Part shown: positions 1 to 64,000 of the stretch, piece after piece | Position numbering within the stretch: position 1 is the first letter of the stretch | How the letters are laid out: every line of letters starts with the position of its first letter | Source of the DNA: Geothrix sp. | Lineage (GTDB): Bacteria > Acidobacteriota > Holophagae > Holophagales > Holophagaceae | Reading direction: 5' to 3' | Assembly (NCBI RefSeq): GCF_020622065.1 | Contig: NZ_JAHRYQ010000001.1 | Span: 1,240,001 to 1,304,000 of the forward strand | DNA: 64,000 nucleotides | The notes under the pieces: generated by a model | What the model saw: only the letters and a program-made list of their open reading frames with translations | Told to the model about the DNA's origin: nothing | Databases searched by the model: none | Program-made: the position numbers and the translations under genes

Positions 1-107
1 ATCGTGAGCTGGCCGAACGGAATCTGGAGGCTCACGCCGTCCACCGCGGTGAACGGCGTGGCGAGGCCGGCATGGTAGGTCTTCACCACCTGGGTGAGCT
101 CGATCAT
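1..107 (-). CDS. ABC transporter ATP-binding protein, N-terminal fragment
   Basis: Only the first 35 codons are inside the window; the gene runs off the left edge. The ATG is at 105-107. The product opens MIELTQVVKTYHAG and continues through AVDGVSLQIPFGQ, the usual first strands of an ABC ATPase of the MacB/LolD type. The Walker A loop would follow outside the window. The gene begins two bases after the stop of the FtsX-like permease, so the two should form one transporter. The family is inferred from the N-terminus alone, so the substrate cannot be read here. The nosL gene at the head of the cluster suggests a link to copper or metal handling. Confidence 0.8.
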   Translation of the reverse strand, partial: MIELTQVVKTYHAGLATPFTAVDGVSLQIPFGQLT

Positions 108-109
108 GG

Positions 110-1246
110 TCAGGACCTCATCGCGGCATCGGGGTCCACCGTGGCGGCCCGCCAACACGGCACGAGGGTGGCGGCCGTGTAGGGCAGGACCGTGAGGAAG
201 AACAGCACCCCGAGCTGATAGGCGTCCACCGTGGGGATGAGGCGGTAGCGCGGGAAGAGCACCGACCAGCCCTTGAGGGCGTGCTCGAAGAGGGAGGCGG
301 AGAAGAAGAAGACATGGCCGTAGGCGAGCAGGACGCCGGAGAGGAAGGCCGTGAGGGAGATGACGGTGCCTTCCCAGAACTTCAGCAGCAGCACATCCGA
401 GGTCTCCCAGCCGATGGATTTCAGGATGCCGATCTCTTTGCGCTCCTCGGCGGAGAGGCCCGTGGCCTTGTCCCAGGCGAAGATGACGAAGGAGAGCATG
501 GCCGAGGCCAGCACTGCCACCAGCAAGCCACCGCGCCAGTCGAAAATGGCGTCGTAAGTTCGGAGGATCTCGGATTTCAGGATGGGCCGGGCATCGGGGA
601 ACCGCTCCACGATCTTGGCGGCGATGGTGGGCAGCTCGCGGGGGTTTCCGGCGCGGACCATCAGGTCCGTGGCTTGGCCCTCGGGCAGGTTGAAGAGGGT
701 GCGGATGTCCGGCAGGGACATGATGACGAGATCCGACGACACCAGCTCGGATTCGGCGGGCAGCACCTTCTGGATGGCGAACAGCATGGGTAGGCCGGAG
801 TAGCCGCGGAGGGAGATCATGTCCCCCTCCCTCACGCGCATGCTGCGGGCCACACCCTGGCCGATGAGGACAGAATCCGCCGCCAGGCCGCCGCCCTCCT
901 GGCCCATGACGGTGAGGTTCCCCCCATAGACGGGGTCGTAGTAGTAACCCCAGACCCGCGGCGTGACCTCCCGCACCCCCCGGATGGCGCGGATGGCCTC
1001 GGCTTGGGCCGTGGGGATCGGATCGTGGCGCCCAGCCACCATGCGCTGGACCACCATCTCCGGGGCCTGGCCGAGCACCAGCCGGGCCTCGCGTTTCAAA
1101 GCTTGGACGAAGAAGATCAGTGAGGCGAGCACGGCCACCACCAGCGTGTAGACCAGGAGCAGCGACAGGTTCCGCCCCCTTCGCCTCAGCAGCGACGACA
1201 GCGCGAAATCAAGGATGTTCCGGGTGCGGCGCAGGGACGGGGGCAT
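110..1246 (-). CDS. FtsX/MacB-like ABC transporter permease
   Basis: This 378-residue membrane protein is the permease partner of the ATPase that starts two bases downstream. It has an N-terminal transmembrane helix (about residues 27-48, rich in L, V and F), a long extracytoplasmic domain, and C-terminal helices. The motif AEERKEIGILKSIGW before the C-terminal helices is typical of FtsX-domain permeases (MacB, LolC/E), which act by mechanotransmission rather than classical import. I chose the ATG at 1244-1246, preceded by GAGAT. This start overlaps the upstream small gene by 38 bases, which suggests coupled translation. The open frame extends further upstream, but that part is low-complexity shadow of the neighbouring gene. 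The substrate is unknown; the family call is firm. Confidence 0.85.
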   Translation of the reverse strand: MPPSLRRTRNILDFALSSLLRRRGRNLSLLLVYTLVVAVLASLIFFVQALKREARLVLGQAPEMVVQRMVAGRHDPIPTAQAEAIRAIRGVREVTPRVWGYYYDPVYGGNLTVMGQEGGGLAADSVLIGQGVARSMRVREGDMISLRGYSGLPMLFAIQKVLPAESELVSSDLVIMSLPDIRTLFNLPEGQATDLMVRAGNPRELPTIAAKIVERFPDARPILKSEILRTYDAIFDWRGGLLVAVLASAMLSFVIFAWDKATGLSAEERKEIGILKSIGWETSDVLLLKFWEGTVISLTAFLSGVLLAYGHVFFFSASLFEHALKGWSVLFPRYRLIPTVDAYQLGVLFFLTVLPYTAATLVPCWRAATVDPDAAMRS

Positions 1247-1538
1247 GAGATCTCGTGGGAAAGGCGGGCGGCGGCACCAGGGAACCGGAGGGGAAGTGCT
1301 CCAGGCCCAGGGGGTGATCCTGGAAAGCGGCGTGGCGGTCGGCCATGGCTGGGTGGCGGGTGTAGCGGGCTTCGGTGAAGAGGCAGAGGTCCGTGAGGCC
1401 CAGTTCCTGAACAAGGATCTGGCTGGGCTGGCGCTGGAGGAGGGCAGGCCCTTCCTGCACCCGCGCATGGAGGAGGGCCGCCGCGAGCAGGCCGACCTGG
1501 GCGCCCGTCAGGATCAGGAAGAGGGTGGATTTGCGCAC
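1209..1538 (-). CDS. small membrane-anchored protein of the NosL transporter cassette
   Basis: A 109-residue product starting at GTG 1536-1538, ten bases after nosL. It begins MRKSTLFLILTGAQVGLLAA, a basic end followed by a hydrophobic stretch of about 18 residues that could be a signal anchor. The rest is polar, with a proline- and histidine-rich tail (PVPAPHPEHP). No family is recognised. Its position between nosL and an FtsX-type permease, with a 38-base overlap into the permease, supports it being a real gene. The overlap and the low-complexity tail leave some doubt about the C-terminus. A small accessory subunit or a metal-handling peptide is possible, but this is only inference from position. 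Confidence 0.55.
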   Translation of the reverse strand: MRKSTLFLILTGAQVGLLAAALLHARVQEGPALLQRQPSQILVQELGLTDLCLFTEARYTRHPAMADRHAAFQDHPLGLEHFPSGSLVPPPAFPTRSHAPVPAPHPEHP

Positions 1539-1548
1539 GGCGGGGAGC

Positions 1549-2004
1549 CTACTCCAGGGCTTTGAGGACAGCGGGCGTGACCTCCTGGAATCCCAGGATC
1601 CGCTGCCCCTTGTGATCCTTGAGGAAGTCGCGTGCATCGGCTTCGGATGCGAAGGGCACGAGCTCCCTTCCCATGGGGCCCATGACATCGCTGCCCATCG
1701 CGTAGAAGGCCTTCCGGCCATCGATGGGGGCGAGGCCGTAGTAGTCCTTCACCCGGATCGAAACGATGTCGGCCGCTTTCCGGCGCGGGGCGTAGCGGCC
1801 CAGGTCCAGCAGGCAGGTGAAGAGATCCTTCGGCCCGTCGAACCAGGCCGTGGTGCCGTCCTTGAAGCTGATGACCGAGGCCCAGTCGGGGAAATTCGCC
1901 ACGAACATGCCGCACACGGCGCAGTTGCCCTGGGGCTCGGGGGGGGGCGCGGGGGCCGCCGCGAGACCGGCCGCCAGGGCCGCGGCGAGAGCGAGGGCGC
2001 GCAT
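1549..2004 (-). CDS. nosL: NosL-family copper-binding protein
   Basis: A 151-residue exported protein. The first 20 residues (MRALALAAALAAGLAAAPAP) look like a signal peptide. After it comes the NosL hallmark NCAVCGMFV, with C28, C31 and M33 as likely Cu(I) ligands, then a conserved region including ASVISFKDGTTAWFDG. NosL is known as a copper-binding accessory protein of nitrous oxide reductase clusters, and relatives occur with ABC transporters outside nos loci. There is no nosZ here. It is the first gene of a minus-strand set with a small protein, an FtsX-like permease and an ATPase. The ATG has GGAGACCT just upstream. No lipobox cysteine is seen, unlike many NosL proteins. Confidence 0.85.
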   Translation of the reverse strand: MRALALAAALAAGLAAAPAPPPEPQGNCAVCGMFVANFPDWASVISFKDGTTAWFDGPKDLFTCLLDLGRYAPRRKAADIVSIRVKDYYGLAPIDGRKAFYAMGSDVMGPMGRELVPFASEADARDFLKDHKGQRILGFQEVTPAVLKALE

Positions 2005-2042
2005 GGCAGGTCTCCTGAGAATCGATGAAACGAGGGAGGCGA

Positions 2043-2456
2043 TCACGAAAGCATGCCAGGAGTCGGGGCCGGAGGGGGGCATGCCTGCCGCATGGACTTG
2101 TACCGGGAGGTGGTGATGAGCTGGATGACACCCTCCCAGTCGAGGTGATTCTTGACGAAAAAGGCGTCCAGGCCGGCTTTCCGTGCGGCCTCCCGGTATT
2201 CCGGAAGATCGTGGGCGGTGCAGATGGCCACCGGAATCTCCGGGTAGTCCCGATGGATGGTCTCCACCAGATCCAGGCCCGTGCCATCGGGAAGGCAGAG
2301 GTCCACCAGAACGGCTTCAGGGCGGGTTTCCCGGAGCCTCTGCCGCCCCTGGGCCAGGTTTTCGGCCTCATAGAAGCTCAAATCGGGGAAATGACGGCTC
2401 AGCGAATCCCGGAGGTACCGCCGGAACAACTGGTTGTCTTCCACGATCAGTACCAT
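2043..2456 (-). CDS. single-domain response regulator (receiver only)
   Basis: A 137-residue CheY-like receiver with no output domain. E6 and D7 form the acidic pair, D52 in VDLCLPDG is the predicted phosphorylation site, T79 lies in ICTAHD and a lysine in FFVKNH completes the active site. A short tail of about 15 proline-rich residues follows. It lies between nosL and the NarL-type regulator on the opposite strand. Its upstream region (2457-2703) is shared with that regulator and carries a 20-bp palindrome, so both may be controlled together. A role in relaying phosphate from the PAS kinase at 3356-5191 is possible but not shown. Confidence 0.85.
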   Translation of the reverse strand: MVLIVEDNQLFRRYLRDSLSRHFPDLSFYEAENLAQGRQRLRETRPEAVLVDLCLPDGTGLDLVETIHRDYPEIPVAICTAHDLPEYREAARKAGLDAFFVKNHLDWEGVIQLITTSRYKSMRQACPPPAPTPGMLS

Positions 2457-2581
2457 GGGGTCTCATTTCAACTCGGCGCCGCCAGAATTCCGGCGAGCCT
2501 GGTCCAAGAGAGGCGTGTAGCGGGATTAGCGCACATGCGCACCCGCAGGTCTCCATAGTGGGTCCCGGGGAAAGGCGGGCG

Positions 2582-2601
2582 AATGGGGGGTACCCCCCAT
2601 T
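2582..2601. promoter_or_regulatory. 20-bp perfect palindrome in a divergent control region
   Basis: The sequence AATGGGGGGTACCCCCCATT is a perfect palindrome centred on GTAC. It sits in the 247-bp region between two divergent response-regulator genes, 103 bases before the start of the NarL-type gene. A related run, GGGTGGGAACTCCCC, follows closely. The symmetry suits a dimeric regulator such as a LuxR/NarL-type protein, possibly the one encoded at 2704. The binding protein is inferred, not known. Confidence 0.5.
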
Positions 2602-2703
2602 GGTCGGGTGGGAACTCCCCATATCCACTTTTCATAATGACTAGGCAATTCGGCCCTGGTCCCGCTAGGCTGTGGCGATACGCACGACGGGATCGAGAGT
2701 GGC

Positions 2704-3366
2704 ATGGCCCAAGAACAGCGATATCGCCTCGTCATCGCGGAGGATCACACCATCCTCCGGGAAGGGCTGAAGGCATTGCTGAGTTCGCGACCGGATCTCG
2801 AGGTGGTGGGGGAGGCGGCCGACGGGCGCGAGGCGGTGCGGTGGGCGCAGGAGCTGACCCCCGATCTCATGATGCTGGACCTTTCCATGCCCCGGTCCAA
2901 CGGGCTGGAAGCCCTGAAGGAGATCAAGCGCATCAGCCCCCAGACCAAGGTCTTGGTCCTGACAGTCCACAAGACTGAGGACTATGTGTTCACCGCGCTC
3001 CAGGCCGGGGCGGACGGCTATGTGCTGAAGGATTCGTCTGCATCGGAGCTGATGCTGGCCGTGCGCAGCGTGCTGAACGGCGAGCGGTACCTTGGGCCCG
3101 CCATCGCTTCGACCGTGGTGTCGGGCTACCTGGGGGCCAAGGATGCCACCGCCCTCCGTCCCGCCTTCGATGAACTCTCCACCCGGGAGCGGGAGGTCCT
3201 GAAGCTCATCGCGGAGGGCTACCGCACGAAGGACATCGCGGAGTACCTCTGCATCAGCCCCAAGACCGTGGAAAAGCACCGGGCCAACCTGATGGACCGG
3301 CTCAAGCTGCATACGGTGTCCGCCTTGACCACCTACGCCATCGAGAAGGGGCTCGTCACGAAGTGA
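2704..3366 (+). CDS. NarL/FixJ-family response regulator
   Basis: A 220-residue two-domain regulator. Residues 8-125 form the receiver, with D59 (MMLDLSMP) the likely phosphorylation site and K in YVLKDSS. Residues about 150-215 form a LuxR-type helix-turn-helix: LSTREREVLKLIAEG, then TKDIAEYLCISPKTVEKHR. It should bind DNA as a dimer when phosphorylated. The histidine kinase on the opposite strand ends inside its last 11 bases, so the pair is convergent and very probably cognate, since HisKA_3 kinases usually pair with NarL-type regulators. The ATG start gives the standard family length. Confidence 0.93.
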   Translation: MAQEQRYRLVIAEDHTILREGLKALLSSRPDLEVVGEAADGREAVRWAQELTPDLMMLDLSMPRSNGLEALKEIKRISPQTKVLVLTVHKTEDYVFTALQAGADGYVLKDSSASELMLAVRSVLNGERYLGPAIASTVVSGYLGAKDATALRPAFDELSTREREVLKLIAEGYRTKDIAEYLCISPKTVEKHRANLMDRLKLHTVSALTTYAIEKGLVTK

Positions 3367-5191
3367 CGGGTTCTCCTTCGGAGGTGGGCCACCGGGCGAT
3401 GATCATGGTGCCCTCGCCCTCGGTGGAGGTGAGGATGAGCGAGCCGCCGAACAGTTCGGCCCGCTCCCGCATGGAGGCCAGGCCGAAGCCCGTCGTGCCA
3501 CCGTCGCGCCGGGTGACGGCGAGGTCGAAGCCCACACCGTTGTCCCAGATCATGAGCTGGAGGTCGTGGAGGACCTGCCTCAGGACGATGGTGATCTTGT
3601 CGGCTTGGCTGTGCTTGGCCGCATTGTTCATCGCCTCCTGGAGGATGCGGAACACATTCGTCCGGAGGAGGTCGGGGACTTCGAACTCCTCGACCTCGAT
3701 GACCTTCTCCACCTGGATGTGGGGGTAGGTCCCCTGGAATTCCCGCACGAACCAGGCGATGGTGGCCAGCAGCCCGAGGTCGTCGAGGGTGGATGGGCGC
3801 AGGGCCATGGAAATGCGGCGGACCTCTTCGACCGAGGCCTGGATCACGGGAATGACCGCCTGCAGGGACTGGGCCTGGCGCCCGCCTGCCGGGGGCCACT
3901 CGTCGCTGTCCAGGACGCGCTCGACCATGAACTTGATGGCGCTCAGGGATTGGCCGATGCTGTCGTGCAGCTCGCGGGCGACGCGCTGGCGCTCGCTCTC
4001 CTGGGCCGTGAGCAGACGGGCCGAGAGGCGGTGCAGGGCCTCGCGGGAATCGCGGAGGGCCTGTTCGGCCTTGTGCCGTTCGGTGATGTCCTGGATGTTC
4101 GCCAGGAGTGCGTTTTCGCCCCGGTACCGGATGAGGATGCTGCGACCGCTGATCCAGCGAGTCTCCCCGGTGGAGGTGATGATGCGGCATTCGTAGTCCT
4201 GGGAAGGGCCCGACCCCAGGAATCTTCGCCGCCAGATCTCCTGGACGGTGGGCCAGTCGTCGGGATGGACGATGTCGGCGACATCCATGGCCTCCAGGTC
4301 GGAAGGCGACCGTCCCACCATCTGGAAGAACTTCTGGTTGGCGAACTCCAGCTTGCCGTTGCGGTAGATGAAGATTCCGGTGGGGGAGTTCTCCACGACG
4401 GTGCTGTATTTCTCTTCGGAGTAGCGCAGCTCCTCCTCGGCCTTCTTGCGTTCGGTCGTATCGATGAAGGTGTAGACGAATCCCGCGACGGATCCGTCGG
4501 CCCGCCAGATGGGAGAGCAGGTGAGGTAGGCCGGAAACCAGGTGTCGTCGCGGCGCACGGCCCGCACTTCGCCCGACCAGCCCTTCACAGCTCCGAAGGA
4601 CGACAGACCCTGGCGCACGGCCGCTGCGCTGAATGCGGTCACCTTGGCCAGCGTCTCGCCGCGGACTTCCTCCTCTGTCCACCCGAACATCCGCTCGGCG
4701 AATTGATTCCAGTAGAGGATGACGCCGTGCTTTCCGGTGGCCACCACGCCCTGCTGGACCACGGCCAGGATCCTGGCCTGGAACTGGATCCGCTCGTCGG
4801 CCTTGGTCCGCTCCATGGCCTCGGCCATGATCCGCTCCTTGGCATCGTTGCGGATGAACTCGTTGGTGGCCTGCACCTCCCTCAGGGCCCGTTCGGTCTC
4901 CGCCTTGGCCAGGAGGTGGCGGACCATGGGCTTGATGAGCAGGTAGTACATGGAGGGGAAGCAGACGAGGATGAGGGTCCCGGAATCCACGAACGCCATG
5001 GTCAGGTGGTCGTCCAGGAACAGGGGCTCCAGGGCCACCATGATGGTGAGTTCGGTGATGACGATGATCGCCGACACGATCAGGAAGGACCGGATCACGC
5101 CCCGCGTGAGGGATGTGGGCGGTGGATTCTCCACCGGCGGCGGTGTCGGCCGGATGGGAAGGGGGGAGGGCGCTCGGCGCGGGGCAGTCAC
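3356..5191 (-). CDS. membrane sensor histidine kinase, PAS-PAS-HisKA_3-HATPase
   Basis: A 611-residue sensor kinase. A proline-rich cytoplasmic start is followed by two transmembrane helices (about 32-58 and 68-87), a coiled coil (95-135), a PAS domain (137-250), a second PAS domain (260-375), a HisKA_3 dimerisation domain with phosphorylated H409 in ARELHDSIGQSL, and a HATPase domain (about 510-605) with DNGVGFD and GFGLASMRERA. The last 11 bases overlap the convergent NarL-type regulator, its likely partner. PAS domains often bind flavin, haem or small ligands, but no ligand residue is decisive here. The start is GTG at 5189-5191, 30 bases after the FKBP gene, so the two may share a transcript. 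Confidence 0.93.
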   Translation of the reverse strand: MTAPRRAPSPLPIRPTPPPVENPPPTSLTRGVIRSFLIVSAIIVITELTIMVALEPLFLDDHLTMAFVDSGTLILVCFPSMYYLLIKPMVRHLLAKAETERALREVQATNEFIRNDAKERIMAEAMERTKADERIQFQARILAVVQQGVVATGKHGVILYWNQFAERMFGWTEEEVRGETLAKVTAFSAAAVRQGLSSFGAVKGWSGEVRAVRRDDTWFPAYLTCSPIWRADGSVAGFVYTFIDTTERKKAEEELRYSEEKYSTVVENSPTGIFIYRNGKLEFANQKFFQMVGRSPSDLEAMDVADIVHPDDWPTVQEIWRRRFLGSGPSQDYECRIITSTGETRWISGRSILIRYRGENALLANIQDITERHKAEQALRDSREALHRLSARLLTAQESERQRVARELHDSIGQSLSAIKFMVERVLDSDEWPPAGGRQAQSLQAVIPVIQASVEEVRRISMALRPSTLDDLGLLATIAWFVREFQGTYPHIQVEKVIEVEEFEVPDLLRTNVFRILQEAMNNAAKHSQADKITIVLRQVLHDLQLMIWDNGVGFDLAVTRRDGGTTGFGLASMRERAELFGGSLILTSTEGEGTMIIARWPTSEGEPVTS

Positions 5192-5221
5192 GGATGACCT
5201 CGGATGGTGGAAATCCTCGGG

Positions 5222-5656
5222 CTAGCGGATGTCGACGAGATCCAACTCGAAGAGCAGCGTGGCTCCGGGAGGGATGTCGTCACCGATCTCGTGGGGGGCG
5301 TAACCGAGGGCGGGGGGCACCCGGAGCAGGCGCTTCCCGCCCTGCCTCATGGTCGCAAGGCCTTCGTCCCACCCCTTGATGACCCGGCCGACGCCGAGGG
5401 GGAAGGTGGCGGGATAACCCCGCTTGCGCGTGTCGAGGAAGAGGCGCCCCTTCTGGCCGCTCTCCTCCACCCAGCCCAAGGCCTCGACCACGCAGGTCTG
5501 GCCGATCCGCGGGGAGGGGCCGCTCCCAGGGGCGAGGTCCGCGATCCCCAGGCCGCTTGGGGAGGTGGACAGGTGCGGTGCGGAGGCCTGAGGGGTACGG
5601 CACCCGTAGACGGAGACGAGCAGGAGGACGGACAGGCAGGCGATGCTGGCGCGCAT
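5222..5656 (-). CDS. FKBP-type peptidyl-prolyl isomerase lipoprotein
   Basis: A 144-residue exported proline isomerase. The N-terminus is a lipoprotein signal ending VSVYGC, with C19 the predicted lipidated residue, so it should be anchored in the periplasm. The FKBP fold covers about residues 45-144, with VIKGWDEGLATMRQGGKR, then RVPPALGYAP and PPGATLLFELDLVDI, all characteristic of the family. It catalyses cis-trans isomerisation of peptidyl-proline bonds in folding envelope proteins. It lies 30 bases ahead of the histidine kinase and 122 bases after the acyl-CoA synthetase on the same strand. The length is short, so this is a single-domain form without the MIP dimerisation helix. Confidence 0.92.
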   Translation of the reverse strand: MRASIACLSVLLLVSVYGCRTPQASAPHLSTSPSGLGIADLAPGSGPSPRIGQTCVVEALGWVEESGQKGRLFLDTRKRGYPATFPLGVGRVIKGWDEGLATMRQGGKRLLRVPPALGYAPHEIGDDIPPGATLLFELDLVDIR

Positions 5657-5778
5657 GGAAGAACTCCCTGGGCTGGATGGACCGTCCAGCCTATCAGAGG
5701 TGGCTCCCGGGCGGTTTCAGGGGGAGCTGGCCGGGGTAGGGATTTTCCCCAGGGCCGGCCAGTGCCCGTAGGCCCCGA

Positions 5779-7605
5779 TCAGCCCTTGAGCTCGGTGTAC
5801 ATCCCCTCGATCTGCTCGGCGTACATCTGATTCACGACCCGCCGCTTCACCTTGAGGGAGGGCGTCAGCTGACCGCCTTCGAGGGTCATCTCCTGATCCA
5901 GCAGGACGATTTTCTTGACGCGCTCGTAGTTGGAGAGGTGTTCGTTCACCCGCTCGACGCGGCTGCCCACCTTGGCCACCACGAGCGGGTTCTTGATGAG
6001 CTCGGCGTGGGACTTGAAGGTGATCTTCTTGTAGCCTGCCCACCGCACCAGGCTGTCGAAATTGGGCACGATGAGCGCGGTGATGAAGTTGCGCTGGTCA
6101 CCGATGAGCACGGCTTGCGAGATGTACTTGTCCACCTTGAGCTGGTTCTCGATGGGCTGGGGGGCCACCTTCTTGCCCCCGCTCGTGACGATGAGCTCTT
6201 TCTTCCGGTCGGTGATGTACAGACGCCCCTCGTCGTCGAAGTGCCCGATGTCGCCGGTGTGGAAGTAGCCGTCGGCATCGATGGCTTCCTGGGTGGCTTT
6301 CTCGTTGTTCCAGTACCCCACCATGATGTTCGGCCCCTGGCAGAGGATCTCGCCATCTTCCGCGATCTTCACGAAGGGGCGGCCGTTCCATTCCTTGTAG
6401 AGCGGGCGGCCCACGCAGCCGGGGATGACCTCGCCGAAGCGGTTCACGGTGATGATCGGGCTGGTCTCGGTCAGGCCGTATCCCTCGAGGATGGGGATGC
6501 CGAGGATCCAGAAGAACTCCATGATCTTTCCGCCGAGGGGGGCGCCGCCGCTGACGGCGATCTTCAGCCGGCCCCCGGTGCGCTGGCGGATCTTCTCGAA
6601 GACGACGGCCTTCGCCGTGCGGTACCACATGCCCTTCCAGGAGGGGGGCTCCTGGCCCTTCAGCAGGTAGGGCACCGCCTGGCGGCCCGCCAGCATGGCC
6701 CAGTGGAAGATCAGGCGCTTGATGAAGCTGCCGGAGGACACCGCGTCGTAGATCTTCGCGAAGATCTTCTCGTAGATGCGGGGGACCGAGGCCATGAGCG
6801 TGGGTCGCACTTCCAGCATGTCGGCCGCGACGGTGTTGACGCTCTCCGCGTAGTAGATGGAGGCGCCGACATGAAACCACAGGAAGTGGCCGGCCATGCG
6901 CTCGAAGATGTGGGTGAGCGGCAGGAAGCTCAGGGCCCGCTCGTTGTCGGTGATGTTGGCCACCGTGGCCCGGCCCGCGAGGACATTGGATACGAGGTTG
7001 CCGTGCGTGAGGATGGCGCCTTTGGGGTCGCCTGTGGTGCCGGAGGTGTAGATGAGGGTGAGGATGTCCGAGGCTTTCCTCTGCTCGCCCCAGGCGCGGA
7101 CTTCCGGACGACGGGCCTCCATGGCCAGGCCTTCCCGCTGGAGATCCGACCAGAGGAGGAGGTTCCGGCTGGCCACCGCCGGAAGCTCGCCATCGATCAG
7201 CACGGCGGCCTCCAGAGCCGGCAGCTCGTCCCAGTGGGCCAGCACCTTGTCGAGCTGTTCGCGAGTGGAGCAGAGCACCCACCGGGATTGGCTGTCCTTC
7301 AGGATATAGGCCGCCTGGTCGGCGTTCAGGGTGGCGTAGATGGTCACATCGGGGGTGCCCAGGATGGCGCAGGCGTAATCGGCGATGGCCCACTCCGGGC
7401 GGTTTTCCGACATGAACGCCACCCGGTCTCCGGGTTTGAGGCCGCGGGCGGCCATGGCCAGAGCCAAACGCTCGACCCGGGCCACGATCTCGGCGTGGGA
7501 AATGGGTTCGTAGACGCCATTGCGCTTCGCGGCGAGGGCGTCAGGAAGGTTCTTCTCTGCGGCCGTATAGAAAAGCTGGGCAATGGTTTCGATGGGCTGG
7601 GCCAC
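5779..7605 (-). CDS. long-chain acyl-CoA synthetase (AMP-forming)
   Basis: A 608-residue enzyme of the ANL superfamily that activates fatty acids to acyl-CoA through an acyl-AMP intermediate. Seen motifs are the phosphate-binding loop IYTSGTTGDPKG (about residues 185-196), GYGLTETSP, the TGDIG aspartate motif, and DRKKELIVTSGGKKVAP near the C-terminal hinge, as in the FadD15/plant LACS branch. I place the start at GTG 7603-7605 because CGGAG lies five bases upstream; the longer frame reading from 7692 is antisense to the xerC start. Its start is only 33 bases from the divergent xerC start, so its promoter must sit close to or inside the neighbour. Chain-length preference cannot be read. Confidence 0.92.
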   Translation of the reverse strand: MAQPIETIAQLFYTAAEKNLPDALAAKRNGVYEPISHAEIVARVERLALAMAARGLKPGDRVAFMSENRPEWAIADYACAILGTPDVTIYATLNADQAAYILKDSQSRWVLCSTREQLDKVLAHWDELPALEAAVLIDGELPAVASRNLLLWSDLQREGLAMEARRPEVRAWGEQRKASDILTLIYTSGTTGDPKGAILTHGNLVSNVLAGRATVANITDNERALSFLPLTHIFERMAGHFLWFHVGASIYYAESVNTVAADMLEVRPTLMASVPRIYEKIFAKIYDAVSSGSFIKRLIFHWAMLAGRQAVPYLLKGQEPPSWKGMWYRTAKAVVFEKIRQRTGGRLKIAVSGGAPLGGKIMEFFWILGIPILEGYGLTETSPIITVNRFGEVIPGCVGRPLYKEWNGRPFVKIAEDGEILCQGPNIMVGYWNNEKATQEAIDADGYFHTGDIGHFDDEGRLYITDRKKELIVTSGGKKVAPQPIENQLKVDKYISQAVLIGDQRNFITALIVPNFDSLVRWAGYKKITFKSHAELIKNPLVVAKVGSRVERVNEHLSNYERVKKIVLLDQEMTLEGGQLTPSLKVKRRVVNQMYAEQIEGMYTELKG

Positions 7606-7638
7606 AATGACTCCGAAACACTTGGGGGATGTGAAGGC

Positions 7639-8559
7639 ATGGTAACAGGGAAGGGCGCAGCGCCGCTGGGGGAGGGCATTCAGGCCTTCCACCTGGAGCA
7701 GCGCGCCCGAGGCGTGTCACCTCATACGGCCCGGGCTCAGCAGGGCGATCTGGACAAGCTCCTCGACCATGCCGTCCGCAGCCGATGGGACGACTGGGAG
7801 GTCAGTCCCCGCACCGTCCGCGGATTCGCCCTGGAACTGGGGGACCGCGGCCTCGATCCCGCCAGCCAGGCCCGCATCCTCTCCACGGTGCGAGGGTTCT
7901 TCCGCTGGCTGTGGGAGACGCGGCGCATCACCAAGAACCCCGCTTCCGGCTTGCGGAATCCGAAGCAGCCCCAGCGGCTCCCGGCCTTCCTCACGGAAGG
8001 TGAAAGCCAGGCCCTCCTGGACCTGCCGCCGGCCATCGACTTCCCCTCCTCGCGCCTCACCTGCCTGCTGGAACTGCTCTACGCCTCGGGCCTGCGCGTG
8101 TCCGAGCTGGTGGGCCTCGATCTGCAGGATCTGCTGATGGACCAGCGCACCCTGCGGGTGCTCGGCAAGGGGCGCAAGGAGCGCCTGGTGCCCTACCATG
8201 TCCAGGCGGCGGAAATTCTCACGGCCTACCTGGGGTTCCGCTCCGCCTTCCTGGCGGCCAAGGGGCTGCCGCCCAACGCGGCCCTCTTCCTGAACCAGCG
8301 TGGCGGGCGGCTCACGCCGACCAGTGTGCGGGCGCTGCTCCGGGCGGCCCTGGAGGCGGCCTCCGTGCGGTCCCGCGTCAGCCCCCACGCGCTGCGGCAC
8401 AGCTTCGCCACCCACCTGCTGAATCGCGGAATGGACCTGCGGGCCATCCAGGAGCTGCTGGGCCACGCCAGCCTCAGCACCACGCAGCGCTACACTCACC
8501 TGGGCCTCGATGAACTGGCCCGAACCTACGAGAAGGCCCACCCCCGGGCCAAAAGCTAG
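7639..8559 (+). CDS. xerC: tyrosine recombinase XerC/XerD family
   Basis: A 306-residue site-specific recombinase. The N-terminal SAM-like core-binding domain covers about residues 10-100 and the catalytic domain about 115-300. All active-site residues are visible: R153 (ASGLRVSEL), a lysine near 177-180 (GKGRKER), H250 and R253 (SPHALRHSF), H276 (LLGHASL) and nucleophile Y285 (TTQRYTHL). This matches chromosome-dimer-resolving XerC/XerD, which acts at dif near the terminus with FtsK. No phage or integron context is present, which argues for the housekeeping role. Which of the two paralogues it is cannot be fixed from one copy. The ATG is at 7639; the FAH gene follows nine bases after its stop. 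Confidence 0.9.
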   Translation: MVTGKGAAPLGEGIQAFHLEQRARGVSPHTARAQQGDLDKLLDHAVRSRWDDWEVSPRTVRGFALELGDRGLDPASQARILSTVRGFFRWLWETRRITKNPASGLRNPKQPQRLPAFLTEGESQALLDLPPAIDFPSSRLTCLLELLYASGLRVSELVGLDLQDLLMDQRTLRVLGKGRKERLVPYHVQAAEILTAYLGFRSAFLAAKGLPPNAALFLNQRGGRLTPTSVRALLRAALEAASVRSRVSPHALRHSFATHLLNRGMDLRAIQELLGHASLSTTQRYTHLGLDELARTYEKAHPRAKS

Positions 8560-8568
8560 GAGCATTCC

Positions 8569-9255
8569 ATGGCGTTCGTCATCCCCACCCCCCCCCGTCC
8601 TGCGATTCCCGTCGAGGGCATGGAGCCTCTGTTCCCGGTCCGGCGCATCTACTGCGTGGGGCGGAACTATGCGGACCACGCCCGGGAGATGGGCGGCGAT
8701 CCGAATCGCGAGCCCCCGTTCTTCTTCGGGAAGCCGCATGATGCCGTGGTGCCGGGCGGTGGCGACATCGCCTATCCACCAGTCACCTCCAACCTGCACT
8801 ACGAAGTGGAGCTGGTGGTGGCCCTCAGCGGGGGCGGACGGGACATTCCGGCCCAGGAGGCCCTCGCCTGCGTCTACGGGTACGCCGTGGGCATCGACCT
8901 CACCCGCCGGGACCTCCAGGCGAAGTTCAAGGACAAGGGCCAGCCCTGGGAGATGGCCAAGGGCTTCGACCAGTCGGCGCCGGTCTCGGCACTCGTGCCG
9001 GCGGCCCGCCTCGGTCACCCGGCATCCGGAGGCATCTGGTTGTCGGTGAACGGCGTGGAGCGGCAGCGCGGCGACCTGGCCCAGATGACCTGGAATGTGG
9101 CCGAGGTGATCGCCCACCTGTCGTCCTATGTGGCCCTGGCCCCCGGAGACATCATCTTCACCGGGACGCCGTCCGGCGTCGGCGCCATCGTCCGCGGGGA
9201 CCGCGTGCGTTGCGGCATCGAGGGCATCGGAGAGCTGGAGATCGTCCTGGTCTGA
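8569..9255 (+). CDS. fumarylacetoacetate hydrolase (FAH) family protein
   Basis: A 228-residue protein of the small FAH superfamily (fumarylpyruvate hydrolase, acylpyruvase FAHD1, HpcE-like). Typical motifs are RIYCVGRNYADHAREMG at the N-terminus, the metal-binding acidic residues in NLHYEVELVV, GYAVGIDLTRRDLQ, and the C-terminal IIFTGTPSGVGAI. These enzymes cleave C-C bonds in acylpyruvates or decarboxylate oxaloacetate using Mg2+. AGGAG lies six bases before the ATG. It is nine bases downstream of xerC and probably co-transcribed, though no pathway partner is nearby. Exact substrate is unknown. Confidence 0.9.
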   Translation: MAFVIPTPPRPAIPVEGMEPLFPVRRIYCVGRNYADHAREMGGDPNREPPFFFGKPHDAVVPGGGDIAYPPVTSNLHYEVELVVALSGGGRDIPAQEALACVYGYAVGIDLTRRDLQAKFKDKGQPWEMAKGFDQSAPVSALVPAARLGHPASGGIWLSVNGVERQRGDLAQMTWNVAEVIAHLSSYVALAPGDIIFTGTPSGVGAIVRGDRVRCGIEGIGELEIVLV

Positions 9256-9273
9256 TCGGCCGGAACCGGGCCG

Positions 9274-10203
9274 TCAGTTTCCGCCGGTCTTCTTGAACTG
9301 GGCGATGATGTCGTCGACGCTGTCCTTGCGGCTGTCGGCCTCCAGGCTGGTTTCGAAGATGTGGTCCTGGGTGGCCACGCGGCGTTCGGCGAAGCCTTCG
9401 CCGGACATGGCGCCGGAATGGATGTTGAAGATCACCAGCAGCCGGTTGAGGCCGCTCTGGAACTGCTTGAGGAGGATCACGACCTTCTCGATCTTCTGGC
9501 GCGTGATGTCCTGGAACTGGAGGATGTTGAGGATCTCGAAGGCCTCATCGCTCACCTGCTGGAGCAGGGCCTTCGTGGGGGCCAGGTCCGTCGCCGCGGC
9601 CGGAGCCGTGACCTGCTGGGCGAACAGGAATTCGAGCACTTCCTGAGCCAGGGCGGTCCGATCCTCACCGCCCGCGGCCCGGTCCAGGAAGCCGGTGACG
9701 GCCTCCTGCAGGTGGGCCTGCCGCTGGCTCTGTTCATTCAGGCCCTTCTGGCAGGCCTCGAGGCTTCGCGTGGCGTCGTCGCTGGCGGCCATGAGGGTAT
9801 CCAGGCGGTTCATGACGCTCTGGGTGGCCTCTTCGGTGTCCGAGGTGATGGCGTCGAGCTGGGCGGCCAGTTCCGGCACCTGGGTGCTCTGGTGCTTCAC
9901 CGAGGCATCCAGCTGCTGCAGGTTGAGGAGGGTCTGGTTGATGCTGGAGACGAGCGCCCCCAGTTCGCCTTTGGCCTCGATGTCGATCTTTTGGTACACC
10001 TGACCGTTGGCCATGTCCCGGGCGGCCTGGGCCAGGCGCAGGAGGCTGGCCTGGGAATCCCCCTGGAGATCCCGGCGCAGGTCCCCGATCAGTTCTTCGA
10101 GGGTGATGAGCCGCTGGTCAAGCCGCTCCCGGCGGGCCTGGAACTCGGCCACCAGGGCATCGGAGCCGCTGGTTGGAATCTGGTCGTCGGGGGCATCGGT
10201 CAT
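9274..10203 (-). CDS. cheZ: chemotaxis phosphatase CheZ
   Basis: A 309-residue, mostly helical protein. The sequence LQFQDITRQKIEKVV carries D232 and Q236 with the same four-residue spacing as the catalytic Asp and Gln of enteric CheZ, which drives dephosphorylation of CheY-P. The C-terminus DSVDDIIAQFKKTGG resembles the CheY-binding tail helix of CheZ. The N-terminal 200 residues form a long coiled coil, longer than in E. coli CheZ (214 residues). It is the last gene of pdxJ-receiver-DUF4388-cheZ, separated by 18 bases from the DUF4388 gene. The nearby CheY-like protein at 11037 is a natural substrate candidate. No other che genes are in the window. Confidence 0.88.
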   Translation of the reverse strand: MTDAPDDQIPTSGSDALVAEFQARRERLDQRLITLEELIGDLRRDLQGDSQASLLRLAQAARDMANGQVYQKIDIEAKGELGALVSSINQTLLNLQQLDASVKHQSTQVPELAAQLDAITSDTEEATQSVMNRLDTLMAASDDATRSLEACQKGLNEQSQRQAHLQEAVTGFLDRAAGGEDRTALAQEVLEFLFAQQVTAPAAATDLAPTKALLQQVSDEAFEILNILQFQDITRQKIEKVVILLKQFQSGLNRLLVIFNIHSGAMSGEGFAERRVATQDHIFETSLEADSRKDSVDDIIAQFKKTGGN

Positions 10204-10221
10204 GGAAACTCCAGGGCGCCC

Positions 10222-11040
10222 TCAGGGTGCGGGCCGCACCTTCACATGCGTACCTTCGGCCAGCCCCCAGGCCTGCATGAGTTCTCGCGGGATGGCCACC
10301 TGCTTGTCGGGAAGACCGGGCACGAACTCCACCCGCTCCACCGCCGGGCCCTTGGGCCAGATGATGCGCAGGTTCCGGACGCCGTGGCGGTAGGGCCCCA
10401 CCACGGTCCACCAGCCCTCCATGGCCTTGGGCAGCTCGAGGTGGTCCCCCTTGCGGAAGAGCCCCGTCTTCAGCTGGGTGACGGCCACATGGGCATCGGG
10501 CTCCAGCACATCCAGGCGACCGGCGTCCTTGAGGATGGAGGCTGCCTGGAGGACGGCCACATCGTGCTGGCCGGAGGCCGCCATGATCTCCTGGAAGTCG
10601 CGGTAGCCGTCGAAGAAGGGCAGGACGCGGCGTTCCTCGGCGAAGAGCTTGAGGCCCTCCAGGAGCTGTGGGGCCGGCAGGGTGGGCCAGGGCACCGCCG
10701 TAAGGCGGGGGAAGATGGTGTTGAGGCGCTTCCGGCTGTCCTGGATCCGTGCGGAGTCCATGAGCAGGTCGGGCACCGTGCGGCGGATGGTCACTGGGAT
10801 CTGGAGCTGGGTGGTGAGGAACTCGAACTGGCCGGACACCCACTCCAGGATCTCGAAGGCGGCGGGCTCGCCCCGGGTCGACAGGGTCTCCGCATGGATC
10901 ACTTCACCGCGTGAGAAATACAGCACCCCGCTCACCTTGCCGGAGCTGACCTGAAGCATGCCCGTCTTGCGGTTGACATGGAGCAGCTGCGCCACATCCG
11001 TCAGGGAGATGCTTTCCAGGGTGCCGCGCAGGTTGCTCAT
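10222..11040 (-). CDS. DUF4388 (PATAN-like) domain protein
   Basis: A 272-residue cytoplasmic protein. Its N-terminal 110 residues match DUF4388: LRGTLESISLTDVAQLLHVNRKTGML, then GVLYFSRGEVIHAET and AAFEILEWVSGQFEF. DUF4388/PATAN domains occur with two-component and chemotaxis-like proteins and are thought to mediate protein contacts. The C-terminal third (about 200-272) is unassigned and ends in a segment with IPRELMQAWGLAEGTHVKV, which resembles a SpoVT/AbrB swapped-hairpin. The ATG overlaps the stop of the receiver gene (ATGA), so the two are translationally coupled. With cheZ downstream, a role in motility or taxis signalling is likely. Confidence 0.8.
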   Translation of the reverse strand: MSNLRGTLESISLTDVAQLLHVNRKTGMLQVSSGKVSGVLYFSRGEVIHAETLSTRGEPAAFEILEWVSGQFEFLTTQLQIPVTIRRTVPDLLMDSARIQDSRKRLNTIFPRLTAVPWPTLPAPQLLEGLKLFAEERRVLPFFDGYRDFQEIMAASGQHDVAVLQAASILKDAGRLDVLEPDAHVAVTQLKTGLFRKGDHLELPKAMEGWWTVVGPYRHGVRNLRIIWPKGPAVERVEFVPGLPDKQVAIPRELMQAWGLAEGTHVKVRPAP

Positions 11041-11417
11041 GGCTGCCCCTCAATCGGCGCGAGCAGTTCCTGCAGCAGGACATGGATCCGTTCCCGGGTG
11101 ATGGGCTTCACGGCGAAGATGTCCGCGCCGCTGCGAAGTCCCTCCCGCCAGGCCGACTCGCCGTCGTAGCCCGTGAGGAGCACGACCTTGATGCCCTGGC
11201 ACTCCGGATCGTCCTTGATGGAGTGGCACAGGGCGGCGCCGCTCTCGCCGGGCATCAGGACATCCAGGAACACCAGGTTCACCGGCTCCTGGGCCAGGGC
11301 CCGGCGGGCGGAACTCGCATCGGTGGCCTCCAGGACGCGATGCCCGGCCATCTCGATGTATTCCCGGAGGACCAGCCGGACCTCGGAATCGTCGTCGACC
11401 ACCAGGACAGTGCTCAC
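11037..11417 (-). CDS. CheY-like response regulator
   Basis: A 126-residue receiver without an output domain. D8-D10 form the acidic pocket, D52 in VFLDVLMPG is the phosphorylation site, T82 lies in LLTGYDG and K104 in AVKPIT. It starts at GTG 11415-11417, overlapping the pdxJ stop in a GTGA arrangement, and its own stop overlaps the start of the DUF4388 gene. The open frame upstream is a shadow of pdxJ. Because cheZ lies two genes downstream, this protein is the best candidate for a CheZ substrate in the window, either CheY itself or a CheY-like relay. Its direct output target is unknown. Confidence 0.88.
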   Translation of the reverse strand: MSTVLVVDDDSEVRLVLREYIEMAGHRVLEATDASSARRALAQEPVNLVFLDVLMPGESGAALCHSIKDDPECQGIKVVLLTGYDGESAWREGLRSGADIFAVKPITRERIHVLLQELLAPIEGQP

Positions 11418-12142
11418 GGCCGGGCTTCCATCACGGCGCCGAGCATCTCTTCCACCGCCCGCTCCAGTCCCACCAGCACGGCCCTGCCAATGAGGCTGTG
11501 CCCGATGTTCAGCTCCTCGACCTCGGGGATGGCCGCGATGGGGCCCACATTCTGCAGGTTCAATCCGTGGCCCGCCAGCACACGCAGGCCGAGGCGGCTG
11601 CCCAGGCGGGCGGCATCGCGGATTTTGGCCAATTCCGCCGTCGCATCGGAATCCATGGGCAGGTCGCTGTAGACCCCCGTGTTCAGCTCCACCGCATCGG
11701 CCTCGAGCTTGGCGGCCATCTTCACCTGGTCGAGCACCGGATCCACGAACAGGCTCACGCGGATGCCGGCGCTGCGCAGCTCCCGCAGCACAGGGCGCAG
11801 CATGCCCTGGAGGAAGATGGCATCCAGGCCGCCCTGGGTGGTGAGCTCCTCGCGGCTTTCGGGGACCAGGGTCACCCAGGAGGGCCGGGCGGGGATGACG
11901 GCCTCCAGGGCCTCGGGGGTGGCCGCGCACTCGACATTCAGCGGCACCGCCAGCACTTCCTTGAGGAGGCGGAGGTCACGGTCCTGGATGTGGCGGCGGT
12001 CGCCCCGGAGGTGGACCGTGATGCCATGGGCCCCGGCGCTCTGGGCCAGCAGGGCGGCGGCGACGGGTTCGGGCTCATGCCCTCCCCGGGCCTGCCGGAG
12101 GGTGGCCACATGGTCGATGTTGACGCCAAGCCTGAGGTTCAA
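11414..12142 (-). CDS. pdxJ: pyridoxine 5'-phosphate synthase
   Basis: A 242-residue TIM-barrel enzyme that condenses 1-deoxy-D-xylulose 5-phosphate with 3-amino-1-hydroxyacetone 1-phosphate, the last ring-forming step of the DXP-dependent vitamin B6 route. Diagnostic motifs are LGVNIDHVATLRQARG at the N-terminus, HLRGDRRHI, LNVECA and LNIGHSLIGRAV near the C-terminus. The length is normal. The start is TTG at 12140-12142 with GGAG seven bases upstream, a less common start codon. It heads the operon pdxJ-receiver-DUF4388-cheZ, an unusual grouping of a cofactor gene with signalling genes. The pathway partner pdxA is not in the window. Confidence 0.95.
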   Translation of the reverse strand: MNLRLGVNIDHVATLRQARGGHEPEPVAAALLAQSAGAHGITVHLRGDRRHIQDRDLRLLKEVLAVPLNVECAATPEALEAVIPARPSWVTLVPESREELTTQGGLDAIFLQGMLRPVLRELRSAGIRVSLFVDPVLDQVKMAAKLEADAVELNTGVYSDLPMDSDATAELAKIRDAARLGSRLGLRVLAGHGLNLQNVGPIAAIPEVEELNIGHSLIGRAVLVGLERAVEEMLGAVMEARP

Positions 12143-12267
12143 TGCGGGCTCCAGAGAGTGATCTACTTTAGCTTATCCCCTCACTGACTCCATCGGCACC
12201 GGAGAGCGCAGGCAGGAGAGGCAAAAAAGAAGTTGAAACACATAAAATGGACTGCCAACCTTAACCC

Positions 12268-13068
12268 ATGGACGCCTCGACCCCGCTTCCCTCCCTGTTC
12301 CTCGCCCACGGTTCTCCCATGCTCGCCCTGGATGGGGGCGCCTGGGGGCAGGCCGTCTCGGACCTCGGCCGGACGCTGCCGCCCCTGCGGGCCATCCTGG
12401 TCTGCTCGGCCCACTGGGAAGCCGCGGGCCCGTTCCGGTTCTCCTCGGCCGGACGGCCGGGTGTCATGCACGATTTCGGCGGTTTCCCCGAGGCGCTCTA
12501 CGCCCTGGACTATCCGGCCCCGGGTTCCCCGGACCTGGCCCGGGAGGCCGCCAGCCTGCTACAGGCCGCGGGCCTGGAGACCCAACTGGATCCCCAGCGC
12601 CCCCTCGACCACGGGGCCTGGGTGCCGCTGCGCTACCTCGCCCCGGAGGCCGCCCTGCCGGTGGTGCAGCTGTCCCTCCCCCGGCCCCGGACGCCGGAAC
12701 GGCTCCTGGCGGCGGGACGGGCCCTGGCCCCGCTGCGCGAGCGCGGCGTGCTGATCCTCGGCAGCGGCGGCGTGGTGCACAACCTCCGCCACCTGGATTG
12801 GCAGGACGCCTCCGGACCCGAATCCTGGGCCAAGGATTTCCAATCATGGGTGGATGCCCGCCTGGTGACTCGGGACGCCGGGGCGCTCGCGAAGTGGCGG
12901 TCGGCTCCGGGTGCAGTGGAATCCGTGCCGACCTCCGAACATCTGGACCCCCTCTTCGTGGCCCTCGGGGCCTCCCAGTCCGCGGCGGAAAAGCAGGCCG
13001 CGCCGGGCAAGCTGTTTGACGGCTGGCAGCTCGGCAACCTCAGCCTGGCCAGCTATCGCTTCGATTAG
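12268..13068 (+). CDS. LigB/DODA-type extradiol ring-cleavage dioxygenase
   Basis: A 266-residue class III extradiol dioxygenase homologous to E. coli YgiD and plant DOPA 4,5-dioxygenase. Predicted metal ligands are H14 (FLAHGSPML), H49 (CSAHWEA), and a third histidine in GGVVHNLRHL; LDHGAWVPLRYL is also conserved in the family. Members use Zn2+ or Fe2+ to open catechol rings, but the native bacterial substrate is mostly unknown. The gene stands alone, divergent from pdxJ and convergent with the ABC-2 permease gene, with a clear stem-loop terminator after it. The ATG gives the normal family length. Confidence 0.9.
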   Translation: MDASTPLPSLFLAHGSPMLALDGGAWGQAVSDLGRTLPPLRAILVCSAHWEAAGPFRFSSAGRPGVMHDFGGFPEALYALDYPAPGSPDLAREAASLLQAAGLETQLDPQRPLDHGAWVPLRYLAPEAALPVVQLSLPRPRTPERLLAAGRALAPLRERGVLILGSGGVVHNLRHLDWQDASGPESWAKDFQSWVDARLVTRDAGALAKWRSAPGAVESVPTSEHLDPLFVALGASQSAAEKQAAPGKLFDGWQLGNLSLASYRFD

Positions 13069-13076
13069 GAGGTCGT

Positions 13077-13110
13077 AACAAAACCCTGCGCGGCGTTGTG
13101 GGGTTTTGTT
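13077..13110. terminator. bidirectional intrinsic terminator
   Basis: Perfect 10-base inverted arms AACAAAACCC and GGGTTTTGTT are separated by 14 bases. The arms end in T-rich and A-rich sequence on both strands. It lies between the convergent dioxygenase gene and the efflux permease gene, so it can stop transcription from both sides. Confidence 0.8.
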
Positions 13111-13124
13111 GCCACCTCTGCACC

Positions 13125-14252
13125 TCAGGCCTCGGCCCGCTTCATGCTTCGCAGGGCCATGGTCCAGATGACGGCGGAGAGGCCCAGCAGCTTGAGCACC
13201 TCCGGCCAGAAGGCCTCAAGGCCCGCGCCCCGCAGCACCACCGCCCGGATGATGATGAGGAAGTGGGTGAGCGGCATGATCTCGCCGAGGAGGAAGAAGG
13301 GCAGGGGCATGCCCTCCCGGGGGAAGATGTAGCCGCTGAGGAACACGAAGGGCAGGAAGGTGAGCATGCTCATCTGGGCGCTCTGGCCCTGGCTCTGGGC
13401 CGTGGTGGAGATGCGGATGCCGATGCCGAGCATGGCGACGATGAAGAGTCCGGCCATCAGGTAGAGGAGGAGTACGGAGCCCGCCACAGGCACATGGAAG
13501 AAGAGGTGGGCGACGCCGAACAGCACGGTCATCTGGGCGTAGGCCATCACCACCACGGGGATGATCTTGCCGGCGAACAGCTCCATGGGTGTGACCGGTG
13601 TGACGAGCACCTGATCCAGCGTGCCGCGCTCCTTCTCTCGCACGATGGCGTTGGCCGCGAACATGATGCAGGTCATGGAGAGGATCACGCCCACCAGGCC
13701 TGGCACGATGAAGGTGGGGCTGCGGAGATCCGGGTTGTACCACGGCCGGATCCGCACCTCCACCGGCATCACGGGCTTGGCGGCACCGCCGTAGCCCATG
13801 CGGTCATACAGCAGCTGGGTGTTGCGGAGCTGCCCCACCCCGGCGGCCGTGGACATGGCGCTGCCCGCCGTGGTGGGACTGGAGCCATCCACGAGGATCA
13901 TCACCTCGCCGGTCTGGCCCGACCGGATGCGGCGGGCGTAGTCCGGCGGGAACCACACGCCCACCTGGGCCCGGCCCCGGTCCAGGGCCGCGCGGAGCTC
14001 AGCCTCGGAGGCGACATGGGCCTTCACATCGAAGTATTGGGTGGCCACCAGGCCATCCACGAAGCTGCGGCTCTCCTGGCTCCGGGACTCGTCCAGCACC
14101 GCCGCCGGCATGTGCTTCACATCGTAGTTGATGGCGAAGCCGAAGATGATGAGCTGCATGAGGGGCATGCCCAGCGTGAAGGCCAGGGTCATCCGGTCCC
14201 GGCGCAGCTGCAGGAATTCCTTCCAGACCAGGGCTTTGATGCGGTTCCACAT
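13125..14252 (-). CDS. ABC-2 type efflux permease (YbhR/YbhS-like)
   Basis: A 375-residue permease with the ABC-2 layout: one N-terminal helix (about residues 22-42, MPLMQLIIFGFAIN), a large periplasmic domain to about 180, then five C-terminal helices. The sequence REKERGTLDQVLVTPV is a typical ABC-2 coupling region. It starts at ATG 14250-14252, nine bases after the second ATPase gene. E. coli YbhFSR has two different permeases, while only one is seen here, so a homodimer is likely. It is the last gene of the TetR-controlled operon and is followed by a terminator. It probably exports drugs or other amphipathic molecules; the substrate is not known. Confidence 0.9.
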   Translation of the reverse strand: MWNRIKALVWKEFLQLRRDRMTLAFTLGMPLMQLIIFGFAINYDVKHMPAAVLDESRSQESRSFVDGLVATQYFDVKAHVASEAELRAALDRGRAQVGVWFPPDYARRIRSGQTGEVMILVDGSSPTTAGSAMSTAAGVGQLRNTQLLYDRMGYGGAAKPVMPVEVRIRPWYNPDLRSPTFIVPGLVGVILSMTCIMFAANAIVREKERGTLDQVLVTPVTPMELFAGKIIPVVVMAYAQMTVLFGVAHLFFHVPVAGSVLLLYLMAGLFIVAMLGIGIRISTTAQSQGQSAQMSMLTFLPFVFLSGYIFPREGMPLPFFLLGEIMPLTHFLIIIRAVVLRGAGLEAFWPEVLKLLGLSAVIWTMALRSMKRAEA

Positions 14253-14260
14253 GGTCGCTC

Positions 14261-15190
14261 CTAGACGGCGCGAGAGCGCTGGACGAGATCCACGAACAGG
14301 TCTTCGAGGGAAGGCAGTTCCGGCGGCAGAGCCTCGAAGGTGTGGCCGGCTTGCCGAAGCGTCGCGAGCAGCGAGGAGGGATCGGCCTCGGCCGGGAGGG
14401 AGAGGCGCACGCTGCGTCCCAGCAACTCGGCGGCGAGCACTTCCGGGTGGGTCCGCGCCGCAGCCCGCAAGGCGCGGAAGCCCTCGGTCCGAAGTTCGAC
14501 CACCTGGCGGCCCAGGCCTTCCTTGAGAGCCCGCGGACGCCCATAGGCCATGAGCTTCCCGCCGAGGATGAAGGCCAGGCGATCGCATTGGTCGGCTTCG
14601 GCCAGGTTGTGGGTGGTGACGAGGATGCTCATGCCCTCCGCCACGAGTTCGTCCATGGCCTCCCAGAAGAGCCTTCGCCGCAGGGGGTCCACGCCGCTGG
14701 TGGGTTCGTCCAGGAAGAGCACCTCCGGCCGGTGGAGGGTGGCGGCCGCCAGCGCCACCCGCTGCCGCTCGCCGGTGGAGAGCTTGGATACGAGCAGGTC
14801 CCGGTGGGCCCAGACCTGCATCTCCTTCAGGCGGAAGTCGAGTTCGGAAGCCAGCCGCGGACCTTCGAGGCCGTAGAGGCCTCCGAAGAAGCGGAGGTTC
14901 TCCGCCACCGTGAGGTCTGTCAGCAGGCTGGATTTCTGGCTCATGTAGCCCATGCGCCCCCGCACCTGGTCCGCCTCGGTGAACAGGTCCCGGCCCAGGG
15001 CCCGGGCCTCGCCCGCACTGGGGGCCAGCACGCCGCAGAGCATGCGGATGGTGGTGCTCTTGCCGGCACCGTTGGGCCCGAGGAAGCCGAAGATCTCCCC
15101 AGGCTGGATCTCGAAGCTGAGCTCCGAGACGGCGGTGAAGTCGCCGAAGCGGCGCGTGAGGCCCCGAACCTGCAGAACCGGCTCAGCCAT
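14261..15190 (-). CDS. ABC efflux transporter ATPase (second ATPase)
   Basis: A 309-residue ATPase. Walker A is GPNGAGKSTT, the signature LSTGERQRVALA, Walker B VLFLDEPTSGVD, and the H-loop VTTHNL. The C-terminal 80 residues match the extra domain of the YbhF/CcmA branch and end ELPSLEDLFVDLVQR. The ATG is at 15188-15190, overlapping the stop of the upstream ATPase gene by eight bases. E. coli YbhF carries two such ATPase domains in one chain; here they are two separate adjacent genes, so the pair probably forms a heterodimer on the permease. A longer in-frame start upstream lies inside the neighbour and is not needed. Confidence 0.92.
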   Translation of the reverse strand: MAEPVLQVRGLTRRFGDFTAVSELSFEIQPGEIFGFLGPNGAGKSTTIRMLCGVLAPSAGEARALGRDLFTEADQVRGRMGYMSQKSSLLTDLTVAENLRFFGGLYGLEGPRLASELDFRLKEMQVWAHRDLLVSKLSTGERQRVALAAATLHRPEVLFLDEPTSGVDPLRRRLFWEAMDELVAEGMSILVTTHNLAEADQCDRLAFILGGKLMAYGRPRALKEGLGRQVVELRTEGFRALRAAARTHPEVLAAELLGRSVRLSLPAEADPSSLLATLRQAGHTFEALPPELPSLEDLFVDLVQRSRAV

Positions 15191-16070
15191 GGAGGTTCCC
15201 GGCTTCCACGAGGGCGTGCAGGAAGACATCCTCCACGCTGGTCTCCGCGAGGCGGACCTGCTCGACGCCCGGCAGGGCGGAGAGCCGCGCCAGCAGCGGC
15301 GCGGGATCCTGGTCGGGAAACCGGACGCGCAGCACCTCGCCCTCGGCGAACAGGTCCAGGGGCGCCAGCGCGGCGAGCGCCGCCTGCACCTCGCGGCGCC
15401 GGGCGCTCACGAGCCGGAACACCAGGCCGGGCAGGCCCCGCCGGAAGGAGGCCCGGTCCCCTTCCTGGAGAACCTGGCCTTCGTGCATGAGCAGCATGCG
15501 GTGGGCGTATTCGGCCTCGTCCATGTAGGGCGTGGAGAAGAGGATGGCCACGCCCTCGTCGTGGACCGCGTGCAGCAGCTCCCAGAACTCCCGACGGCTC
15601 ACGGGATCCACGCCCGTGGTGGGCTCGTCCAGGAGGAGGAGGCGCGGCTCCGTGAGCAGGGCCGTGCAGAGGGAGAGCTTCTGCTTCATGCCGCCGGACA
15701 GGGCCCCGGAAGGCCGGTCCCGGAAGGCCATCAGGTCTACGGATTCCAGCAGGCGCCGGATCCGGGGGGCGGGATCCGGCAGGCCGAAGAGGCCCGCCTG
15801 GAACTGCAGGTTCTCAGCCACCGTGAGTTCGGGGGCGAGGCTGAAGGTCTGGGGCACATAGCTGACGCCCTGACGGTCGAGGTGGCGAACTACCGCTCCG
15901 CCGGAAGGCTTCTGCAGGCCGATGAGCATGCGGAAGGTGGTGGTCTTCCCCGCGCCATCGGGGCCGATGAGGCCCACGAGGTCGCCCTCGGAAAGGCTCA
16001 GGTCCAGCCCCTTCACGGCCTCTTTCGGGCCGAAGCGGCAAGTGAGGTCCCGGGCCTCCAGCAGGATCAT
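15183..16070 (-). CDS. ABC efflux transporter ATPase (first ATPase)
   Basis: A 295-residue ATPase. Walker A is GPDGAGKTTT, the signature LSGGMKQKLSL, Walker B LLLLDEPTTGVD, and the switch region reads LFSTPYMDEAE, where the usual H-loop histidine appears replaced by proline-tyrosine. The last 70 residues form the same accessory domain as the second ATPase and end ETSVEDVFLHAL. The start ATG overlaps the stop of the membrane fusion gene. If the H-loop change is real, one ATP site of the heterodimer may be catalytically weak, a feature known in several heterodimeric ABC exporters. The role is inferred from the operon: energising a TetR-regulated efflux system. Confidence 0.92.
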   Translation of the reverse strand: MILLEARDLTCRFGPKEAVKGLDLSLSEGDLVGLIGPDGAGKTTTFRMLIGLQKPSGGAVVRHLDRQGVSYVPQTFSLAPELTVAENLQFQAGLFGLPDPAPRIRRLLESVDLMAFRDRPSGALSGGMKQKLSLCTALLTEPRLLLLDEPTTGVDPVSRREFWELLHAVHDEGVAILFSTPYMDEAEYAHRMLLMHEGQVLQEGDRASFRRGLPGLVFRLVSARRREVQAALAALAPLDLFAEGEVLRVRFPDQDPAPLLARLSALPGVEQVRLAETSVEDVFLHALVEAGNLHG

Positions 16071-17017
16071 CGGTGGGCGCTCCCCAGGCGGACATCCACG
16101 GCCACGCCGGGCATCAGGCCCTGCTCCCAGCCGCCCTTGAGGTTCACCCGCGCGGGATAGACGAGGTTCACGCGTTCTTCACGGCTCTCGACCATCTTCG
16201 GTGTGAACTCGGCTTCGGAGGCCACTTCGTCGAGGGTGGCCTCGAGGATGCGCTTGTCCGGCGTCTCCACGGTGACGGGGGAACCGAGCCGCGCCTGGCC
16301 TTGCAGGGGCTGGGGCAGGTAGATCCGCACCCACAGCTGGTCGAGACGGGCCAGGGTAAGTACCGGCTGACCCGGGGCCAGGATGCTGCCGGGCTCCCGC
16401 AAGCGGTGGGTGACGAGGCCATCGAAGGGGGCCCGCACCTCCGTGAAGCCGGCCTGGGCCCGGCTCTGCTGCAGCACGGCCTGGGCCTTCCGTGCTTCGG
16501 CGGAACCAGCCTGCCGTTGCTCGACGCGGGCCCCGGCCCTCAGCTCGACCAGGGCCTTGGCCTGCAGGTTCAGCGCCGCCGCAGCCCGATCCCGCTCGGC
16601 CGTGACGCGGTCCAGCTCGGCCTGGGAGAGCACCTGGTCCCGGAAGAGGCGGGCCGTGCGGTGGAGGTTCTCTTCGGCGAGCCTCACCGCGGCCTCGGCA
16701 TCGCGCACCCGGGCTTCACCCTGGGCGATCTGCTCGGCGCGGGTGCCACGGTCCAGTTCCAGGCGCTTGGCGTCGGCGCTGTCGAAGCCGGCCTGGTCGC
16801 GGAGCACGGCGGCGTCCAGTTCCTCGGCCACCACCCGGGCCAGCAGATCCCCGGCCTTCACGCGCTGGCCTTCGCGGACCTGGAGTTCCACGAGCCGCCC
16901 CCCGGCCCGGGGACCGAGGTCCGTGAGGTAAGCCTCCACCCGGCCATTGAGGAGGGGGCGGGGATCCCGCCGGCAGGCCAGGAGGAGCAGCGGAAGCAGG
17001 AGCAGGGCCTTGCGCAT
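16067..17017 (-). CDS. HlyD-family membrane fusion lipoprotein (YbhG-like)
   Basis: A 316-residue periplasmic adaptor. The N-terminus MRKALLLLPLLLLACRR is a lipoprotein signal with the lipidated cysteine at about position 15. Then come a split biotinyl-lipoyl domain (PRAGGRLVELQVREGQRVKAGD and, later, FTEVRAPFDGLVTHRL), a long central coiled coil (about 75-185) with many QAEL-type heptads, and a beta-barrel domain with LARLDQLWVRIYLP. It links the inner-membrane ABC exporter to an outer-membrane channel that is not in the window. It starts 26 bases after the TetR gene. E. coli YbhG is its closest functional model. Confidence 0.92.
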   Translation of the reverse strand: MRKALLLLPLLLLACRRDPRPLLNGRVEAYLTDLGPRAGGRLVELQVREGQRVKAGDLLARVVAEELDAAVLRDQAGFDSADAKRLELDRGTRAEQIAQGEARVRDAEAAVRLAEENLHRTARLFRDQVLSQAELDRVTAERDRAAAALNLQAKALVELRAGARVEQRQAGSAEARKAQAVLQQSRAQAGFTEVRAPFDGLVTHRLREPGSILAPGQPVLTLARLDQLWVRIYLPQPLQGQARLGSPVTVETPDKRILEATLDEVASEAEFTPKMVESREERVNLVYPARVNLKGGWEQGLMPGVAVDVRLGSAHR

Positions 17018-17043
17018 GGAAGATCCTTTAAGGTCGGGATGGA

Positions 17044-17739
17044 TCAGGGACGGGTATCGGGCAGGGGGGGGATCGGAGCGGCCGGGTCGGCAGCGAGGCC
17101 CCGCCAGTAGAGCTCCAGCCAGGCGCGTTCGCCCTTGGCCACGGATTCCTCGGGCGTCAGCCCCAGGATGCGCGGGGCCACGACGGGCAGCACATCGAGA
17201 ACCTCCAAGTGGAGCTTCACGAAGAAGAAGGTGGCGAGGAGCAGATCCAGCCCCTCCCGCACCTCACCCCGCTGAACCCCCTGCTCAAGGATGCTCCGGA
17301 CCTGGAGGGCGGCCCCGAACAGGCGGCTCTGGATCGTTTCCTGGATGCCCTCGGTCCCCCGGACGATTTCCCCGCGTACGAGGCTGCGGAGGCCTGGATC
17401 CTGGCCGAGGCGCCGGCCGTAGATGCCCAGGACCTCCCACAGGCGCAGGGCGGTGTGGCGATCATCGGAAGGATCCGCCAGCTGCTTCAGCTCCTCGACC
17501 AGGGGCGGGATGCGGCGGTCCAGGAGGGCCGTGAACATGGCCTCCTTGCTGTCGAAGTGGTAATAGATCAGGGCCGGGTCGCAGCCCGCTTGCCGGGCGA
17601 TGGCGCGCAGGCTGGCGGCACGCAGGCCGTCCCGGGCGAAAACCTCCTGGGCCGCGTTCAGGAGCTGGTCCGCATCCATTCGGGTGGGCTTGGGGCCGCG
17701 GGGACGGGAAGGGTGTGGAAGGGGCGCAGGAGAGGGCAT
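17044..17739 (-). CDS. TetR-family repressor of the efflux operon
   Basis: A 231-residue regulator. A proline-rich start is followed by a TetR DNA-binding domain (about 20-68): LLNAAQEVFARDG, then the helix-turn-helix RAIARQAGCDPALIYYHFDSK. The C-terminal ligand domain is larger than average and has the CecR-like DUF1956 feel (RSLVRGEIVRGTEGIQ). It is the first gene of a five-gene operon with a membrane fusion protein, two ATPases and a permease, the same set as E. coli cecR-ybhGFSR. An inverted repeat ten bases upstream of its ATG is the likely autoregulatory operator. I chose ATG 17737-17739 over the upstream frame, which runs through that operator. Confidence 0.9.
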   Translation of the reverse strand: MPSPAPLPHPSRPRGPKPTRMDADQLLNAAQEVFARDGLRAASLRAIARQAGCDPALIYYHFDSKEAMFTALLDRRIPPLVEELKQLADPSDDRHTALRLWEVLGIYGRRLGQDPGLRSLVRGEIVRGTEGIQETIQSRLFGAALQVRSILEQGVQRGEVREGLDLLLATFFFVKLHLEVLDVLPVVAPRILGLTPEESVAKGERAWLELYWRGLAADPAAPIPPLPDTRP

Positions 17740-17748
17740 GGGACTCCA

Positions 17749-17766
17749 ATTCAACACGCGTTGAAT
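17749..17766. promoter_or_regulatory. probable TetR operator
   Basis: The inverted repeat ATTCAAC-ACGC-GTTGAAT has seven-base perfect arms and a four-base centre. It lies ten bases upstream of the TetR start codon and overlaps the probable -10 box at 17764-17769. Bound repressor would block RNA polymerase and hence the whole efflux operon. The match to this repressor is inferred from position and symmetry. Confidence 0.7.
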
Positions 17767-17793
17767 ATTGGGGTCCGTGCAGTCCTTGCGCAA
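17764..17793 (-). promoter_or_regulatory. probable promoter of the TetR-efflux operon
   Basis: Reading the minus strand, TTGCGC (-35, 17788-17793) is followed after 18 bases by AATATT (-10, 17764-17769). The -10 box is imperfect but overlaps the operator, which is the normal arrangement for TetR autoregulation. The start codon lies 24 bases downstream of the -10 box. Confidence 0.4.
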
Positions 17794-17833
17794 GGTTTTA
17801 TTTCATCGACCGTGGAAATAAAGTGCAGACCAC

Positions 17834-17859
17834 AAAAAGCCCCCGGGGTTCCGGGGGCT
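17834..17859 (-). terminator. intrinsic terminator after rpoZ
   Basis: On the minus strand AGCCCCCGG-AACC-CCGGGGGCT forms a perfect nine-base stem with a four-base loop, followed directly by TTTTG. It lies 20 bases after the omega-subunit stop codon and separates that gene from the TetR operon on the same strand. Confidence 0.9.
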
Positions 17860-17879
17860 CTTCAGAAGAAAACGGCCGG

Positions 17880-18164
17880 CTACTCGCTGGAGATGGGAAC
17901 GACCGTGGTGTCTTCGATGGTGAGCACCTCGGCCTCTTCGAAGGCGATGCGGTTCTCTTCCACCTCGGCGACGGCGACCTGGCCCCAGAAGGATGCGAGC
18001 TTGGGTGCATCCTGGGCCTGGCCGTGCTTGTTCACGGGCACGATCACCTCGACCTTGGGGAAGGCGCCGCGCTGAAGCTGGTCGCAGCGCTTGCCCGCCA
18101 CGACGACGAAGCGGTACTTGTTGGCGATTTCTTCCGGGACACGAACGATGGTGCGCTGGGTCAT
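17880..18164 (-). CDS. rpoZ: RNA polymerase omega subunit
   Basis: A 94-residue protein. The key omega motif is NKYRFVVVAGKRCDQLQRG, matching the family pattern of a basic KR helix that packs on the beta-prime C-terminus. The rest is divergent: instead of the usual short acidic end it has a central segment (VEVIVPVNKHGQAQ) and a tail rich in E and V. Omega assists assembly of RNA polymerase and, in some bacteria, binding of ppGpp. The start ATG 18162-18164 removes a long antisense extension of the open frame. A strong terminator follows. It is divergent from the DinB-coaBC pair; rpoZ beside coaBC is a common bacterial neighbourhood and supports the call. Confidence 0.82.
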   Translation of the reverse strand: MTQRTIVRVPEEIANKYRFVVVAGKRCDQLQRGAFPKVEVIVPVNKHGQAQDAPKLASFWGQVAVAEVEENRIAFEEAEVLTIEDTTVVPISSE

Positions 18165-18260
18165 GGGGCACTCCGAACCTGGAAGCATAGCATCTGAAAG
18201 GGCTTCCAGCAATGGTCCGAACGGGCTCCTGGAGTAGGATTGGGTCTTCCGGGAGGGACC

Positions 18261-18731
18261 ATGGAACGGGGCAAGCTCTGGCGGACCGCCTTCGGCGGCA
18301 ACATCCGGCTCCTGGAGCTGAACGGGGCCGGGCTCACCGAGGACCTGGCCGCCAAGCGGCCGGCCTCCGGCGTGGCTTCGGCCGCCTGGATCGTGGGGCA
18401 TCTGGTGGCCTCCCGGCGCCGGATCGTGAAGATGCTGGGCGGGAGCCTGCCGGAGGAACCGACCTGGGAACAGCACTATGCCCGCGGCGGTCCGGGAGCC
18501 ACCGCCCACCTGGACTGGGCGGGGCTGCTGGAGGCCTTCCGGGCGACGGATCAGGCCCTGAAGACCGCCTTCCAGCAACTGGAGGACTGGGATCGCCCGA
18601 CCCTGAACCCGGCCCTGGGCGCGGAACAGCCCCTGGAGCAGGTGCTGTCGTTCCTCTTCATGCACGAGTGTTACCACTTGGGGCAGATCGGCATCGTCCG
18701 CAAATTGCACGGCCTGCCAGGAGCCATCTGA
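18261..18731 (+). CDS. DinB-family four-helix protein
   Basis: A 156-residue protein of the DinB/YfiT-like superfamily, with a four-helix bundle and a histidine metal site. Visible elements are AAWIVGHLVASRRRIV (first His) and FLFMHECYHLGQIGIVRK (two further His) close to the C-terminus. Members include thiol transferases and enzymes that use bacillithiol or mycothiol, of interest because bacillithiol synthesis genes lie at 59454-61357. The start is ATG 18261 with GGGAGGG upstream. Its stop overlaps the coaBC start (TGATG), indicating coupled translation. Exact activity is unknown. Confidence 0.85.
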   Translation: MERGKLWRTAFGGNIRLLELNGAGLTEDLAAKRPASGVASAAWIVGHLVASRRRIVKMLGGSLPEEPTWEQHYARGGPGATAHLDWAGLLEAFRATDQALKTAFQQLEDWDRPTLNPALGAEQPLEQVLSFLFMHECYHLGQIGIVRKLHGLPGAI

Positions 18732-19939
18732 TGCAGATCATCCTGGGGATCACCGGCGGGATCGCCGCCTACAAATCCGCCGAGCTGGCCCGGCTGCTGG
18801 CCAACCAGGGCCATCGGGTGCGCTGCATCCTCACGGAGGCCGGGGCGCGGTTCATCACACCGCTCACGCTCACCAGCCTGACGGGCGAGCCCTGTTTCGG
18901 TGCCAACCCCGACCAGGGGGAATGGCGTGCCAATCCCAGCATCGAGCACATCGAGCTGGCCCGCTGGGCCGACCTGGTGGCCGTGGTGCCCGCCACGGCG
19001 AACATCCTAGGAAAGACCGCCAACGGCCTCGCCACGGATCTGCTCAGCACCGTCCTGCTCGCCACCCGGGCCCCGGTGCTCTGGGCTCCGGCCATGAACA
19101 CGGGCATGTGGGAGCATCCCGCGGTGCAGGCGAACATCGCCCGGCTGCGCGCCTTCGGCCACGCGGTGGTGGAGCCCGGCGAGGGCACCCTGGCCTGCGG
19201 CGAGGAAGGATCCGGAAAACTGGCGGAGGTGGTCTCCATCGCCGAGGCCATCCAGATGCACGGCACACCCAAGCTGCGCAGCCTCCGCGGCCGCCGCGTG
19301 CTCATCACCTCGGGCCCCACGCGGGAGGACCTGGATCCGGTCCGCACGCTCACCAACCGCAGCACCGGCGCCATGGGCATCGAGCTGGCGCGGGCCTTCC
19401 GCGATGTGGGGGCCCAGGTCCAGCTGGTGCTGGGCGGCGACCTGCCGGCGCCCTGGGGCGTGGAGACCCTCCGCGTCCGCAGCGCCCAGCAGATGCTGGA
19501 GGCATGTGAGGCCCGCTGGGCGGATTCGGACGGCCTGGTGGCCGCCGCCGCCGTGGCGGATCAGCGCCCCGAAGCGCTGGCGCCCGAGAAGGTGAAGAAG
19601 GGCGACGGGCCCGAAACCCTGGTGCTGGTGCGGACACCGGACATCCTGGCGCGCCTCTCGGCTGCCCGGCGGGCAGATCAGTGGGTGCTCGGCTTCGCGG
19701 CCGAGAGCGAGAAGCACCTGGAGCAGGCCGCCGCCAAGCTGGTGAAGAAGGGGCTGGACGCCGTGCTGGTGAACGATGTTCAAGGCGGCCGGGCTTTCGG
19801 CGCCCAGGCCAACACCCTGACGCCCGTCACGGCCCAGGGCCCCCATGACCCCCTCGGGCCCCTGGCGAAGGATCAGCTGGCCCGGGCCGTGGTGCAGTGG
19901 TGGGCACACCGGCTGGAAGCCCGGGAGAGCGGCCGGTAA
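18731..19939 (+). CDS. coaBC: bifunctional phosphopantothenoylcysteine decarboxylase/synthetase
   Basis: A 402-residue fusion enzyme of coenzyme A synthesis. The N-terminal CoaC half (about 1-180) is a flavoprotein with LGITGGIAAYKSAEL, the active-site His in NPSIEHIELARWADL, and PAMNTGMWEHPAV. The C-terminal CoaB half (about 190-400) has RVLITSGPTREDLDPVR, the conserved AAAVAD, GFAAES and an AVLVNDV segment. CoaB joins cysteine to 4'-phosphopantothenate using CTP and CoaC decarboxylates the product. Length is typical (about 400). The start overlaps the DinB stop by one base. It ends four bases before a convergent lipoprotein gene. Confidence 0.96.
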   Translation: MQIILGITGGIAAYKSAELARLLANQGHRVRCILTEAGARFITPLTLTSLTGEPCFGANPDQGEWRANPSIEHIELARWADLVAVVPATANILGKTANGLATDLLSTVLLATRAPVLWAPAMNTGMWEHPAVQANIARLRAFGHAVVEPGEGTLACGEEGSGKLAEVVSIAEAIQMHGTPKLRSLRGRRVLITSGPTREDLDPVRTLTNRSTGAMGIELARAFRDVGAQVQLVLGGDLPAPWGVETLRVRSAQQMLEACEARWADSDGLVAAAAVADQRPEALAPEKVKKGDGPETLVLVRTPDILARLSAARRADQWVLGFAAESEKHLEQAAAKLVKKGLDAVLVNDVQGGRAFGAQANTLTPVTAQGPHDPLGPLAKDQLARAVVQWWAHRLEARESGR

Positions 19940-19943
19940 TGCC

Positions 19944-20399
19944 TTAGAGGGCCGGGTCCATCCAGGGCAGCACATCGCTGGGGCGCCCGGCCACATTGCC
20001 CAGGCGCACCGCCACGACCACGATCCAGCCCTGGGGCCGCTGCAGCGAGCCCAGGTCCATGGTGAAGGGCTCCCCGGGTCCCGGCAGGTCGGGGCGCCGG
20101 CGCTCCAGCACGACCTCCCCGTGGTTGAAGACCTCCTCGGGCGAGGGCTTGGCGAGGGCCAGGGGAAGATACAGCACCCGGACCAGCTCCACCCCCGCCA
20201 GGGGATCCCCCTTCACATCCGCCGGAGGCAGCGTGAGCCGGACTTTGCGCAGGCCTTCCAGCCGGACCTCGGGGGCCTGGGCGGCCGCGCGCGGGCGGGG
20301 GATGGGATCGCCCTTCCGCCCGCAGTGGAAGATCAGGACGCCAAGCGTGATGGCGAGCAGCGGGTTTGCTAGGCTGGAGAATCGCATCGCCTCCATCAT
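19944..20399 (-). CDS. small lipoprotein, CGxKGxP type
   Basis: A protein of about 151 residues with a lipoprotein signal ending VLIFHCGRKGDPIPRP. The CGRKGDP sequence after the lipidated cysteine resembles the N-terminus of YifL/LptM-like and fibronectin-type small lipoproteins in Gram-negative bacteria. The mature part has beta-rich segments (VRLEGLRKVRLTLPPADV and GWIVVVAVRLGN) like a single fibronectin type III-like fold. Function is unknown; the likely location is an outer membrane or periplasmic anchor. I used the first of three close ATGs (20399, 20396, 20387), and the choice is uncertain. It is divergent from the biotin carboxylase region, with only 21 bases to the duplicated start codon there. 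Confidence 0.72.
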   Translation of the reverse strand: MMEAMRFSSLANPLLAITLGVLIFHCGRKGDPIPRPRAAAQAPEVRLEGLRKVRLTLPPADVKGDPLAGVELVRVLYLPLALAKPSPEEVFNHGEVVLERRRPDLPGPGEPFTMDLGSLQRPQGWIVVVAVRLGNVAGRPSDVLPWMDPAL

Positions 20400-20420
20400 G
20401 CCCGATTCCGAGGTCCACCT

Positions 20421-20561
20421 ATGCCCGTGACCAAGATCCTGATTGCGAACCGCGGGGACGATGACCCCTCCGGGGTCGAGCGGAGCGAGGGAGCGGGAGC
20501 GAAGCGATCGGGGGCAGGTCCCCGCGCAGGCCAGCGATCCAGCACCCCTGAGCAAAGGTGA
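20421..20561 (+). CDS. 46-codon upstream reading frame duplicating the biotin carboxylase start
   Basis: The frame starts at ATG 20421 and reads MPVTKILIANRGD, identical for 12 residues to the start of the carboxylase gene at 20566. It then diverges into a low-complexity stretch rich in S, G, R and E and stops at TGA 20559-20561, four bases before the carboxylase ATG. It may be a broken duplicate start, a translated leader coupled to the next gene, or non-functional. Both differences within the shared 36 coding bases are synonymous (CTG/TTG, GCG/GCC). A purine-rich site GAGG lies 7 bases upstream. Translation is unproven. Confidence 0.4.
   Translation: MPVTKILIANRGDDDPSGVERSEGAGAKRSGAGPRAGQRSSTPEQR
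20451..20526. repeat. nested inverted repeats, possible REP-like palindromic insert
   Basis: Outer arms CGCGGGGAC (20451-20459) and GTCCCCGCG (20518-20526) are perfect. An inner hairpin GACCCC-TCC-GGGGTC spans 20463-20477. Between them is a purine-rich stretch built on GAGCG/GCGAG units. Such nested GC-rich palindromes resemble REP or other non-autonomous palindromic elements; no transposase is nearby. Confidence 0.65.
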
Positions 20562-20565
20562 GCCC

Positions 20566-22059
20566 ATGCCCGTGACCAAGATCTTGATTGCCAACCGCGG
20601 GGAAATCGCGATCCGCGTGATCCGCACCTGCCGCGAGATGGGCATCCCCACGGTGGCCGTGTATTCCGAGGCCGATCGCGGCGCCCTGCATGTGCGCATG
20701 GCAGATGAGGCCTACTTCATCGGCCCCGCGGCGGCCCGGGAGAGCTACCTGGTGCTGGAGAAGATCCTGGATGTCTGCAAGCGCAGCGGCGCCGACGCGG
20801 TGCATCCGGGCTACGGCTTCCTGTCCGAGAACGCCGAAGCCGCCAGGGCTTTCCAGGCGGCGGGCATCACCTTCATCGGGCCTCGCCCCGAGTGCATCGT
20901 GAGCATGGGCTCCAAGACCGCCGCCCGGGAGGTGGCCATCGCTGCGGGCTGCCCCGTGGTGCCGGGCATCCAGGAGACCATGGCCGATGAGGAGCTGCTG
21001 GTCGCCTCCCAGAAGATCGGCTTCCCCGTGATGCTCAAGGCCGCCATGGGCGGCGGCGGCAAGGGCATGCGCCTGGTGCACAAGCCCGAGGAGTTCACTT
21101 CCTCGCTCGCGCGGGCGCGCGGCGAGGCGCTGTCCAGCTTCGGCGACGACAGCGTCTATGTGGAGAAGGCCATCGTCCAGCCCCGCCACATCGAGATCCA
21201 GATCTTCTCCGACACCCACGGCAACCATGTCTACCTGCACGAGCGCGAATGCTCCGTGCAGCGGCGGCACCAGAAGGTCATTGAGGAGGCGCCCAGCCCC
21301 CATGTGACGCCGGAGATGCGCAAGGCCATGGGCGAGGCGGCCCTCAAGGTGGCCCGGGCCGTGAACTATGTGGGCGCGGGCACGGTGGAGTTCCTGGCCG
21401 ACGCCGACCGGAACTTCTACTTCCTGGAGATGAACACCCGCCTCCAGGTGGAACATCCCGTCACGGAATGGATCACGGGCCTGGACCTGGTGAAGTGGCA
21501 GATCCTCGTGGCCCGGGGCGAGCAGCTGCCCATGACCCAGGAGGAGATCCCCCTCAACGGCTGGGCCATGGAGTGCCGCGTCTACGCCGAGGACCCCGAC
21601 AAGAACTTCATGCCGAGCCCCGGGAAGATCACCTTCCTGCGCACCCCCAGCGGCCGCAATGTGCGCGATGACAGCGGCGTCTACGAAGGGGCCGAAGTGC
21701 CCATGTTCTACGACCCCATGATCAGCAAGCTCAGCACCTGGGGGCCCACGCGCCTCGAGGCCATCGAGCGCATGCGCGCGGCCCTGGGCGAGTACCGCAT
21801 CGGCGGCATCCGCCACAACATCGCCTTCCACGAGGCGCTGATGGAGCATGAGCCCTTCCGGGCCGGCGCCCTGCACACGGGCATGCTGGACAAACCCTTC
21901 TGGAAGCGGAAGGGGCAGGGGCCCGACCTGAAGTTCGCGGTGGCGGCGGCGCTGCTGCACGAGCTCGAAACCGAGCAGCGACGGGCCACCCAGCCGTCCG
22001 CCGGGGGCGAGGGGAAACCCGATGCCTGGAAGCACTGGGGCCGGTTCAACCGGTTGTAG
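20566..22059 (+). CDS. biotin carboxylase subunit of an acyl-CoA carboxylase
   Basis: A 497-residue ATP-dependent enzyme that carboxylates biotin on the carrier protein encoded ten bases downstream. The layout is biotin carboxylase N domain (KILIANRGEIAIRVIRTCRE), ATP-grasp with MGGGGKGMRLV, HPGYGFLSEN, the catalytic EMNTRLQVEHPVTE, and the C domain with EDPDKNFMPSPGKI. It is longer than AccC (about 450) by a C-terminal tail that resembles the linker of propionyl-/methylcrotonyl-CoA carboxylase alpha subunits. I chose ATG 20566 because AAAGGTGAG lies just upstream. No carboxyltransferase gene is adjacent, so whether it serves acetyl-, propionyl- or another acyl-CoA is open. Confidence 0.93.
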   Translation: MPVTKILIANRGEIAIRVIRTCREMGIPTVAVYSEADRGALHVRMADEAYFIGPAAARESYLVLEKILDVCKRSGADAVHPGYGFLSENAEAARAFQAAGITFIGPRPECIVSMGSKTAAREVAIAAGCPVVPGIQETMADEELLVASQKIGFPVMLKAAMGGGGKGMRLVHKPEEFTSSLARARGEALSSFGDDSVYVEKAIVQPRHIEIQIFSDTHGNHVYLHERECSVQRRHQKVIEEAPSPHVTPEMRKAMGEAALKVARAVNYVGAGTVEFLADADRNFYFLEMNTRLQVEHPVTEWITGLDLVKWQILVARGEQLPMTQEEIPLNGWAMECRVYAEDPDKNFMPSPGKITFLRTPSGRNVRDDSGVYEGAEVPMFYDPMISKLSTWGPTRLEAIERMRAALGEYRIGGIRHNIAFHEALMEHEPFRAGALHTGMLDKPFWKRKGQGPDLKFAVAAALLHELETEQRRATQPSAGGEGKPDAWKHWGRFNRL

Positions 22060-22069
22060 GGAGACGCGC

Positions 22070-22594
22070 GTGAAACGGACCCTGATCCTCGGCAAGGACT
22101 CCCACGAGGTGGAGCTCATCCACCAGGACGGCGCGACGACGCTGGTCTGGGAGGGGGTGAGCCATCCCATCGACATCCTGGAGCTGGAACCCGGCTGCTA
22201 TTCGATCCTCATGGAGGGCCGCTCGGTGGAGGTGCGCCTGGACCCGGCCAAGTCGCCGGACCCCGACACCCATGCCTACCGGGCGATGCTCTACGACGGC
22301 TCCTACGAATTCGCCCTGGTGGATCCCCGCCGGGCCCTCCTGGCGGGTTCCGGCGGCGCCGGGGCCGGTGGCGGCGTGCTGTCCTCGCCCATGCCCGGCA
22401 AGATCGTGAAATTGCTCGCGAAAGTCGGCGACTCCGTTCAGGAGGGCCAGACCCTCCTCGTCATGGAGGCCATGAAGATGCAGAACGAACTGAAGACCAG
22501 CACCACCGGGACTGTGACGGTCGTCCATGTCCAGGAGGGCGCCACCGTGGAGACGGGGGCTGCGCTTATCACTGTCGTGGCGCCCGAAACCTGA
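22070..22594 (+). CDS. biotin carboxyl carrier protein
   Basis: A 174-residue protein starting at GTG 22070 with GGGAGA upstream. Residues 1-95 are a divergent N-terminal region similar to the BT domain that docks the carrier on biotin carboxylase in propionyl-CoA carboxylases. A glycine-rich hinge (GSGGAGAGGG) follows. The C-terminal biotinyl domain (103-174) has SPMPGKIVKLLAKVGD and the biotinylation site EAMKM, with K136 the biotin lysine. It is co-transcribed with the biotin carboxylase. Together they resemble a split alpha subunit of an acyl-CoA carboxylase. The carboxyltransferase partner must be elsewhere in the genome. Confidence 0.93.
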   Translation: MKRTLILGKDSHEVELIHQDGATTLVWEGVSHPIDILELEPGCYSILMEGRSVEVRLDPAKSPDPDTHAYRAMLYDGSYEFALVDPRRALLAGSGGAGAGGGVLSSPMPGKIVKLLAKVGDSVQEGQTLLVMEAMKMQNELKTSTTGTVTVVHVQEGATVETGAALITVVAPET

Positions 22595-22624
22595 ATGAAG
22601 GTTTATCTGAGCCGTTCTTACTTC

Positions 22625-22651
22625 AGGTCATGCAAAAGTTACAAATGACCT
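22625..22651 (+). terminator. possible weak terminator after the biotin carrier gene
   Basis: Seven-base arms AGGTCAT and ATGACCT are separated by 13 bases and followed by CCCTTTCTTG. The stem is weak and the tail is only partly T-rich, so this is a candidate at best. It lies 31 bases after the carrier stop codon in an AT-rich spacer. Confidence 0.35.
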
Positions 22652-22789
22652 CCCTTTCTTGAAAATCAAGGAAACTGCATCAATCAGGCGGCTTGTAGCG
22701 GGGCATGCTTGAAGATAAATTCCTATCGATTCATGATGTAGATAATTCGATTTAATTTTTCCATATTTATGTCGGGAACCTTTTTTGGG

Positions 22790-22819
22790 TTGCATGAAGT
22801 CCCTCTCCGGGACTAGCTT
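22790..22819 (+). promoter_or_regulatory. probable promoter of the OmpA gene
   Basis: TTGCAT (22790-22795) and TAGCTT (22814-22819) are spaced by 18 bases. Upstream is an AT-rich run from 22700 to 22788, unusual for this genome and suited to an UP element. The start codon is at 22855. An abundant outer-membrane protein would need a strong promoter like this. Confidence 0.5.
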
Positions 22820-22824
22820 GAGGC

Positions 22825-22838
22825 GTGATGCAAATCAC
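22825..22838. promoter_or_regulatory. CRP/FNR-type palindrome in the OmpA leader
   Basis: GTGATGCAAATCAC has perfect five-base arms and fits the core GTGA-N6-TCAC of CRP-type sites. It lies just downstream of the probable -10 box, near the expected transcription start, a position that would favour repression. It could alternatively form a small hairpin protecting the mRNA 5' end. Confidence 0.4.
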
Positions 22839-22854
22839 TATTCCTGGAGGTGAT

Positions 22855-24003
22855 ATGAAAAAAACCTTGCTGTTCTTGCTGGCTGGAACGGCGTTGAGTC
22901 TTTCCGCCCAGCAGGGTCAGGCCTGGGTGGCTGGCCACCTGGGTCAGACCATTTTCGAGAAGGACAAGAACCTTGCTAAGCCTGGGATTGAGCTGAAGGA
23001 TCAGCTCCACTACGGTCTGGGTGTTGGGCATTGGTACACCGATCGTTGGGGCCTGGACCTCCGCGCCCTGCATAACGACCTGAAGGCCGACAAGATCCCT
23101 GGTGCTCCCACCGGGGATGAGACCCACCTGCTGGCCTCGGGCCTGTTCAACTTCCGTCCCGGCGCTGAGAACTGGTATCCCTACCTCTCCGCTGGTTTCG
23201 GCGGGACGAATGTGAACAAGAAATACTCCCCCAGCGGCAAGGAGACCACCCGCCTCAACTACCACGGCGGGCTCGGCGTCATGGGCAAGCTGGCCGAGAA
23301 CTTCATGCTCGACCTGAATGTCAAGGCTGTGAGCGTGGAGCTTCCCAAGTCGCGCATGGAGTATCTGGCGACGCTGGGCCTCGGTTACACCTGGGGCGGT
23401 GCCAAGAAGGCCGCTCCGGCCCCCCCGCCGCCGCCTCCCCCGCCCGCTCCCGAGCCAAAGCCCGAGCCGGTTGCACCGCCGCCGCCGCCTCCCCCGCCCG
23501 CTCCCGAACCGGAAGTGGTGAAGCCAGTGCCGCCGCCGCCGCCCGCCAAGATCGTTCTGGACGAGGCCGTGCTGCACTTCGCCAATGGCAAGGCGGACCT
23601 GGGTCCGGACGCCACCGCGGCCATCCAGAAGGTGGCTGACGGCCTCAAGGCCTACCCGGGCAACTACAAGCTCGAGGTGAGCGGTCACACCTCCTCCGTG
23701 GGCGGCAAGGCCCTGAACAAGTCCCTGGCCAAGCGCCGGGCCGACGCGGTTGCCAAGGTCCTGGTGGACTCCGGCATCCCCGCCTCCAAGGTCACCACCG
23801 TGGGCGTAGGCCCCGACAAGCCCATCGCCGACAACGCGACCAAGGAAGGCCAGGCCAAGAACCGCCGCGTGGAGATCGATGTGCAGGTCAACGACGGCAA
23901 GACCGAGGTCCGCAAGACCGAGACCGGAGTCGTCGATGGCGCCGCCGCTCCGGCTCCTGCGCCCAAGAAGTCCGTGAAGAAGGCCGCCAAGGCCACCAAG
24001 TAG
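22855..24003 (+). CDS. OmpA-family outer-membrane protein
   Basis: A 382-residue protein with three parts. After a signal peptide ([19 protein letters not shown]) comes a beta-barrel domain (about 25-180) with alternating hydrophobic strands ending [14 protein letters not shown] proline-rich linker (about 185-235) holds two near-identical polyproline blocks. The C-terminal OmpA/MotB domain (about 240-350) has [23 protein letters not shown], which binds peptidoglycan, followed by a basic tail ending [12 protein letters not shown]. It tethers the outer membrane to the cell wall and may act as a porin. The ATG 22855 has an excellent GGAGGTGAT site. Its codon use is richer in T/A-ending codons at the start than neighbouring genes. 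A terminator follows. Confidence 0.93.
23425..23507 (+). repeat. tandem proline-linker repeat inside the OmpA gene
   Basis: A 29-base identical segment occurs at 23425-23453 and 23479-23507, giving a 54-base (18-codon) period. Each copy encodes a run of prolines followed by APEP. This is probably a recent in-frame duplication, and the number of copies may vary between strains. Confidence 0.85.
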
Positions 24004-24014
24004 GCCGAGCCCAC

Positions 24015-24047
24015 GAACAGCGGGGGCTGTTGCCCCCGCTGTTCTCT
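24015..24047 (+). terminator. intrinsic terminator after the OmpA gene
   Basis: A perfect 13-base stem, GAACAGCGGGGGC pairing with GCCCCCGCTGTTC, encloses the loop TGTT (24015-24044) and is followed by TCTT. It begins 11 bases after the OmpA stop codon, which uncouples that gene from mscL. Confidence 0.85.
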
Positions 24048-24061
24048 TAAGGAGAGCCTTC

Positions 24062-24451
24062 ATGTCGATGAAAGACGAGTTCAAGGCCTTCATCATGAAG
24101 GGGAATGTGGTCGATCTGGCCATCGCCGTGGTCGTGGGCGGCGCCTTCGGCAAGATCATCACGGCCTTCGTGGACGGGATCGTCATGCCGCTGGTGACCT
24201 ATGTGCTTCCCGCCAACATCAAGTGGGAAGAGTGGGTTCTCGGCAAGTTCCGCATCGGCGCCGTGCTCGGCGCCACGGTGAACTTCCTGATCATCGCCCT
24301 GGTGATCTTCCTCGTGCTGATCAAGTTCCTGGGCAAGTTCATCAAGAAGGAGGAGGCCCCGGCCGCCCCCACCACCAAGGAATGCCCGGCCTGTCTGGAG
24401 CAGGTGCCCCTCAAGGCCACCCGCTGCAAGCACTGCACGAGTTCGCTGTAG
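24062..24451 (+). CDS. mscL: large-conductance mechanosensitive channel with C-terminal zinc ribbon
   Basis: A 129-residue MscL. The N-terminal helix and TM1 (about 14-45, [20 protein letters not shown]) are well conserved, with a short periplasmic loop and TM2 (about 66-92). In E. coli the pore forms a pentamer that opens under membrane tension to release solutes during osmotic downshock. Instead of the usual helical-bundle end, the C-terminus is [19 protein letters not shown], a four-cysteine zinc ribbon (C108, C111, C122, C125). AGGAGAG lies just before the ATG. It lies between two terminators, so it is probably expressed alone. Confidence 0.94.
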
Positions 24452-24483
24452 CCGCAGGTCGGGTTGCGGCCCGAGGCTGCCAT

Positions 24484-24511
24484 GAAAGGGCCCGGTCTTC
24501 CGGGCCCTTTC
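24484..24511 (+). terminator. intrinsic terminator after mscL
   Basis: GAAAGGGCCCGG-TCTT-CCGGGCCCTTTC is a perfect 12-base stem with a four-base loop. The right arm ends in TTTCCCTT. It lies 32 bases after the mscL stop and before ileS. Confidence 0.85.
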
Positions 24512-24596
24512 CCTTGTGAACGCAAGGGTTCCCGTGGTGAACTGGAGCTTCAACCCCGGGGCGCTTGGGTGCGCCCCCCGACGCACGAGGGCGCCG

Positions 24597-27401
24597 ATGA
24601 GCGAGCAAGCTCCGGTTAAGAAATATTCGGTTTTCCTTCCCAAGACCGATTTCCCGATGAAGGCGGACCTGCCGCAGCGCGAGCCGAAACGGCTGGAGCG
24701 CTGGAAGGCCGAGAGCCTCTATCGCCGCATCGAGGCGAAGCGGAAGACCGATAACGCCGCCGGCAAGGGTAAGGGCCGCGAGGTGCTGCACGACGGCCCG
24801 CCCTACGCCAACGGCGCGATCCACATGGGCCACGCGCTCAACAAGATCCTCAAAGATGTGGTGGTGAAGTCCCGGTGGATGGAGGGCTACGAATCGCCGT
24901 ATGTGCCGGGCTGGGATTGCCACGGCCTGCCCATCGAGCATGCGGTGGAGAAGGATCTCGGCCCCAAGCGGCGGGAGATGAGCCGCGCCGACTTCCTCCA
25001 GAAGTGCCGCGTCTACGCCCAGAAGTGGATCGACACCCAGCGCACGGCCTTCCAGCGCCTCGGCGTGCTGGGCGCCTGGGAGCAGCCCTATGTGACCATG
25101 GACCCCCGCTACGAGGCGGAAACGGTGCGCCACCTGGCCAAGCTCTTCGACAGCGGCTCCGTCACCCGCAAGCTGAAGGTCGTCCACTGGAGCTATGGCG
25201 CCCGCACGGCCCTGGCTGAGGCGGAGGTGGAATATGCCGACAAGACCAGCCCCGCCATCACCGTGGCTTTCCCGGTCGCGGATTCCGAGGCCAAGCGGCT
25301 GGAACTGCCCACGCCGATGTTCGTGCCCATCTGGACCACGACGCCCTGGACTCTGCCCAGCAACCTGGCCGTGGCCATGCACCCTGACCTGGAATACGCT
25401 GTCGTCCGCGTCCGCGTGGGTGACACGGACCGCCACTACATCGTGGCGGTGACCCTGCGCGAGGACTTCGGGAAGAAGCTCGGCGCCGACCTGCACACCG
25501 TGGAGATCCGCAAGGGCAAGGAATTCCAGACCCTCGTGGCCCGGCATCCCTGGATCGATCGGCAGAGCCCGATCCTGCTGGCGGACTATGTCGTCGCCGA
25601 CACCGGCACGGGCCTGGTGCACACCGCGCCCGACCACGGCGTGGACGACTTCAACCTGGCGCATCATCTGGGCCTGCTCCAGCTGGTGGGCCCCGACGGC
25701 AAGTTCCTGCCCGCGGTGAATGACCCGGAGCTGGAGGGGAAGAACATCTTCGACTGCAATCCCCTGGTGGTGGAGCGGCTGAAGCGGGAAGGGCGCCTTC
25801 TCCACGAGGAGACCCTGACCCACAGCTATCCCCACTGCTGGCGCACCAAGACGCCCATCCTCTTCCGGGCCACCGAGCAGTGGTTCATCACCATGGATTC
25901 GGAACTGGCCGGGAAAGGCCGTACCCTGCGCGAGCTGGGGCTCGAGGGCGTGGAGCGCACCCAGTGGATCCCCGCCCAGGGCCAGAACCGCATCCACGCC
26001 ATGATCGAGGGCCGCCCCGACTGGTGCATCAGCCGCCAGCGTGCCTGGGGCACGCCCATCACCGTGCTGCGCTGCGAAGCCTGCGGCGAGCCGCTGGTGG
26101 CCGATGCCATCTTCGAGGCTGCGGCCACGGCCATCGAGGCGGGCGGCATCGAGGCCTGGGCCGACCTCCCCGTGGACCGCCTGGTCCCTGCGGGGGCCCG
26201 GTGTGCCTGCGGCTCCACGGCCTTCCAGAAGGAAACGGACATCCTGGATGTGTGGATCGACTCGGGCGTCAGCGCCTCCGTCGTGTGCGCTTCGCACCCG
26301 GAACTGACCCGCGATGACTACGGCAAGTTCATCTACCTCGAGGGCTCGGATCAGCACCGGGGCTGGTTCCACAGCTCTCTGCTCTTCAACCTCGCCGCCA
26401 CGGGCACCAAGCCCTACAAGCAGGTGGTCACCCACGGCTTCGTGCTGGACGGCAAGGGCCAGAAAATGTCCAAGAGCCTGGGCAATGTCATCACGCCGGA
26501 GGAGATCCTGAAGACCCTGGGCGCCGACATCCTCCGCTGGTGGGCCGCCTCCTGCGACTACAGCGAGGACATCCGCATCTCCAAGGAGATCCTCGACCGC
26601 AGTGCCGACGCCTACCGCAAGATCCGCAACACCCTGCGCTTTCTGCTGGGCGCCCTGGCGGATTTCGACCCGGCCCGGGATGCCGTTGCGCCTGCGGACC
26701 TCGCACCCCTGGACCGCTGGGTGCTGGATGCCTTTGCCCGCACCACGGTGGAGGCCCGGGACGCCTACACCCGCTTCGAGTTCCACCGCGCCACCCAGGC
26801 CATCCACGGCTTCTGCCAGCTGGAGCTGTCGGGCCGCTACTTCGAGATCATCAAGGATCGCCTCTATTGCGATGCCCTGGATTCGCCCCGCCGCGCCAGC
26901 TGCCGCCAAGCTTGCTGGGAACTGGCCCAGGGGCTCTGCACCCTGCTGGCCCCGGTCATGAGCTTCACGGCCGACGAAGCCTGGGAGCAGATCCCGGGAT
27001 GCTCGGGAAGCGTGCACGAGCAACGGTTCCCGGAGCTCAAGGCTCCCGCTGGCGAGCCGAAGTGGGAGAAGTTGTGGCAGGTGCGCGAAGCCGTCCAGGC
27101 CGCGATGGAACCCCATCGGGCCGCCAAGACCATCGGCACGAGCCTGGATGCCGCCGTGGCCATCACGCTCGGAAGCGAGGCCGACTGGGATCTCCTGACT
27201 GGTCTCGGCGAATCGCTTGACGACCTCCTTGTGGTTTCCTCCATCGCCCGGGGCGTAGATCCGAGCGCCAGCAACGGCCCCATCGTCCTCGTCACCCCCC
27301 ATGAGGGCGAGAAGTGCCCCCGCTGCTGGAACCGCAAGGGCGGCCATGGCGCCGGTGAGGACGCAGCCCTCTGCGTCCGCTGTGCCGCGGTGGTGGCCTA
27401 G
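24597..27401 (+). CDS. ileS: isoleucyl-tRNA synthetase
   Basis: A 934-residue class I synthetase that charges tRNA-Ile. Seen are the HIGH-type motif HMGHALN near residue 80, the editing (CP1) domain with WTTTPWTLPSNLA that hydrolyses Val-tRNA, the KMSKSLGN loop, and the anticodon-binding domain. The C-terminal zinc finger CPRCWNRKG...CVRC is complete. The length matches bacterial IleS with a zinc end. I chose ATG 24597 because the protein opens SEQAPVKKYSVFLPKTDFPM; the upstream extension is weakly coding. The stop overlaps the lspA start, the common ileS-lspA arrangement. No T-box structure is evident upstream. Confidence 0.97.
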   Translation: MSEQAPVKKYSVFLPKTDFPMKADLPQREPKRLERWKAESLYRRIEAKRKTDNAAGKGKGREVLHDGPPYANGAIHMGHALNKILKDVVVKSRWMEGYESPYVPGWDCHGLPIEHAVEKDLGPKRREMSRADFLQKCRVYAQKWIDTQRTAFQRLGVLGAWEQPYVTMDPRYEAETVRHLAKLFDSGSVTRKLKVVHWSYGARTALAEAEVEYADKTSPAITVAFPVADSEAKRLELPTPMFVPIWTTTPWTLPSNLAVAMHPDLEYAVVRVRVGDTDRHYIVAVTLREDFGKKLGADLHTVEIRKGKEFQTLVARHPWIDRQSPILLADYVVADTGTGLVHTAPDHGVDDFNLAHHLGLLQLVGPDGKFLPAVNDPELEGKNIFDCNPLVVERLKREGRLLHEETLTHSYPHCWRTKTPILFRATEQWFITMDSELAGKGRTLRELGLEGVERTQWIPAQGQNRIHAMIEGRPDWCISRQRAWGTPITVLRCEACGEPLVADAIFEAAATAIEAGGIEAWADLPVDRLVPAGARCACGSTAFQKETDILDVWIDSGVSASVVCASHPELTRDDYGKFIYLEGSDQHRGWFHSSLLFNLAATGTKPYKQVVTHGFVLDGKGQKMSKSLGNVITPEEILKTLGADILRWWAASCDYSEDIRISKEILDRSADAYRKIRNTLRFLLGALADFDPARDAVAPADLAPLDRWVLDAFARTTVEARDAYTRFEFHRATQAIHGFCQLELSGRYFEIIKDRLYCDALDSPRRASCRQACWELAQGLCTLLAPVMSFTADEAWEQIPGCSGSVHEQRFPELKAPAGEPKWEKLWQVREAVQAAMEPHRAAKTIGTSLDAAVAITLGSEADWDLLTGLGESLDDLLVVSSIARGVDPSASNGPIVLVTPHEGEKCPRCWNRKGGHGAGEDAALCVRCAAVVA

Positions 27402-27892
27402 TGCGCCGTCTGCCCTGGCTGCTGCTTCCAGCCTTCGCCCTTGCCGCGGATCTCGGCTCCAAGGCCTGGATTCTCCGGACCCTGGGCGAGAGCGAGTCCC
27501 TGCCCGTCATCCGGGGTTTCTTCTACCTGACCCTGGGCTTCAACCGCGGCGCCATCTTCGGCAGCCTCACCTGGCTGCCGGCGGCGGCGCGGTTCGTTCT
27601 TTTCGCGGTGGCGGGGCTGGCGGCGCTGATCTACTTCGGCCGCCTCTTCCTGGCCAGGGAAACGCCCACCTGGGACCGCGTGGCCCTGGGCCTCATTCTC
27701 GGCGGGGCGCTGGGAAATGGGATCGATCGCCTCTTGCGCGGTGCCGTGGTGGACTTCCTCGACTTCGTCTTCGGCACTTGGCACTACTGGACCTTCAACC
27801 TTGCCGACAGCTTCATCCTCGTGGGCGCCGTCCTCTACGGCCTGCGGATGCTCCTGGCGCCGAAGGTTGAGCACACGACCACTGAGAACTGA
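27401..27892 (+). CDS. lspA: prolipoprotein signal peptidase
   Basis: A 163-residue integral membrane aspartic protease that removes signal peptides from lipidated prolipoproteins. The four helices are visible (about 6-22, 62-84, 92-110, 132-150). The catalytic aspartates lie in GNGIDRL and FNLADSFI. The start is GTG overlapping the ileS stop (TAGTG), as in many bacteria where the two genes form one operon. Several predicted lipoproteins elsewhere in the window (for example at 5222, 16067 and 19944) would be its substrates. Confidence 0.95.
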   Translation: MRRLPWLLLPAFALAADLGSKAWILRTLGESESLPVIRGFFYLTLGFNRGAIFGSLTWLPAAARFVLFAVAGLAALIYFGRLFLARETPTWDRVALGLILGGALGNGIDRLLRGAVVDFLDFVFGTWHYWTFNLADSFILVGAVLYGLRMLLAPKVEHTTTEN

Positions 27893-27964
27893 TCCACCCC
27901 GAAGGCCCGAACGCCGGCCTGGTTCGTTATCCGTCGTGTCGCGTGTCTTCGCGGTGAATCACTT

Positions 27965-28939
27965 TTATTGGGCTTCGATGGCCTTGAGCAGCGCAGGGTC
28001 CTTGGGCAGCTGATCCACTTCGGCGAGTCTTGGGACGAGGCGCTTCCAGAAGGGTTCTGCGGCGAAGACTCGCTTGAAGAGGGGGAGCGCTTCGTCGCGC
28101 TGACCGCTGGAGGCGAGGGCCACCGCCTGCCAGAAGGGCATCTCCCAGATGCCGGGGGCCAGCCGGGCGGCGGCTGCGTAGGCGGCCTTGGCTTCGGGCC
28201 ACTTGGCGGCGGTGACGAAGCCATCGCCCTCGTCCATGAGCCGGTAGGCCCGCCGCAGCTGGATGAGGCGGCCCAGCTCCTTCAGGGGATCGGGGTGGTC
28301 CTCCACCCGCAGGTCGAAGAGGCGGTCGTTCCAGGGCTGGCCGGAGGGCTTCCCTTTCACGACGAGGATGGCCGCGCTCTGCTGGCCGCGGATGTCGCCA
28401 CCCTCGGCCTGGGCGGCGCGGAGGGCCGCCAGGAGGCGATCCGCGAGATCGCCTGGAGCGGCGCGGAAGGCCCGGGCCATGGCCGGCCAGACCGTGGCCT
28501 TGTCCATGAGATTGGCCTCCACCGTGAACCCCTCGCCCACCTCGTGGCCCGCCGCCTGGATGCACTTGGCGCCCGTGTGGGCGGTGGCTCGGCCTTGGGC
28601 GTCCACCATGGCCACCTGCCGCACCTCGCGGTCGCCGTCGGCCGCCAGCAGGGCCTTCAGGGCCTCGGGCGCGGGTTGGCCGGCCTTCATGAGCGCCAGC
28701 CCCAGGGTGCCGTAGCTGGGATCGGTGAAGCTTTGTGTCGCCACGGCGCCGACGCCGGGCTCGGCCCAGGGCACCGAGGCGCCCACCGAGAACCAGTGGC
28801 TCTGCACCGCCACGCCCAGGTCCCCGGTGACCGGGTCCCGGGCCACGATGGAATAGGTGTGGATGGGGCGGCGCGGAGCCGCGGGATCCGGCTGCGATGC
28901 CAGAAGGGGCAGGGACAGAGCCAGGAGAAGGGCGCGCAT
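27965..28939 (-). CDS. exported DUF1028 protein with C-terminal TPR-like region
   Basis: A 324-residue protein with a signal peptide (MRALLLALSLPLLASQ). Residues about 25-215 are DUF1028: YSIVARDPVTGDLGVAVQSHWFSVG, GVGAVATQSFTDPSYG, and TGAKCIQAAGH. DUF1028 proteins have an Ntn-hydrolase-like fold, but their substrate is unclear. Residues about 235-324 form helical repeats (AKWPEAKAAYAAAARLAPG, GQRDEALPLFKRV) resembling two TPR units, a less common addition. It is convergent with lspA and stands alone on the minus strand; the kinase gene upstream stops 122 bases before its start. Confidence 0.85.
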   Translation of the reverse strand: MRALLLALSLPLLASQPDPAAPRRPIHTYSIVARDPVTGDLGVAVQSHWFSVGASVPWAEPGVGAVATQSFTDPSYGTLGLALMKAGQPAPEALKALLAADGDREVRQVAMVDAQGRATAHTGAKCIQAAGHEVGEGFTVEANLMDKATVWPAMARAFRAAPGDLADRLLAALRAAQAEGGDIRGQQSAAILVVKGKPSGQPWNDRLFDLRVEDHPDPLKELGRLIQLRRAYRLMDEGDGFVTAAKWPEAKAAYAAAARLAPGIWEMPFWQAVALASSGQRDEALPLFKRVFAAEPFWKRLVPRLAEVDQLPKDPALLKAIEAQ

Positions 28940-29061
28940 GGAGGCCTCGGGGGAATGCCCCACCATACCAGCGGGCGCTGGATCCGCGGCCAACCCCGAG
29001 GGCCTCATCCCCAGGTCGAGCCAGGGCCTACCGGCAGCCTTCCTCGCGCGGAGGCCAGCCG

Positions 29062-30201
29062 TCAAATCTCTCCGGCGCCGGGAATCTCCACCACGAACAC
29101 GCTTCCCCCGGTGGGGTTCGCCTCCACCCAGATCCGGCCGTCGTGGGCCTCGGCCACCAGCTGGCAGAAGGCGAGGCCCAGGCCTGAACCGGACAGCGTG
29201 TTCGCGCCCTCCTTCTCGAGGCGTACGAACTTCCCGAAGATCCGTTCGCGCATGTGCTCGGGGATTCCCTTTCCCTGGTCGTAGACCGCCACGCGAACGC
29301 CGGTTCGGGTGGATCGCGCCTCAAGTCGAGTCTGGCTGCCGGTGGGAGAGTATTTGAGGGCGTTGTCGAGGAGGTTCAGCAGAAGCCTCCGCAGGAATTC
29401 CTGGTCGGCCTCGACCTCCAGATCGGGTGGGCACTCCCAGACCAGCTCCTGGCCTCGGGATTGGACCAGGGACTCCACTTCTTTGAGCAGATGGGGAATC
29501 CAGGTGCCCAGCGGAATGACGACTTTCCGGAGCTCCAACCCGATCTGCTCCGCACGGCCGATGTCGAGGATGTTCTGGATCATGCGTCCCATGCTGTGGG
29601 CCGTGTCCAGGAGGCGGCGGAGCTGAATCCGCGAGGCCGGATTGTTGTCATCCCTCCCGTCCAGGACCTCCAGGCCCACCTGGATGGTCGAGAGCGGGTT
29701 CTTGAGGTCGTGCACGATGAACTCGAAGAGCTGCTCCCGCTGCTTCTGGAGATCCAGCAGGTTGTCCCGTTCCGCCAGGACTTCGGCTTGCAGCCGCTTG
29801 AGGCGCATCAAGCTGCGGACCCGGACGATCAGTTCTGCGGAGAGGACGGGTTTCCGAAGGAAATCGTCCCCTTTAACCCGGAGGGCCTGGGCATGGATCT
29901 CGGGGCGCTCGTCCCCCGTCAGGAAGATGATGGGCAACAGCTCGCCGTTCGGGATGTCCCGGATGCGGCGGCAGGTCTCCAGCCCATCCATGCCGTCCAT
30001 GTGGATGTCCAGAAGCACGAGATCCGGCTGGAAGGAGGAGAGCTTCTCCAGGGCCCGTTCGCCGCCCTCGGCCGTCTCCACCTCGTAGTAGCCGCGCTCC
30101 AGCATGGCGCGGAGGCTCCGCCGCGCCAAAGGATCATCATCGACCACCAGGACCTTGGCCCCATGGTCAGCGCGGCGAATGAAAATGGATTCATCCTTCA
30201 T
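29062..30201 (-). CDS. receiver-histidine kinase hybrid protein
   Basis: A 379-residue soluble signalling protein in reverse hybrid order. The N-terminal receiver (about 16-130) has D65 (LVLLDIHMDG) as phosphoacceptor and K117 in FLRKPV. After a coiled coil (132-158) comes HisKA with H164 in FIVHDLKNPLSTIQ, then HATPase (about 255-375) with LLNLLDNALKYSP, DQGKGIP and GSGLGLAFCQL. No membrane or sensing domain is present, so it probably receives phosphate at its receiver from another kinase and passes on a signal. No partner is adjacent. The start ATG 30199-30201 excludes a hydrophobic but non-conserved extension. Confidence 0.9.
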   Translation of the reverse strand: MKDESIFIRRADHGAKVLVVDDDPLARRSLRAMLERGYYEVETAEGGERALEKLSSFQPDLVLLDIHMDGMDGLETCRRIRDIPNGELLPIIFLTGDERPEIHAQALRVKGDDFLRKPVLSAELIVRVRSLMRLKRLQAEVLAERDNLLDLQKQREQLFEFIVHDLKNPLSTIQVGLEVLDGRDDNNPASRIQLRRLLDTAHSMGRMIQNILDIGRAEQIGLELRKVVIPLGTWIPHLLKEVESLVQSRGQELVWECPPDLEVEADQEFLRRLLLNLLDNALKYSPTGSQTRLEARSTRTGVRVAVYDQGKGIPEHMRERIFGKFVRLEKEGANTLSGSGLGLAFCQLVAEAHDGRIWVEANPTGGSVFVVEIPGAGEI

Positions 30202-30388
30202 TCCTGACCTCAGAAGGGTTTTCGGAGCCTGGCCCGAGGGTATCAAAAAATCAGCAGCGCATTGTAAAAACAACACGACAAGCGTAGCCCCGGCCACCCC
30301 CGGTCGGGGTCGACCGAGGGCCTATCGATCCGTTCAGGCCATGGATGAGGCGTCGGCCGTTACCCGGCAGGAGAGGGCCGGTGGTGTT

Positions 30389-30787
30389 CTATCCCTTCAC
30401 CAAACCATCCACATAGACCCACTTCCCGTTCTCCCGGGCGAAGGTGCTGGTCTCGATGTGGAGGCTGCGGCGGCCGTTGGCCTGGAGGCTGGCATGGAAG
30501 GTGACGACGCCGGTGTCATCGGCCTTGCCGCCTTTCTCCTTGCTGACGATCTTCAGGCCCACGCAGCTGACGGACTTGCAGTACTGGGCCAGCTCCTCGC
30601 GGTTCTCTTCGGCGCGCTTGGCCTCGGGCCGGGTGGCGATGAGGTAGTCCACCTTGCCGAGCGCATAGGCCGAGAAGCGGGAGCGCATGAGCAGCTCCGC
30701 CGTCTCCGGCGCCGCTTTGCCCGCATGGTAGGGGCCGCAGCAATGGTCGTAGGGCTTCTTGGAGGTGCAGGGGCAGGGGCGGGACAT
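30389..30787 (-). CDS. YchJ-family SEC-C motif protein (UPF0225)
   Basis: A 132-residue protein with an N-terminal SEC-C-type zinc motif, CPCTSKKPYDHCCGPYH, similar to the zinc finger of SecA. The rest is the NTF2-like YchJ domain, with LMRSRFSAYALGKVDYL and GVVTFHASL. The family is widespread but of unknown biochemical role. It starts three bases after the urocanate hydratase stop and is probably co-transcribed with it, although nothing links the two functions. The length is a little shorter than E. coli YchJ (about 152) because it lacks the C-terminal second SEC-C motif. Confidence 0.9.
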   Translation of the reverse strand: MSRPCPCTSKKPYDHCCGPYHAGKAAPETAELLMRSRFSAYALGKVDYLIATRPEAKRAEENREELAQYCKSVSCVGLKIVSKEKGGKADDTGVVTFHASLQANGRRSLHIETSTFARENGKWVYVDGLVKG

Positions 30788-30790
30788 GAT

Positions 30791-32455
30791 TCAGCCCTTC
30801 ATGGGGATGTGGAGGCCGATGGCTTCGGCGTGCTCGCGGGCGCTCTCGTAGCCGGCGTCGGCGTGGCGGAAGACGCCCATGGCGGGATCGTTCCAGAGGA
30901 CGCGGGTGATGCAACGGTCGGCCCGCTCCGTGCCGTCGGCCACGATGACCACGCCACTGTGCTGGCTGAAGCCCATGCCGACGCCGCCGCCATGGTGGAA
31001 ACTCACCCAGGAGGCGCCGCCGGAGGCCGCGGTCAGGGCGTTGAGCAGCGGCCAGTCGCTGACGGCATCGGAGCCGTCCTTCATGGCCTCGGTCTCGCGG
31101 TTGGGGCTGGCCACGCTGCCGCTGTCCAGGTGGTCGCGGCCGATGACGATGGGGGCCTTCACCTTACCGGTTCGCACCAGGTCGTTGAATTTGAGGCCCG
31201 CGAGATGGCGCTCGCCAGCCCCGATCCAGCAGATGCGGGCGGGCAGACCCTGGAAGGCGATCTTCTCCTTGGCGGCCTTGAGCCAGCGGATCATGCCCTC
31301 GTTCTCGGGGAACAGTTCCATCATGGCGGCGTCGGTCACGGCGATGTCCTCGGGGTCGCCCGAGAGCGCGGCCCAGCGGAAGGGGCCGATGCCCTTGCAG
31401 AAGAGGGGGCGGATGAAGGCGGGCACGAAACCCGGGAAGGCGAAGGCGTTCTCGAAGCCCGCCCGCTTGGCCTGGGCGCGGATGTTGTTGCCGTAGTCGA
31501 AGACGACCGAGCCCCGGCGCTGGAACTCGACCATGGCTTCTACATGGGTGCGCATGGAGGCCAGGGCACGCTGCACATAGGCCTCGGGCTGCGCCTGGCG
31601 CATGTCGGCCGCCTGTTCGAGCGACATCCCCGCGGGAATGTAGCCGTTGTATTCGTCATGGGCGGAGGTCTGATCGGTGACGAGCTGGGGCTGGAAGCCG
31701 CGCTTGAGGATCTCGGGCAGGATCTCGGCGGCGTTGCCCAGCAGGCCGATGCTGCGGGCCTCCTTCGCGTCCACATACTGATGAACCAGGGCCAGGGCCG
31801 TGTCCAGGTCATCCGTCCACTCGTCCAGGTAGCGGGTGTCCAGGCGCTTCTGGATGCGCGTCCGGTCGACTTCGACGCACAGGGCCACGCCGCCGTTCAT
31901 GGTGACGGACAGGGGCTGGGCCCCGCCCATGCCGCCGAGGCCTGCCGTGAGGGTCCAGGTGCCGGCCAGCGTGCCGTTGAAGTGCTGGCGGGCCGCCTCG
32001 GCGAAGGTCTCGTAGGTGCCCTGTACGATGCCCTGGCTGCCGATGTAGATCCAGCTGCCGGCGGTCATCTGACCGTACATCATCAGGCCCTTCTGATCGA
32101 GCTCGCGGAAGTGCTCCCAGGTGGCCCATTTCGGCACCAGGTTGGAATTGGCGATGAGGACGCGGGGCGCGTCGGGGTGGGTCTTCACCACCCCCACGGG
32201 TTTGCCGCTCTGCACCAGCAGGGTTTCGTCGTCGTTGAGGTGCTTCAGCTCCTTGACGATGGCGTGGAAGCAGTCCCAGTTGCGGGCCGCCTTCCCCAGG
32301 CCGCCGTAGACCACCAGATCCTCGGGCCGCTCGGCCACCTCGGGATCGAGGTTGTTCATGAGCATGCGCAGCGCGGCCTCCTGGACCCAGCCCTTGCAGT
32401 GCAGGTGGGTGCCGCGGGGCGCGGTGATGATGGGGGCATCAGAGGCGGTGGTCAT
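30791..32455 (-). CDS. hutU: urocanate hydratase
   Basis: A 554-residue NAD+-dependent enzyme that converts urocanate to 4-imidazolone-5-propionate in histidine breakdown. Family motifs are [18 protein letters not shown] at the N-terminus, [30 protein letters not shown] for NAD binding, and a conserved GAGERHLAG region with Cys nearby ([10 protein letters not shown]). Length is normal. GGAG is five bases upstream of the ATG. The other histidine-degradation genes (hutH, hutI, hutG/F) are not in the window, so it is an isolated hut gene here. It is followed directly by the YchJ-family gene. Confidence 0.96.
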
Positions 32456-32507
32456 GGGAGACTCCGGTGGAACCCCCTAGTTTCCCACGCCTTCCGAGGG
32501 ACGGCGA

Positions 32508-33368
32508 TCAAGACCGTCGGAGGATGGCCAGGGCCCGCTCCAGTTCAGCCCTCATGGCGGCTGGAGATTCCGCATGGTGGATGCTCCCGTGCCCGGGCAG
32601 CACCCAGGTGAAGTCGAACGCGAGCAGCCTTTCCAGACTGTCAAGCTGGCGCTCCCAGGAGTGCCAATTGTAGGCCTTGGAGGCAGATAGCCGGCGTTTG
32701 TCCGGGTTCCACCAGAGGTGATCCCCCGTGAAGAGGAAGTCCCGGTAAAGCAGGCAGACGCTTCCGGCCGAGTGGCCGGGGGTGGGGATCAGCAGCAGGT
32801 CCTCCGCCAGGGCGACGGATGCCTCGCCGTCCACGAGGCGCTCCATGCCCATGAAGCCGTCGGCCTGGTGCATGACGCGCTCGCAGCCGAACCGCTTGCG
32901 ATAGGACTCGTGGTCCGCCACATCGTCCTGATGGCTGAGAACCAGCATGGCCACGCCGCCCAGGGCCTCGAGGCTCTTCATGAGGGGCTCGGCGGCCCGG
33001 GGCGAATCCATGAGGACATTGCCAGCTGGTCGGCGGATCAGGTAGCTCCAGGCCCCGAAGCTCTTCTCGCTGGTGTAGCCGCAGAAGAAGACATCCTCGG
33101 CCAGGGGATGGGGAAAGGCCTGGGCGGCGGCCGCAAGGTCCGCCTTGTCGTCGGTTCCGATGGATCCCACAGGGCAGGCCACCAGGGCCATGGAGGCCCG
33201 CATCCGCGCCAGGGCATCACAGGGCTGGGTGTGGACCTTCGCATGGTCGCCGCCATCCCCGAAAGTCTCCGGCGCGAACTGATAGCAGGTGCCGCAGTCG
33301 ATGCAGGTGCGATCCACGAAGAAGGAACCCGGAATGTTGTCGGGATGGGCATCGGTGCGTCGGGCCAT
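32508..33368 (-). CDS. ferredoxin-metallo-beta-lactamase fold fusion protein
   Basis: A 286-residue protein. The first 75 residues are a single-cluster ferredoxin: CIDCGTCYQFAPETF followed by VACPVGSIG, giving four cysteines for one [4Fe-4S] cluster. Residues about 85-286 are a metallo-beta-lactamase fold in which the usual HxHxDH reads LSHQDDVADH, followed by PTPGHSAGSVCLL and VLPGHG. The first histidine position is therefore SHQDD, with H-x-D-D-x-x-D-H rather than HxHxDH. Similar ferredoxin-MBL proteins exist in bacteria and plants, mostly of unknown reaction. It is 23 bases after the aldo/keto reductase gene in a redox gene set. Confidence 0.88.
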   Translation of the reverse strand: MARRTDAHPDNIPGSFFVDRTCIDCGTCYQFAPETFGDGGDHAKVHTQPCDALARMRASMALVACPVGSIGTDDKADLAAAAQAFPHPLAEDVFFCGYTSEKSFGAWSYLIRRPAGNVLMDSPRAAEPLMKSLEALGGVAMLVLSHQDDVADHESYRKRFGCERVMHQADGFMGMERLVDGEASVALAEDLLLIPTPGHSAGSVCLLYRDFLFTGDHLWWNPDKRRLSASKAYNWHSWERQLDSLERLLAFDFTWVLPGHGSIHHAESPAAMRAELERALAILRRS

Positions 33369-33391
33369 GAACCCTCCGTTCCTTCGATGCC

Positions 33392-34381
<990 letters not shown>

Positions 34382-34417
34382 GAAACCTCCTTCGCGCTTG
34401 ATGCGCATGAGAAAGGC

Positions 34418-34493
34418 TTACCACCAAGACACCAAGGCACCAAGAACCGCGCAAGCCATCGCTCGTGCTTTTCCTGGTGCCTTGGTGGTGAAC
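34418..34493. repeat. CACCAAG-type inverted repeat
   Basis: The left arm contains three CACCAAG units (34422-34444) and the right arm carries the complementary CTTGGTG-type sequence (34475-34490). ACCAAGGCACCA at 34431-34442 pairs exactly with TGGTGCCTTGGT at 34475-34486. It fills the 146-base gap between the nitroreductase and aldo/keto reductase genes. It may be a dispersed intergenic repeat, or a hairpin limiting readthrough. Confidence 0.75.
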
Positions 34494-34527
34494 GCTTCTT
34501 CTTCCGAGGAATGCCGGACGGGTCGGA

Positions 34528-35178
34528 TCAGCGGTGCTCGATCACATCCTTGGCTTCGAAGCGAACCTTGGGCGTGCTCGCATACTTGTCATCCGCCGCG
34601 CGATATCCCAGGGGGCAGGCGCTGATGGTGGTGTAGCCGGTGCCTTTGAGCCCGAGGATCTCATCGTACTTGGCGGGCTCGATGCCCTCGAAGGGGCAGG
34701 CATCCACGCCGAGGAGGGCGGCGGAGGTCATGAGGTTGCCCAGGGCGATGTAGGTCTGGCGGGCCGCCCACTCATGGATGACGGCGTGGCGGGGCCCCTT
34801 CACGAGGTCGCCCATCATGTAGCCCTTGTAACCGGCGAGGCTCTCCGGAGTGACGCCGCGAACCTCGGCGATGCGGGCGATGAAGCGGTCGACATCGGCC
34901 TCGGTGATGTCCTGCTTGGCCGTGAGGACCACCAGGTGGCTGCAGTCTTCCACCTGGGATTGGTTCCAGGAGGCGGGCCGCAGCTTGGCCTTGAGGGCGG
35001 GGTCGGTGACCACGATGAACTTCCAGGGCTGCAGGCCGTAGCTGGAGGGCGTGAGGATCAGTGACGCTTCGAGCGCGGCCCAGTCGGCCGGGGAAATCGG
35101 CTTCGTGGGATCGAACTTCTTGGTGGCGTAGCGCCAGTTGAGTTGTCGGAGCAGGCTTTCGCCGGAGATGGTGCTCAT
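34528..35178 (-). CDS. NAD(P)H-dependent oxidoreductase, nitroreductase family
   Basis: A 216-residue FMN enzyme of the NfsB/FRP type. Visible features are RYATKKFDPTKPIS near the N-terminus for FMN phosphate binding, SSYGLQPWKFIVV, ARQTYIALGNLMTSAALLGVD, and a C-terminal ACPLGYRAADDKY. Such enzymes reduce nitroaromatics, quinones or flavins with NAD(P)H as a homodimer. It is 29 bases downstream of the thioredoxin gene in the HxlR-linked set. The start ATG 35176-35178 gives the standard length; the upstream frame is the thioredoxin shadow. Confidence 0.93.
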   Translation of the reverse strand: MSTISGESLLRQLNWRYATKKFDPTKPISPADWAALEASLILTPSSYGLQPWKFIVVTDPALKAKLRPASWNQSQVEDCSHLVVLTAKQDITEADVDRFIARIAEVRGVTPESLAGYKGYMMGDLVKGPRHAVIHEWAARQTYIALGNLMTSAALLGVDACPFEGIEPAKYDEILGLKGTGYTTISACPLGYRAADDKYASTPKVRFEAKDVIEHR

Positions 35179-35207
35179 GGATGCCTCAGATCGGGGGTGG
35201 AGATGAA

Positions 35208-35528
35208 TCAGATCGCCTGCTGAATGCGGGCCCGCAGCTGATCGATGGGGAGGGCCCCCACGATGCGGTCCAGGGGCTTGCCGTCCTTGAAGATCACGAG
35301 GGTCGGCATGCTCAGGACATCGTACTGCTCGGAGAGCGGCGTGAAGTCGTCCACATTCAGTTTGGCGAAGGCGGCCTTGCCCTGGAATTCCGCGGCAAGG
35401 ATCTCGGTCACGGGGGCCAGTTCCCGGCAGGGTGCGCACCAGGGAGCCCAGAAATCCACAACGGTGAGGCCCTTGGCCACGGCGTCGGGGAAGGTGGCAT
35501 CGGTCAGGTGCTGGATGAGGTCGGACAT
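35208..35528 (-). CDS. thioredoxin
   Basis: A 106-residue thioredoxin with the redox-active site FWAPWCAPCRELAPV and the conserved cis-proline in LSMPTLVIFKDGKP. It reduces protein disulphides in the cytoplasm. AGGAG lies six bases before the ATG. The open frame continues upstream but crosses a 28-base hairpin (35547-35574), so the short start is preferred. It sits between the quinone reductase and nitroreductase genes, consistent with a role in repairing thiols after electrophile damage. It could be a specialised thioredoxin in addition to the main one. Confidence 0.95.
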   Translation of the reverse strand: MSDLIQHLTDATFPDAVAKGLTVVDFWAPWCAPCRELAPVTEILAAEFQGKAAFAKLNVDDFTPLSEQYDVLSMPTLVIFKDGKPLDRIVGALPIDQLRARIQQAI

Positions 35529-35546
35529 GCCGGAACTCCTGTGGAG

Positions 35547-35574
35547 ACCTTCCAGATTAACGGATCTGGAAGGT
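35547..35574. repeat. hairpin between the quinone reductase and thioredoxin genes
   Basis: ACCTTCCAGAT and ATCTGGAAGGT are perfect 11-base arms around a six-base loop. No T run follows on the minus strand, so it is a weak terminator, processing site or stabilising structure rather than a clear stop. It may adjust how much thioredoxin is made relative to the first gene. Confidence 0.6.
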
Positions 35575-35599
35575 TTCTCGGTCATGACATTATCCCCCT

Positions 35600-36151
35600 T
35601 CAGGCGCCCTTGGCCCAGCGCGCCGTGGCGGAGGCGAGGCGCTGGCCGAGGAGTTCGGCGCTCCTGCGGTCCGCCAGGTTGGGCTCGACCTCGGGGGCCA
35701 CCTGGCCCGCCTGGGCCATGAGGCCGGTGTAGCTGCCGAGGCGGTTGATACCCTCCTCGTTGTAGGGCAGTTCGGCGTTGCCGATCCACACCATGCCGTG
35801 CTGCATGGCGAAGATCATCAGGGACTGGAGGGTGTTCAGCTTGTCGCCGCTGGGGCTGCCGCTGATGGTGAAACCGGCGGCCAGCTTGTCCTTCCACTTC
35901 CGCTCGCTCCAGGGCTTGGAGCTGGCGTCCATGAAGGTCTTGAAGGGGCCGCTGACATTGCCCATGTAGGTGGGGCTGCCGAAGATGATGGCGTCCGCGG
36001 CTTCCAGGTCCGCCCAGTGGGCATCAACCTCCTCGACGGGAACCAGCAGGACCTTGGTGCCGGGGATGGCCTCCGCGCCGGCCTTCACGCTCTCGGCCAC
36101 CACCTTGGTGTGGCCGTAGCCGCTGTGGAACACGATGGAAATCTGGCTCAT
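35600..36151 (-). CDS. flavodoxin-like NAD(P)H:quinone oxidoreductase (WrbA-like)
   Basis: A 183-residue flavodoxin-fold protein. The FMN phosphate loop is FHSGYGHTKVVAESV at the N-terminus. FGSPTYMGNVSGPFKTFMD and the AGFTISGSPSGDK segment are characteristic of the WrbA/NQO family, which reduces quinones by two electrons to avoid radical formation. AAGGAGATA precedes the ATG at 36151. It is the first minus-strand gene facing the divergent HxlR regulator, 106 bases away, which makes it the most likely direct target of that regulator. Thioredoxin, nitroreductase and aldo/keto reductase genes follow. Confidence 0.92.
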   Translation of the reverse strand: MSQISIVFHSGYGHTKVVAESVKAGAEAIPGTKVLLVPVEEVDAHWADLEAADAIIFGSPTYMGNVSGPFKTFMDASSKPWSERKWKDKLAAGFTISGSPSGDKLNTLQSLMIFAMQHGMVWIGNAELPYNEEGINRLGSYTGLMAQAGQVAPEVEPNLADRRSAELLGQRLASATARWAKGA

Positions 36152-36227
36152 CTCTTATCTCCTTTTCGGGTGCTTGCATTCACTTCGCCCGTGATCCAGA
36201 CTTTAGATGCTTACGATCGAAAAGAAA

Positions 36228-36254
36228 GTAGGCACTAATTTGGAAGGTAGGCAC
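36228..36254. promoter_or_regulatory. paired GTAGGCAC repeats, probable HxlR operator
   Basis: Two identical octamers GTAGGCAC occur at 36228-36235 and 36247-36254, 19 bases apart start to start, close to two helical turns. They lie between the divergent quinone reductase and HxlR genes and overlap the likely HxlR promoter (TTACGA, 17 bases, ACTAAT). The second copy ends four bases before the HxlR start codon. Binding by HxlR is inferred. Confidence 0.6.
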
Positions 36255-36257
36255 CCA

Positions 36258-36656
36258 ATGGTAAGTAAACCGTGTTCCCTCGCTCCCAATGTCCTCAGCG
36301 CCCAGTGTCCGACTCGGCAGGCGCTGGATCTCATCGCGGACAAGTGGACGACCCTGCTCATCTACCTCCTGTCGAAGGGGAAGCAGCGCTATGGCGACCT
36401 CCATCGTCAGGTGGGCGGCATCAGCCAGAAGATGCTCACCCAGACGCTGCGCAAGCTGGAGCGGGATGGCCTCGTCACGCGCCATGTCTTCCCCGAGGTG
36501 CCGCCCCGCACGGAATACGAGCTGACGAAGCTGGGCCACACGCTCATCGGGCCCCTGGGCGCCCTCTGCGAGTGGGCGGGTACACACCTGTCGGAGCTGG
36601 AGCAGGCCCGCAAGCGCTATGACCACCTCCAGAAGAAGGCCGCGCTCAGCGCCTGA
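36258..36656 (+). CDS. HxlR-family winged-helix regulator
   Basis: A 132-residue DNA-binding protein. The conserved core QALDLIADKWTTLLIYLL, then GGISQKMLTQTLRKLERDGLVTR and the wing PRTEYELTKLG, is HxlR/MarR-like. Two cysteines lie near the N-terminus (CSLAPNVLSAQCPTRQA). In YodB and QorR-type members, a Cys in this place senses quinones or diamide, so a redox switch is plausible. It is divergent from the flavodoxin-like quinone reductase gene. I chose ATG 36258 rather than 36207 because the longer form would include its own probable operator. Its last 11 bases overlap the convergent mocA-like gene. Confidence 0.92.
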   Translation: MVSKPCSLAPNVLSAQCPTRQALDLIADKWTTLLIYLLSKGKQRYGDLHRQVGGISQKMLTQTLRKLERDGLVTRHVFPEVPPRTEYELTKLGHTLIGPLGALCEWAGTHLSELEQARKRYDHLQKKAALSA

Positions 36657-37200
36657 AGCGCTTCAGATCTGCGGGCGTGTCCAGGTCCGCAGATCCGCCC
36701 GGAAAGGGCAGGGCGGTCGCCCCCTCGCGCAGGAGGATGGCCTTGGCGCCCCGATCTCCGCGCAGGGCCAGCAGATCGGGGAAGAGGCGTCGGGGCAGCA
36801 CCGCGGGGACTCCGAGGGTGCCTTCGTAGGCGCAGGCGGCGGGCCGGCTGGGATCGGCGGCGGCCAGGGCCAGGAGGCGCCTGAGCAGGGCCGCGTCCAC
36901 CTCGACTTGATCCACTGCCAGGATCAGCACAGCTTCCACCGCCAGGGGCAGGGCGGCGATGCCTGTGCGGAGGGAGCTGGCCATGCCCTCGGCCGCCTGG
37001 GGGTTGGGGAGGAACTGCACCCCCTCGACGCCAGGGCCCGGGTCGCCTTCCCCGATGATGGCCACCACGGGCGCACAGCCGGCCTCCAGGGCCACCCGCG
37101 CGGCCCGGCGGAGCAGGGTGTCTCCGCCAATTAGGAGCTGGGCTTTCGGTCCGCCCATGCGACGGCCCGCTCCCGCCGCCAGGATCACGGCGGCGATCAT
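36646..37200 (-). CDS. mocA: molybdenum cofactor nucleotidyltransferase (MocA-like)
   Basis: A 184-residue nucleotidyltransferase. The N-terminal pattern VILAAGAGRRMGGPKAQLLIGG is the NTP-binding loop of the MobA-like family, and VDQVEVD supplies the metal-binding acidic residues. MocA attaches CMP to the molybdenum cofactor to give MCD, used by xanthine-dehydrogenase-type enzymes. The stop of xdhC overlaps its start by four bases. Placement beside xdhC and two molybdenum hydroxylases makes this activity far more likely than other NTP transferases. Cofactor insertion is shared with XdhC. The gene overlaps hxlR by 11 bases, convergently. Confidence 0.9.
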   Translation of the reverse strand: MIAAVILAAGAGRRMGGPKAQLLIGGDTLLRRAARVALEAGCAPVVAIIGEGDPGPGVEGVQFLPNPQAAEGMASSLRTGIAALPLAVEAVLILAVDQVEVDAALLRRLLALAAADPSRPAACAYEGTLGVPAVLPRRLFPDLLALRGDRGAKAILLREGATALPFPGGSADLDTPADLKRFRR

Positions 37201-38174
37201 GAGGTCGACACGGCCGTCCGGGTCGCCCGGAGAGAGCCGCCCGTGCGGCCTCGGAAACGGGCTTGGATCTCCGCCAGCACGGCGAGGGCGATGGTGCCGG
37301 GATCCTCCGCTCCGAGGTCCAGGCCCACGGGGCTGTGAAGGCGATCTCCACAGTGGAGGCCTTCGGAGGCCAGCTCGGCCACCATCTTGGCGCTGCGGGC
37401 CCGGCTGCCCATGAGGCCGAGATAGGGGGCGCTGGAGTTCGCGAGCAGGCGCAGGGCCTCCAGGTCCTTCAGGTAGTTGTGGGTCATCAGCACCACGGCG
37501 CTGTGCGCGTCCAGCCCGAGATCCGGGATCCGCTGCGTGGGGTGGCCCGCGAGAACCCGGCTGGCCTCGGGGAAGCGCTCGGGGCGGGCGAAGGCCGGGC
37601 GGTGATCCAGCAAACCCACCCGCCAGCCGAGTTCCTTCGCGAGGCGCACCAGGGGGCGGCTGTCATCGCTGGCGCCCAGGATCCAGAGGGCGATGGGAGG
37701 GGGGATGACCTCCAGGATTTCCCCCGCGCCGGCGATGTCCCCGTCGTCCAGGCGGCGGCGCGGGAAGCCCTCGCCGATGGCGGTGGTCATCCGGAGGGTG
37801 CGCCGGTGGCGGAGCACCGCCTCGGCCCAGCCCACCCAGACCGGCGGCGAGGCGGGGGCGAGCCGCTCCACCAGGATGTCCAGGACCCCTTCGCACCCGC
37901 TGCCGCTGCCCCAGACGAGGTCCGCCTCGCCCCGGAGATCGTAGCGGAGCAGGCGCGGAACGCCGTCGGCCAGCACCTCCCGGGCCCGGGCCAGGACCTC
38001 GCCCTCCAGGCAACCCCCGCTGAGGGAGCCCCGCAGCACCTGCTCGCCATCGGTGAGCAGCCGTGAGCCGGGCCGCCGGTAGCTGGAGCCTTCGACGCGA
38101 AGCAGGGTGGCCAGAGCCAGCGGCGTCGCCTGTTCCCGGATGAGGGCCAGGATGTCCTGCAATTCTTTGTGCAT
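37197..38174 (-). CDS. xdhC: XdhC-family molybdenum cofactor insertion protein
   Basis: A 325-residue protein of the XdhC/CoxF family that binds sulphurated molybdenum cofactor and delivers it to molybdenum hydroxylases. The N-terminal XdhC domain has LRVEGSSYRRPGSRLL and GSLSGGCLEGEVL. The C-terminal Rossmann domain reads LWILGASDDSRPLVRLA and GRVGLLDHRP-like segments. Most of the length is standard. ATG 38172-38174 opens MHKELQDIL. It is followed, with a four-base overlap, by mocA and preceded by the first molybdenum hydroxylase gene, seven bases away. This supports one transcript for cofactor maturation and enzymes. Confidence 0.92.
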   Translation of the reverse strand: MHKELQDILALIREQATPLALATLLRVEGSSYRRPGSRLLTDGEQVLRGSLSGGCLEGEVLARAREVLADGVPRLLRYDLRGEADLVWGSGSGCEGVLDILVERLAPASPPVWVGWAEAVLRHRRTLRMTTAIGEGFPRRRLDDGDIAGAGEILEVIPPPIALWILGASDDSRPLVRLAKELGWRVGLLDHRPAFARPERFPEASRVLAGHPTQRIPDLGLDAHSAVVLMTHNYLKDLEALRLLANSSAPYLGLMGSRARSAKMVAELASEGLHCGDRLHSPVGLDLGAEDPGTIALAVLAEIQARFRGRTGGSLRATRTAVSTS

Positions 38175-38181
38175 TCCAGGA

Positions 38182-40332
38182 TTATGCCTTGCGGAGCGCC
38201 GGAGGGAGGAGCGGCAGGCTCCGCATGCGTTTGCCGGTGGCGGCGAACACGGCATTGCCCACGGCCGGGGCCAGGGGCGGCAGGCCAGGTTCTCCTACGC
38301 CGCCTGGGGGCAGATCGCTGGGCACGAAGTGGACCTCCACCTTGGGCATGGACGGCAGCAGGAGGATGGGGTGTTCCGAGAAGCTGGAGGCGGTCACGCG
38401 GCCATCCTTGAGGGTGATCTCGTCGTAGAGGGCGGCGCTCAGGCCGAAGGCGATGCCGCCTTCCATCTGGCCCTTCACATTCCGCGGGTTCAGCACCTGG
38501 CCGCAGTCCACGGCGCAGACCACGCGGTGCACACGGATCCCGCCGCCGGCCTTGGCTTCCACCTCGGCCACCTGGGCCACATAGGTGCCGCAGTCGAGGT
38601 AGGCATGGGCCGCGATGCCCCGGCCCCAGCCCTTGGGGAGCTTCCGCTTCCGCCACCCGGCCTTGTCCGCGGCCAGCTCCAGCACCGCGCGATAGCGCGC
38701 GGGATCGAACTCGTGTTGGCCCAGTTTCAGCGGGGCCTTCGGAAGGTTCTGGAGGCGGAAGTCCAGGGGATCCTTGCCGGCGGCGTGGGCCAGCTCGTCC
38801 AGGAAGCACTCGGTGACGAAGGGGTTGAAGCTGGCGGGCACGGCGCGCCAGAACCAGACAGGGACGGGCGTGTCACTCTGACCCCATTCCACATGGAGGT
38901 TGGGGATGTCGTAGGGGAGGTCCGCGGCCCCGGCCAACTCCACGGCCTCGGGAGGCCAGGGGAAGTGGTTCGAAGCGGCGATGGAGGGGCCGGCGAACCG
39001 GTGCATCCAGGCCACGGGCCGGCCCTTCGCATCCAGACCTGCCTCCAGTTCGTGGAGGGTGGCGGGGCGGTAGCCGTCGTGCTGGAAGTCGTCGGGGCGC
39101 GTCCACTGCACCTTCACGGGGGTGCCCACGGCCTTGGAGCAGGCCACGGCATCGAGGACGAAGTCGGCCATGGCCCGGCGCCCGAAGCCGCCGCCCGCCA
39201 AGGTGACCTGGATCTCGATGCGGTCCGCCTTCAGGCCCGTGAGCCTCTCCACGAAGGGCAGGGCCATGCCCGCGGCCTGGGTGGGGGCCCAGATCATGCA
39301 GCGGTCCGGCCTGACATCGGCCACGGCGACCATGGGCTCCATGGTGGCGTGGGCCAGGAAGGGAGCGTCATAGGTGGCCTTGATCCGCTTGGCGGCCTTG
39401 GGCAGGGCCCGGGCGGCATCGCCCACCTCGCGCACCGTTTTGCCGGGGGACTTGAGCCGCTCCTCGAACTGCCGGCGGAGGGCGGCGCTGTCCAGCTTCG
39501 CGGCCGGCCCCTCGTCCCACTGCACCTTGAGCGCCTCGCGGCCCGCGAAGGCCGCCCAGGTGTCCTCGCCGAAGACGGCCACGCCGCTGGGGACCTCCAG
39601 CACCTGTTTCACGCCGGGCACCTTCAGGGCCGCGGAGGCGTCGAAGGATTTCACCTTGCCGCCGAAGACCGGACAGCGTTCGATGCTGGCCACCAGCATG
39701 CCGGGCAGGTGGAGATCCGTGGCGAACTGGGCCCTCCCGGTGACGAGGTCCGGGCCGTCCACGCGAGCCACATTCCGGCCGAGGATGCGGAAGTCCTTCG
39801 CGGCCTTCAAGGGCGGGTCGGCCGGGACCGGGAGCTTCGAGGCCCGGGCCGCCAGCTCGCCGTAGTCCAGGCTCCGCTGCGTGGGCGGATGCTGGATGCG
39901 GCCCCCGCGGGCCTGGCACTCGGCCTTCGGTGCGCCCCAGGTGTCAGCCGCAGCCTGCAGAAGCATCTCCCGGGCCTGGGCGCCCACCTTGCGGAGCGCC
40001 ATCGTGGTGCTGCGGGTGGTCTGGCTGCCGCCGGTGACGCCGAGGTCGCCGAAGCGCGGCGCGGTGGAGGCCTGGAGGACCTTCACCCGGGACCAGTCCG
40101 CCTCCAGCTCCTCGGCGATGGTCATGGCCATGCTGGTGCGCACGCCTTGGCCGATCTCGGTTCGCGTGGCCCAGACGGTGACGGTGCCATCGGGATCGAT
40201 CCGCAGCATGCCGTTGGGTTCGAAGGCGGGGGCTGGCGTCGGGGTGGCGGCGCCCTTCAGCTTCACCGGCAAGGTGAAGGCCAGGGTGAGCGCGCCCGTG
40301 GTCTTGAGGAAGTCACGGCGGGTGGTGCTCAT
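38182..40332 (-). CDS. molybdenum hydroxylase large subunit (IorB-like), copy 1
   Basis: A 716-residue Mo-binding subunit of the xanthine oxidase family. A twin-arginine-like start, [13 protein letters not shown], suggests export. The sequence has the two-part aldehyde oxidase layout of IorB/CoxL-like proteins, with [21 protein letters not shown], the [12 protein letters not shown] glycine-rich Mo-binding region, and a C-terminal [15 protein letters not shown] segment with conserved [19 protein letters not shown]. IorB-type enzymes hydroxylate N-heterocycles or oxidise aldehydes. The start overlaps the stop of the Fe-S gene by four bases. Substrate not readable. It is the downstream of two tandem copies, about half alike to the other in the motifs I compared. 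Confidence 0.92.
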
Positions 40333-40802
40333 GGTGCCACCTCCTTCCCCCGGCCCGCGGCCAGGTGGATGGCCTCGCGGATCCTCAGGTAGGTGCCACA
40401 GCGGCACACATTCTCCCCCATGGCCTGGTCGATGTCCCGGTCCGTGGGCTTCGGATGCTTGGCCAGCAGGGCCGCGGCGGTCATGATCTGGCCGGTCTGG
40501 CAGTAGCCGCACTGGGACACATCCGCCTCGATCCAGGCCTTCTGCAGGGGGTGGGTCCCACGGGGATCCAGACCCTCGATGGTGGTGATGCGCTGGGATC
40601 CGACATCGCCCACGGGGGTGATGCAGGACCGGGCCGGCTCCCCGCCCAGGTGCACGGTGCAGGCGCCGCAGAGGCCCTGACCGCATCCGAACTTGGTGCC
40701 GGTGAGCTTGAGGCGGTCGCGAAGCACCCATAGCAGCGGCATGTCCGGGGACGCCTCCACTGTATGCGAGCGGCCATTGACCGACAGGGTGAACACCGCC
40801 AT
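40329..40802 (-). CDS. [2Fe-2S] small subunit of molybdenum hydroxylase, copy 1
   Basis: A 157-residue electron-transfer subunit with two [2Fe-2S] clusters. C40, C45, C48 and C60 bind the plant-type cluster ([15 protein letters not shown]). C98, C101, C133 and C135 bind the second ([10 protein letters not shown] and CRCGTY). This is the IorA/CoxS/XdhC-small-subunit family. It passes electrons from the Mo centre, typically to a cytochrome or quinone, since no FAD subunit is present here. It is coupled by a four-base overlap to the large-subunit gene. Confidence 0.96.
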
Positions 40803-40875
40803 GGGGCACCTCCGGATGTGGGATGGTCGCCATCATCCTACATCCGGTGTGAAGACAGGTGTCGAACCGGAAAAA

Positions 40876-43023
40876 CTAGATTCGGCCACCCTCCAAAGGC
40901 ACCTTCCGGATCCGCTTTCCCGTGGCCGAGAAGACGGCGTTCAGCACCGCGGGAATGGCGATGGGCACCGGTGGTTCGCCCATGCCGGAGGGGGCTTCGA
41001 CGCTGGGCACCACATGGGTCTCCACGGCAGGCATGTCCTCGAGCCGCAGCAGGGGGAAGTCCTGGAAGGCCGTCTGCTGGGCCTGGCCCTTGTCGAAGGT
41101 GACGGCCGTGAACAGGGCCGACAGGCCGAAGGCGATGCCGCCTTCAATCTGCGCTTCGAGGCCCGCCGGATTCACCACGAGCCCGCAGTCCACGGCGCAG
41201 GTGACCTTGTGGATGCGGAGCCGCCCCTTCGTCACCGACACCTCGGCCACCTGGGCGGCATAGGTGCGGCCATCATAGGCATGGCAGGCGAGACCAAGGC
41301 CATGGCCGACCGGCAGTTTCCGGCCCCAGCCCGCCTGGGCGGCGACCACCTCCAGCACCTTCCGGAGGCGTCGGATGTCGGCCTCTTCGCGGCCGAACTT
41401 GACCAGGCCGCGGTCACCGAGCAGGTCGAGGCGGAGCTTGAGGGGATCCCGGCCGAGGGCATGGGCCACTTCATCGAGGAAGCACTCCCGGGCGAAGACA
41501 TTGGGCACGATCTGGATGCCGCGCCACCAGCCCAGGGGCGTGGGGACTTCCACCTCGGCGAAATCCACCGCGATGGCGGGAACGGCATAGGGCGTGTCCA
41601 AAGCGCCGTTGGCCTCCACGGCGGCCTGGGCCGGGACTTTCTGGCCTCCGGTCCAGGACCTCATGACGGCTGGGCCGGCGATGCGATGGGCCCAGGCGGT
41701 GAGGGCGCCGGAGGCGTCGAGGCCCGCCCTTAGGCGGTGGAGGGTGGCGGGGTGGAAGAGGTCGTGGCGGAAATCGTCCTCCCGGTCCCACACCACCTGC
41801 ACGGGGCCGCCGCCCATGGCCTTGGCCACCTGGACGGCCTCGGTGCTGAAGTCCGTGCCGAGGCGGCGGCCGAAGCCCCCGCCAATGAGGGGCACAGTCA
41901 CCTTCATCTGCTCGGTCTTGAGGCCGACGGCCGCCGCGGCCCGCTCCTGGGCGCGGTTCGCGGACTGGCTCCCCACCCACATCTCGGCGCTGTCCGCATG
42001 CATCACCGCAGTCGCGTTCATGGGTTCGACGGTGGCATGGGCCTGGTAGGGGAAGCTGTAATCCGCCTCCAGCACCCGGGCCGAGGCCGCCAGGGCCTTC
42101 TCCACATCCCCCTCGCGCCGGACCTCGTCGGCGGGGCCCGTGAGCGCTGCCCGGGAGCGCCGCTCCAGATCGGCGGAGCTGAAGGTACGGGCCGGACCCT
42201 CGTCCCAGGTGGTGGTGGCGGCGAGGGCCTCGCGCCCCTTGAAGGCCGCCCAGGTGCTCTCGGCCACGACCGCCAGGCCCGTGGGGACTTCGACCACGGC
42301 CTTCACGCCGCGCACGGCCTTGGCCTTGGCCGCATCCCAGGCCTTGGGCTTCCCGCCGAACACGGGGCAGCGCAGGACGGCGGCGAAGCGTTGGCCGGGC
42401 CGTCGCACATCGAGCCCGAAGATGGCCTTGCCCGTGACGATGGCGGGACCGTCGAACCGGGGGGTCCGCTGGCCCACCAGCCGAAAGTCCGAAGGCTTCT
42501 TGAGCAGGGGATTCTTGGGGACGGGCAGCTTGGCGGCGTCCGCCACGAGGGCGCCGTAGCCCAGATTCTTCCCGCCCGGGCCCAGCACGAAGCCCTTCTC
42601 GGTCCGGCACTGCCCCACGCCCACATTCCATTGGGCGGCGGCGGCGGCCTTCAGCATCTCCCGGGCGGCGGCCCCGACCTTGCGGAGGGCATCCCAGGTG
42701 GTGCTCACGCTGGTGCTGCCGCCGGTCTGCATGCCCTTGAAATCGGGACCCGGCTGGGCGTTCACCACTTCGATCTTCGACCAGTCGAGGTCGAGTTCCT
42801 CGGCCAGGGCCAGGGGCAGGGCCGTGCGCACGCCCTGGCCCATCTCCACCTTCGGCACGGTGATCTGCGCCGTGCCGTCGGGCCTGATGGCTAGGAAGGC
42901 ATTGGGGTGGAAGGCGGTCCTGGCGGGTTCGCCCGGGCCGGGCTTGGCGTCCAGGTGCAGGCCCAGCACCAGGCCTGCGCCGGTGGCGCCGGTCACTTTC
43001 AGGAAGTCGCGGCGGCTGGTCAT
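40876..43023 (-). CDS. molybdenum hydroxylase large subunit (IorB-like), copy 2
   Basis: A 715-residue Mo-binding subunit closely parallel to the copy at 38182 in length and layout. It opens with [17 protein letters not shown], another twin-arginine-like start. [19 protein letters not shown], then [15 protein letters not shown], and the C-terminal [16 protein letters not shown] and [14 protein letters not shown] match the same family. Differences between the copies are spread through the chain, so these are not a very recent duplication. The stop-start overlap with its Fe-S subunit is again four bases. The gap to the downstream Fe-S gene of copy 1 is 73 bases. Substrate is unknown. Confidence 0.92.
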
Positions 43024-43481
43024 TTCACACCTCCGGCGGCGCGCTTCACGGCTTTTCGGATGCGCGGATAGGTGCCGCAGCGGCAGACATGATCGGCGAA
43101 GGCCTCGTCGATGTCGCCGTCCGTGGGATGGGCCTGGCGCTTGAGCAGTGCCGCGGCGGTCATGATCATGCCGGGCTGGCAGTAGCCGCACTGGGCCACA
43201 TCCTCGGCGATCCAGGCCTGCTGCACCGGGTGGGAGCCATCCTTCGACAGGCCCTCCACGGTGGTGACGGCGTGCCCGGCGGCCTCCTTGAGGCTCGTCT
43301 GGCAGGACTTCACGGCCTGCCCATCGAGGTGGACGGTGCAGGATCCGCAGACACCCTGGCCGCATCCGAACTTGGTGCCCGTGAGCCCGAGGGTGTCGCG
43401 CAGGATCCATAAGAGGGGCGTGTCGGCCTCGGCATCCACGGTGCGGATGCGGCCGTTCACGGTGAGCTGATAGGAAGGCAT
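43020..43481 (-). CDS. [2Fe-2S] small subunit of molybdenum hydroxylase, copy 2
   Basis: A 153-residue protein with cysteine positions identical to those of copy 1: C40, C45, C48, C60, C98, C101, C133 and C135. [15 protein letters not shown] binds the first cluster and [10 protein letters not shown] plus CRCGTY the second. It is the first gene of the molybdenum island on the minus strand. The start at 43479-43481 has GGAGCTG upstream. It is divergent from an exported SnoaL-like protein. The upstream region has no clear operator that I can see. Confidence 0.95.
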
Positions 43482-43579
43482 GGCAGCTCCTGGAAAGATC
43501 GCGTGACGAGGTTTCCACCCTACGCCGCTGGAGGCTGACCCGCAACGATGGTAGGGTTCGGACACCTTGCGGAGGAGCC

Positions 43580-44449
43580 GTGCCGGGACGCCTGAACTGT
43601 CTCCCCTGGGTGCTGGCGGTCGGGGCTTCGCTCCTGGCGCAGGGGCCTACCCTCGAACCGGTCCTTCAAGCGGAGCTGGCCTTCGCCCGTCTGGCCGACG
43701 AGCAGGGGATCCGCACGGCGTTCCTGGCATGCCTGGAGCCGGACGCCCTGGTCTTCACGCCCCGCATGACTTCCGCCCGGGAGCACTACGGATCTGGACC
43801 CGGTGACCCGGGCCACCTCGCGTGGTACCCCGAGGCCATGGGTCTCGCCGCCTCCGGCGACCTGGCCTGGAGCCTGGGCCCCTGGGCCTACGCCGCGAAA
43901 AAAGGCGAGACGCCCCTGGTTCATGGCCACTTCCTGTCGCTCTGGCGGCAGCAACGCGATGGGCGCTGGAAGGTGGAGGCCGACATCGGTGTGCCCCACC
44001 CGGCAGCGGCGCAGCCCGCCGCCCTGTTTGCCGCCGGGGTTGCATCTGGGGGGCCTTCGGCGGGCCGCAAGGGGCAGACCGAGGATCAGGATCCCAGTGC
44101 GGCCCTCCAGCGGCTGGAATCACAGCTGTCCAGGGCCTGGGCCGTGAAGGGCGGTTCGGCCCTCCTTCCCTGGCTCGCCCGGGACGCCCGGATCCTGCGG
44201 CGGGGGCACCCTCCCCTCCGAGGAATGGCCGCGATCACCGGGGTTCTTCAGGCGGAGGGGCCCGGAACCCGCTGGGAGCCGGGCCGGATCAAGGTCTCCC
44301 GAGCCGGGGACCTGGCCTGGACCTGCGGAGAGACCATGCCTGACGAAGCCGGCGCTTCCGCCAGCTATCTCCGCATCTGGACCCTGGAATCGGGCACCTG
44401 GAGGGTGCTCTTCGATGTGCGGGTCCCCCATCCGGCCCGTCCGAACTAG
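43580..44449 (+). CDS. exported protein with two SnoaL/DUF4440-like domains
   Basis: A 289-residue protein starting at GTG 43580 with GGAGGAG five bases upstream. A signal peptide ([18 protein letters not shown]) leads into two similar NTF2-like domains, about 25-135 and 165-285. Each ends in the same style: [15 protein letters not shown] in the first and [15 protein letters not shown] in the second, and each has a [11 protein letters not shown] / [12 protein letters not shown] strand. This suggests an internal duplication. SnoaL/DUF4440 domains form ligand pockets and some are enzymes. It lies 49 bases before fliO on the same strand but is probably unrelated to flagella. Function unknown. 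Confidence 0.82.
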
Positions 44450-44451
44450 CC

Positions 44452-44468
44452 CTGGCATCCGTCTCGCC
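44452..44468 (+). promoter_or_regulatory. possible sigma-54 promoter of the flagellar export operon
   Basis: CTGGCATCCGTCTCGCC matches the sigma-54 pattern CTGGCA-N5-TTGC with GG (44454-44455) and GC (44466-44467) ten bases apart, although TCGC replaces TTGC. The transcription start would be near 44479, 19 bases before the fliO start. Sigma-54 commonly drives mid-flagellar genes. It lies only three bases after the upstream stop codon. Confidence 0.35.
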
Positions 44469-44497
44469 CTTCTCCTGCACTGTGTCGGGAGTTTGTC

Positions 44498-45028
44498 GTG
44501 CTGCGTCGGATCGTGCTGTCCTTTGGATTGTTGCTGGGCCTGGGTCTCGGGGCCCAGGGCACAGACCGGCCCGCGCCGCCGCCCACCCCGGCGGAGAAGG
44601 AACTGCAGGCTCCCTTGACGCTGGAGGACGGAAAACCGACTCCGGGACAGGCCCCCGAAAGCGCCCCCTCGGGGCTGCGGGCCTTCGGGTCGCTGGTGCT
44701 GGTCCTGGGCCTGGCGGGCGGAAGCCTCTGGGCGCTGAGGAAATACGGGCGGGGCCGTCTCCCCGGAGGTGGTGGCGGGAAGCTGCGGGTGGAGGAAACC
44801 CTCGCCCTGGGCGACCGCCGCTTCGTGTCCATCCTCGAGGCCGAGGGGGAACGGTTCCTCATCGGGCTGACGCCCCAGGGCATCAGCCTCATCTCCCGCC
44901 TCGATCCCGGGGACCGGGGTGAGCCGGACAGTTTCGACGAGGCCCTGTCGCGCCAGGTGGACCTGGGCCGCCCGGTGCCCGTGAAGGAGATGGAGGCCCT
45001 CCTGAAGCAGGGCGGAGGTGGCCAGTGA
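44498..45028 (+). CDS. fliO: flagellar biosynthesis protein FliO
   Basis: A 176-residue membrane protein starting at GTG 44498. A signal-like N-terminus is followed by a proline-rich periplasmic part, one transmembrane helix (about 64-82, SLVLVLGLAGGSLWAL) and a cytoplasmic domain of about 75 residues with LRVEETLALGDRRFVSILE, the FliO signature. FliO stabilises FliP during assembly of the export gate. The stop overlaps the fliP start (GTGA). Family members differ strongly in sequence, but the position before fliPQR confirms the call. Confidence 0.9.
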   Translation: MLRRIVLSFGLLLGLGLGAQGTDRPAPPPTPAEKELQAPLTLEDGKPTPGQAPESAPSGLRAFGSLVLVLGLAGGSLWALRKYGRGRLPGGGGGKLRVEETLALGDRRFVSILEAEGERFLIGLTPQGISLISRLDPGDRGEPDSFDEALSRQVDLGRPVPVKEMEALLKQGGGGQ

Positions 45029-45780
45029 AGCGCATCCTCCGCTGGCTGCCCGTCGCCTTTCTGCTCCTGGCCGGGCTGAGCCTCTGCGCGCAGCAGCCGG
45101 CCCCCTTGCCCTCCCTGACGGTGGATTTCGGCAAGACGCCCTCGGGCCCGGCCCTCAGCTCCAGCCTCCAGGCGGTGCTGCTGCTGACCATCCTCACCAT
45201 GGCGCCGACCATCCTCATGACCGCCACCAGCTTCACCCGCATCGTGGTGGTCATGCATTTCCTCCGCCAGGGCCTCGGCACTCAGCAGACGCCCTCGAAT
45301 CAGGTGCTCATCAGCCTGTCGCTGGTGCTGACCTTCTTCATCATGGCGCCCACGGCCCGAGAAATTAACGCCACGGTGCTGCAGCCCCTGCAGCGCAACG
45401 AGCTGACCACGGATCAGGCCCTGGACCGCACGGCGGCGCCCATGAAGGTGTTCATGCTGCGCCACACCCGCAAGAAGGATCTGGCGCTGTTCCTCCGCAT
45501 CGCCAAGGCCCAGGCGCCCAAGACCAAGGCCGATGTCCCCATGGAATGCCTGCTGCCGGCCTTCCTCATCAGCGAGCTGAAGACCGCCTTCGAGATCGGC
45601 TTCATGATCTTCCTGCCCTTCCTGGTGGTGGACATGGTGGTGGCGAGCATCCTGCTGAGCATGGGCATGATGATGCTGCCGCCCGTGGTGATCTCGCTGC
45701 CCTTCAAGGTGCTCCTGTTCGTGCTGGTGGACGGCTGGTACCTCATCGTCGGGTCGCTCGTGAGGGGGTACACCGGATGA
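45025..45780 (+). CDS. fliP: flagellar export gate protein FliP
   Basis: A 251-residue membrane protein with a cleavable signal (LPVAFLLLAGLSLCA) and four helices. Well-conserved FliP stretches are seen: TILTMAPTILMTATSFTRIV, the DKGW-like segment replaced by LRIAKAQAP, and the C-terminal MIFLPFLVVDMVVASILLSM then VISLPFKVLLFVLVDGW. Five FliP, one FliR and four FliQ form the export gate. Length is normal (245-255). It overlaps fliO upstream and fliQ downstream, in the order fliO-P-Q-R-flhB typical of flagellated bacteria. Confidence 0.97.
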   Translation: MKRILRWLPVAFLLLAGLSLCAQQPAPLPSLTVDFGKTPSGPALSSSLQAVLLLTILTMAPTILMTATSFTRIVVVMHFLRQGLGTQQTPSNQVLISLSLVLTFFIMAPTAREINATVLQPLQRNELTTDQALDRTAAPMKVFMLRHTRKKDLALFLRIAKAQAPKTKADVPMECLLPAFLISELKTAFEIGFMIFLPFLVVDMVVASILLSMGMMMLPPVVISLPFKVLLFVLVDGWYLIVGSLVRGYTG

Positions 45781-46055
45781 ACGAGCTTCTGATCGCCCAG
45801 ATCGGGAAGGATGCCCTCCGCACGGCGCTGCTGGTGGCGGGACCCGCCCTGGTGGTGTCACTGGTGGTCGGCCTGCTGATCTCGGTGTTCCAGGTGGTGA
45901 CCAGCCTCCAGGACCAGACCATCGCCTTCGTGCCCAAGGTCGTGGCCGTGATGGTGGTGGTGGCCATCAGCTTCCCCTGGATGCTCCAGGTCATGCTGCA
46001 GTTCACCACCCGCATGTTCACGGAGTTCAACGGTGTCGTACGGCAGTTGAACTGA
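45777..46055 (+). CDS. fliQ: flagellar export gate protein FliQ
   Basis: A 92-residue protein with two transmembrane helices (about 17-40 and 50-72). Conserved parts are LVVGLLISVFQVVTSLQDQTIAFVPK, which matches the FliQ family closely, and a short C-terminus. It forms part of the type III export gate with FliP and FliR. Its ATG overlaps the fliP stop (ATGA). The longer open frame upstream is the fliP shadow. It is eight bases before fliR. Confidence 0.97.
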   Translation: MNELLIAQIGKDALRTALLVAGPALVVSLVVGLLISVFQVVTSLQDQTIAFVPKVVAVMVVVAISFPWMLQVMLQFTTRMFTEFNGVVRQLN

Positions 46056-46063
46056 GGCGGACC

Positions 46064-46849
46064 ATGACGCCGACCCTCTCCAGTTCCGCCATCTGGGCCT
46101 TCACGGGTGCCAAGGCGGTGCTCTGGATGCTGGTGCTCACGCGCATCACGGGGCTGCTGGCGGCCTTTCCCATGCTCGGCTCCGAGCAGATGCCCCTCCA
46201 GATCCGTGCGGCCCTGGGCGCGCTGCTGGCCACGGTGATCCTTCCCGTGATCCCCGTTCCGGCCGCGGTGCCGGCCGGCCTGCCGGAACTGCTGGGCCTC
46301 ATGGCCTCAGAGCTGGCCGTCGGCCTGCTGCTGGGCACCGTGGTGGCCTGGATCCTCGAGGCTGTGGCCTTTGCAGGCACCCTCATGGACACTCAGATGG
46401 GCTTCTCCTTCGTGCAGTTCATCGATCCTTCCAGCTCCCAGAGCACCTCCGTGTCCGGGTCGCTGATGATGCAGACGGCGACGCTGCTGGTGTTCGTGAC
46501 GGGCCTGCACCATCAGATGATCGTGGCCCTGGTGGACAGCTACCGCGTGGCGCCCCTGGGGCAGGGCGTGCCGCTGCAGGTGATGGGCCTGGTTTCGCTC
46601 CTGGGGCAGCTGCTGGCCAAGGGGTTCCAGCTGGCCTTCCCGGTGCTGGCCGTACTCTTCCTCCTGGATCTGGTCCTGGGCATCTGCGGCAAGTTCATGC
46701 CCCAGCTCCAGCTGCTCCAGCTGAGTTTCCCCCTGAAGATCGCCCTGGGCATGGTCATTCTCGGGCTCCTGCTCCGGGAGCTGGGCCCCTGGCTGGTGCC
46801 GCTGTTCGAGACGGCGCCGCGCCTGGCCCTGAAGCTGCTGGGGGGCTGA
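46064..46849 (+). CDS. fliR: flagellar export gate protein FliR
   Basis: A 261-residue membrane protein with six or more hydrophobic helices. FliR hallmarks are RITGLLAAFPMLGSEQMPLQ, LLLGTVVAWILEAVAFAG and the C-terminal LLQLSFPLKIALGMVILGL. It completes the helical export gate and contacts FlhB. Length is typical. Its stop is one base before the flhB start. No fusion to flhB is seen, unlike in some bacteria. Confidence 0.97.
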   Translation: MTPTLSSSAIWAFTGAKAVLWMLVLTRITGLLAAFPMLGSEQMPLQIRAALGALLATVILPVIPVPAAVPAGLPELLGLMASELAVGLLLGTVVAWILEAVAFAGTLMDTQMGFSFVQFIDPSSSQSTSVSGSLMMQTATLLVFVTGLHHQMIVALVDSYRVAPLGQGVPLQVMGLVSLLGQLLAKGFQLAFPVLAVLFLLDLVLGICGKFMPQLQLLQLSFPLKIALGMVILGLLLRELGPWLVPLFETAPRLALKLLGG

Positions 46850-46850
46850 G

Positions 46851-47906
46851 ATGGCGAACGATCCCGGCCGCACCGAGAAGGCCACCCCACGGCGCCGGCA
46901 AAAGGCCCGCGATGAGGGATCCGTCTCTCGAAGCACGGATTTCGATGGGGCGGTGCTTCTCTGGGGGAACTTCTTCCTCTTCATGGGGCTGGGCGGCACC
47001 ACCATGGCGCTGATGGCCCAGCAGGTGGCCCACTTCCTGCGCCGTGCCCAGCCCGGGGCGCTGGCGGAAGCGGGCCGCGTCTCCCTGCTGGGGGATGTGG
47101 TGATGATCCTGGGGCGCCTCCTGCTCCCCTTCCTGGCCGTGAATCTGCTGGTGGCCCTGGCGACCGGGTTTGCCCAGCGGGGCTTCAGCTTCAGCACGAA
47201 GCCGCTCCAGCCGAAGTTCGACCGCCTGAACCCGGCCCAGGGCTTCAAGCGGATCTTCTCCTCCCGGGCCGCCATGGACCTCATCAAGAGCCTGGCCAAA
47301 TTCACCCTGCTGACCGGCGTGGCCTACGCCGTGCTGGCCCCGCGGATCCCGATCCTGCTCGATACCTTGAAGCTGCCCCTGGGCCAGTCGCTGGATCTGT
47401 TCCAGAGCGCGGTCTTCGCGCTCTACCGGAATGTGATGCTGGCCATGCTCCTGCTCGCCCTGTCGGACTTCGCCTGGCAGCGGTTCACCTGGGAGAAGAG
47501 CATCCGCATGACCAAGCAGGAGGTGAAGGACGAGGCGAAGGACTCCGAGGGCAGCCCCGAGGTCAAGCAGCGGCAGAAGTCCATCATGCAGGCCACGGCG
47601 CGCAGGCACATGCTGGCGGAAGTCCCCAAGGCGACGGTGGTGGTGACCAACCCCACCCATGTGGCCATCGCCCTCCGCTACGACGAGCAGACCGCCGCGC
47701 CGATCTGCGTGGCCAAGGGCCTGGACCACCTCGCCTTGAAGATCCGCGAACGAGCCCGGGAGGCCGGTGTGCCCACCCTGGAGCGGCCGGAACTGGCGCG
47801 GGCGCTCTACCGGGCGGTCGAGGTGGACCAGCCCATCCCCAAGGACCTCTACCAGGCCGTGGCCCAGGTCCTGGCCTTCGTCTACCGCCTGCGGGGGGCG
47901 GCATGA
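46851..47906 (+). CDS. flhB: flagellar export switch protein FlhB
   Basis: A 351-residue protein. Four N-terminal helices lie between about 35 and 210. The cytoplasmic domain (about 215-351) carries the autocleavage motif NPTH at 267-270 (VVVTNPTHVAIALRY), whose cleavage between Asn and Pro switches substrate specificity from rod/hook to filament proteins. The basic N-terminus (RTEKATPRRRQKARDEG) is also characteristic. The next flagellar genes (flhA, flhF, fleN) are not in the window; a receiver protein follows after 67 bases. Confidence 0.97.
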   Translation: MANDPGRTEKATPRRRQKARDEGSVSRSTDFDGAVLLWGNFFLFMGLGGTTMALMAQQVAHFLRRAQPGALAEAGRVSLLGDVVMILGRLLLPFLAVNLLVALATGFAQRGFSFSTKPLQPKFDRLNPAQGFKRIFSSRAAMDLIKSLAKFTLLTGVAYAVLAPRIPILLDTLKLPLGQSLDLFQSAVFALYRNVMLAMLLLALSDFAWQRFTWEKSIRMTKQEVKDEAKDSEGSPEVKQRQKSIMQATARRHMLAEVPKATVVVTNPTHVAIALRYDEQTAAPICVAKGLDHLALKIRERAREAGVPTLERPELARALYRAVEVDQPIPKDLYQAVAQVLAFVYRLRGAA

Positions 47907-47973
47907 GCCCCAGGCTCGAGTCGGGCACGGATCGGGCCGAAAAGGTATCTTTAGGCCAGCCCCAGGATCCCCC

Positions 47974-48627
47974 GTGACCCCTCGTCCCATCGTTCCGCCC
48001 CATCTGCCGCCCCCCAGACTGCTGCTGGTGGACGACGATCCCGTGCCCCGGGAGACGCTGTCCACGCTGCTGATGGGTGAGGGCTTCCAGGTGGTGACCG
48101 CGGCGACGGGAGAGGAGGCCGACCGGTTGTTGCGGTCAGCCAAGCCCCCCTTCGAGCTGGTGATCACGGATCTGGTGATGCCGGGCATGTCGGGGATGGA
48201 TGTGCTCCGGGCCGCCCTGAACACCAACCCGAGCTGCACGGTCCTGGTCCTGACGGGCTTCGGCAGCGTGCGGGAGGCGACGGAGGCCATGGAGCTGGGC
48301 GCCTTCGACTTCGTCACCAAGCCCATGCAGATTGACCAGTTCCGAAACACCCTCCGGCGTCTCATGGAGCGCCGGGACATGGCCCATGAACGCGACGAGC
48401 TGCGGGAGAAGGTGAAGGCCCTGACCGAGCGGGCCGAACGCCTGGAAACCACCCTGGGGCGCATGGAGATCCTGGCCAACCAGATCGCCCCCGGGGGGGG
48501 AGCGGCCGAGAAGCCGGACGCCCTGGTGGACCTCGAGCGGCTCGCCGCGCTGAAGGCCAAGGGCCTGCTCACGGATGAGGAGTTCGACCAGGGCAAGAAG
48601 AACCTGCTGGCGCGGTGGCTCGCGTGA
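47974..48627 (+). CDS. response regulator with coiled coil and SHOCT domain
   Basis: A 217-residue protein starting at GTG 47974 with AGGA six bases upstream. Residues 14-125 are a receiver, with D20-D22 in the acidic pocket, D66 (LVITDLVMPG) as phosphoacceptor and K in FVTKPMQ. A coiled coil rich in charged heptads (about 128-180) follows. The last 32 residues (VDLERLAALKAKGLLTDEEFDQGKKNLL) are a SHOCT domain, a short oligomerisation element. There is no DNA-binding or enzyme output. Its place between flhB and a repeat protein suggests a motility-linked or general signalling role. The downstream gene overlaps its stop. Confidence 0.87.
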   Translation: MTPRPIVPPHLPPPRLLLVDDDPVPRETLSTLLMGEGFQVVTAATGEEADRLLRSAKPPFELVITDLVMPGMSGMDVLRAALNTNPSCTVLVLTGFGSVREATEAMELGAFDFVTKPMQIDQFRNTLRRLMERRDMAHERDELREKVKALTERAERLETTLGRMEILANQIAPGGGAAEKPDALVDLERLAALKAKGLLTDEEFDQGKKNLLARWLA

Positions 48628-50417
48628 ACGGTCCCGCGGGCCTGGTCATCCTGTTCGCCACGGCCTCCCTCCTGGGGCAGCACGGGTCGCCCAAGGCCGC
48701 CCCCGGCGGGACCGCCGCACAGGAGAAGGCCACCCAGCGGATGACGGACGCCCAGGCCGCCGAGCTGGCCAAGGAGGCGCTGAGGGCAGAAAACCCCACC
48801 GCCATCCGTGCGTTGCTCGGCCGGCTGAAAGGCCACACCTTCAAGTCGAGCAAGGTGCCGGAGCGGGAGCTGGTGCTCTACGCCCAGGGCATGCTGGAAG
48901 CCCGCCTGGGGAACCTCAGCGCGGCGGCCCCGCCCCTGAAGAAGCTGGAGAAGCAGTGGCCCAAGTCCCCTTTCATGGGGGAGGTCCAGACCCTCTTGGC
49001 GGAAGAGGCCGTCGGGCAGCGGCGCTTCAAGGATGCGGAGGGCCGCCTGCACCGAGCCCTGGCCTCCGACCTCACCTCGGAGCGCAAGCGGAAGGCCCAG
49101 GAACTGCTGCTGTGGACCCTGGTGGAGCAGGGCCGGCCCCGGGAGGGCATGCCCATCGTGCAGTCGCTCCGCCCCCTGGAGGGCAACGAGAAACCCAGTG
49201 AAAAGGGGCTGGCGGCCATCGTGGAGATCCTGGGCGCGGCGGGCGACCGGGCCCAGATCGAAGGCAGCCGGAATGCCTTCCTGAACCTCTACCCCAAGAG
49301 CGAGCTGCTGGCCCGGGTGAACCTGGCCTATGGCCAGACCCTGGGACGCACGGGAGATGCCAAGGGCTCGGCCGAGGTGCTGCGCAAGCTCATCAAGGAC
49401 CATCCGAGCTCGGTCCAGGCGGATGACGCCCGCTTGGCCCTGGCGAGCCTGCTCACGGATGGAAGCCTGGCCGATGCCAAGGACATGCCCAGCGCGGAAT
49501 CCCTGCTGGCCGAGATCCGCAAGGGCGGCCGGAAGCTGCCCAAGGGGCCCGCCCAGATCGTGGAGCTGCGGGTGCTGGTGGGGAAGTCGCTCTGGGAGGA
49601 ATCTCTCAACTTGGCGGAGGCCATGGAGGGGGGCGGCGTCCCGAGTGAACCCGAAGCGAAGAAACTCTGGCGGGTCGCCTGGAACGCCTGGGTGGCCCAG
49701 CGGCTGGAGAAGGGCTTCCCGGGCGAGCTGCTGGCGCGCCTGAAACCGGGCGCCTTCCTGGCGCTGGAAGCGAAGGGCCGCACGGGGGTGGCGGAGCTCC
49801 TGGCCTTCAACGGCCTGCTGGAGGCCCTGCCGTCCCTGATCGCCGAAGCTCCCGCCAAGGAGCGTCCGGGGCTGCGCAAGGCCGCTCTGGCCAAGGTCCA
49901 GCCGGAAGCCCAGCCGCAGGGCGTGCTGAAGCTGCTGCCGCTCCGCGGGGATACGCCGGACGAAGCCCTGGCGCGGGCACGGGCGGAAGCGGCGCTGGAG
50001 CGCTGGCCGCAGCTGCGAAGCGCGCTAGGACGGGCACGGCCCGGACCGGAGCGGATGAAGGCGCTGCTGCGCCTGCTGCAGCGCCCGATGGGGAAGGGGG
50101 AGACCCAGGTCCAGCGTCTGAAGGAAGCCGAGGGCTGGTGGGCCCGGTGCACCGAGAAGGGAGAGCTCCGCGAACCCCTCGGGATCCTGGTGGCCGATCT
50201 GCGGTTCCAGACCGGTGATGCCCGGGGCGCCCTGGCCCTGTACCCCGCGAAGACGGCCGCGGTGGACCAGCGGGGCTGGGTGGCCCTCATGCGGGCCCAG
50301 GCCCTGCTGAAGCTCGGCCAGCGGGAGCAGGCGCGGCTCCAGATCCGCGAAGCCCGGGATGAACAGGGCTTCAAGGGCCAGCGGGATGCCCTCGCCCGGA
50401 GTCTGGGCGCGTACTAG
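48615..50417 (+). CDS. exported helical-repeat protein of unknown function
   Basis: A 600-residue protein. The N-terminus (GPAGLVILFATASLLGQ) looks like a signal peptide, so a periplasmic or outer-membrane location is likely. Most of the chain is helical with TPR-like units, for example YAQGMLEARLGNLSAAAPPLKKLE, VNLAYGQTLGRTGDAKGSAE and LMRAQALLKLGQREQARLQIR. A central alanine/leucine-rich region is less clear. Two starts are possible, GTG 48615 and GTG 48624; the second overlaps the receiver stop in GTGA style. No specific family is recognised. The coupling to the receiver gene implies shared expression. It may be a scaffold for an envelope complex. Confidence 0.8.
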   Translation: MARVNGPAGLVILFATASLLGQHGSPKAAPGGTAAQEKATQRMTDAQAAELAKEALRAENPTAIRALLGRLKGHTFKSSKVPERELVLYAQGMLEARLGNLSAAAPPLKKLEKQWPKSPFMGEVQTLLAEEAVGQRRFKDAEGRLHRALASDLTSERKRKAQELLLWTLVEQGRPREGMPIVQSLRPLEGNEKPSEKGLAAIVEILGAAGDRAQIEGSRNAFLNLYPKSELLARVNLAYGQTLGRTGDAKGSAEVLRKLIKDHPSSVQADDARLALASLLTDGSLADAKDMPSAESLLAEIRKGGRKLPKGPAQIVELRVLVGKSLWEESLNLAEAMEGGGVPSEPEAKKLWRVAWNAWVAQRLEKGFPGELLARLKPGAFLALEAKGRTGVAELLAFNGLLEALPSLIAEAPAKERPGLRKAALAKVQPEAQPQGVLKLLPLRGDTPDEALARARAEAALERWPQLRSALGRARPGPERMKALLRLLQRPMGKGETQVQRLKEAEGWWARCTEKGELREPLGILVADLRFQTGDARGALALYPAKTAAVDQRGWVALMRAQALLKLGQREQARLQIREARDEQGFKGQRDALARSLGAY

Positions 50418-50460
50418 GGCCCGTCGGCGCTATCCTGGGAGATCCCCCTGGAGAGACCCG

Positions 50461-51039
50461 ATGCGCCCCCTGATCGCCCTCCTCTTGTCGATGGCCGCGC
50501 TGGCCTTGAGTGCCGGCCCCAAGCCCCAGGTGAAGCTGGATACCTCCATGGGCGTGATCGTCATGGAACTCGAGCCCGAAGCCGCGCCGAAGACGGTGGA
50601 CAATTTCCTGAAGTATGTGAAGAAGGGCCAGTACAAAGGCACCATCTTCCACCGCGTCATTCCGGGGTTCATGATCCAGGGCGGCGGCTATGTGGATTAC
50701 CTGGGGAAGAAGCGCACGGACGCCTCCATCCCCAATGAGGCCGACCGCGCCTTGGCGGCGGGCCTGAAGAACAAGCGCGGGACGGTGGCCATGGCCCGGA
50801 CGCCGGACCCCCACAGCGCGGCCGCGGAGTTCTTCATCAATGTGGTGGACAACCCCACCTTGGATTTCAAGGGCAAGACCAATGACAAGACCTGGGGCTA
50901 CTGCGTGTTCGGCCGGGTCATCAAGGGCATGGATGTGGTCGACCGCATCAAGGCCGTGAAGACGAGCAACAAGCGCAGCGATTTCCTGAACCTGCCGGTG
51001 AAGACCGTGCTCATCAAGGACGCGGTTCAGATCCAATGA
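50461..51039 (+). CDS. exported cyclophilin-type peptidyl-prolyl isomerase
   Basis: A 192-residue protein with a signal peptide (MRPLIALLLSMAALALSAG) and a cyclophilin domain (about 25-188). The core motifs are FHRVIPGFMIQGGGY, with the catalytic arginine and phenylalanine, and AAAEFFINVVDN, plus YCVFGRVIKGMDVVDRI. It resembles PpiA/periplasmic cyclophilin. It should catalyse proline isomerisation in the periplasm, alongside the FKBP at 5222. GGAGA precedes the ATG. Its last 26 bases overlap the convergent Kdo-kinase-like gene, so neither has a separate terminator. Confidence 0.95.
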   Translation: MRPLIALLLSMAALALSAGPKPQVKLDTSMGVIVMELEPEAAPKTVDNFLKYVKKGQYKGTIFHRVIPGFMIQGGGYVDYLGKKRTDASIPNEADRALAAGLKNKRGTVAMARTPDPHSAAAEFFINVVDNPTLDFKGKTNDKTWGYCVFGRVIKGMDVVDRIKAVKTSNKRSDFLNLPVKTVLIKDAVQIQ

Positions 51040-51724
51040 TCGCAAAGGCCTCGGCGGGCGCCCCCAGCTTGCGGAGGCTGCGCTCGAGCCGCGCGCGGTA
51101 GCGGGGCCAGAGATCCGCGCCCTCGGGCTCGAAGCGGGCGCGGTCCCAGTCGAGCAGCAGGACCCCGCCAGCTTCCGGCAGCATCACATTGGTGGCGTTC
51201 AGATCGGGAGCCCACAGGCCCCATTCGCAGAGGCAGGCGATGGCCTGGCGGAGTTCTCCGGCGCGGGCGGTGCCCAGGTCCCAGCGGCGGGGCCAGGTCT
51301 CGCCCTCCGCCATGCGCGTGAACAGCACGCCTTCCACGCCGAAGCGGGTGGGCCGCCACGCGTAGCCGAGCGGTTCCACGGTCGGGAACCCCGCCTCCCA
51401 GAGGCCGCGGTGCACGGCGTGCTCTGCCGCGAAGCGAAGATGGGAGCGGTAGGTGCGTTCGTTCAAGTGGCGCAGCAGGCCGCCGCGCCGGTAGGGACGC
51501 ATCACCATATCGCCCACGCGGACGATGCCGCCCCGGCCGAAGGCGCCTTCCAGGGGAACCGCCTCGCCGACGGGGGCGACGCCCCCGGGCGTGCAGACAC
51601 GCCAGCCGCCGCCGAGGCTGGGGAGCTCAAGGTTGATCCGGCATCCCAGCGGTCGGAGCGGCGAGCCGGGCTCATACGGCCACGAGGCCGGGAGGGGGGG
51701 GACGAGGTAGGGGTCGTGGATCAT
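51014..51724 (-). CDS. Kdo/LPS kinase-like protein
   Basis: A 236-residue protein of the small kinase-like superfamily that includes KdkA (3-deoxy-D-manno-octulosonic acid kinase) and WaaP. Visible catalytic elements are APDLNATNVML (D174 and N179, like the HxDxxxxN kinase loop) and LLDWDRAR (D192 or D194, like DFG). RGGLLRHLNERTYRSHLRFAAE also matches the KdkA style. Such enzymes phosphorylate the inner core of lipopolysaccharide, which stabilises the outer membrane. The start is ATG 51722-51724. It overlaps the cyclophilin gene convergently. No other LPS genes are near. Confidence 0.82.
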   Translation of the reverse strand: MIHDPYLVPPLPASWPYEPGSPLRPLGCRINLELPSLGGGWRVCTPGGVAPVGEAVPLEGAFGRGGIVRVGDMVMRPYRRGGLLRHLNERTYRSHLRFAAEHAVHRGLWEAGFPTVEPLGYAWRPTRFGVEGVLFTRMAEGETWPRRWDLGTARAGELRQAIACLCEWGLWAPDLNATNVMLPEAGGVLLLDWDRARFEPEGADLWPRYRARLERSLRKLGAPAEAFAIIGSEPRP

Positions 51725-52041
51725 GGCGATAGATCCCAGCTTGGCGGGTCGGACGCCGAAAGGCAAAAGGTCTGACATGCGGCGTAGAGGACGCGTTGAA
51801 CCAACCCGGAGGCATCTGTCAATGGGTGCGTGAAGTCGGGCACCTGCCACCAAAATCCAGCACGGATCCAAGTGGCTTGAATTGGAAGGCATTCTTCCGG
51901 ATTGCACACCCGGTTCCCACAGAGGATGTGGAAATCCCCCCTCGGGCCGGCAGTAAGGACCGTTCCTTTTTCTCGATTTCTGCGGAGAAGAGGGGTGGGG
52001 TTTCCTCCACGCTCCGACCTTCCACTCACTATCCTTGGAGC
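51725..52041. other. 317-base spacer with no convincing gene
   Basis: Between the Kdo-kinase-like gene start and the chosen DUF2344 start there is no coding signal I trust, although the DUF2344 frame stays open back to 51796. The N-terminal extension it would add has no conserved motif. The stretch must hold the promoters of both divergent genes. I see no clear hairpin or operator in it. Confidence 0.6.
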
Positions 52042-53178
52042 GTGGGCGACCTTGGGCATCCTTCCTTCATCCCCGCCGAGGCGAAGGCCCGGCAGGCCCG
52101 GCTTGCCGCAGCCCTGGCGGCCATGGCGCGTGGCGGTGAGAGCCGCGAACCGGCGCCACTCCAGGCTCTACGGCAGATCCTGTTCGTCGGGATGGCGGAA
52201 GACCCGGGGGTGGTCGTCGAGGCGGTGGCCGCGGCGGACCTTACGGAAGAGGCCCTGGATCTGCTGCGATCCGCACGGCGGGACGGCGCCGACCCGGCCA
52301 TCGTCAAAACCGTCGCCGCCCGGCTCGAACCCTTGGCGGCCAGAGCCCAGGTCAAGCGCGAGGCCGGGTGGCAACTGGATACCCAGCGCACCGCCGTCCG
52401 CGCGGCGTACGCCAAGGAGGGCCCGGCGCTGGATTTCGACGATGGGGACCTGCACGCCCTCTTCCTGCAGGCCTTCCGCCTGGAGGGTTTCCGCTTGGCC
52501 CTGGACCTGGGCAAGCGCCCGCGGCCCATGCTGCGCGTGGCGCTCCCGCTGCCGGCTGGAGCCGGCGGGCTATCGGAATGGATCGAACTCTCGCTCCGGA
52601 AGGAGTCCGCAGAGCCCGTCGAAGCCCTGCAGGCGCGGTTGAACGCGCGGCTTCCCGAAGGCCTGCGCATCCATGGATGGGAACCGCACGCACCCTACGC
52701 CTCGCCGTTGGCGGAGCTGGCCACGGCCGCCCACTGGTGCTGGACCTGTCCAAGGGAGCGGGCGGAGGGCGCCCGGGCCCGGTCGACGGCCTTCCTCGCC
52801 GCCTCCGAATGGATCTGGGAGAAGGGCGGGAAGGTCGAGGGACGGAAACAGGCCAAGCAGCTGGACCTGCGGCCCCTCGTGACGGAACTCCGATGGGAGG
52901 GCGACACCCTGTACGGCACGACGAGCCTGGTCGGTGCCGAAGCCACGAATCCCTTGAAGATCCTGGCGGCGATCCTGGGCTTGGAGCCCTCGGATCTGCA
53001 CGGCCTTCTGCGGCGTTCCCTGTCATTCCGGGCGGACCCGCGGCTGGCCCAGGCAGAGCGCTTCGAGCCGAAGCTGAAGAACATGTACGAAGACGCGGTG
53101 CTGCTGGCCGGCGGCTCCAACATCACGCTGGTGGATGATGACGATGACGAGCCGATCCACCTGGGCGGCCCTGACTAG
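52042..53178 (+). CDS. DUF2344 (TIGR03936) radical-SAM-linked protein
   Basis: A protein of about 378 residues from my chosen start GTG 52042; the frame is open to 51796, so the start is uncertain. The middle (about 110-260) has the family pattern RAAYAKEGPALDFDDGDLHALFLQAF then PRPMLRVALPLPAG and LNARLPEGLRI. TIGR03936 proteins normally lie beside or fused to a radical SAM protein. Here none is nearby. The C-terminal DDDDDE run is acidic. The gene ends inside a CTAG shared with the convergent ftsW stop. A leaderless mRNA is possible because no Shine-Dalgarno site at normal distance is seen. Function is unknown, though related genes often neighbour ribonuclease G and ribosome genes. Confidence 0.75.
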   Translation: MGDLGHPSFIPAEAKARQARLAAALAAMARGGESREPAPLQALRQILFVGMAEDPGVVVEAVAAADLTEEALDLLRSARRDGADPAIVKTVAARLEPLAARAQVKREAGWQLDTQRTAVRAAYAKEGPALDFDDGDLHALFLQAFRLEGFRLALDLGKRPRPMLRVALPLPAGAGGLSEWIELSLRKESAEPVEALQARLNARLPEGLRIHGWEPHAPYASPLAELATAAHWCWTCPRERAEGARARSTAFLAASEWIWEKGGKVEGRKQAKQLDLRPLVTELRWEGDTLYGTTSLVGAEATNPLKILAAILGLEPSDLHGLLRRSLSFRADPRLAQAERFEPKLKNMYEDAVLLAGGSNITLVDDDDDEPIHLGGPD

Positions 53179-54293
53179 GCTGACCCGGCTTCCTTGCTGA
53201 TGGAGAGCAGCAGGCCCAGGCAGACCAGGCTGGCGATGAGGCTGTTGGGCCCGAAGGAGATGAAGGGCAGGGGAATGCCCTTGTTGGGCGCCAGCGACAG
53301 CACCACGCTCATGTTCATGAGGGCCTGCACCACCAGCAGCAGCACGAAGCCCATGGCGCAGAGCTTGAGGTAGGCGTCGCCCACGCGGCGGGCGATGCGG
53401 TAGCCCCGCCACAGGATCGCGATGAAGAGCGCCAGGATCGTGATGGTTCCGATCAGGCCCGCTTCCTCGGCGATCACTGCATAGATGAAATCCGTGTGGG
53501 CCTCGGGCAGGAAGAACAGCTTCTGCTTCCCGCCGCCCAGACCCACGCCCATGAAGCCGCCATTGCCCACGGCCACGAGGCTCTGGAGGGCCTGGTGTCC
53601 CTTGCCCAGGGGGTCGGCCGCGGGATTGAGGAAGCTGGTCACGCGGGCCAGCCGGTAGGGCGACAACACCACGAAGGCGGTGCCCAGGGCGCCGAGGACG
53701 GGGATCGCCACGGCGAAGATCCACTTGGGCGCGCCGCCGAGGAACACCACCATCAGCGTCACGAAGACGATCAGGAAGGTGGTGCCGAAGTCGGGTTCGC
53801 GGAGGATCAGGGCGAGCGGGATGAGCATGACGCCCGTGAGGCCCAGCAGCTTGGGAAGGGCATCTCGATGGTTCGACCAGGCCTCGCGGTGGCGCACCAT
53901 CCAGCCCGCGGCTAGGAGAACGGACAGGGGCTTGAAGAGCTCCGAGGGCTGCAGGCTCATGGGGCCGAGGCGGATCCAGCGGTGGGCGCCGTTGATCTTC
54001 GGCCCCAGGAACAGCACGGCGAGCAGCAGGACCACCAGGATCCCGTAGGCGATCTGCAGGGGGCGGGGATGATCCTGAAGCGGGGCGAGGTCCACCTGGG
54101 AGAGGGCGAGCATGAAAGCGATGCCGATGCAGCCGCCGAGGAGCTGGCGGGTGAGGAAGGCCGTGGCGGCGGCGTGGTTCTGGGAGGCCTTGATGGCCGA
54201 GGCCGAATAGATCCAGACCATGCCCACGGCCACCAGGGCCAGGGCGAAGAACACCAGCCAGCGGTCGACGGGGCGGCGGACATCGGGCGCCAT
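53175..54293 (-). CDS. ftsW: FtsW/RodA-family peptidoglycan polymerase
   Basis: A 372-residue SEDS protein with about ten transmembrane helices. Family signatures are IYSASAIKASQ in helix 1 region, GAHRWIRLGPMSLQPSELFK, REPDFGTTFLIVFV, and the C-terminal NKGIPLPFISFGPNSLIASL with GPSS replaced by GPNS. FtsW polymerises glycan strands at the division septum with a class B penicillin-binding protein; RodA does so in elongation. FtsW is preferred because of the neighbours (glmM, ftsH), but RodA cannot be excluded. It is the last gene of the bshC-to-ftsW operon, and its stop overlaps the convergent DUF2344 stop. Confidence 0.9.
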   Translation of the reverse strand: MAPDVRRPVDRWLVFFALALVAVGMVWIYSASAIKASQNHAAATAFLTRQLLGGCIGIAFMLALSQVDLAPLQDHPRPLQIAYGILVVLLLAVLFLGPKINGAHRWIRLGPMSLQPSELFKPLSVLLAAGWMVRHREAWSNHRDALPKLLGLTGVMLIPLALILREPDFGTTFLIVFVTLMVVFLGGAPKWIFAVAIPVLGALGTAFVVLSPYRLARVTSFLNPAADPLGKGHQALQSLVAVGNGGFMGVGLGGGKQKLFFLPEAHTDFIYAVIAEEAGLIGTITILALFIAILWRGYRIARRVGDAYLKLCAMGFVLLLVVQALMNMSVVLSLAPNKGIPLPFISFGPNSLIASLVCLGLLLSISKEAGSA

Positions 54294-54301
54294 GTCCGGT
54301 C

Positions 54302-55621
54302 CTAGGCCAGCGTCAGGTCGCGGCGGGCCGCGGCTTCGAGTTCGTGGAGGGCCTGATCCACCCACGCGGATTCCTGAGCCTCCACCATGAGGCGGAGCTT
54401 GGGCTCGGTGCCGGACCAGCGCACCACCTGACGCACGCCTTCACCCCAGCGGGCATCGACGGCGGCCATGGCGGAGGTGAGGTCCACGCAGGCCTCGAGA
54501 GCCTTGCGGTCGCGGGCCACCACATTGACGAGGCGCTGGGGCCAGGGGCGGAAAGTCCACTCCCAGCGCCGATCCGCGGGGCGGTGCAGGAGGGCGCGAA
54601 GGATCGAGAGCGCCGCCGCGAGCCCATCGCCGCTGGGACCCACGCGTTTCTGGATGAGGTGGCCGGAGGCTTCGGCGGCCAAGTCCCAGCCCCGCCTGGC
54701 CATCTCCCGCAGCAGGAACTTGTCGCCCACGGCGGTGCGGACAAAGGGGATGCCAGCGTGAGCCAGGGCCTGAGCCAGGCCGCCATTGGTCATCAGGGTG
54801 CCCACCACACCGGGCGGGGCGTCGTTGCAGGCCACGCGATCCTGGGCCAGCAGCCAGACCATCTGGTCGCCATCCACTGTCTGGCCGGAACCGTCCACCA
54901 GCAGACAGCGGTCGCCATCGCCGTCGAAGGCGATGCCCAGCTGGGCTTGGTGGGCCAGCACGGCGGTGGAGAGGGCATCCAGATGGGTGGAGCCGACGCC
55001 GACATTGATCCTCGGGCCGTCCGCCGGTACGCCCAGCCAGTGGATGCCGCGGCCCCGGAAGAGCTCCAGGGCGGCCTCGGCCGTGGCGCCGTGGGCACAG
55101 TCGATTACGACCTTGAAGTCGTCGGGCAGGTCGATGCCCCCGAGGTGGGACAGGTAGGGTCGGAGTTCCAGGCGGCTGGGCGGCGCGGAGATGGTGGTCG
55201 GTTCTGGCAGGGCCTCGAAGGCGGCCTCGATGGCCCGCTCCTGGTCCTCCTCGAGCTTCTCGCCGAGTTCGTTGAAGCCCTTCAGCCCGTTGTCCTCGGG
55301 CGGATTGTGGCTGGCCGAGATCATGAGGCCCCAGGTCTTTCCGCCCTCCGCCGTCAGCTTCGCCACCTTCCAGGCCACGGCGGGCGTGGGAGCCATGCCG
55401 AGCACCAGGACCTGGAGGCCCAGGCCAACGCCCAGGATGAATGCCTCGGACATGGGGCCTGAGCTGGATCGGGGATCCCAGCCCACCACCAGGCGCTTGA
55501 CGCCCGCCTCCCGGGCCACCTGCGCCCAGGCCGCGCCCCAGCGGGAAACCTCCTCCAGGGTGAGGGGAGAGCGATAGGCCGCGCCCCGAATGCCGTCGGT
55601 TCCGAAGTAGCGAAGACTCAT
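54302..55621 (-). CDS. glmM: phosphoglucosamine mutase
   Basis: A 439-residue enzyme that interconverts glucosamine 6-phosphate and glucosamine 1-phosphate for UDP-GlcNAc and hence peptidoglycan and LPS. The phosphoserine loop is ISASHNPPEDNGLK with S104, the metal loop is AFDGDGDRCLLVD, and the C-terminal phosphate-binding loop is RWSGTEPKLRLMVE. RYFGTDGIRG opens the protein. Length is typical of GlmM. The ATG is 57 bases after the folP stop. The order ftsH-folP-glmM is conserved in many bacteria. Another hexose mutase is a weak alternative. Confidence 0.95.
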   Translation of the reverse strand: MSLRYFGTDGIRGAAYRSPLTLEEVSRWGAAWAQVAREAGVKRLVVGWDPRSSSGPMSEAFILGVGLGLQVLVLGMAPTPAVAWKVAKLTAEGGKTWGLMISASHNPPEDNGLKGFNELGEKLEEDQERAIEAAFEALPEPTTISAPPSRLELRPYLSHLGGIDLPDDFKVVIDCAHGATAEAALELFRGRGIHWLGVPADGPRINVGVGSTHLDALSTAVLAHQAQLGIAFDGDGDRCLLVDGSGQTVDGDQMVWLLAQDRVACNDAPPGVVGTLMTNGGLAQALAHAGIPFVRTAVGDKFLLREMARRGWDLAAEASGHLIQKRVGPSGDGLAAALSILRALLHRPADRRWEWTFRPWPQRLVNVVARDRKALEACVDLTSAMAAVDARWGEGVRQVVRWSGTEPKLRLMVEAQESAWVDQALHELEAAARRDLTLA

Positions 55622-55678
55622 GCCGTCAGATTAACCGAGGATGGCGGGCGCCTCACCCGCTGGCCCCAGGCGCTGGCC

Positions 55679-56491
55679 TCAGGCGATGGCATGGGTCCTG
55701 AAGACCTGGTAGCCCCATTGGGCTGCTTCGGCATGGGCCTGGGCCGTGAGGCCGTCGCGGAGGTTGGGGGCGAGGTCTGGTCGGCCGGCCCGGATGGCCA
55801 GGAAGCGCTTCCGGGAAAGGCCAATGCAGAACCGCTCGGCAGGCCAGTCCAGGAGCTCCGGCAGGCGCGGCAGGGCCTCCCACAGGGCGAGATCTTCCGC
55901 GAAGGTGGTTCCGAAGCCGAATCCGGGATCCAGCAGTAGGCGCTCCGGGGAGATCCCGGCGCCGAGCAGGCGGTCCCGGACGGCGCGCAGCTCCGCAAGG
56001 GCCTGTTCGGCATCCCGGGGGGCTGGATCGTCGTAGGGCGGCATGTGGAAGCCCGCGCCCGCACGGCGGCTCCGCATGGCGATGAGACCGCAGGGGGAGT
56101 GCGCCGCCAGTGCCAGCATCGCCGGATCGGAAAAGCCCGTGACATCGTTGATCACCCTGACGCCGGTCGCGAGGCCACGGCTGGCCGTGAGCGCATAGCG
56201 CGTATCCAGGCTGAGGGGGATCCCGGGACGGGCCGCCGCGAGGCTGGACAGGACCGGCTCCAGACGGCTCCATTCGGTGTCTGGGGCCACGATCTCCGCC
56301 CCAGGGCGGGTGCTCTCGGCGCCAAGGTCGAGCATGCCTGCCCCGGCCTGGACGAGGGCATGGGCCTGCTCCAGAGCCGCGGCGGGACCCGCGAACCGGC
56401 CCCCGTCGCTGAAGGAGTCTGGGGTCAGATTCAGAATGCCGAGAAAAAGGGGACCGCCCCCGAGAAGCGGTCCCCAGTCGAACGGCGCCAT
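55679..56491 (-). CDS. folP: dihydropteroate synthase
   Basis: A 270-residue TIM-barrel enzyme that joins p-aminobenzoate to dihydropterin pyrophosphate in folate synthesis, the target of sulfonamides. The conserved segments are LGILNLTPDSFSDGG, MLDLGAESTRPGA, VINDVTGFSDP, LDPGFGFGTTFAEDL and GLSRKRFL. Length is standard. It starts two bases after the ftsH stop and is followed by glmM. It is part of the ftsH-folP-glmM set. Confidence 0.96.
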   Translation of the reverse strand: MAPFDWGPLLGGGPLFLGILNLTPDSFSDGGRFAGPAAALEQAHALVQAGAGMLDLGAESTRPGAEIVAPDTEWSRLEPVLSSLAAARPGIPLSLDTRYALTASRGLATGVRVINDVTGFSDPAMLALAAHSPCGLIAMRSRRAGAGFHMPPYDDPAPRDAEQALAELRAVRDRLLGAGISPERLLLDPGFGFGTTFAEDLALWEALPRLPELLDWPAERFCIGLSRKRFLAIRAGRPDLAPNLRDGLTAQAHAEAAQWGYQVFRTHAIA

Positions 56492-56492
56492 C

Positions 56493-58424
56493 CTAGGCGG
56501 GCTTCAGGGCGGGATTGAGGCCGGGATCCGTGGACGGTCCCTCCACCGTGGCTGGGGCGGTGGGCGTGCTGCCGGCCTTGGGGGGAGGCAGCGTGCCGCC
56601 CTTCATGAGGATCTCGACATCGTTGCCATCGAGGGTCTCGCGGACCAGCAGGGCCTCGGCGATGGCCACCAGCTGATCGCGGTGGGTCTCGATGGCCGAC
56701 TTGGCCCGGGCGTAGTTGCGGAGCACGAATTCCTGCACCTCGACATCGATGAGGCGGGCGGTGTCTTCGGAGATCTCGCGGTGCTGGGCGAAATCGCGAC
56801 CGAGGAAGACCTCATGGTTGCCGCCGCCGCCGAAATTGAGAGGACCCAGCTTATCGCTCATGCCGTATTCCGTGACCATGGACCGGGCCATCTCGGTGGC
56901 CTGCTGGATGTCGTTGGCCGCGCCAGTGCTGAGCTGGTTGAAGAAGATCTCCTCGGCGATGCGGCCGCCCATGGCGATGGCGATGCGGCTCTCCATGTAG
57001 TCGCGCGTCGTGTTGTAGCGGTCCGTGATCGGCAGCTGCCAGGTGACGCCGAGGGCGCGTCCCCGGGGAATGATCGTGACCTTGTGGATCGGGTCGCTGT
57101 CGGGCACCACGGCGGCGACGACCGTGTGGCCCGCCTCGTGGTAGGCGGTGATGCGCTTGTCCGCTTCGGTCATCACGAGGCTGCGGCGCTCGCTGCCCAT
57201 GTAGACCTTGTCCTTGGCATTCTCGAAGTCGGCCATCTCCACCCACTTCTTGCTGCCGCGGGCGGCGGTGAGGGCGGCCTCGTTGCAGAGGTTGGCCAGG
57301 TCGGCACCGGCGAAACCGGGGGTGCCGCGGGCGATGACTTCCAGGTCCACATCAGGGCTGAGGGGGATCTTGTCGGTGGTGTGCACCTTCAGGATCTCGA
57401 AGCGCCCCTTCACATCGGGGCGGTCCACCACCACGCGCCGGTCGAAGCGGCCGGGGCGGAGCAGGGCGGGGTCCAGCACATCGGGGCGGTTGGTGGCGGC
57501 GATGAGGATGACGCCCTCATTGCCCTCGAAGCCATCCATTTCGACCAGCAGCTGGTTCAGGGTCTGTTCCCGCTCGTCGTGGCCGCCGCCGAGACCGGCC
57601 CCGCGATGGCGGCCCACGGCGTCAATCTCATCGATGAACACGATGCAGGGGGCGCTCTTCTTGGCCTGCTCGAAGAGGTCGCGCACGCGGCTGGCGCCCA
57701 CACCCACGAACATCTCCACGAAGTCCGAGCCCGAGATGGAGAAGAACTGGACCTTGGCCTCGCCCGCGATGGCGCGTGCCAGCAGGGTCTTGCCCGTGCC
57801 CGGAGGGCCCATGAGCAGGACGCCCTTGGGGATCTTGCCGCCCAGCTTCACGAACTTGGCGGGATCCTTCAGGAAGTCGACGATCTCCTTCAGCTCCTCC
57901 TTGGCTTCGTCGCAACCGGCGACATCCGCGAAGGTGATGCGCTTGGCGCTGGTGGAAAGCCCCTTGGCGCGGGCCTTGCCGAAGCTCAGGGCCTTGTTGC
58001 CGCCCATCTGGGCCTGGCGCATGAAGACGAACCAGAGCACCACGAAGACCAGCAGGGGGGCCCAGAACATCAGCACATAGGCGAAGTTGTTCTCGCTGGG
58101 CTTGGCGGCCTTGAACTCCTCGAGCTGCCCTTCGGTCTTCCAGCTGAGGATGACTTTGCCCAGGTCCTGCATGGGCGGAGCCACGGTGCGGAACCGCTCG
58201 ATGGCCTCGCCGGTCTTGGCGTTCTTTTCGGGCTGCTTGTAGGTGCCTTCGACATCAAATCCGGACAGCGTCACGGATTTGTACTTGCCTCCCACACCCT
58301 CGGTGTAGAAGGTCGAGAAGGGAATCTCGATCTGGCGACTGTTCTGGGGGATCTGGCGGAAGGCCAGAACCAGGAGGGCGACGATGCCCAGCCAGACCAG
58401 AACGCTTTTCATCATGGAATTCAA
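56493..58424 (-). CDS. ftsH: ATP-dependent zinc metalloprotease FtsH
   Basis: A 643-residue membrane AAA+ protease that degrades misfolded and regulatory membrane proteins. Two transmembrane helices (about 6-23 and 115-135) flank a periplasmic domain. The AAA domain has Walker A GPPGTGKT (206-213) and Walker [12 protein letters not shown], then the second region of homology. The zinc protease motif HEAGH is at 429-433. A C-terminal coiled region and a proline-rich tail complete it. The start is TTG at 58422-58424, with AAGGAG seven bases upstream, which fits better than the ATGs further in. It is followed by folP with one base between. Confidence 0.97.
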
Positions 58425-58468
58425 AGGGTCACTCCTTGGGGCCTGAGCCCAGGTGGCCCTCCAGTTTA

Positions 58469-59452
58469 CTAGGTCCGGGAAGGCGCGGGTCCTTGTCTTA
58501 GATGCAGATACCCGCCATCTGGTTCAGGGTTTAGGTGGAAATTCCCCCAGGATGAGGGTTTGCGACCCCTGGAGAGGCGTTCGGCCAGCCAGGGAGCAAG
58601 GCCCCTGAGCAGGGTCGCCTCGCGGGGCCAACCCAGCCGGCGGAAGGCGGTTTCAAGGGTCCAGCGCAGGTCCCGCTCGCTCCAGACCTCCCGTTTGAAC
58701 GAAATACCCTCGTCCTGGATGACCCAGCGCGAACCCTCCCAGGTGCCGATCAGGGTCCGGGCCAACTGCTCGGCCTCCTCGGCCTGCAGGTGGGTCTCGA
58801 ACAGGTGGCGGTCCAGTTCCTTCGCTTCTCGGCGGATCTCCTCGAGCAGCGGCCGCCAGCGGTTCCGCGCGGTGAAGGGCTCGGCGTTGGTGGCGTCCTC
58901 CCGCCAGGGGATGTTCCGGGCCTTGAGGTAGGCGCGGAGGTCGGCACGGCGCGTCTCCGCCAGGGGTGACCAGCGGGGGCCCTGGCGCGGCGCGAGAGGG
59001 TGCAGGCAGCCCAGGCCCCCACCCCGGGCCAGGCGCAGGAAGACGGTCTCTGTGTGGTCATCCAGCGTGTGCCCCGTGGCGACCGCCTCCGTGGCGGTGC
59101 GCCCGGCTTCCTGCCGCAGCCAGTCCCAGCGCAGCTCCCGGGCGGCCATCTCGAGGCCGAGGCCCCGTGATGCGGCGTGGGCCCTCACGCCGAGGGTCGC
59201 CTCGACGAGATCGAGATCCAAGGCCCGGCAGAGCTGCCGTACGAAGTGCGCGTCCTCTTCCGATTCTGGCCTCAGCCCGTGGTCCGCGTGGGCCACGGTC
59301 AACTCGAGGCCGAGGCTCTTCCGCAGCGTCCAGAGCAGCACCAGCAGCGCCACCGAATCGCCTCCGCCCGAGCAGGCCACCAGCACCCGGCCGCTCACGC
59401 CATCGCCGCGGCGCTGGATCTGCGCGAGCAGGTCGGATTCGAAGCGCTTCAA
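58469..59452 (-). CDS. tilS: tRNA(Ile)-lysidine synthetase
   Basis: A 327-residue enzyme that attaches lysine to C34 of the CAU-anticodon tRNA-Ile so it reads AUA codons. The PP-loop SGGGDS is at 28-33 ([13 protein letters not shown]), with [11 protein letters not shown] and [17 protein letters not shown]. The N-terminal domain is complete. The C-terminal region is shorter than in E. coli TilS (about 430), similar to minimal versions. The start is TTG at 59450-59452, two bases from the upstream gene. It is next to ftsH as in many bacteria. An isoleucine tRNA for it is not in the window. Confidence 0.94.
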
Positions 59453-59453
59453 G

Positions 59454-60185
59454 TCAGCGTCCCTCCAGCGTCGCCAGCAGGCGGAGCAGGGCGGGGGGCA
59501 CGGGCCGCTCGCACCAGAGGGCCTCGGCCCAGTCGCACATGAGGAAGGAGCCCCAGTGCATGGCGCGGCCCACGACGCCGCGGCGGAAGGCGGGGTGGGC
59601 GATGCGCGTGGCGGGCTGCGAGGCGTCCTGGGTGAACTGGCTGCCGAAGGCGTCGAAGGCGGCCATGCGACGCTCCCACACGGCGCTCACATCCACCAGC
59701 AGGTCCGGCGGACCGGGGTTCTCGCCGCCCACCCAGGCGAGCGCCTCGGGGCGCCAGGGGGTTCCGCTGCAGGGGTAGTTCTTCAGCCCGGCGTAGTAGG
59801 CGGCCTCCCGGCCCAGGCGGTGGGCCCGGCGATGGTCGGGGTGGCGGTCCTCCGGGGCGGGGAGGATCAGCACCCGGGGCCGCAGCCGCCGGAGCTCGGC
59901 CATCAGGCGCAGACGGTAGGATTCCTCCTCCGTGAACCGGCCATCGGGGAAGTCCAGCACGATACGGGGCACGCCGAGGATGCGCGCGGCTTCCTGGGCT
60001 TCGGCGCGGCGGGTTTCGGCGGTGCCGCGGGTGCCGAGATCGCCGCTGGTGAGGTCGAGGATGCCGGCTTTCAAGCCGCGATCCGTAGCCAGCGCCAGGA
60101 GGCCGCCCACATGGACCTCCACATCGTCGGGATGCGCGCCGAGGGCAAGGACATCCAGGCCGGTGGTTTCAGGATCGGGGCTCAT
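59454..60185 (-). CDS. bshB1: bacillithiol deacetylase BshB1
   Basis: A 243-residue zinc-dependent GlcNAc-malate deacetylase of the PIG-L/LmbE family. The metal motif ALGAHPDDVEVHVGG and the second ligand region EDRHPDHRRAH are intact. EAAYYAGLKNYPCSG is characteristic of BshB1. It makes glucosaminyl-malate, the second step of bacillithiol, a low-molecular-weight thiol. The ATG overlaps the bshC stop (ATGA). The first step, BshA, is not in the window. Deacetylases of mycothiol or other LmbE types are less likely, given bshC beside it. Confidence 0.92.
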   Translation of the reverse strand: MSPDPETTGLDVLALGAHPDDVEVHVGGLLALATDRGLKAGILDLTSGDLGTRGTAETRRAEAQEAARILGVPRIVLDFPDGRFTEEESYRLRLMAELRRLRPRVLILPAPEDRHPDHRRAHRLGREAAYYAGLKNYPCSGTPWRPEALAWVGGENPGPPDLLVDVSAVWERRMAAFDAFGSQFTQDASQPATRIAHPAFRRGVVGRAMHWGSFLMCDWAEALWCERPVPPALLRLLATLEGR

Positions 60186-61357
60186 GGTTCCTCCACCAGG
60201 ATCACGGGAGATGCACCATCCATGCGCTCCAGGATGGCATCGAGCAGGTTCTCGTTCCGCAGCCATGGAACCCCGGGCATCACGCGTTCCTGGGGGGCGT
60301 CGAAGGGGAACAGGAGCTGGCGCAGCCGCTCGGGATCGCCGCTCAGCTGGTGGGCGGCGGCCTCGCGGTGCAGGCGGCGGTCCAGCTTGGTCAGGCGGTC
60401 ACGGGTCCGGGCGAGTTCCTTCTGGAAGCGCGCCTGGACGGCCTGAGGCCAGGATTTATCCGGTTCGGGGGCATGGAACCTGGCCGTGGGAAGCGCGCCG
60501 GGCCAGGCCGCGAGGCGATCCCAGGCGCCCAGCCTGAGGGCATCGAGCTGGTCAGGGGAGATGCTGAAGCCCGGGGGGATGACGAAGACCGTTGGCCGCG
60601 GAAGGATCTTGGGCGCCGCGAGGCCCACGCGTTCCCAGAGCGGCTCGCAGAGACGCCAGTAGGCCCGCTCGGAAGGCCCGAGGACCACGGCGGCGACGGG
60701 CAGCAGCAGGGACTGCATCAGGGGGCGCACGGCAGCACCGGGACTGAGCCAGTGACCGGCTGGCAGGGACTCGCCCTGCTCCAGCCGCTGCCGCCGGCCC
60801 GACTGGGGATCCAGGGAGAACCAGGCGGCCTGCACCCGCGGATCCAGGGGGAGCGGTGCGCCCTGGGCCTCCAGAGCCTCCGCCTGCCGCATGAGCAGTG
60901 CCTCGAGATTCAGGGTCCGCCACCGTTCCAGCTCGGTCTGGATGGAGGCCCGAATACGAGGCTCCGTCGGCGAAAAAGGACGCAGGCCGCGGTCCCACAG
61001 CGGCTGGCCCAAGGCCAGGACATGACCCCGCAGCGTGGGCTCCTGGGGCTGGGGCAGGGGGCCCCAGAGCCGCTCGGCCTCGGCCTGGTGGGTGGCGTTC
61101 CAGGGCAGCCAGCCCGTGGCGGTGCCGGTCCGTGATTCGAAACGGAAGCGATGGCGCTTCAGGCGGCCGCCCTCCAGGCCCACGACGCCCGCCACCTCGG
61201 CGCGGTCGTGGTCCTCGTCCGCCAGCCAGTAGACGGCCTCGGCACCGCTGCGCCGGGCTTCGGCCAATGCGGCCAGGGCTTTGGCCACGGACAGGGCCGG
61301 ACTCCAGCCGGCGCCGATCTGCTGCCCGGTGGCGATGACGGGCCGGGCTCCGGTCAT
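60182..61357 (-). CDS. bshC: bacillithiol synthase BshC (short form)
   Basis: A 391-residue protein that adds cysteine to glucosaminyl-malate, the last step of bacillithiol synthesis. Family features are VIATGQQIGAGWSPALSVAKALA at the N-terminus, YWLADEDHDRAEV in the first third, and a C-terminal coiled region ending NLLDAILERMDG. Firmicute BshC is about 540 residues; this version lacks roughly 100 N-terminal residues and some internal parts. The GQQ motif and EDHD are retained. I chose ATG 61355-61357, giving this short form; an in-frame start upstream at 61414 would add 19 residues of poor character. It is coupled to bshB1. Confidence 0.88.
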   Translation of the reverse strand: MTGARPVIATGQQIGAGWSPALSVAKALAALAEARRSGAEAVYWLADEDHDRAEVAGVVGLEGGRLKRHRFRFESRTGTATGWLPWNATHQAEAERLWGPLPQPQEPTLRGHVLALGQPLWDRGLRPFSPTEPRIRASIQTELERWRTLNLEALLMRQAEALEAQGAPLPLDPRVQAAWFSLDPQSGRRQRLEQGESLPAGHWLSPGAAVRPLMQSLLLPVAAVVLGPSERAYWRLCEPLWERVGLAAPKILPRPTVFVIPPGFSISPDQLDALRLGAWDRLAAWPGALPTARFHAPEPDKSWPQAVQARFQKELARTRDRLTKLDRRLHREAAAHQLSGDPERLRQLLFPFDAPQERVMPGVPWLRNENLLDAILERMDGASPVILVEEP

Positions 61358-61440
61358 GGCCGCCCTCCTGGGGCTTGGGCCGATCTGGGCATTCCAGGCT
61401 GGTGCATCGTACACATGGGCCCCAGCCTACCCGATCTGCC

Positions 61441-61914
61441 ATGCTCGACGGCATGCTGAGCGTGGAACCCTGGATCCCTCCGGCCGTGCCGGACTTGGCC
61501 GCCCTGGCCATGGCGGCGGCGGATGCGGCGGGCGTGGCCTCCCTGCGGGCTTGGCCCGAATGGCGCAAGGGCGGCATCGGATTTGGCGACCTGCCCCCCT
61601 TTCTCAGCTGGCTGGGCAGGCAGGAGGGAAGCAGCCATCTGGTCCTTCTGCAGCCGCGGGAGGTCGGCGCCCTGATTCCAGGAGCCCGCACGGCGCCTCT
61701 GCCTTCGGGCTGGTTCGAGGCGCTCGACCTGGACGCCCTCGCCCGGCCGTTGGCCAACCATCCCGACTTTCCCGGCGGGGCCTCGGTCCACCTGGTGCAC
61801 CTGCCGGGCGGCGAGCGCTTCCAGGTCCGGACCTACGGATCTCCGGCGCCGGAACTCGTGGCCGAGGTGCTGAAACGCACCAGCCACATCCAGATCTGGA
61901 ATCTGGCTGATTAG
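61441..61914 (+). CDS. hypothetical protein
   Basis: A 157-residue soluble protein (ATG 61441, or 61453 for a four-residue-shorter form). No family is recognised. It has a tryptophan- and proline-containing first half with GIGFGDLPPFLSWLGRQEGS, a middle with LLQPREVGALIPGARTAPLPSG, and a final strand-rich segment HLVHLPGGERFQVRTYG. It is divergent from bshC by 83 bases and ends 19 bases before the MgtC/DUF4010 gene, so those two may share a transcript. No signal or membrane segment is seen. Confidence 0.68.
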   Translation: MLDGMLSVEPWIPPAVPDLAALAMAAADAAGVASLRAWPEWRKGGIGFGDLPPFLSWLGRQEGSSHLVLLQPREVGALIPGARTAPLPSGWFEALDLDALARPLANHPDFPGGASVHLVHLPGGERFQVRTYGSPAPELVAEVLKRTSHIQIWNLAD

Positions 61915-61933
61915 ACGATTTCTGGAGCGCTCC

Positions 61934-63244
61934 ATGCTGACCCTCGATTTGTCCACCCTGAAAGAAGCAGGCATGGCCGTGGCCTTGGGCTTGATGATGG
62001 GTCTGGAGCGCGAGCGCAGCGGCTTTGAGCGGAGCCAGGAGAGCCGCGATGAGCCCCACCATCGCCGGGAATCTGATCAGGCCGAGGGCCTGCGGGGGAG
62101 TCTGGGCGCGCGGACCTTCGCCCTGCTCACCCTCCTGGGCTGGGTTTCCGTGAAGGTGGGCGGGACGGGCCTGGCTCTGCCCATCGCCGTGCAGGCGTTC
62201 GCAGCGCTGCTCATCGGACTCTTCTATTTCCAGACCAGCTCGGCGGAGCGGGGCCTCACCACGGAGATCGCGGCCCTGGCCGCCCCCCTGCTGGGCATGC
62301 TCCTCACGCGGGACGCCCTCCTCGCCGTGGCCGTCACGGTGATCGTCACCCTGCTGCTGCTGTCCAAACCGTGGTTCCGCGCCTGGATTCCCCGCCTGCA
62401 CCGGGAAGACCTGACCGCCGCCATGCAGCTGCTCATCGTCTTCGCCATCCTGCTGCCGCTGCTCCCATCGAAGACCCTGGATCCCTGGGGGGTGCTCTCG
62501 CCCCAGAAGGTGGGCTGGATGGTGGCCCTTGTCGCGGCCGTGGATTTCATGGGCTATGCCTTGAACCGCACCCTGGGATCGAGCCGGGGCGCGGTGATGA
62601 CGGGGCTCGTGGGCGGCATGGTGAGCTCCACCATCGTGGCCGTGACCATGTCGCGGCGGGTCAAGACTGATCCCTCCCTCCGCGGCCCCGGCCAGGTGGC
62701 GGTGATGCTGGCCTGCGCGGTCATGGGGGTGAGGGTGGCGCTTCTCGCCGGCGTGGTGGGGGGAATGGATCTCCTGCGACCCCTCCTGGCGCCCCTGGCC
62801 GCCATGGTGGTGACGCTGCTCGCCGCGACCTGGTGGATCCTCCGGTCCGGAGCGGCCCACGAGATCGATGCGGAGGAGGTGCCGGTGCGCAACCCCTTCC
62901 ACCTGAAGCGGGCCCTGGCCTGGGGCCTGGCGCTGGCCGCCGTGCTGCTCGTTTCCGCTGCCGCCCGGGACGGGTTCGGAGATCGCGGCCTCATGATGGC
63001 GGCCGGTCTCTCGGGACTGGCCGATGTGGTCGCGATCACGCTGGCCGTGAGCAGCCAGGTGCGGTCCGTGGGGCTCCCGGCGGCCACGGCCGTGCTGGCC
63101 ATCGTGCTGGCCATCGGCGCGAACACCCTCGCCAAGGCCGGGTTCGCCTGGATCGCGGGCGGGCGGGCCTTCGGCCTCCGGCTGGCGGTCATGCTGGCCC
63201 TCTCCTTCGGGGCGACGCTGGCGATGACCGCCCTGCAGTTCTGA
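61934..63244 (+). CDS. MgtC/SapB and DUF4010 membrane protein
   Basis: A 436-residue membrane protein. The N-terminal half (about 1-150) is MgtC/SapB-like, with KEAGMAVALGLMMGLERERSG and RTFALLTLLGWVSV. The C-terminal half (about 190-436) is DUF4010, with VDFMGYALNRTLGSSRGAVMTGLVGGMVSSTIVAVTMSRR and RGLMMAAGLSGLADVVAITLAVSSQ. About twelve hydrophobic helices are visible. MgtC relatives influence magnesium balance or ATPase activity; this larger type has no fixed function. GGAG lies near the ATG at 61934. Confidence 0.87.
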   Translation: MLTLDLSTLKEAGMAVALGLMMGLERERSGFERSQESRDEPHHRRESDQAEGLRGSLGARTFALLTLLGWVSVKVGGTGLALPIAVQAFAALLIGLFYFQTSSAERGLTTEIAALAAPLLGMLLTRDALLAVAVTVIVTLLLLSKPWFRAWIPRLHREDLTAAMQLLIVFAILLPLLPSKTLDPWGVLSPQKVGWMVALVAAVDFMGYALNRTLGSSRGAVMTGLVGGMVSSTIVAVTMSRRVKTDPSLRGPGQVAVMLACAVMGVRVALLAGVVGGMDLLRPLLAPLAAMVVTLLAATWWILRSGAAHEIDAEEVPVRNPFHLKRALAWGLALAAVLLVSAAARDGFGDRGLMMAAGLSGLADVVAITLAVSSQVRSVGLPAATAVLAIVLAIGANTLAKAGFAWIAGGRAFGLRLAVMLALSFGATLAMTALQF

Positions 63245-63265
63245 ATAGACCCTGGGTGGCGGCCG

Positions 63266-63451
63266 CTACTTCCCGCGGTTGCTCATGCGGGTGTGGGTGA
63301 CGCCGCTCTTTCCCTGGGGCTTGGTGGACGCCTTGGTGACCGGCTTGGGGTGTGCAGAGGCCTTCGGTCTTCCGGCCGTGGTGCCGGAGGCCGGCTTGTC
63401 CGCGGCCTGGATGTTCTTCAGCAGATCGGCGGGGACGAGGGGCTTGGTCAT
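63266..63451 (-). CDS. small basic protein of unknown function
   Basis: A 61-residue protein rich in K, T, S, A and P, ending HTRMSNRGK. The opening MTKPLVPADLLKNIQAADKP may form a short helix; the rest appears disordered. AGGAG seven bases upstream of the ATG supports translation. It is convergent with the MgtC/DUF4010 gene. No family is recognised. It resembles short nucleic-acid-binding or ribosome-associated tails in composition only. Confidence 0.55.
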   Translation of the reverse strand: MTKPLVPADLLKNIQAADKPASGTTAGRPKASAHPKPVTKASTKPQGKSGVTHTRMSNRGK

Positions 63452-63535
63452 GGGGGTACTCCTGCCCTCATCCTACGCTGGTGCCGCAAGCGGCGTGGCG
63501 GCAACTCGGCGCGAGCGGGGTGGTCAGGCGGTCCC

Positions 63536-64000
63536 CTAGCCGCAAGACAAGGTGAAACGGAGGGCATTGCCCGCCGCGTTGAACCCCAGGTCCCGGGAAA
63601 GGGCGCGAAGGGTGAGAAGACCCCGGCCGGCCATCGGAGGCTCGGCCTGGCCAGCCTGTTCCTGCCAGGCCCGCCAATTGAATCCCGGCCCCGAATCCTC
63701 AACTTCGACGGCGATTTCGCGGATCCCGGAGTGGGAACCTGCCCGGAGGCTGATCCGGAGCGAGACCGTCCCCTCCGTCAGGGCTTCCAGACCGGCGTGC
63801 CGGGCGGCCTCGTAGGCCTCGATCCCCCCCTCCTTCAGCCGGGGATCCAGGCGAAGCAGGCCGTGATCCACCGCATTGGCGAGGGCCTCGGTCAGGGCCA
63901 GGGCCAGACGCTGGGAGGGCCCGGATGGAAGGCCCTGATTGCCGAGGAGGCGGAGGCAGTCGGGCAGGAACTCGCGGATCGTCTGCTCCCGGGGATTCAG
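63536..64000 (-). CDS. anti-sigma-type serine kinase ATPase domain, partial
   Basis: The frame is open across the right window edge, so the N-terminus is missing; 154 codons are visible. It has the HATPase fold of the RsbW/SpoIIAB family: the N-box ALTEALANAVDHGLL, then VSLRISLRAGSHSGIR, EVEDSGPGF and the G-rich end MAGRGLLTLRALS. RsbW-type proteins bind and phosphorylate anti-anti-sigma factors or hold sigma factors. The lid region is short, as in this family. Partner genes lie outside. GTG 63871 is inside the domain and is not the true start. Confidence 0.85.
   Translation of the reverse strand: MNPREQTIREFLPDCLRLLGNQGLPSGPSQRLALALTEALANAVDHGLLRLDPRLKEGGIEAYEAARHAGLEALTEGTVSLRISLRAGSHSGIREIAVEVEDSGPGFNWRAWQEQAGQAEPPMAGRGLLTLRALSRDLGFNAAGNALRFTLSCG

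Follow-up and report, generated by a model that had tools for sequence, protein, structure and literature searches.

A structured palindrome family at duplicated gene ends in Geothrix, with one member before a biotin carboxylase gene

The biotin carboxylase gene of a Geothrix genome has a duplicated start, and the insert between the two copies is probably one of a genus-wide family of small structured palindromes that encode no protein and behave like non-autonomous mobile elements at the boundaries of genes. The core of the insert, here called H, is a three-armed palindrome of ~60-75 nt. H has a compensated three-arm fold, is dispersed, adjoins partial duplications of gene ends in most of its copies, and occupies sites that are filled in some genomes and empty in their close relatives. 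We infer that H moves, and the family looks like a tiny mobile element of an undescribed kind.

The biotin carboxylase locus

The window, meaning the whole stretch of DNA analysed, comprises 64,000 nucleotides of a 3.35-Mb genome assembled in two contigs. Two copies of an accC-like gene start, at 20421-20458 and 20566-20603, are spaced by 145 bp and identical at 36 of 38 bases, and both mismatches (CTG/TTG and GCG/GCC) are synonymous; coordinates and alignment thus confirm this repeat as it was given in the preliminary description. Ignoring base composition, two 38-mers that differ at only two positions are estimated to arise by chance in 64 kb with a probability of ~1e-10. The 46-codon frame opened by the first copy was likewise confirmed, its TGA being separated from the real ATG at 20566 by four bases (20562-20565). 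The downstream gene encodes biotin carboxylase (NCBIfam NF006367, score above the cut-off) and is followed by a BCCP-like gene. The features of the locus are as follows.

20367..20375, + strand: TGCTAGnCT, an extended -10-like motif and the probable native promoter of the carboxylase gene, conserved upstream of filled and empty sites in most members of the genus
20421..20458, + strand: truncated first gene-start copy (direct repeat copy 1); in genomes with an empty site the rest of the gene joins directly at this position
20421..20561, + strand: 46-codon upstream open frame, its TGA separated by four bases from the real start; 14 of 15 full-length A-type genomes retain it
20461..20520, + strand: three-armed palindrome H, matched by covariance model R1 (E 1.4e-5 over 199 kb) and showing covariation
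20463-20468 with 20510-20515, + strand: closing stem of H, with covariation
about 20470-20496, + strand: arm of H with a triloop, with covariation
20499-20505, + strand: mini-hairpin GCGAAGC of H, with covariation
20521..20565, + strand: spacer S, from the sequence
20554-20558, + strand: AAAGG within spacer S, a putative Shine-Dalgarno sequence
20559-20561, + strand: stop codon TGA within spacer S, from the sequence
20566..20603, + strand: second repeat copy, the real start of the intact gene, from the sequence and the NCBIfam identity of the gene
20566..22059, + strand: biotin carboxylase (accC-like) gene, from the open frame and the NCBIfam match

Among 36 same-genus genomes compared, the insert lies upstream of the carboxylase gene in about half, and about half have a clean empty site in which identical upstream sequence is joined straight to the gene. 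The preliminary description had also considered a chance duplication, or a one-off neutral duplication should the insert prove absent elsewhere; both are refuted, as many related genomes show this arrangement too and the core of the insert is found elsewhere in its own genome. In version A of the insert the unit measures 144-145 bp with a gene-start copy of 37-38 bp, and in version B (G008, G009, G027, G063, G065) it measures ~195 bp with a copy of 68-86 bp. Tandem units are present in G019, G063, G066 and G067, and also in G028, there with contig breaks, and shortened units were identified in G017 (134 bp) and G033 (89 bp). Presence is scattered on the accC gene tree, the well-supported branches of which require at least five changes for version A. 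The gene-start copies within one genome show 2.0 differences per 28 nt, compared with 3.2 between first copies of different genomes, and this closer match within genomes indicates that the copies have been homogenised. The synonymous changes, previously taken as a hint that the first copy is translated, do fit translation, but given these values they fit gene conversion from the real gene equally well. Draft assemblies start or stop in or near accC repeat arrays (L039, L042, L041 and L058; genomes G028, G023, G033 and G062), and the copy numbers there are therefore underestimated.

Structure and dispersal of the palindrome

The alignment of 22 H copies from many loci of the genus yielded a fold in which a closing stem carries two arms, one with a GNA triloop and one that is variable in sequence yet still paired. 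At accC the closing stem joins GACCCC (20463-20468) to a partner at 20510-20515 that reads GGGGTC in most relatives and GGGGGC here, and compensatory changes are present too in the last arm of the accC copies, the mini-hairpin GCGAAGC. Covariation amounted to 0.393 in the starting alignment, versus 0.119 in shuffled ones; with 94 matches from five genomes, 20 of the 24 pairs carried double changes and the value was 0.495 (0.135 shuffled), although this second alignment was fitted to model R1 and the figures of the starting alignment are less biased. Among the inverted repeats listed in the preliminary description, GACCCC thus belongs to the conserved stem, whereas the GACCCCTCCGGGGTC palindrome is restricted to this genome and the outer CGCGGGGAC/GTCCCCGCG stem shows no double change and no covariation.

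Plain BLAST of the insert against its own genome returned no second copy, only chance matches of 14-30 nt, and the H family became detectable only through relatives and a covariance model. With model R1, whose E-values are rough, H was matched in all 47 genomes of the genus at 3-41 copies each, with nine copies in this genome and 41 in one relative, and three further genera of the same taxonomic family also gave matches. A search of the genome for further copies of the inserted segment, as proposed earlier, therefore fails for the whole insert, which is in single copy, and succeeds for its core, which occurs at other loci. No paper on such gene-end repeats was found in the literature.

Several H copies have peculiar surroundings or loops. 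The last-arm loop often consists of a stop codon followed by ATG (TAGATG, TAAATG or TGAATG; L119, L123, L129, L134, L136, L146), so that termination and re-initiation inside H could be conceived from the sequence. Inverted H pairs ~9 nt apart, without flanking direct repeats, occur within a longer dispersed repeat (L206, L212, L213, L217, L229), and at L189, L193, L230 and L233 H is inserted in another dispersed, terminator-like repeat with GCAACGCATGCGTTGC-type palindromes. Two genomes from another family of the phylum have H within domain I of a group II intron (Rfam RF02001/RF01998; L332:538-775, L333:511-663), and an intron carrying H is a possible vehicle for spread. A distant genome has, on a contig of 6 kb (L334, G164:C136:2400-3680), an insertion at a queE start that resembles the genus type, reflecting either contamination or transfer.

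The preliminary description had further suggested a regulatory leader, in which case the insert would be a cis-regulatory RNA of the carboxylase operon whose spacer element GTCCCCGCG switches, in the manner of an attenuator, between the first and the second gene start. The spacer can indeed pair with either gene-start copy, and the 46-codon frame and its stop are retained in 14 of 15 genomes. However, attenuator-type switching was rejected for want of covariation in the outer pairing, the RNA fold is no more stable than its shuffles (z-score +1.06), about half of the genomes do without the insert, and no Rfam family comes near its gathering score for the insert. In addition, H occurs in unrelated genes, antisense at gene 3' ends and beside tRNA genes, and an RNA switch of this type is very improbable.

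A REP-like element with a long target duplication was the closest of the earlier suggestions, in that a dispersed structured palindrome and duplications at dozens of loci have both been found. H shares with REP/REPIN sequences (RAYT, TnpA_REP, Y1) that it is short, dispersed, hairpin-forming, non-autonomous and GC-rich, and with MITE, ERIC and Correia elements that it is small, has no coding gene and is present or absent between relatives; a review of small mobile sequences is available (PMC2229807). Nevertheless, a REP sequence is a hairpin of 20-40 nt with a GTAG foot, whereas the H unit has three arms and ~60-75 nt, with GTAG seen in one subfamily only and on its 3' side. Most H carriers also lack Y1/RAYT (PF01797), which was identified in five of the 47 genomes and not in G000, the genome described here, and RAYT/Y1 was rejected as the mover of H on account of its absence from the other 42. 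The duplications beside H are tied to gene ends, commonly over 20-220 bp, and stop at gene boundaries, so that their outer edge lies at a start or stop codon and their length varies from 7 to about 220 bp instead of being short and fixed as in MITEs; no terminal repeats of a known transposon were identified at H, and the search for an autonomous partner covered PF01797. The probability that H is a classical REP/RAYT or MITE-type repeat is close to negligible.

Duplicated gene ends and empty sites

Direct repeats of host sequence flank 62 of the 82 H copies in the five genomes used for flank statistics (score of at least 20, against a null median of 9 and a 95% level of 12), several of the other genomes being draft assemblies. 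The upstream repeat copy mostly stops 3-4 nt short of the start of the H model. The remaining 20 copies have no strong repeat and include intergenic copies, inverted pairs and copies within other repeats. Read on the H strand, the layout runs from a gene boundary to the gene interior, then through H and a spacer, and again from the gene boundary into the complete gene, with units of ~75-260 bp (145 bp at accC) and duplicated ends of 20-220 bp depending on the locus, or 7 nt at hemC. In most first units the repeat sets in within ~12 nt of a start or stop codon, the exceptions being second units of arrays and a few loci. The target genes, named from their translated ends and with reading frames assigned from codon composition, carry H at their starts (accC, miaB, mnmG, uvrA, queE, rsmI, a YbgC-type thioesterase gene and a hydrolase gene) or, in the opposite orientation, at their 3' ends (recR, an XerD-like recombinase gene and others); H also occurs near tRNA genes, a tRNA-Arg gene being one target. 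In the recR gene with H, the intact gene terminates in RRPL, encoded by the spacer, where the native end is RRPIG.

In 14 of the 15 full-length version-A genomes the upstream frame at accC is still 46 codons long, with its stop (TGA, TAA or TAG) 3-4 nt ahead of the real start, despite the diverged spacer; in version B the frame stops 33-43 nt upstream. At mnmG, at most miaB copies and at the hydrolase gene, a frame opened by the truncated copy passes through H to stop on the ATGA of the real start, and in one miaB copy it ends in TGATG, while the 5' insertions at uvrA, queE, rsmI and ybgC have no frame ending on the real start. To judge from this conservation, coupled translation over the upstream frame may be common, but it is not universal. 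Rickettsia palindromic elements (RPE) are palindromes of ~100-150 bp within reading frames, translatable and read as part of the protein. H likewise lies within reading frames and is translatable; it differs from RPE in that the gene is restored next to the element, whose own frame stops at the true start.

Certain integrative elements restore the gene they enter, with a direct repeat that spans the interval between insertion point and gene end and keeps the gene functional, and the H units show such a repeat. They might accordingly be remnants or minimal versions of integrative elements for which gene ends serve as att-like sites and which restore the gene end, with H as part of the recombination site. 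At 5' and 3' ends alike, identity does begin at the insertion point and stop at the gene end, and the tRNA-Arg gene is among the targets. Yet the units span only ~75-260 bp and contain no integrase, a single H family occupies a great many different genes, and a phage, plasmid or viral vehicle was rejected because H had no match in phage, plasmid and IMG/VR collections at the settings used, all of which makes this origin distinctly improbable.

A short copy of target sequence adjoins H at some loci, inverted at miaB, ybgC and mnmG and direct at a ribosomal-protein-like gene and the tRNA-Arg gene, and to judge by these sequences it hints at template switching during insertion. A guide-like target copy is clear by eye at miaB, ybgC and mnmG, but it was not adopted as a general rule, the pooled test being weak (5 of 43 above the 95% null).

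As expected of a mobile element, the sites at accC, mnmG, recR, ybgC and hemC are empty in some close relatives. The mnmG site is filled in G000, G014 and G024 and empty in the sister genome G032 (98% identical), and clean empty sites were found for ybgC in G025 and for recR in G025 and G017. Upstream of hemC, G000 carries a composite element that contains H. It is inserted where the stop and start codons of two genes overlap (ATGA), and 7 nt are duplicated there (CATGAGA/CATGAAA). This composite was found in G000 only among eight genomes, G032 and six others being empty, and gain is therefore the simplest reading at this site, where the insertion looks recent; at the other loci, the patchy presence fits precise loss through recombination between the repeats just as well. 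A composite repeat (ATGAGnACGAAGCAGGAGCG followed by H) also lies directly upstream of start codons at L335 (G000:C1:1230950-1231409) and L343 (G000:C1:825708-826147); it forms a short open frame that terminates on the ATGA or GTGA of the next gene, and it is absent at hemC in seven relatives.

The same patchiness could have arisen by replication slippage if the H copies were old fork-stalling hairpins, now immobile, at which template switching generated local tandem duplications and selection kept those that spared the gene. Tandem arrays and changes in unit length, the direct or inverted target pieces adjoining H at some loci, the ease of loss through the repeats and the scattered presence would all be accommodated. 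Slippage is nonetheless unlikely, given that the left end of H forms almost the same junction in dozens of unrelated genes, the empty sites are clean, hemC is filled in G000 only, and H would still have had to reach all these genes.

Proposed mode of insertion and its implications

It is conceivable, and proposed here tentatively, that entry of the three-armed palindrome into a gene end and duplication of the sequence between the start or stop codon and the point of entry occur in a single step, whereby the gene is rebuilt and, for 5' insertions, translational coupling through the element is kept; H would then represent a new class of protein-less mobile elements. According to this scheme, H with its spacer would insert into a gene end, the segment between the start or stop codon and the insertion point would be duplicated with or after insertion, and the rebuilt gene would survive, selection retaining only those insertions that leave the gene whole. 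Recombination between the gene-end copies might later delete the unit, multiply tandem arrays and homogenise the copies. The native promoter and ribosome site of accC would now serve the 46-codon peptide, and the enzyme would most likely be made by ribosomes that terminate and then re-initiate at the second start. Neither a transposase nor an integrase or reverse transcriptase could be linked to H, Y1/RAYT (PF01797) having been searched in 47 genomes. Repeats that halt sharply at the ends of coding sequences are not what a simple or random staggered cut predicts, and this sharp stop is the most interesting point left by the data.

If the proposed mode of insertion is true, the H family would offer ~60 natural sites, many of them in filled and empty versions, for work on the mechanism, and wrong calls of gene starts and contig breaks in the genus would be explained. 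Small palindromes would then be able to colonise housekeeping genes, including miaB, uvrA, mnmG, recR, tRNA-Arg and hemC, without destroying them, because each insertion brings a rebuilt gene end, and this would explain in a new way why insertions are tolerated in compact bacterial genomes.
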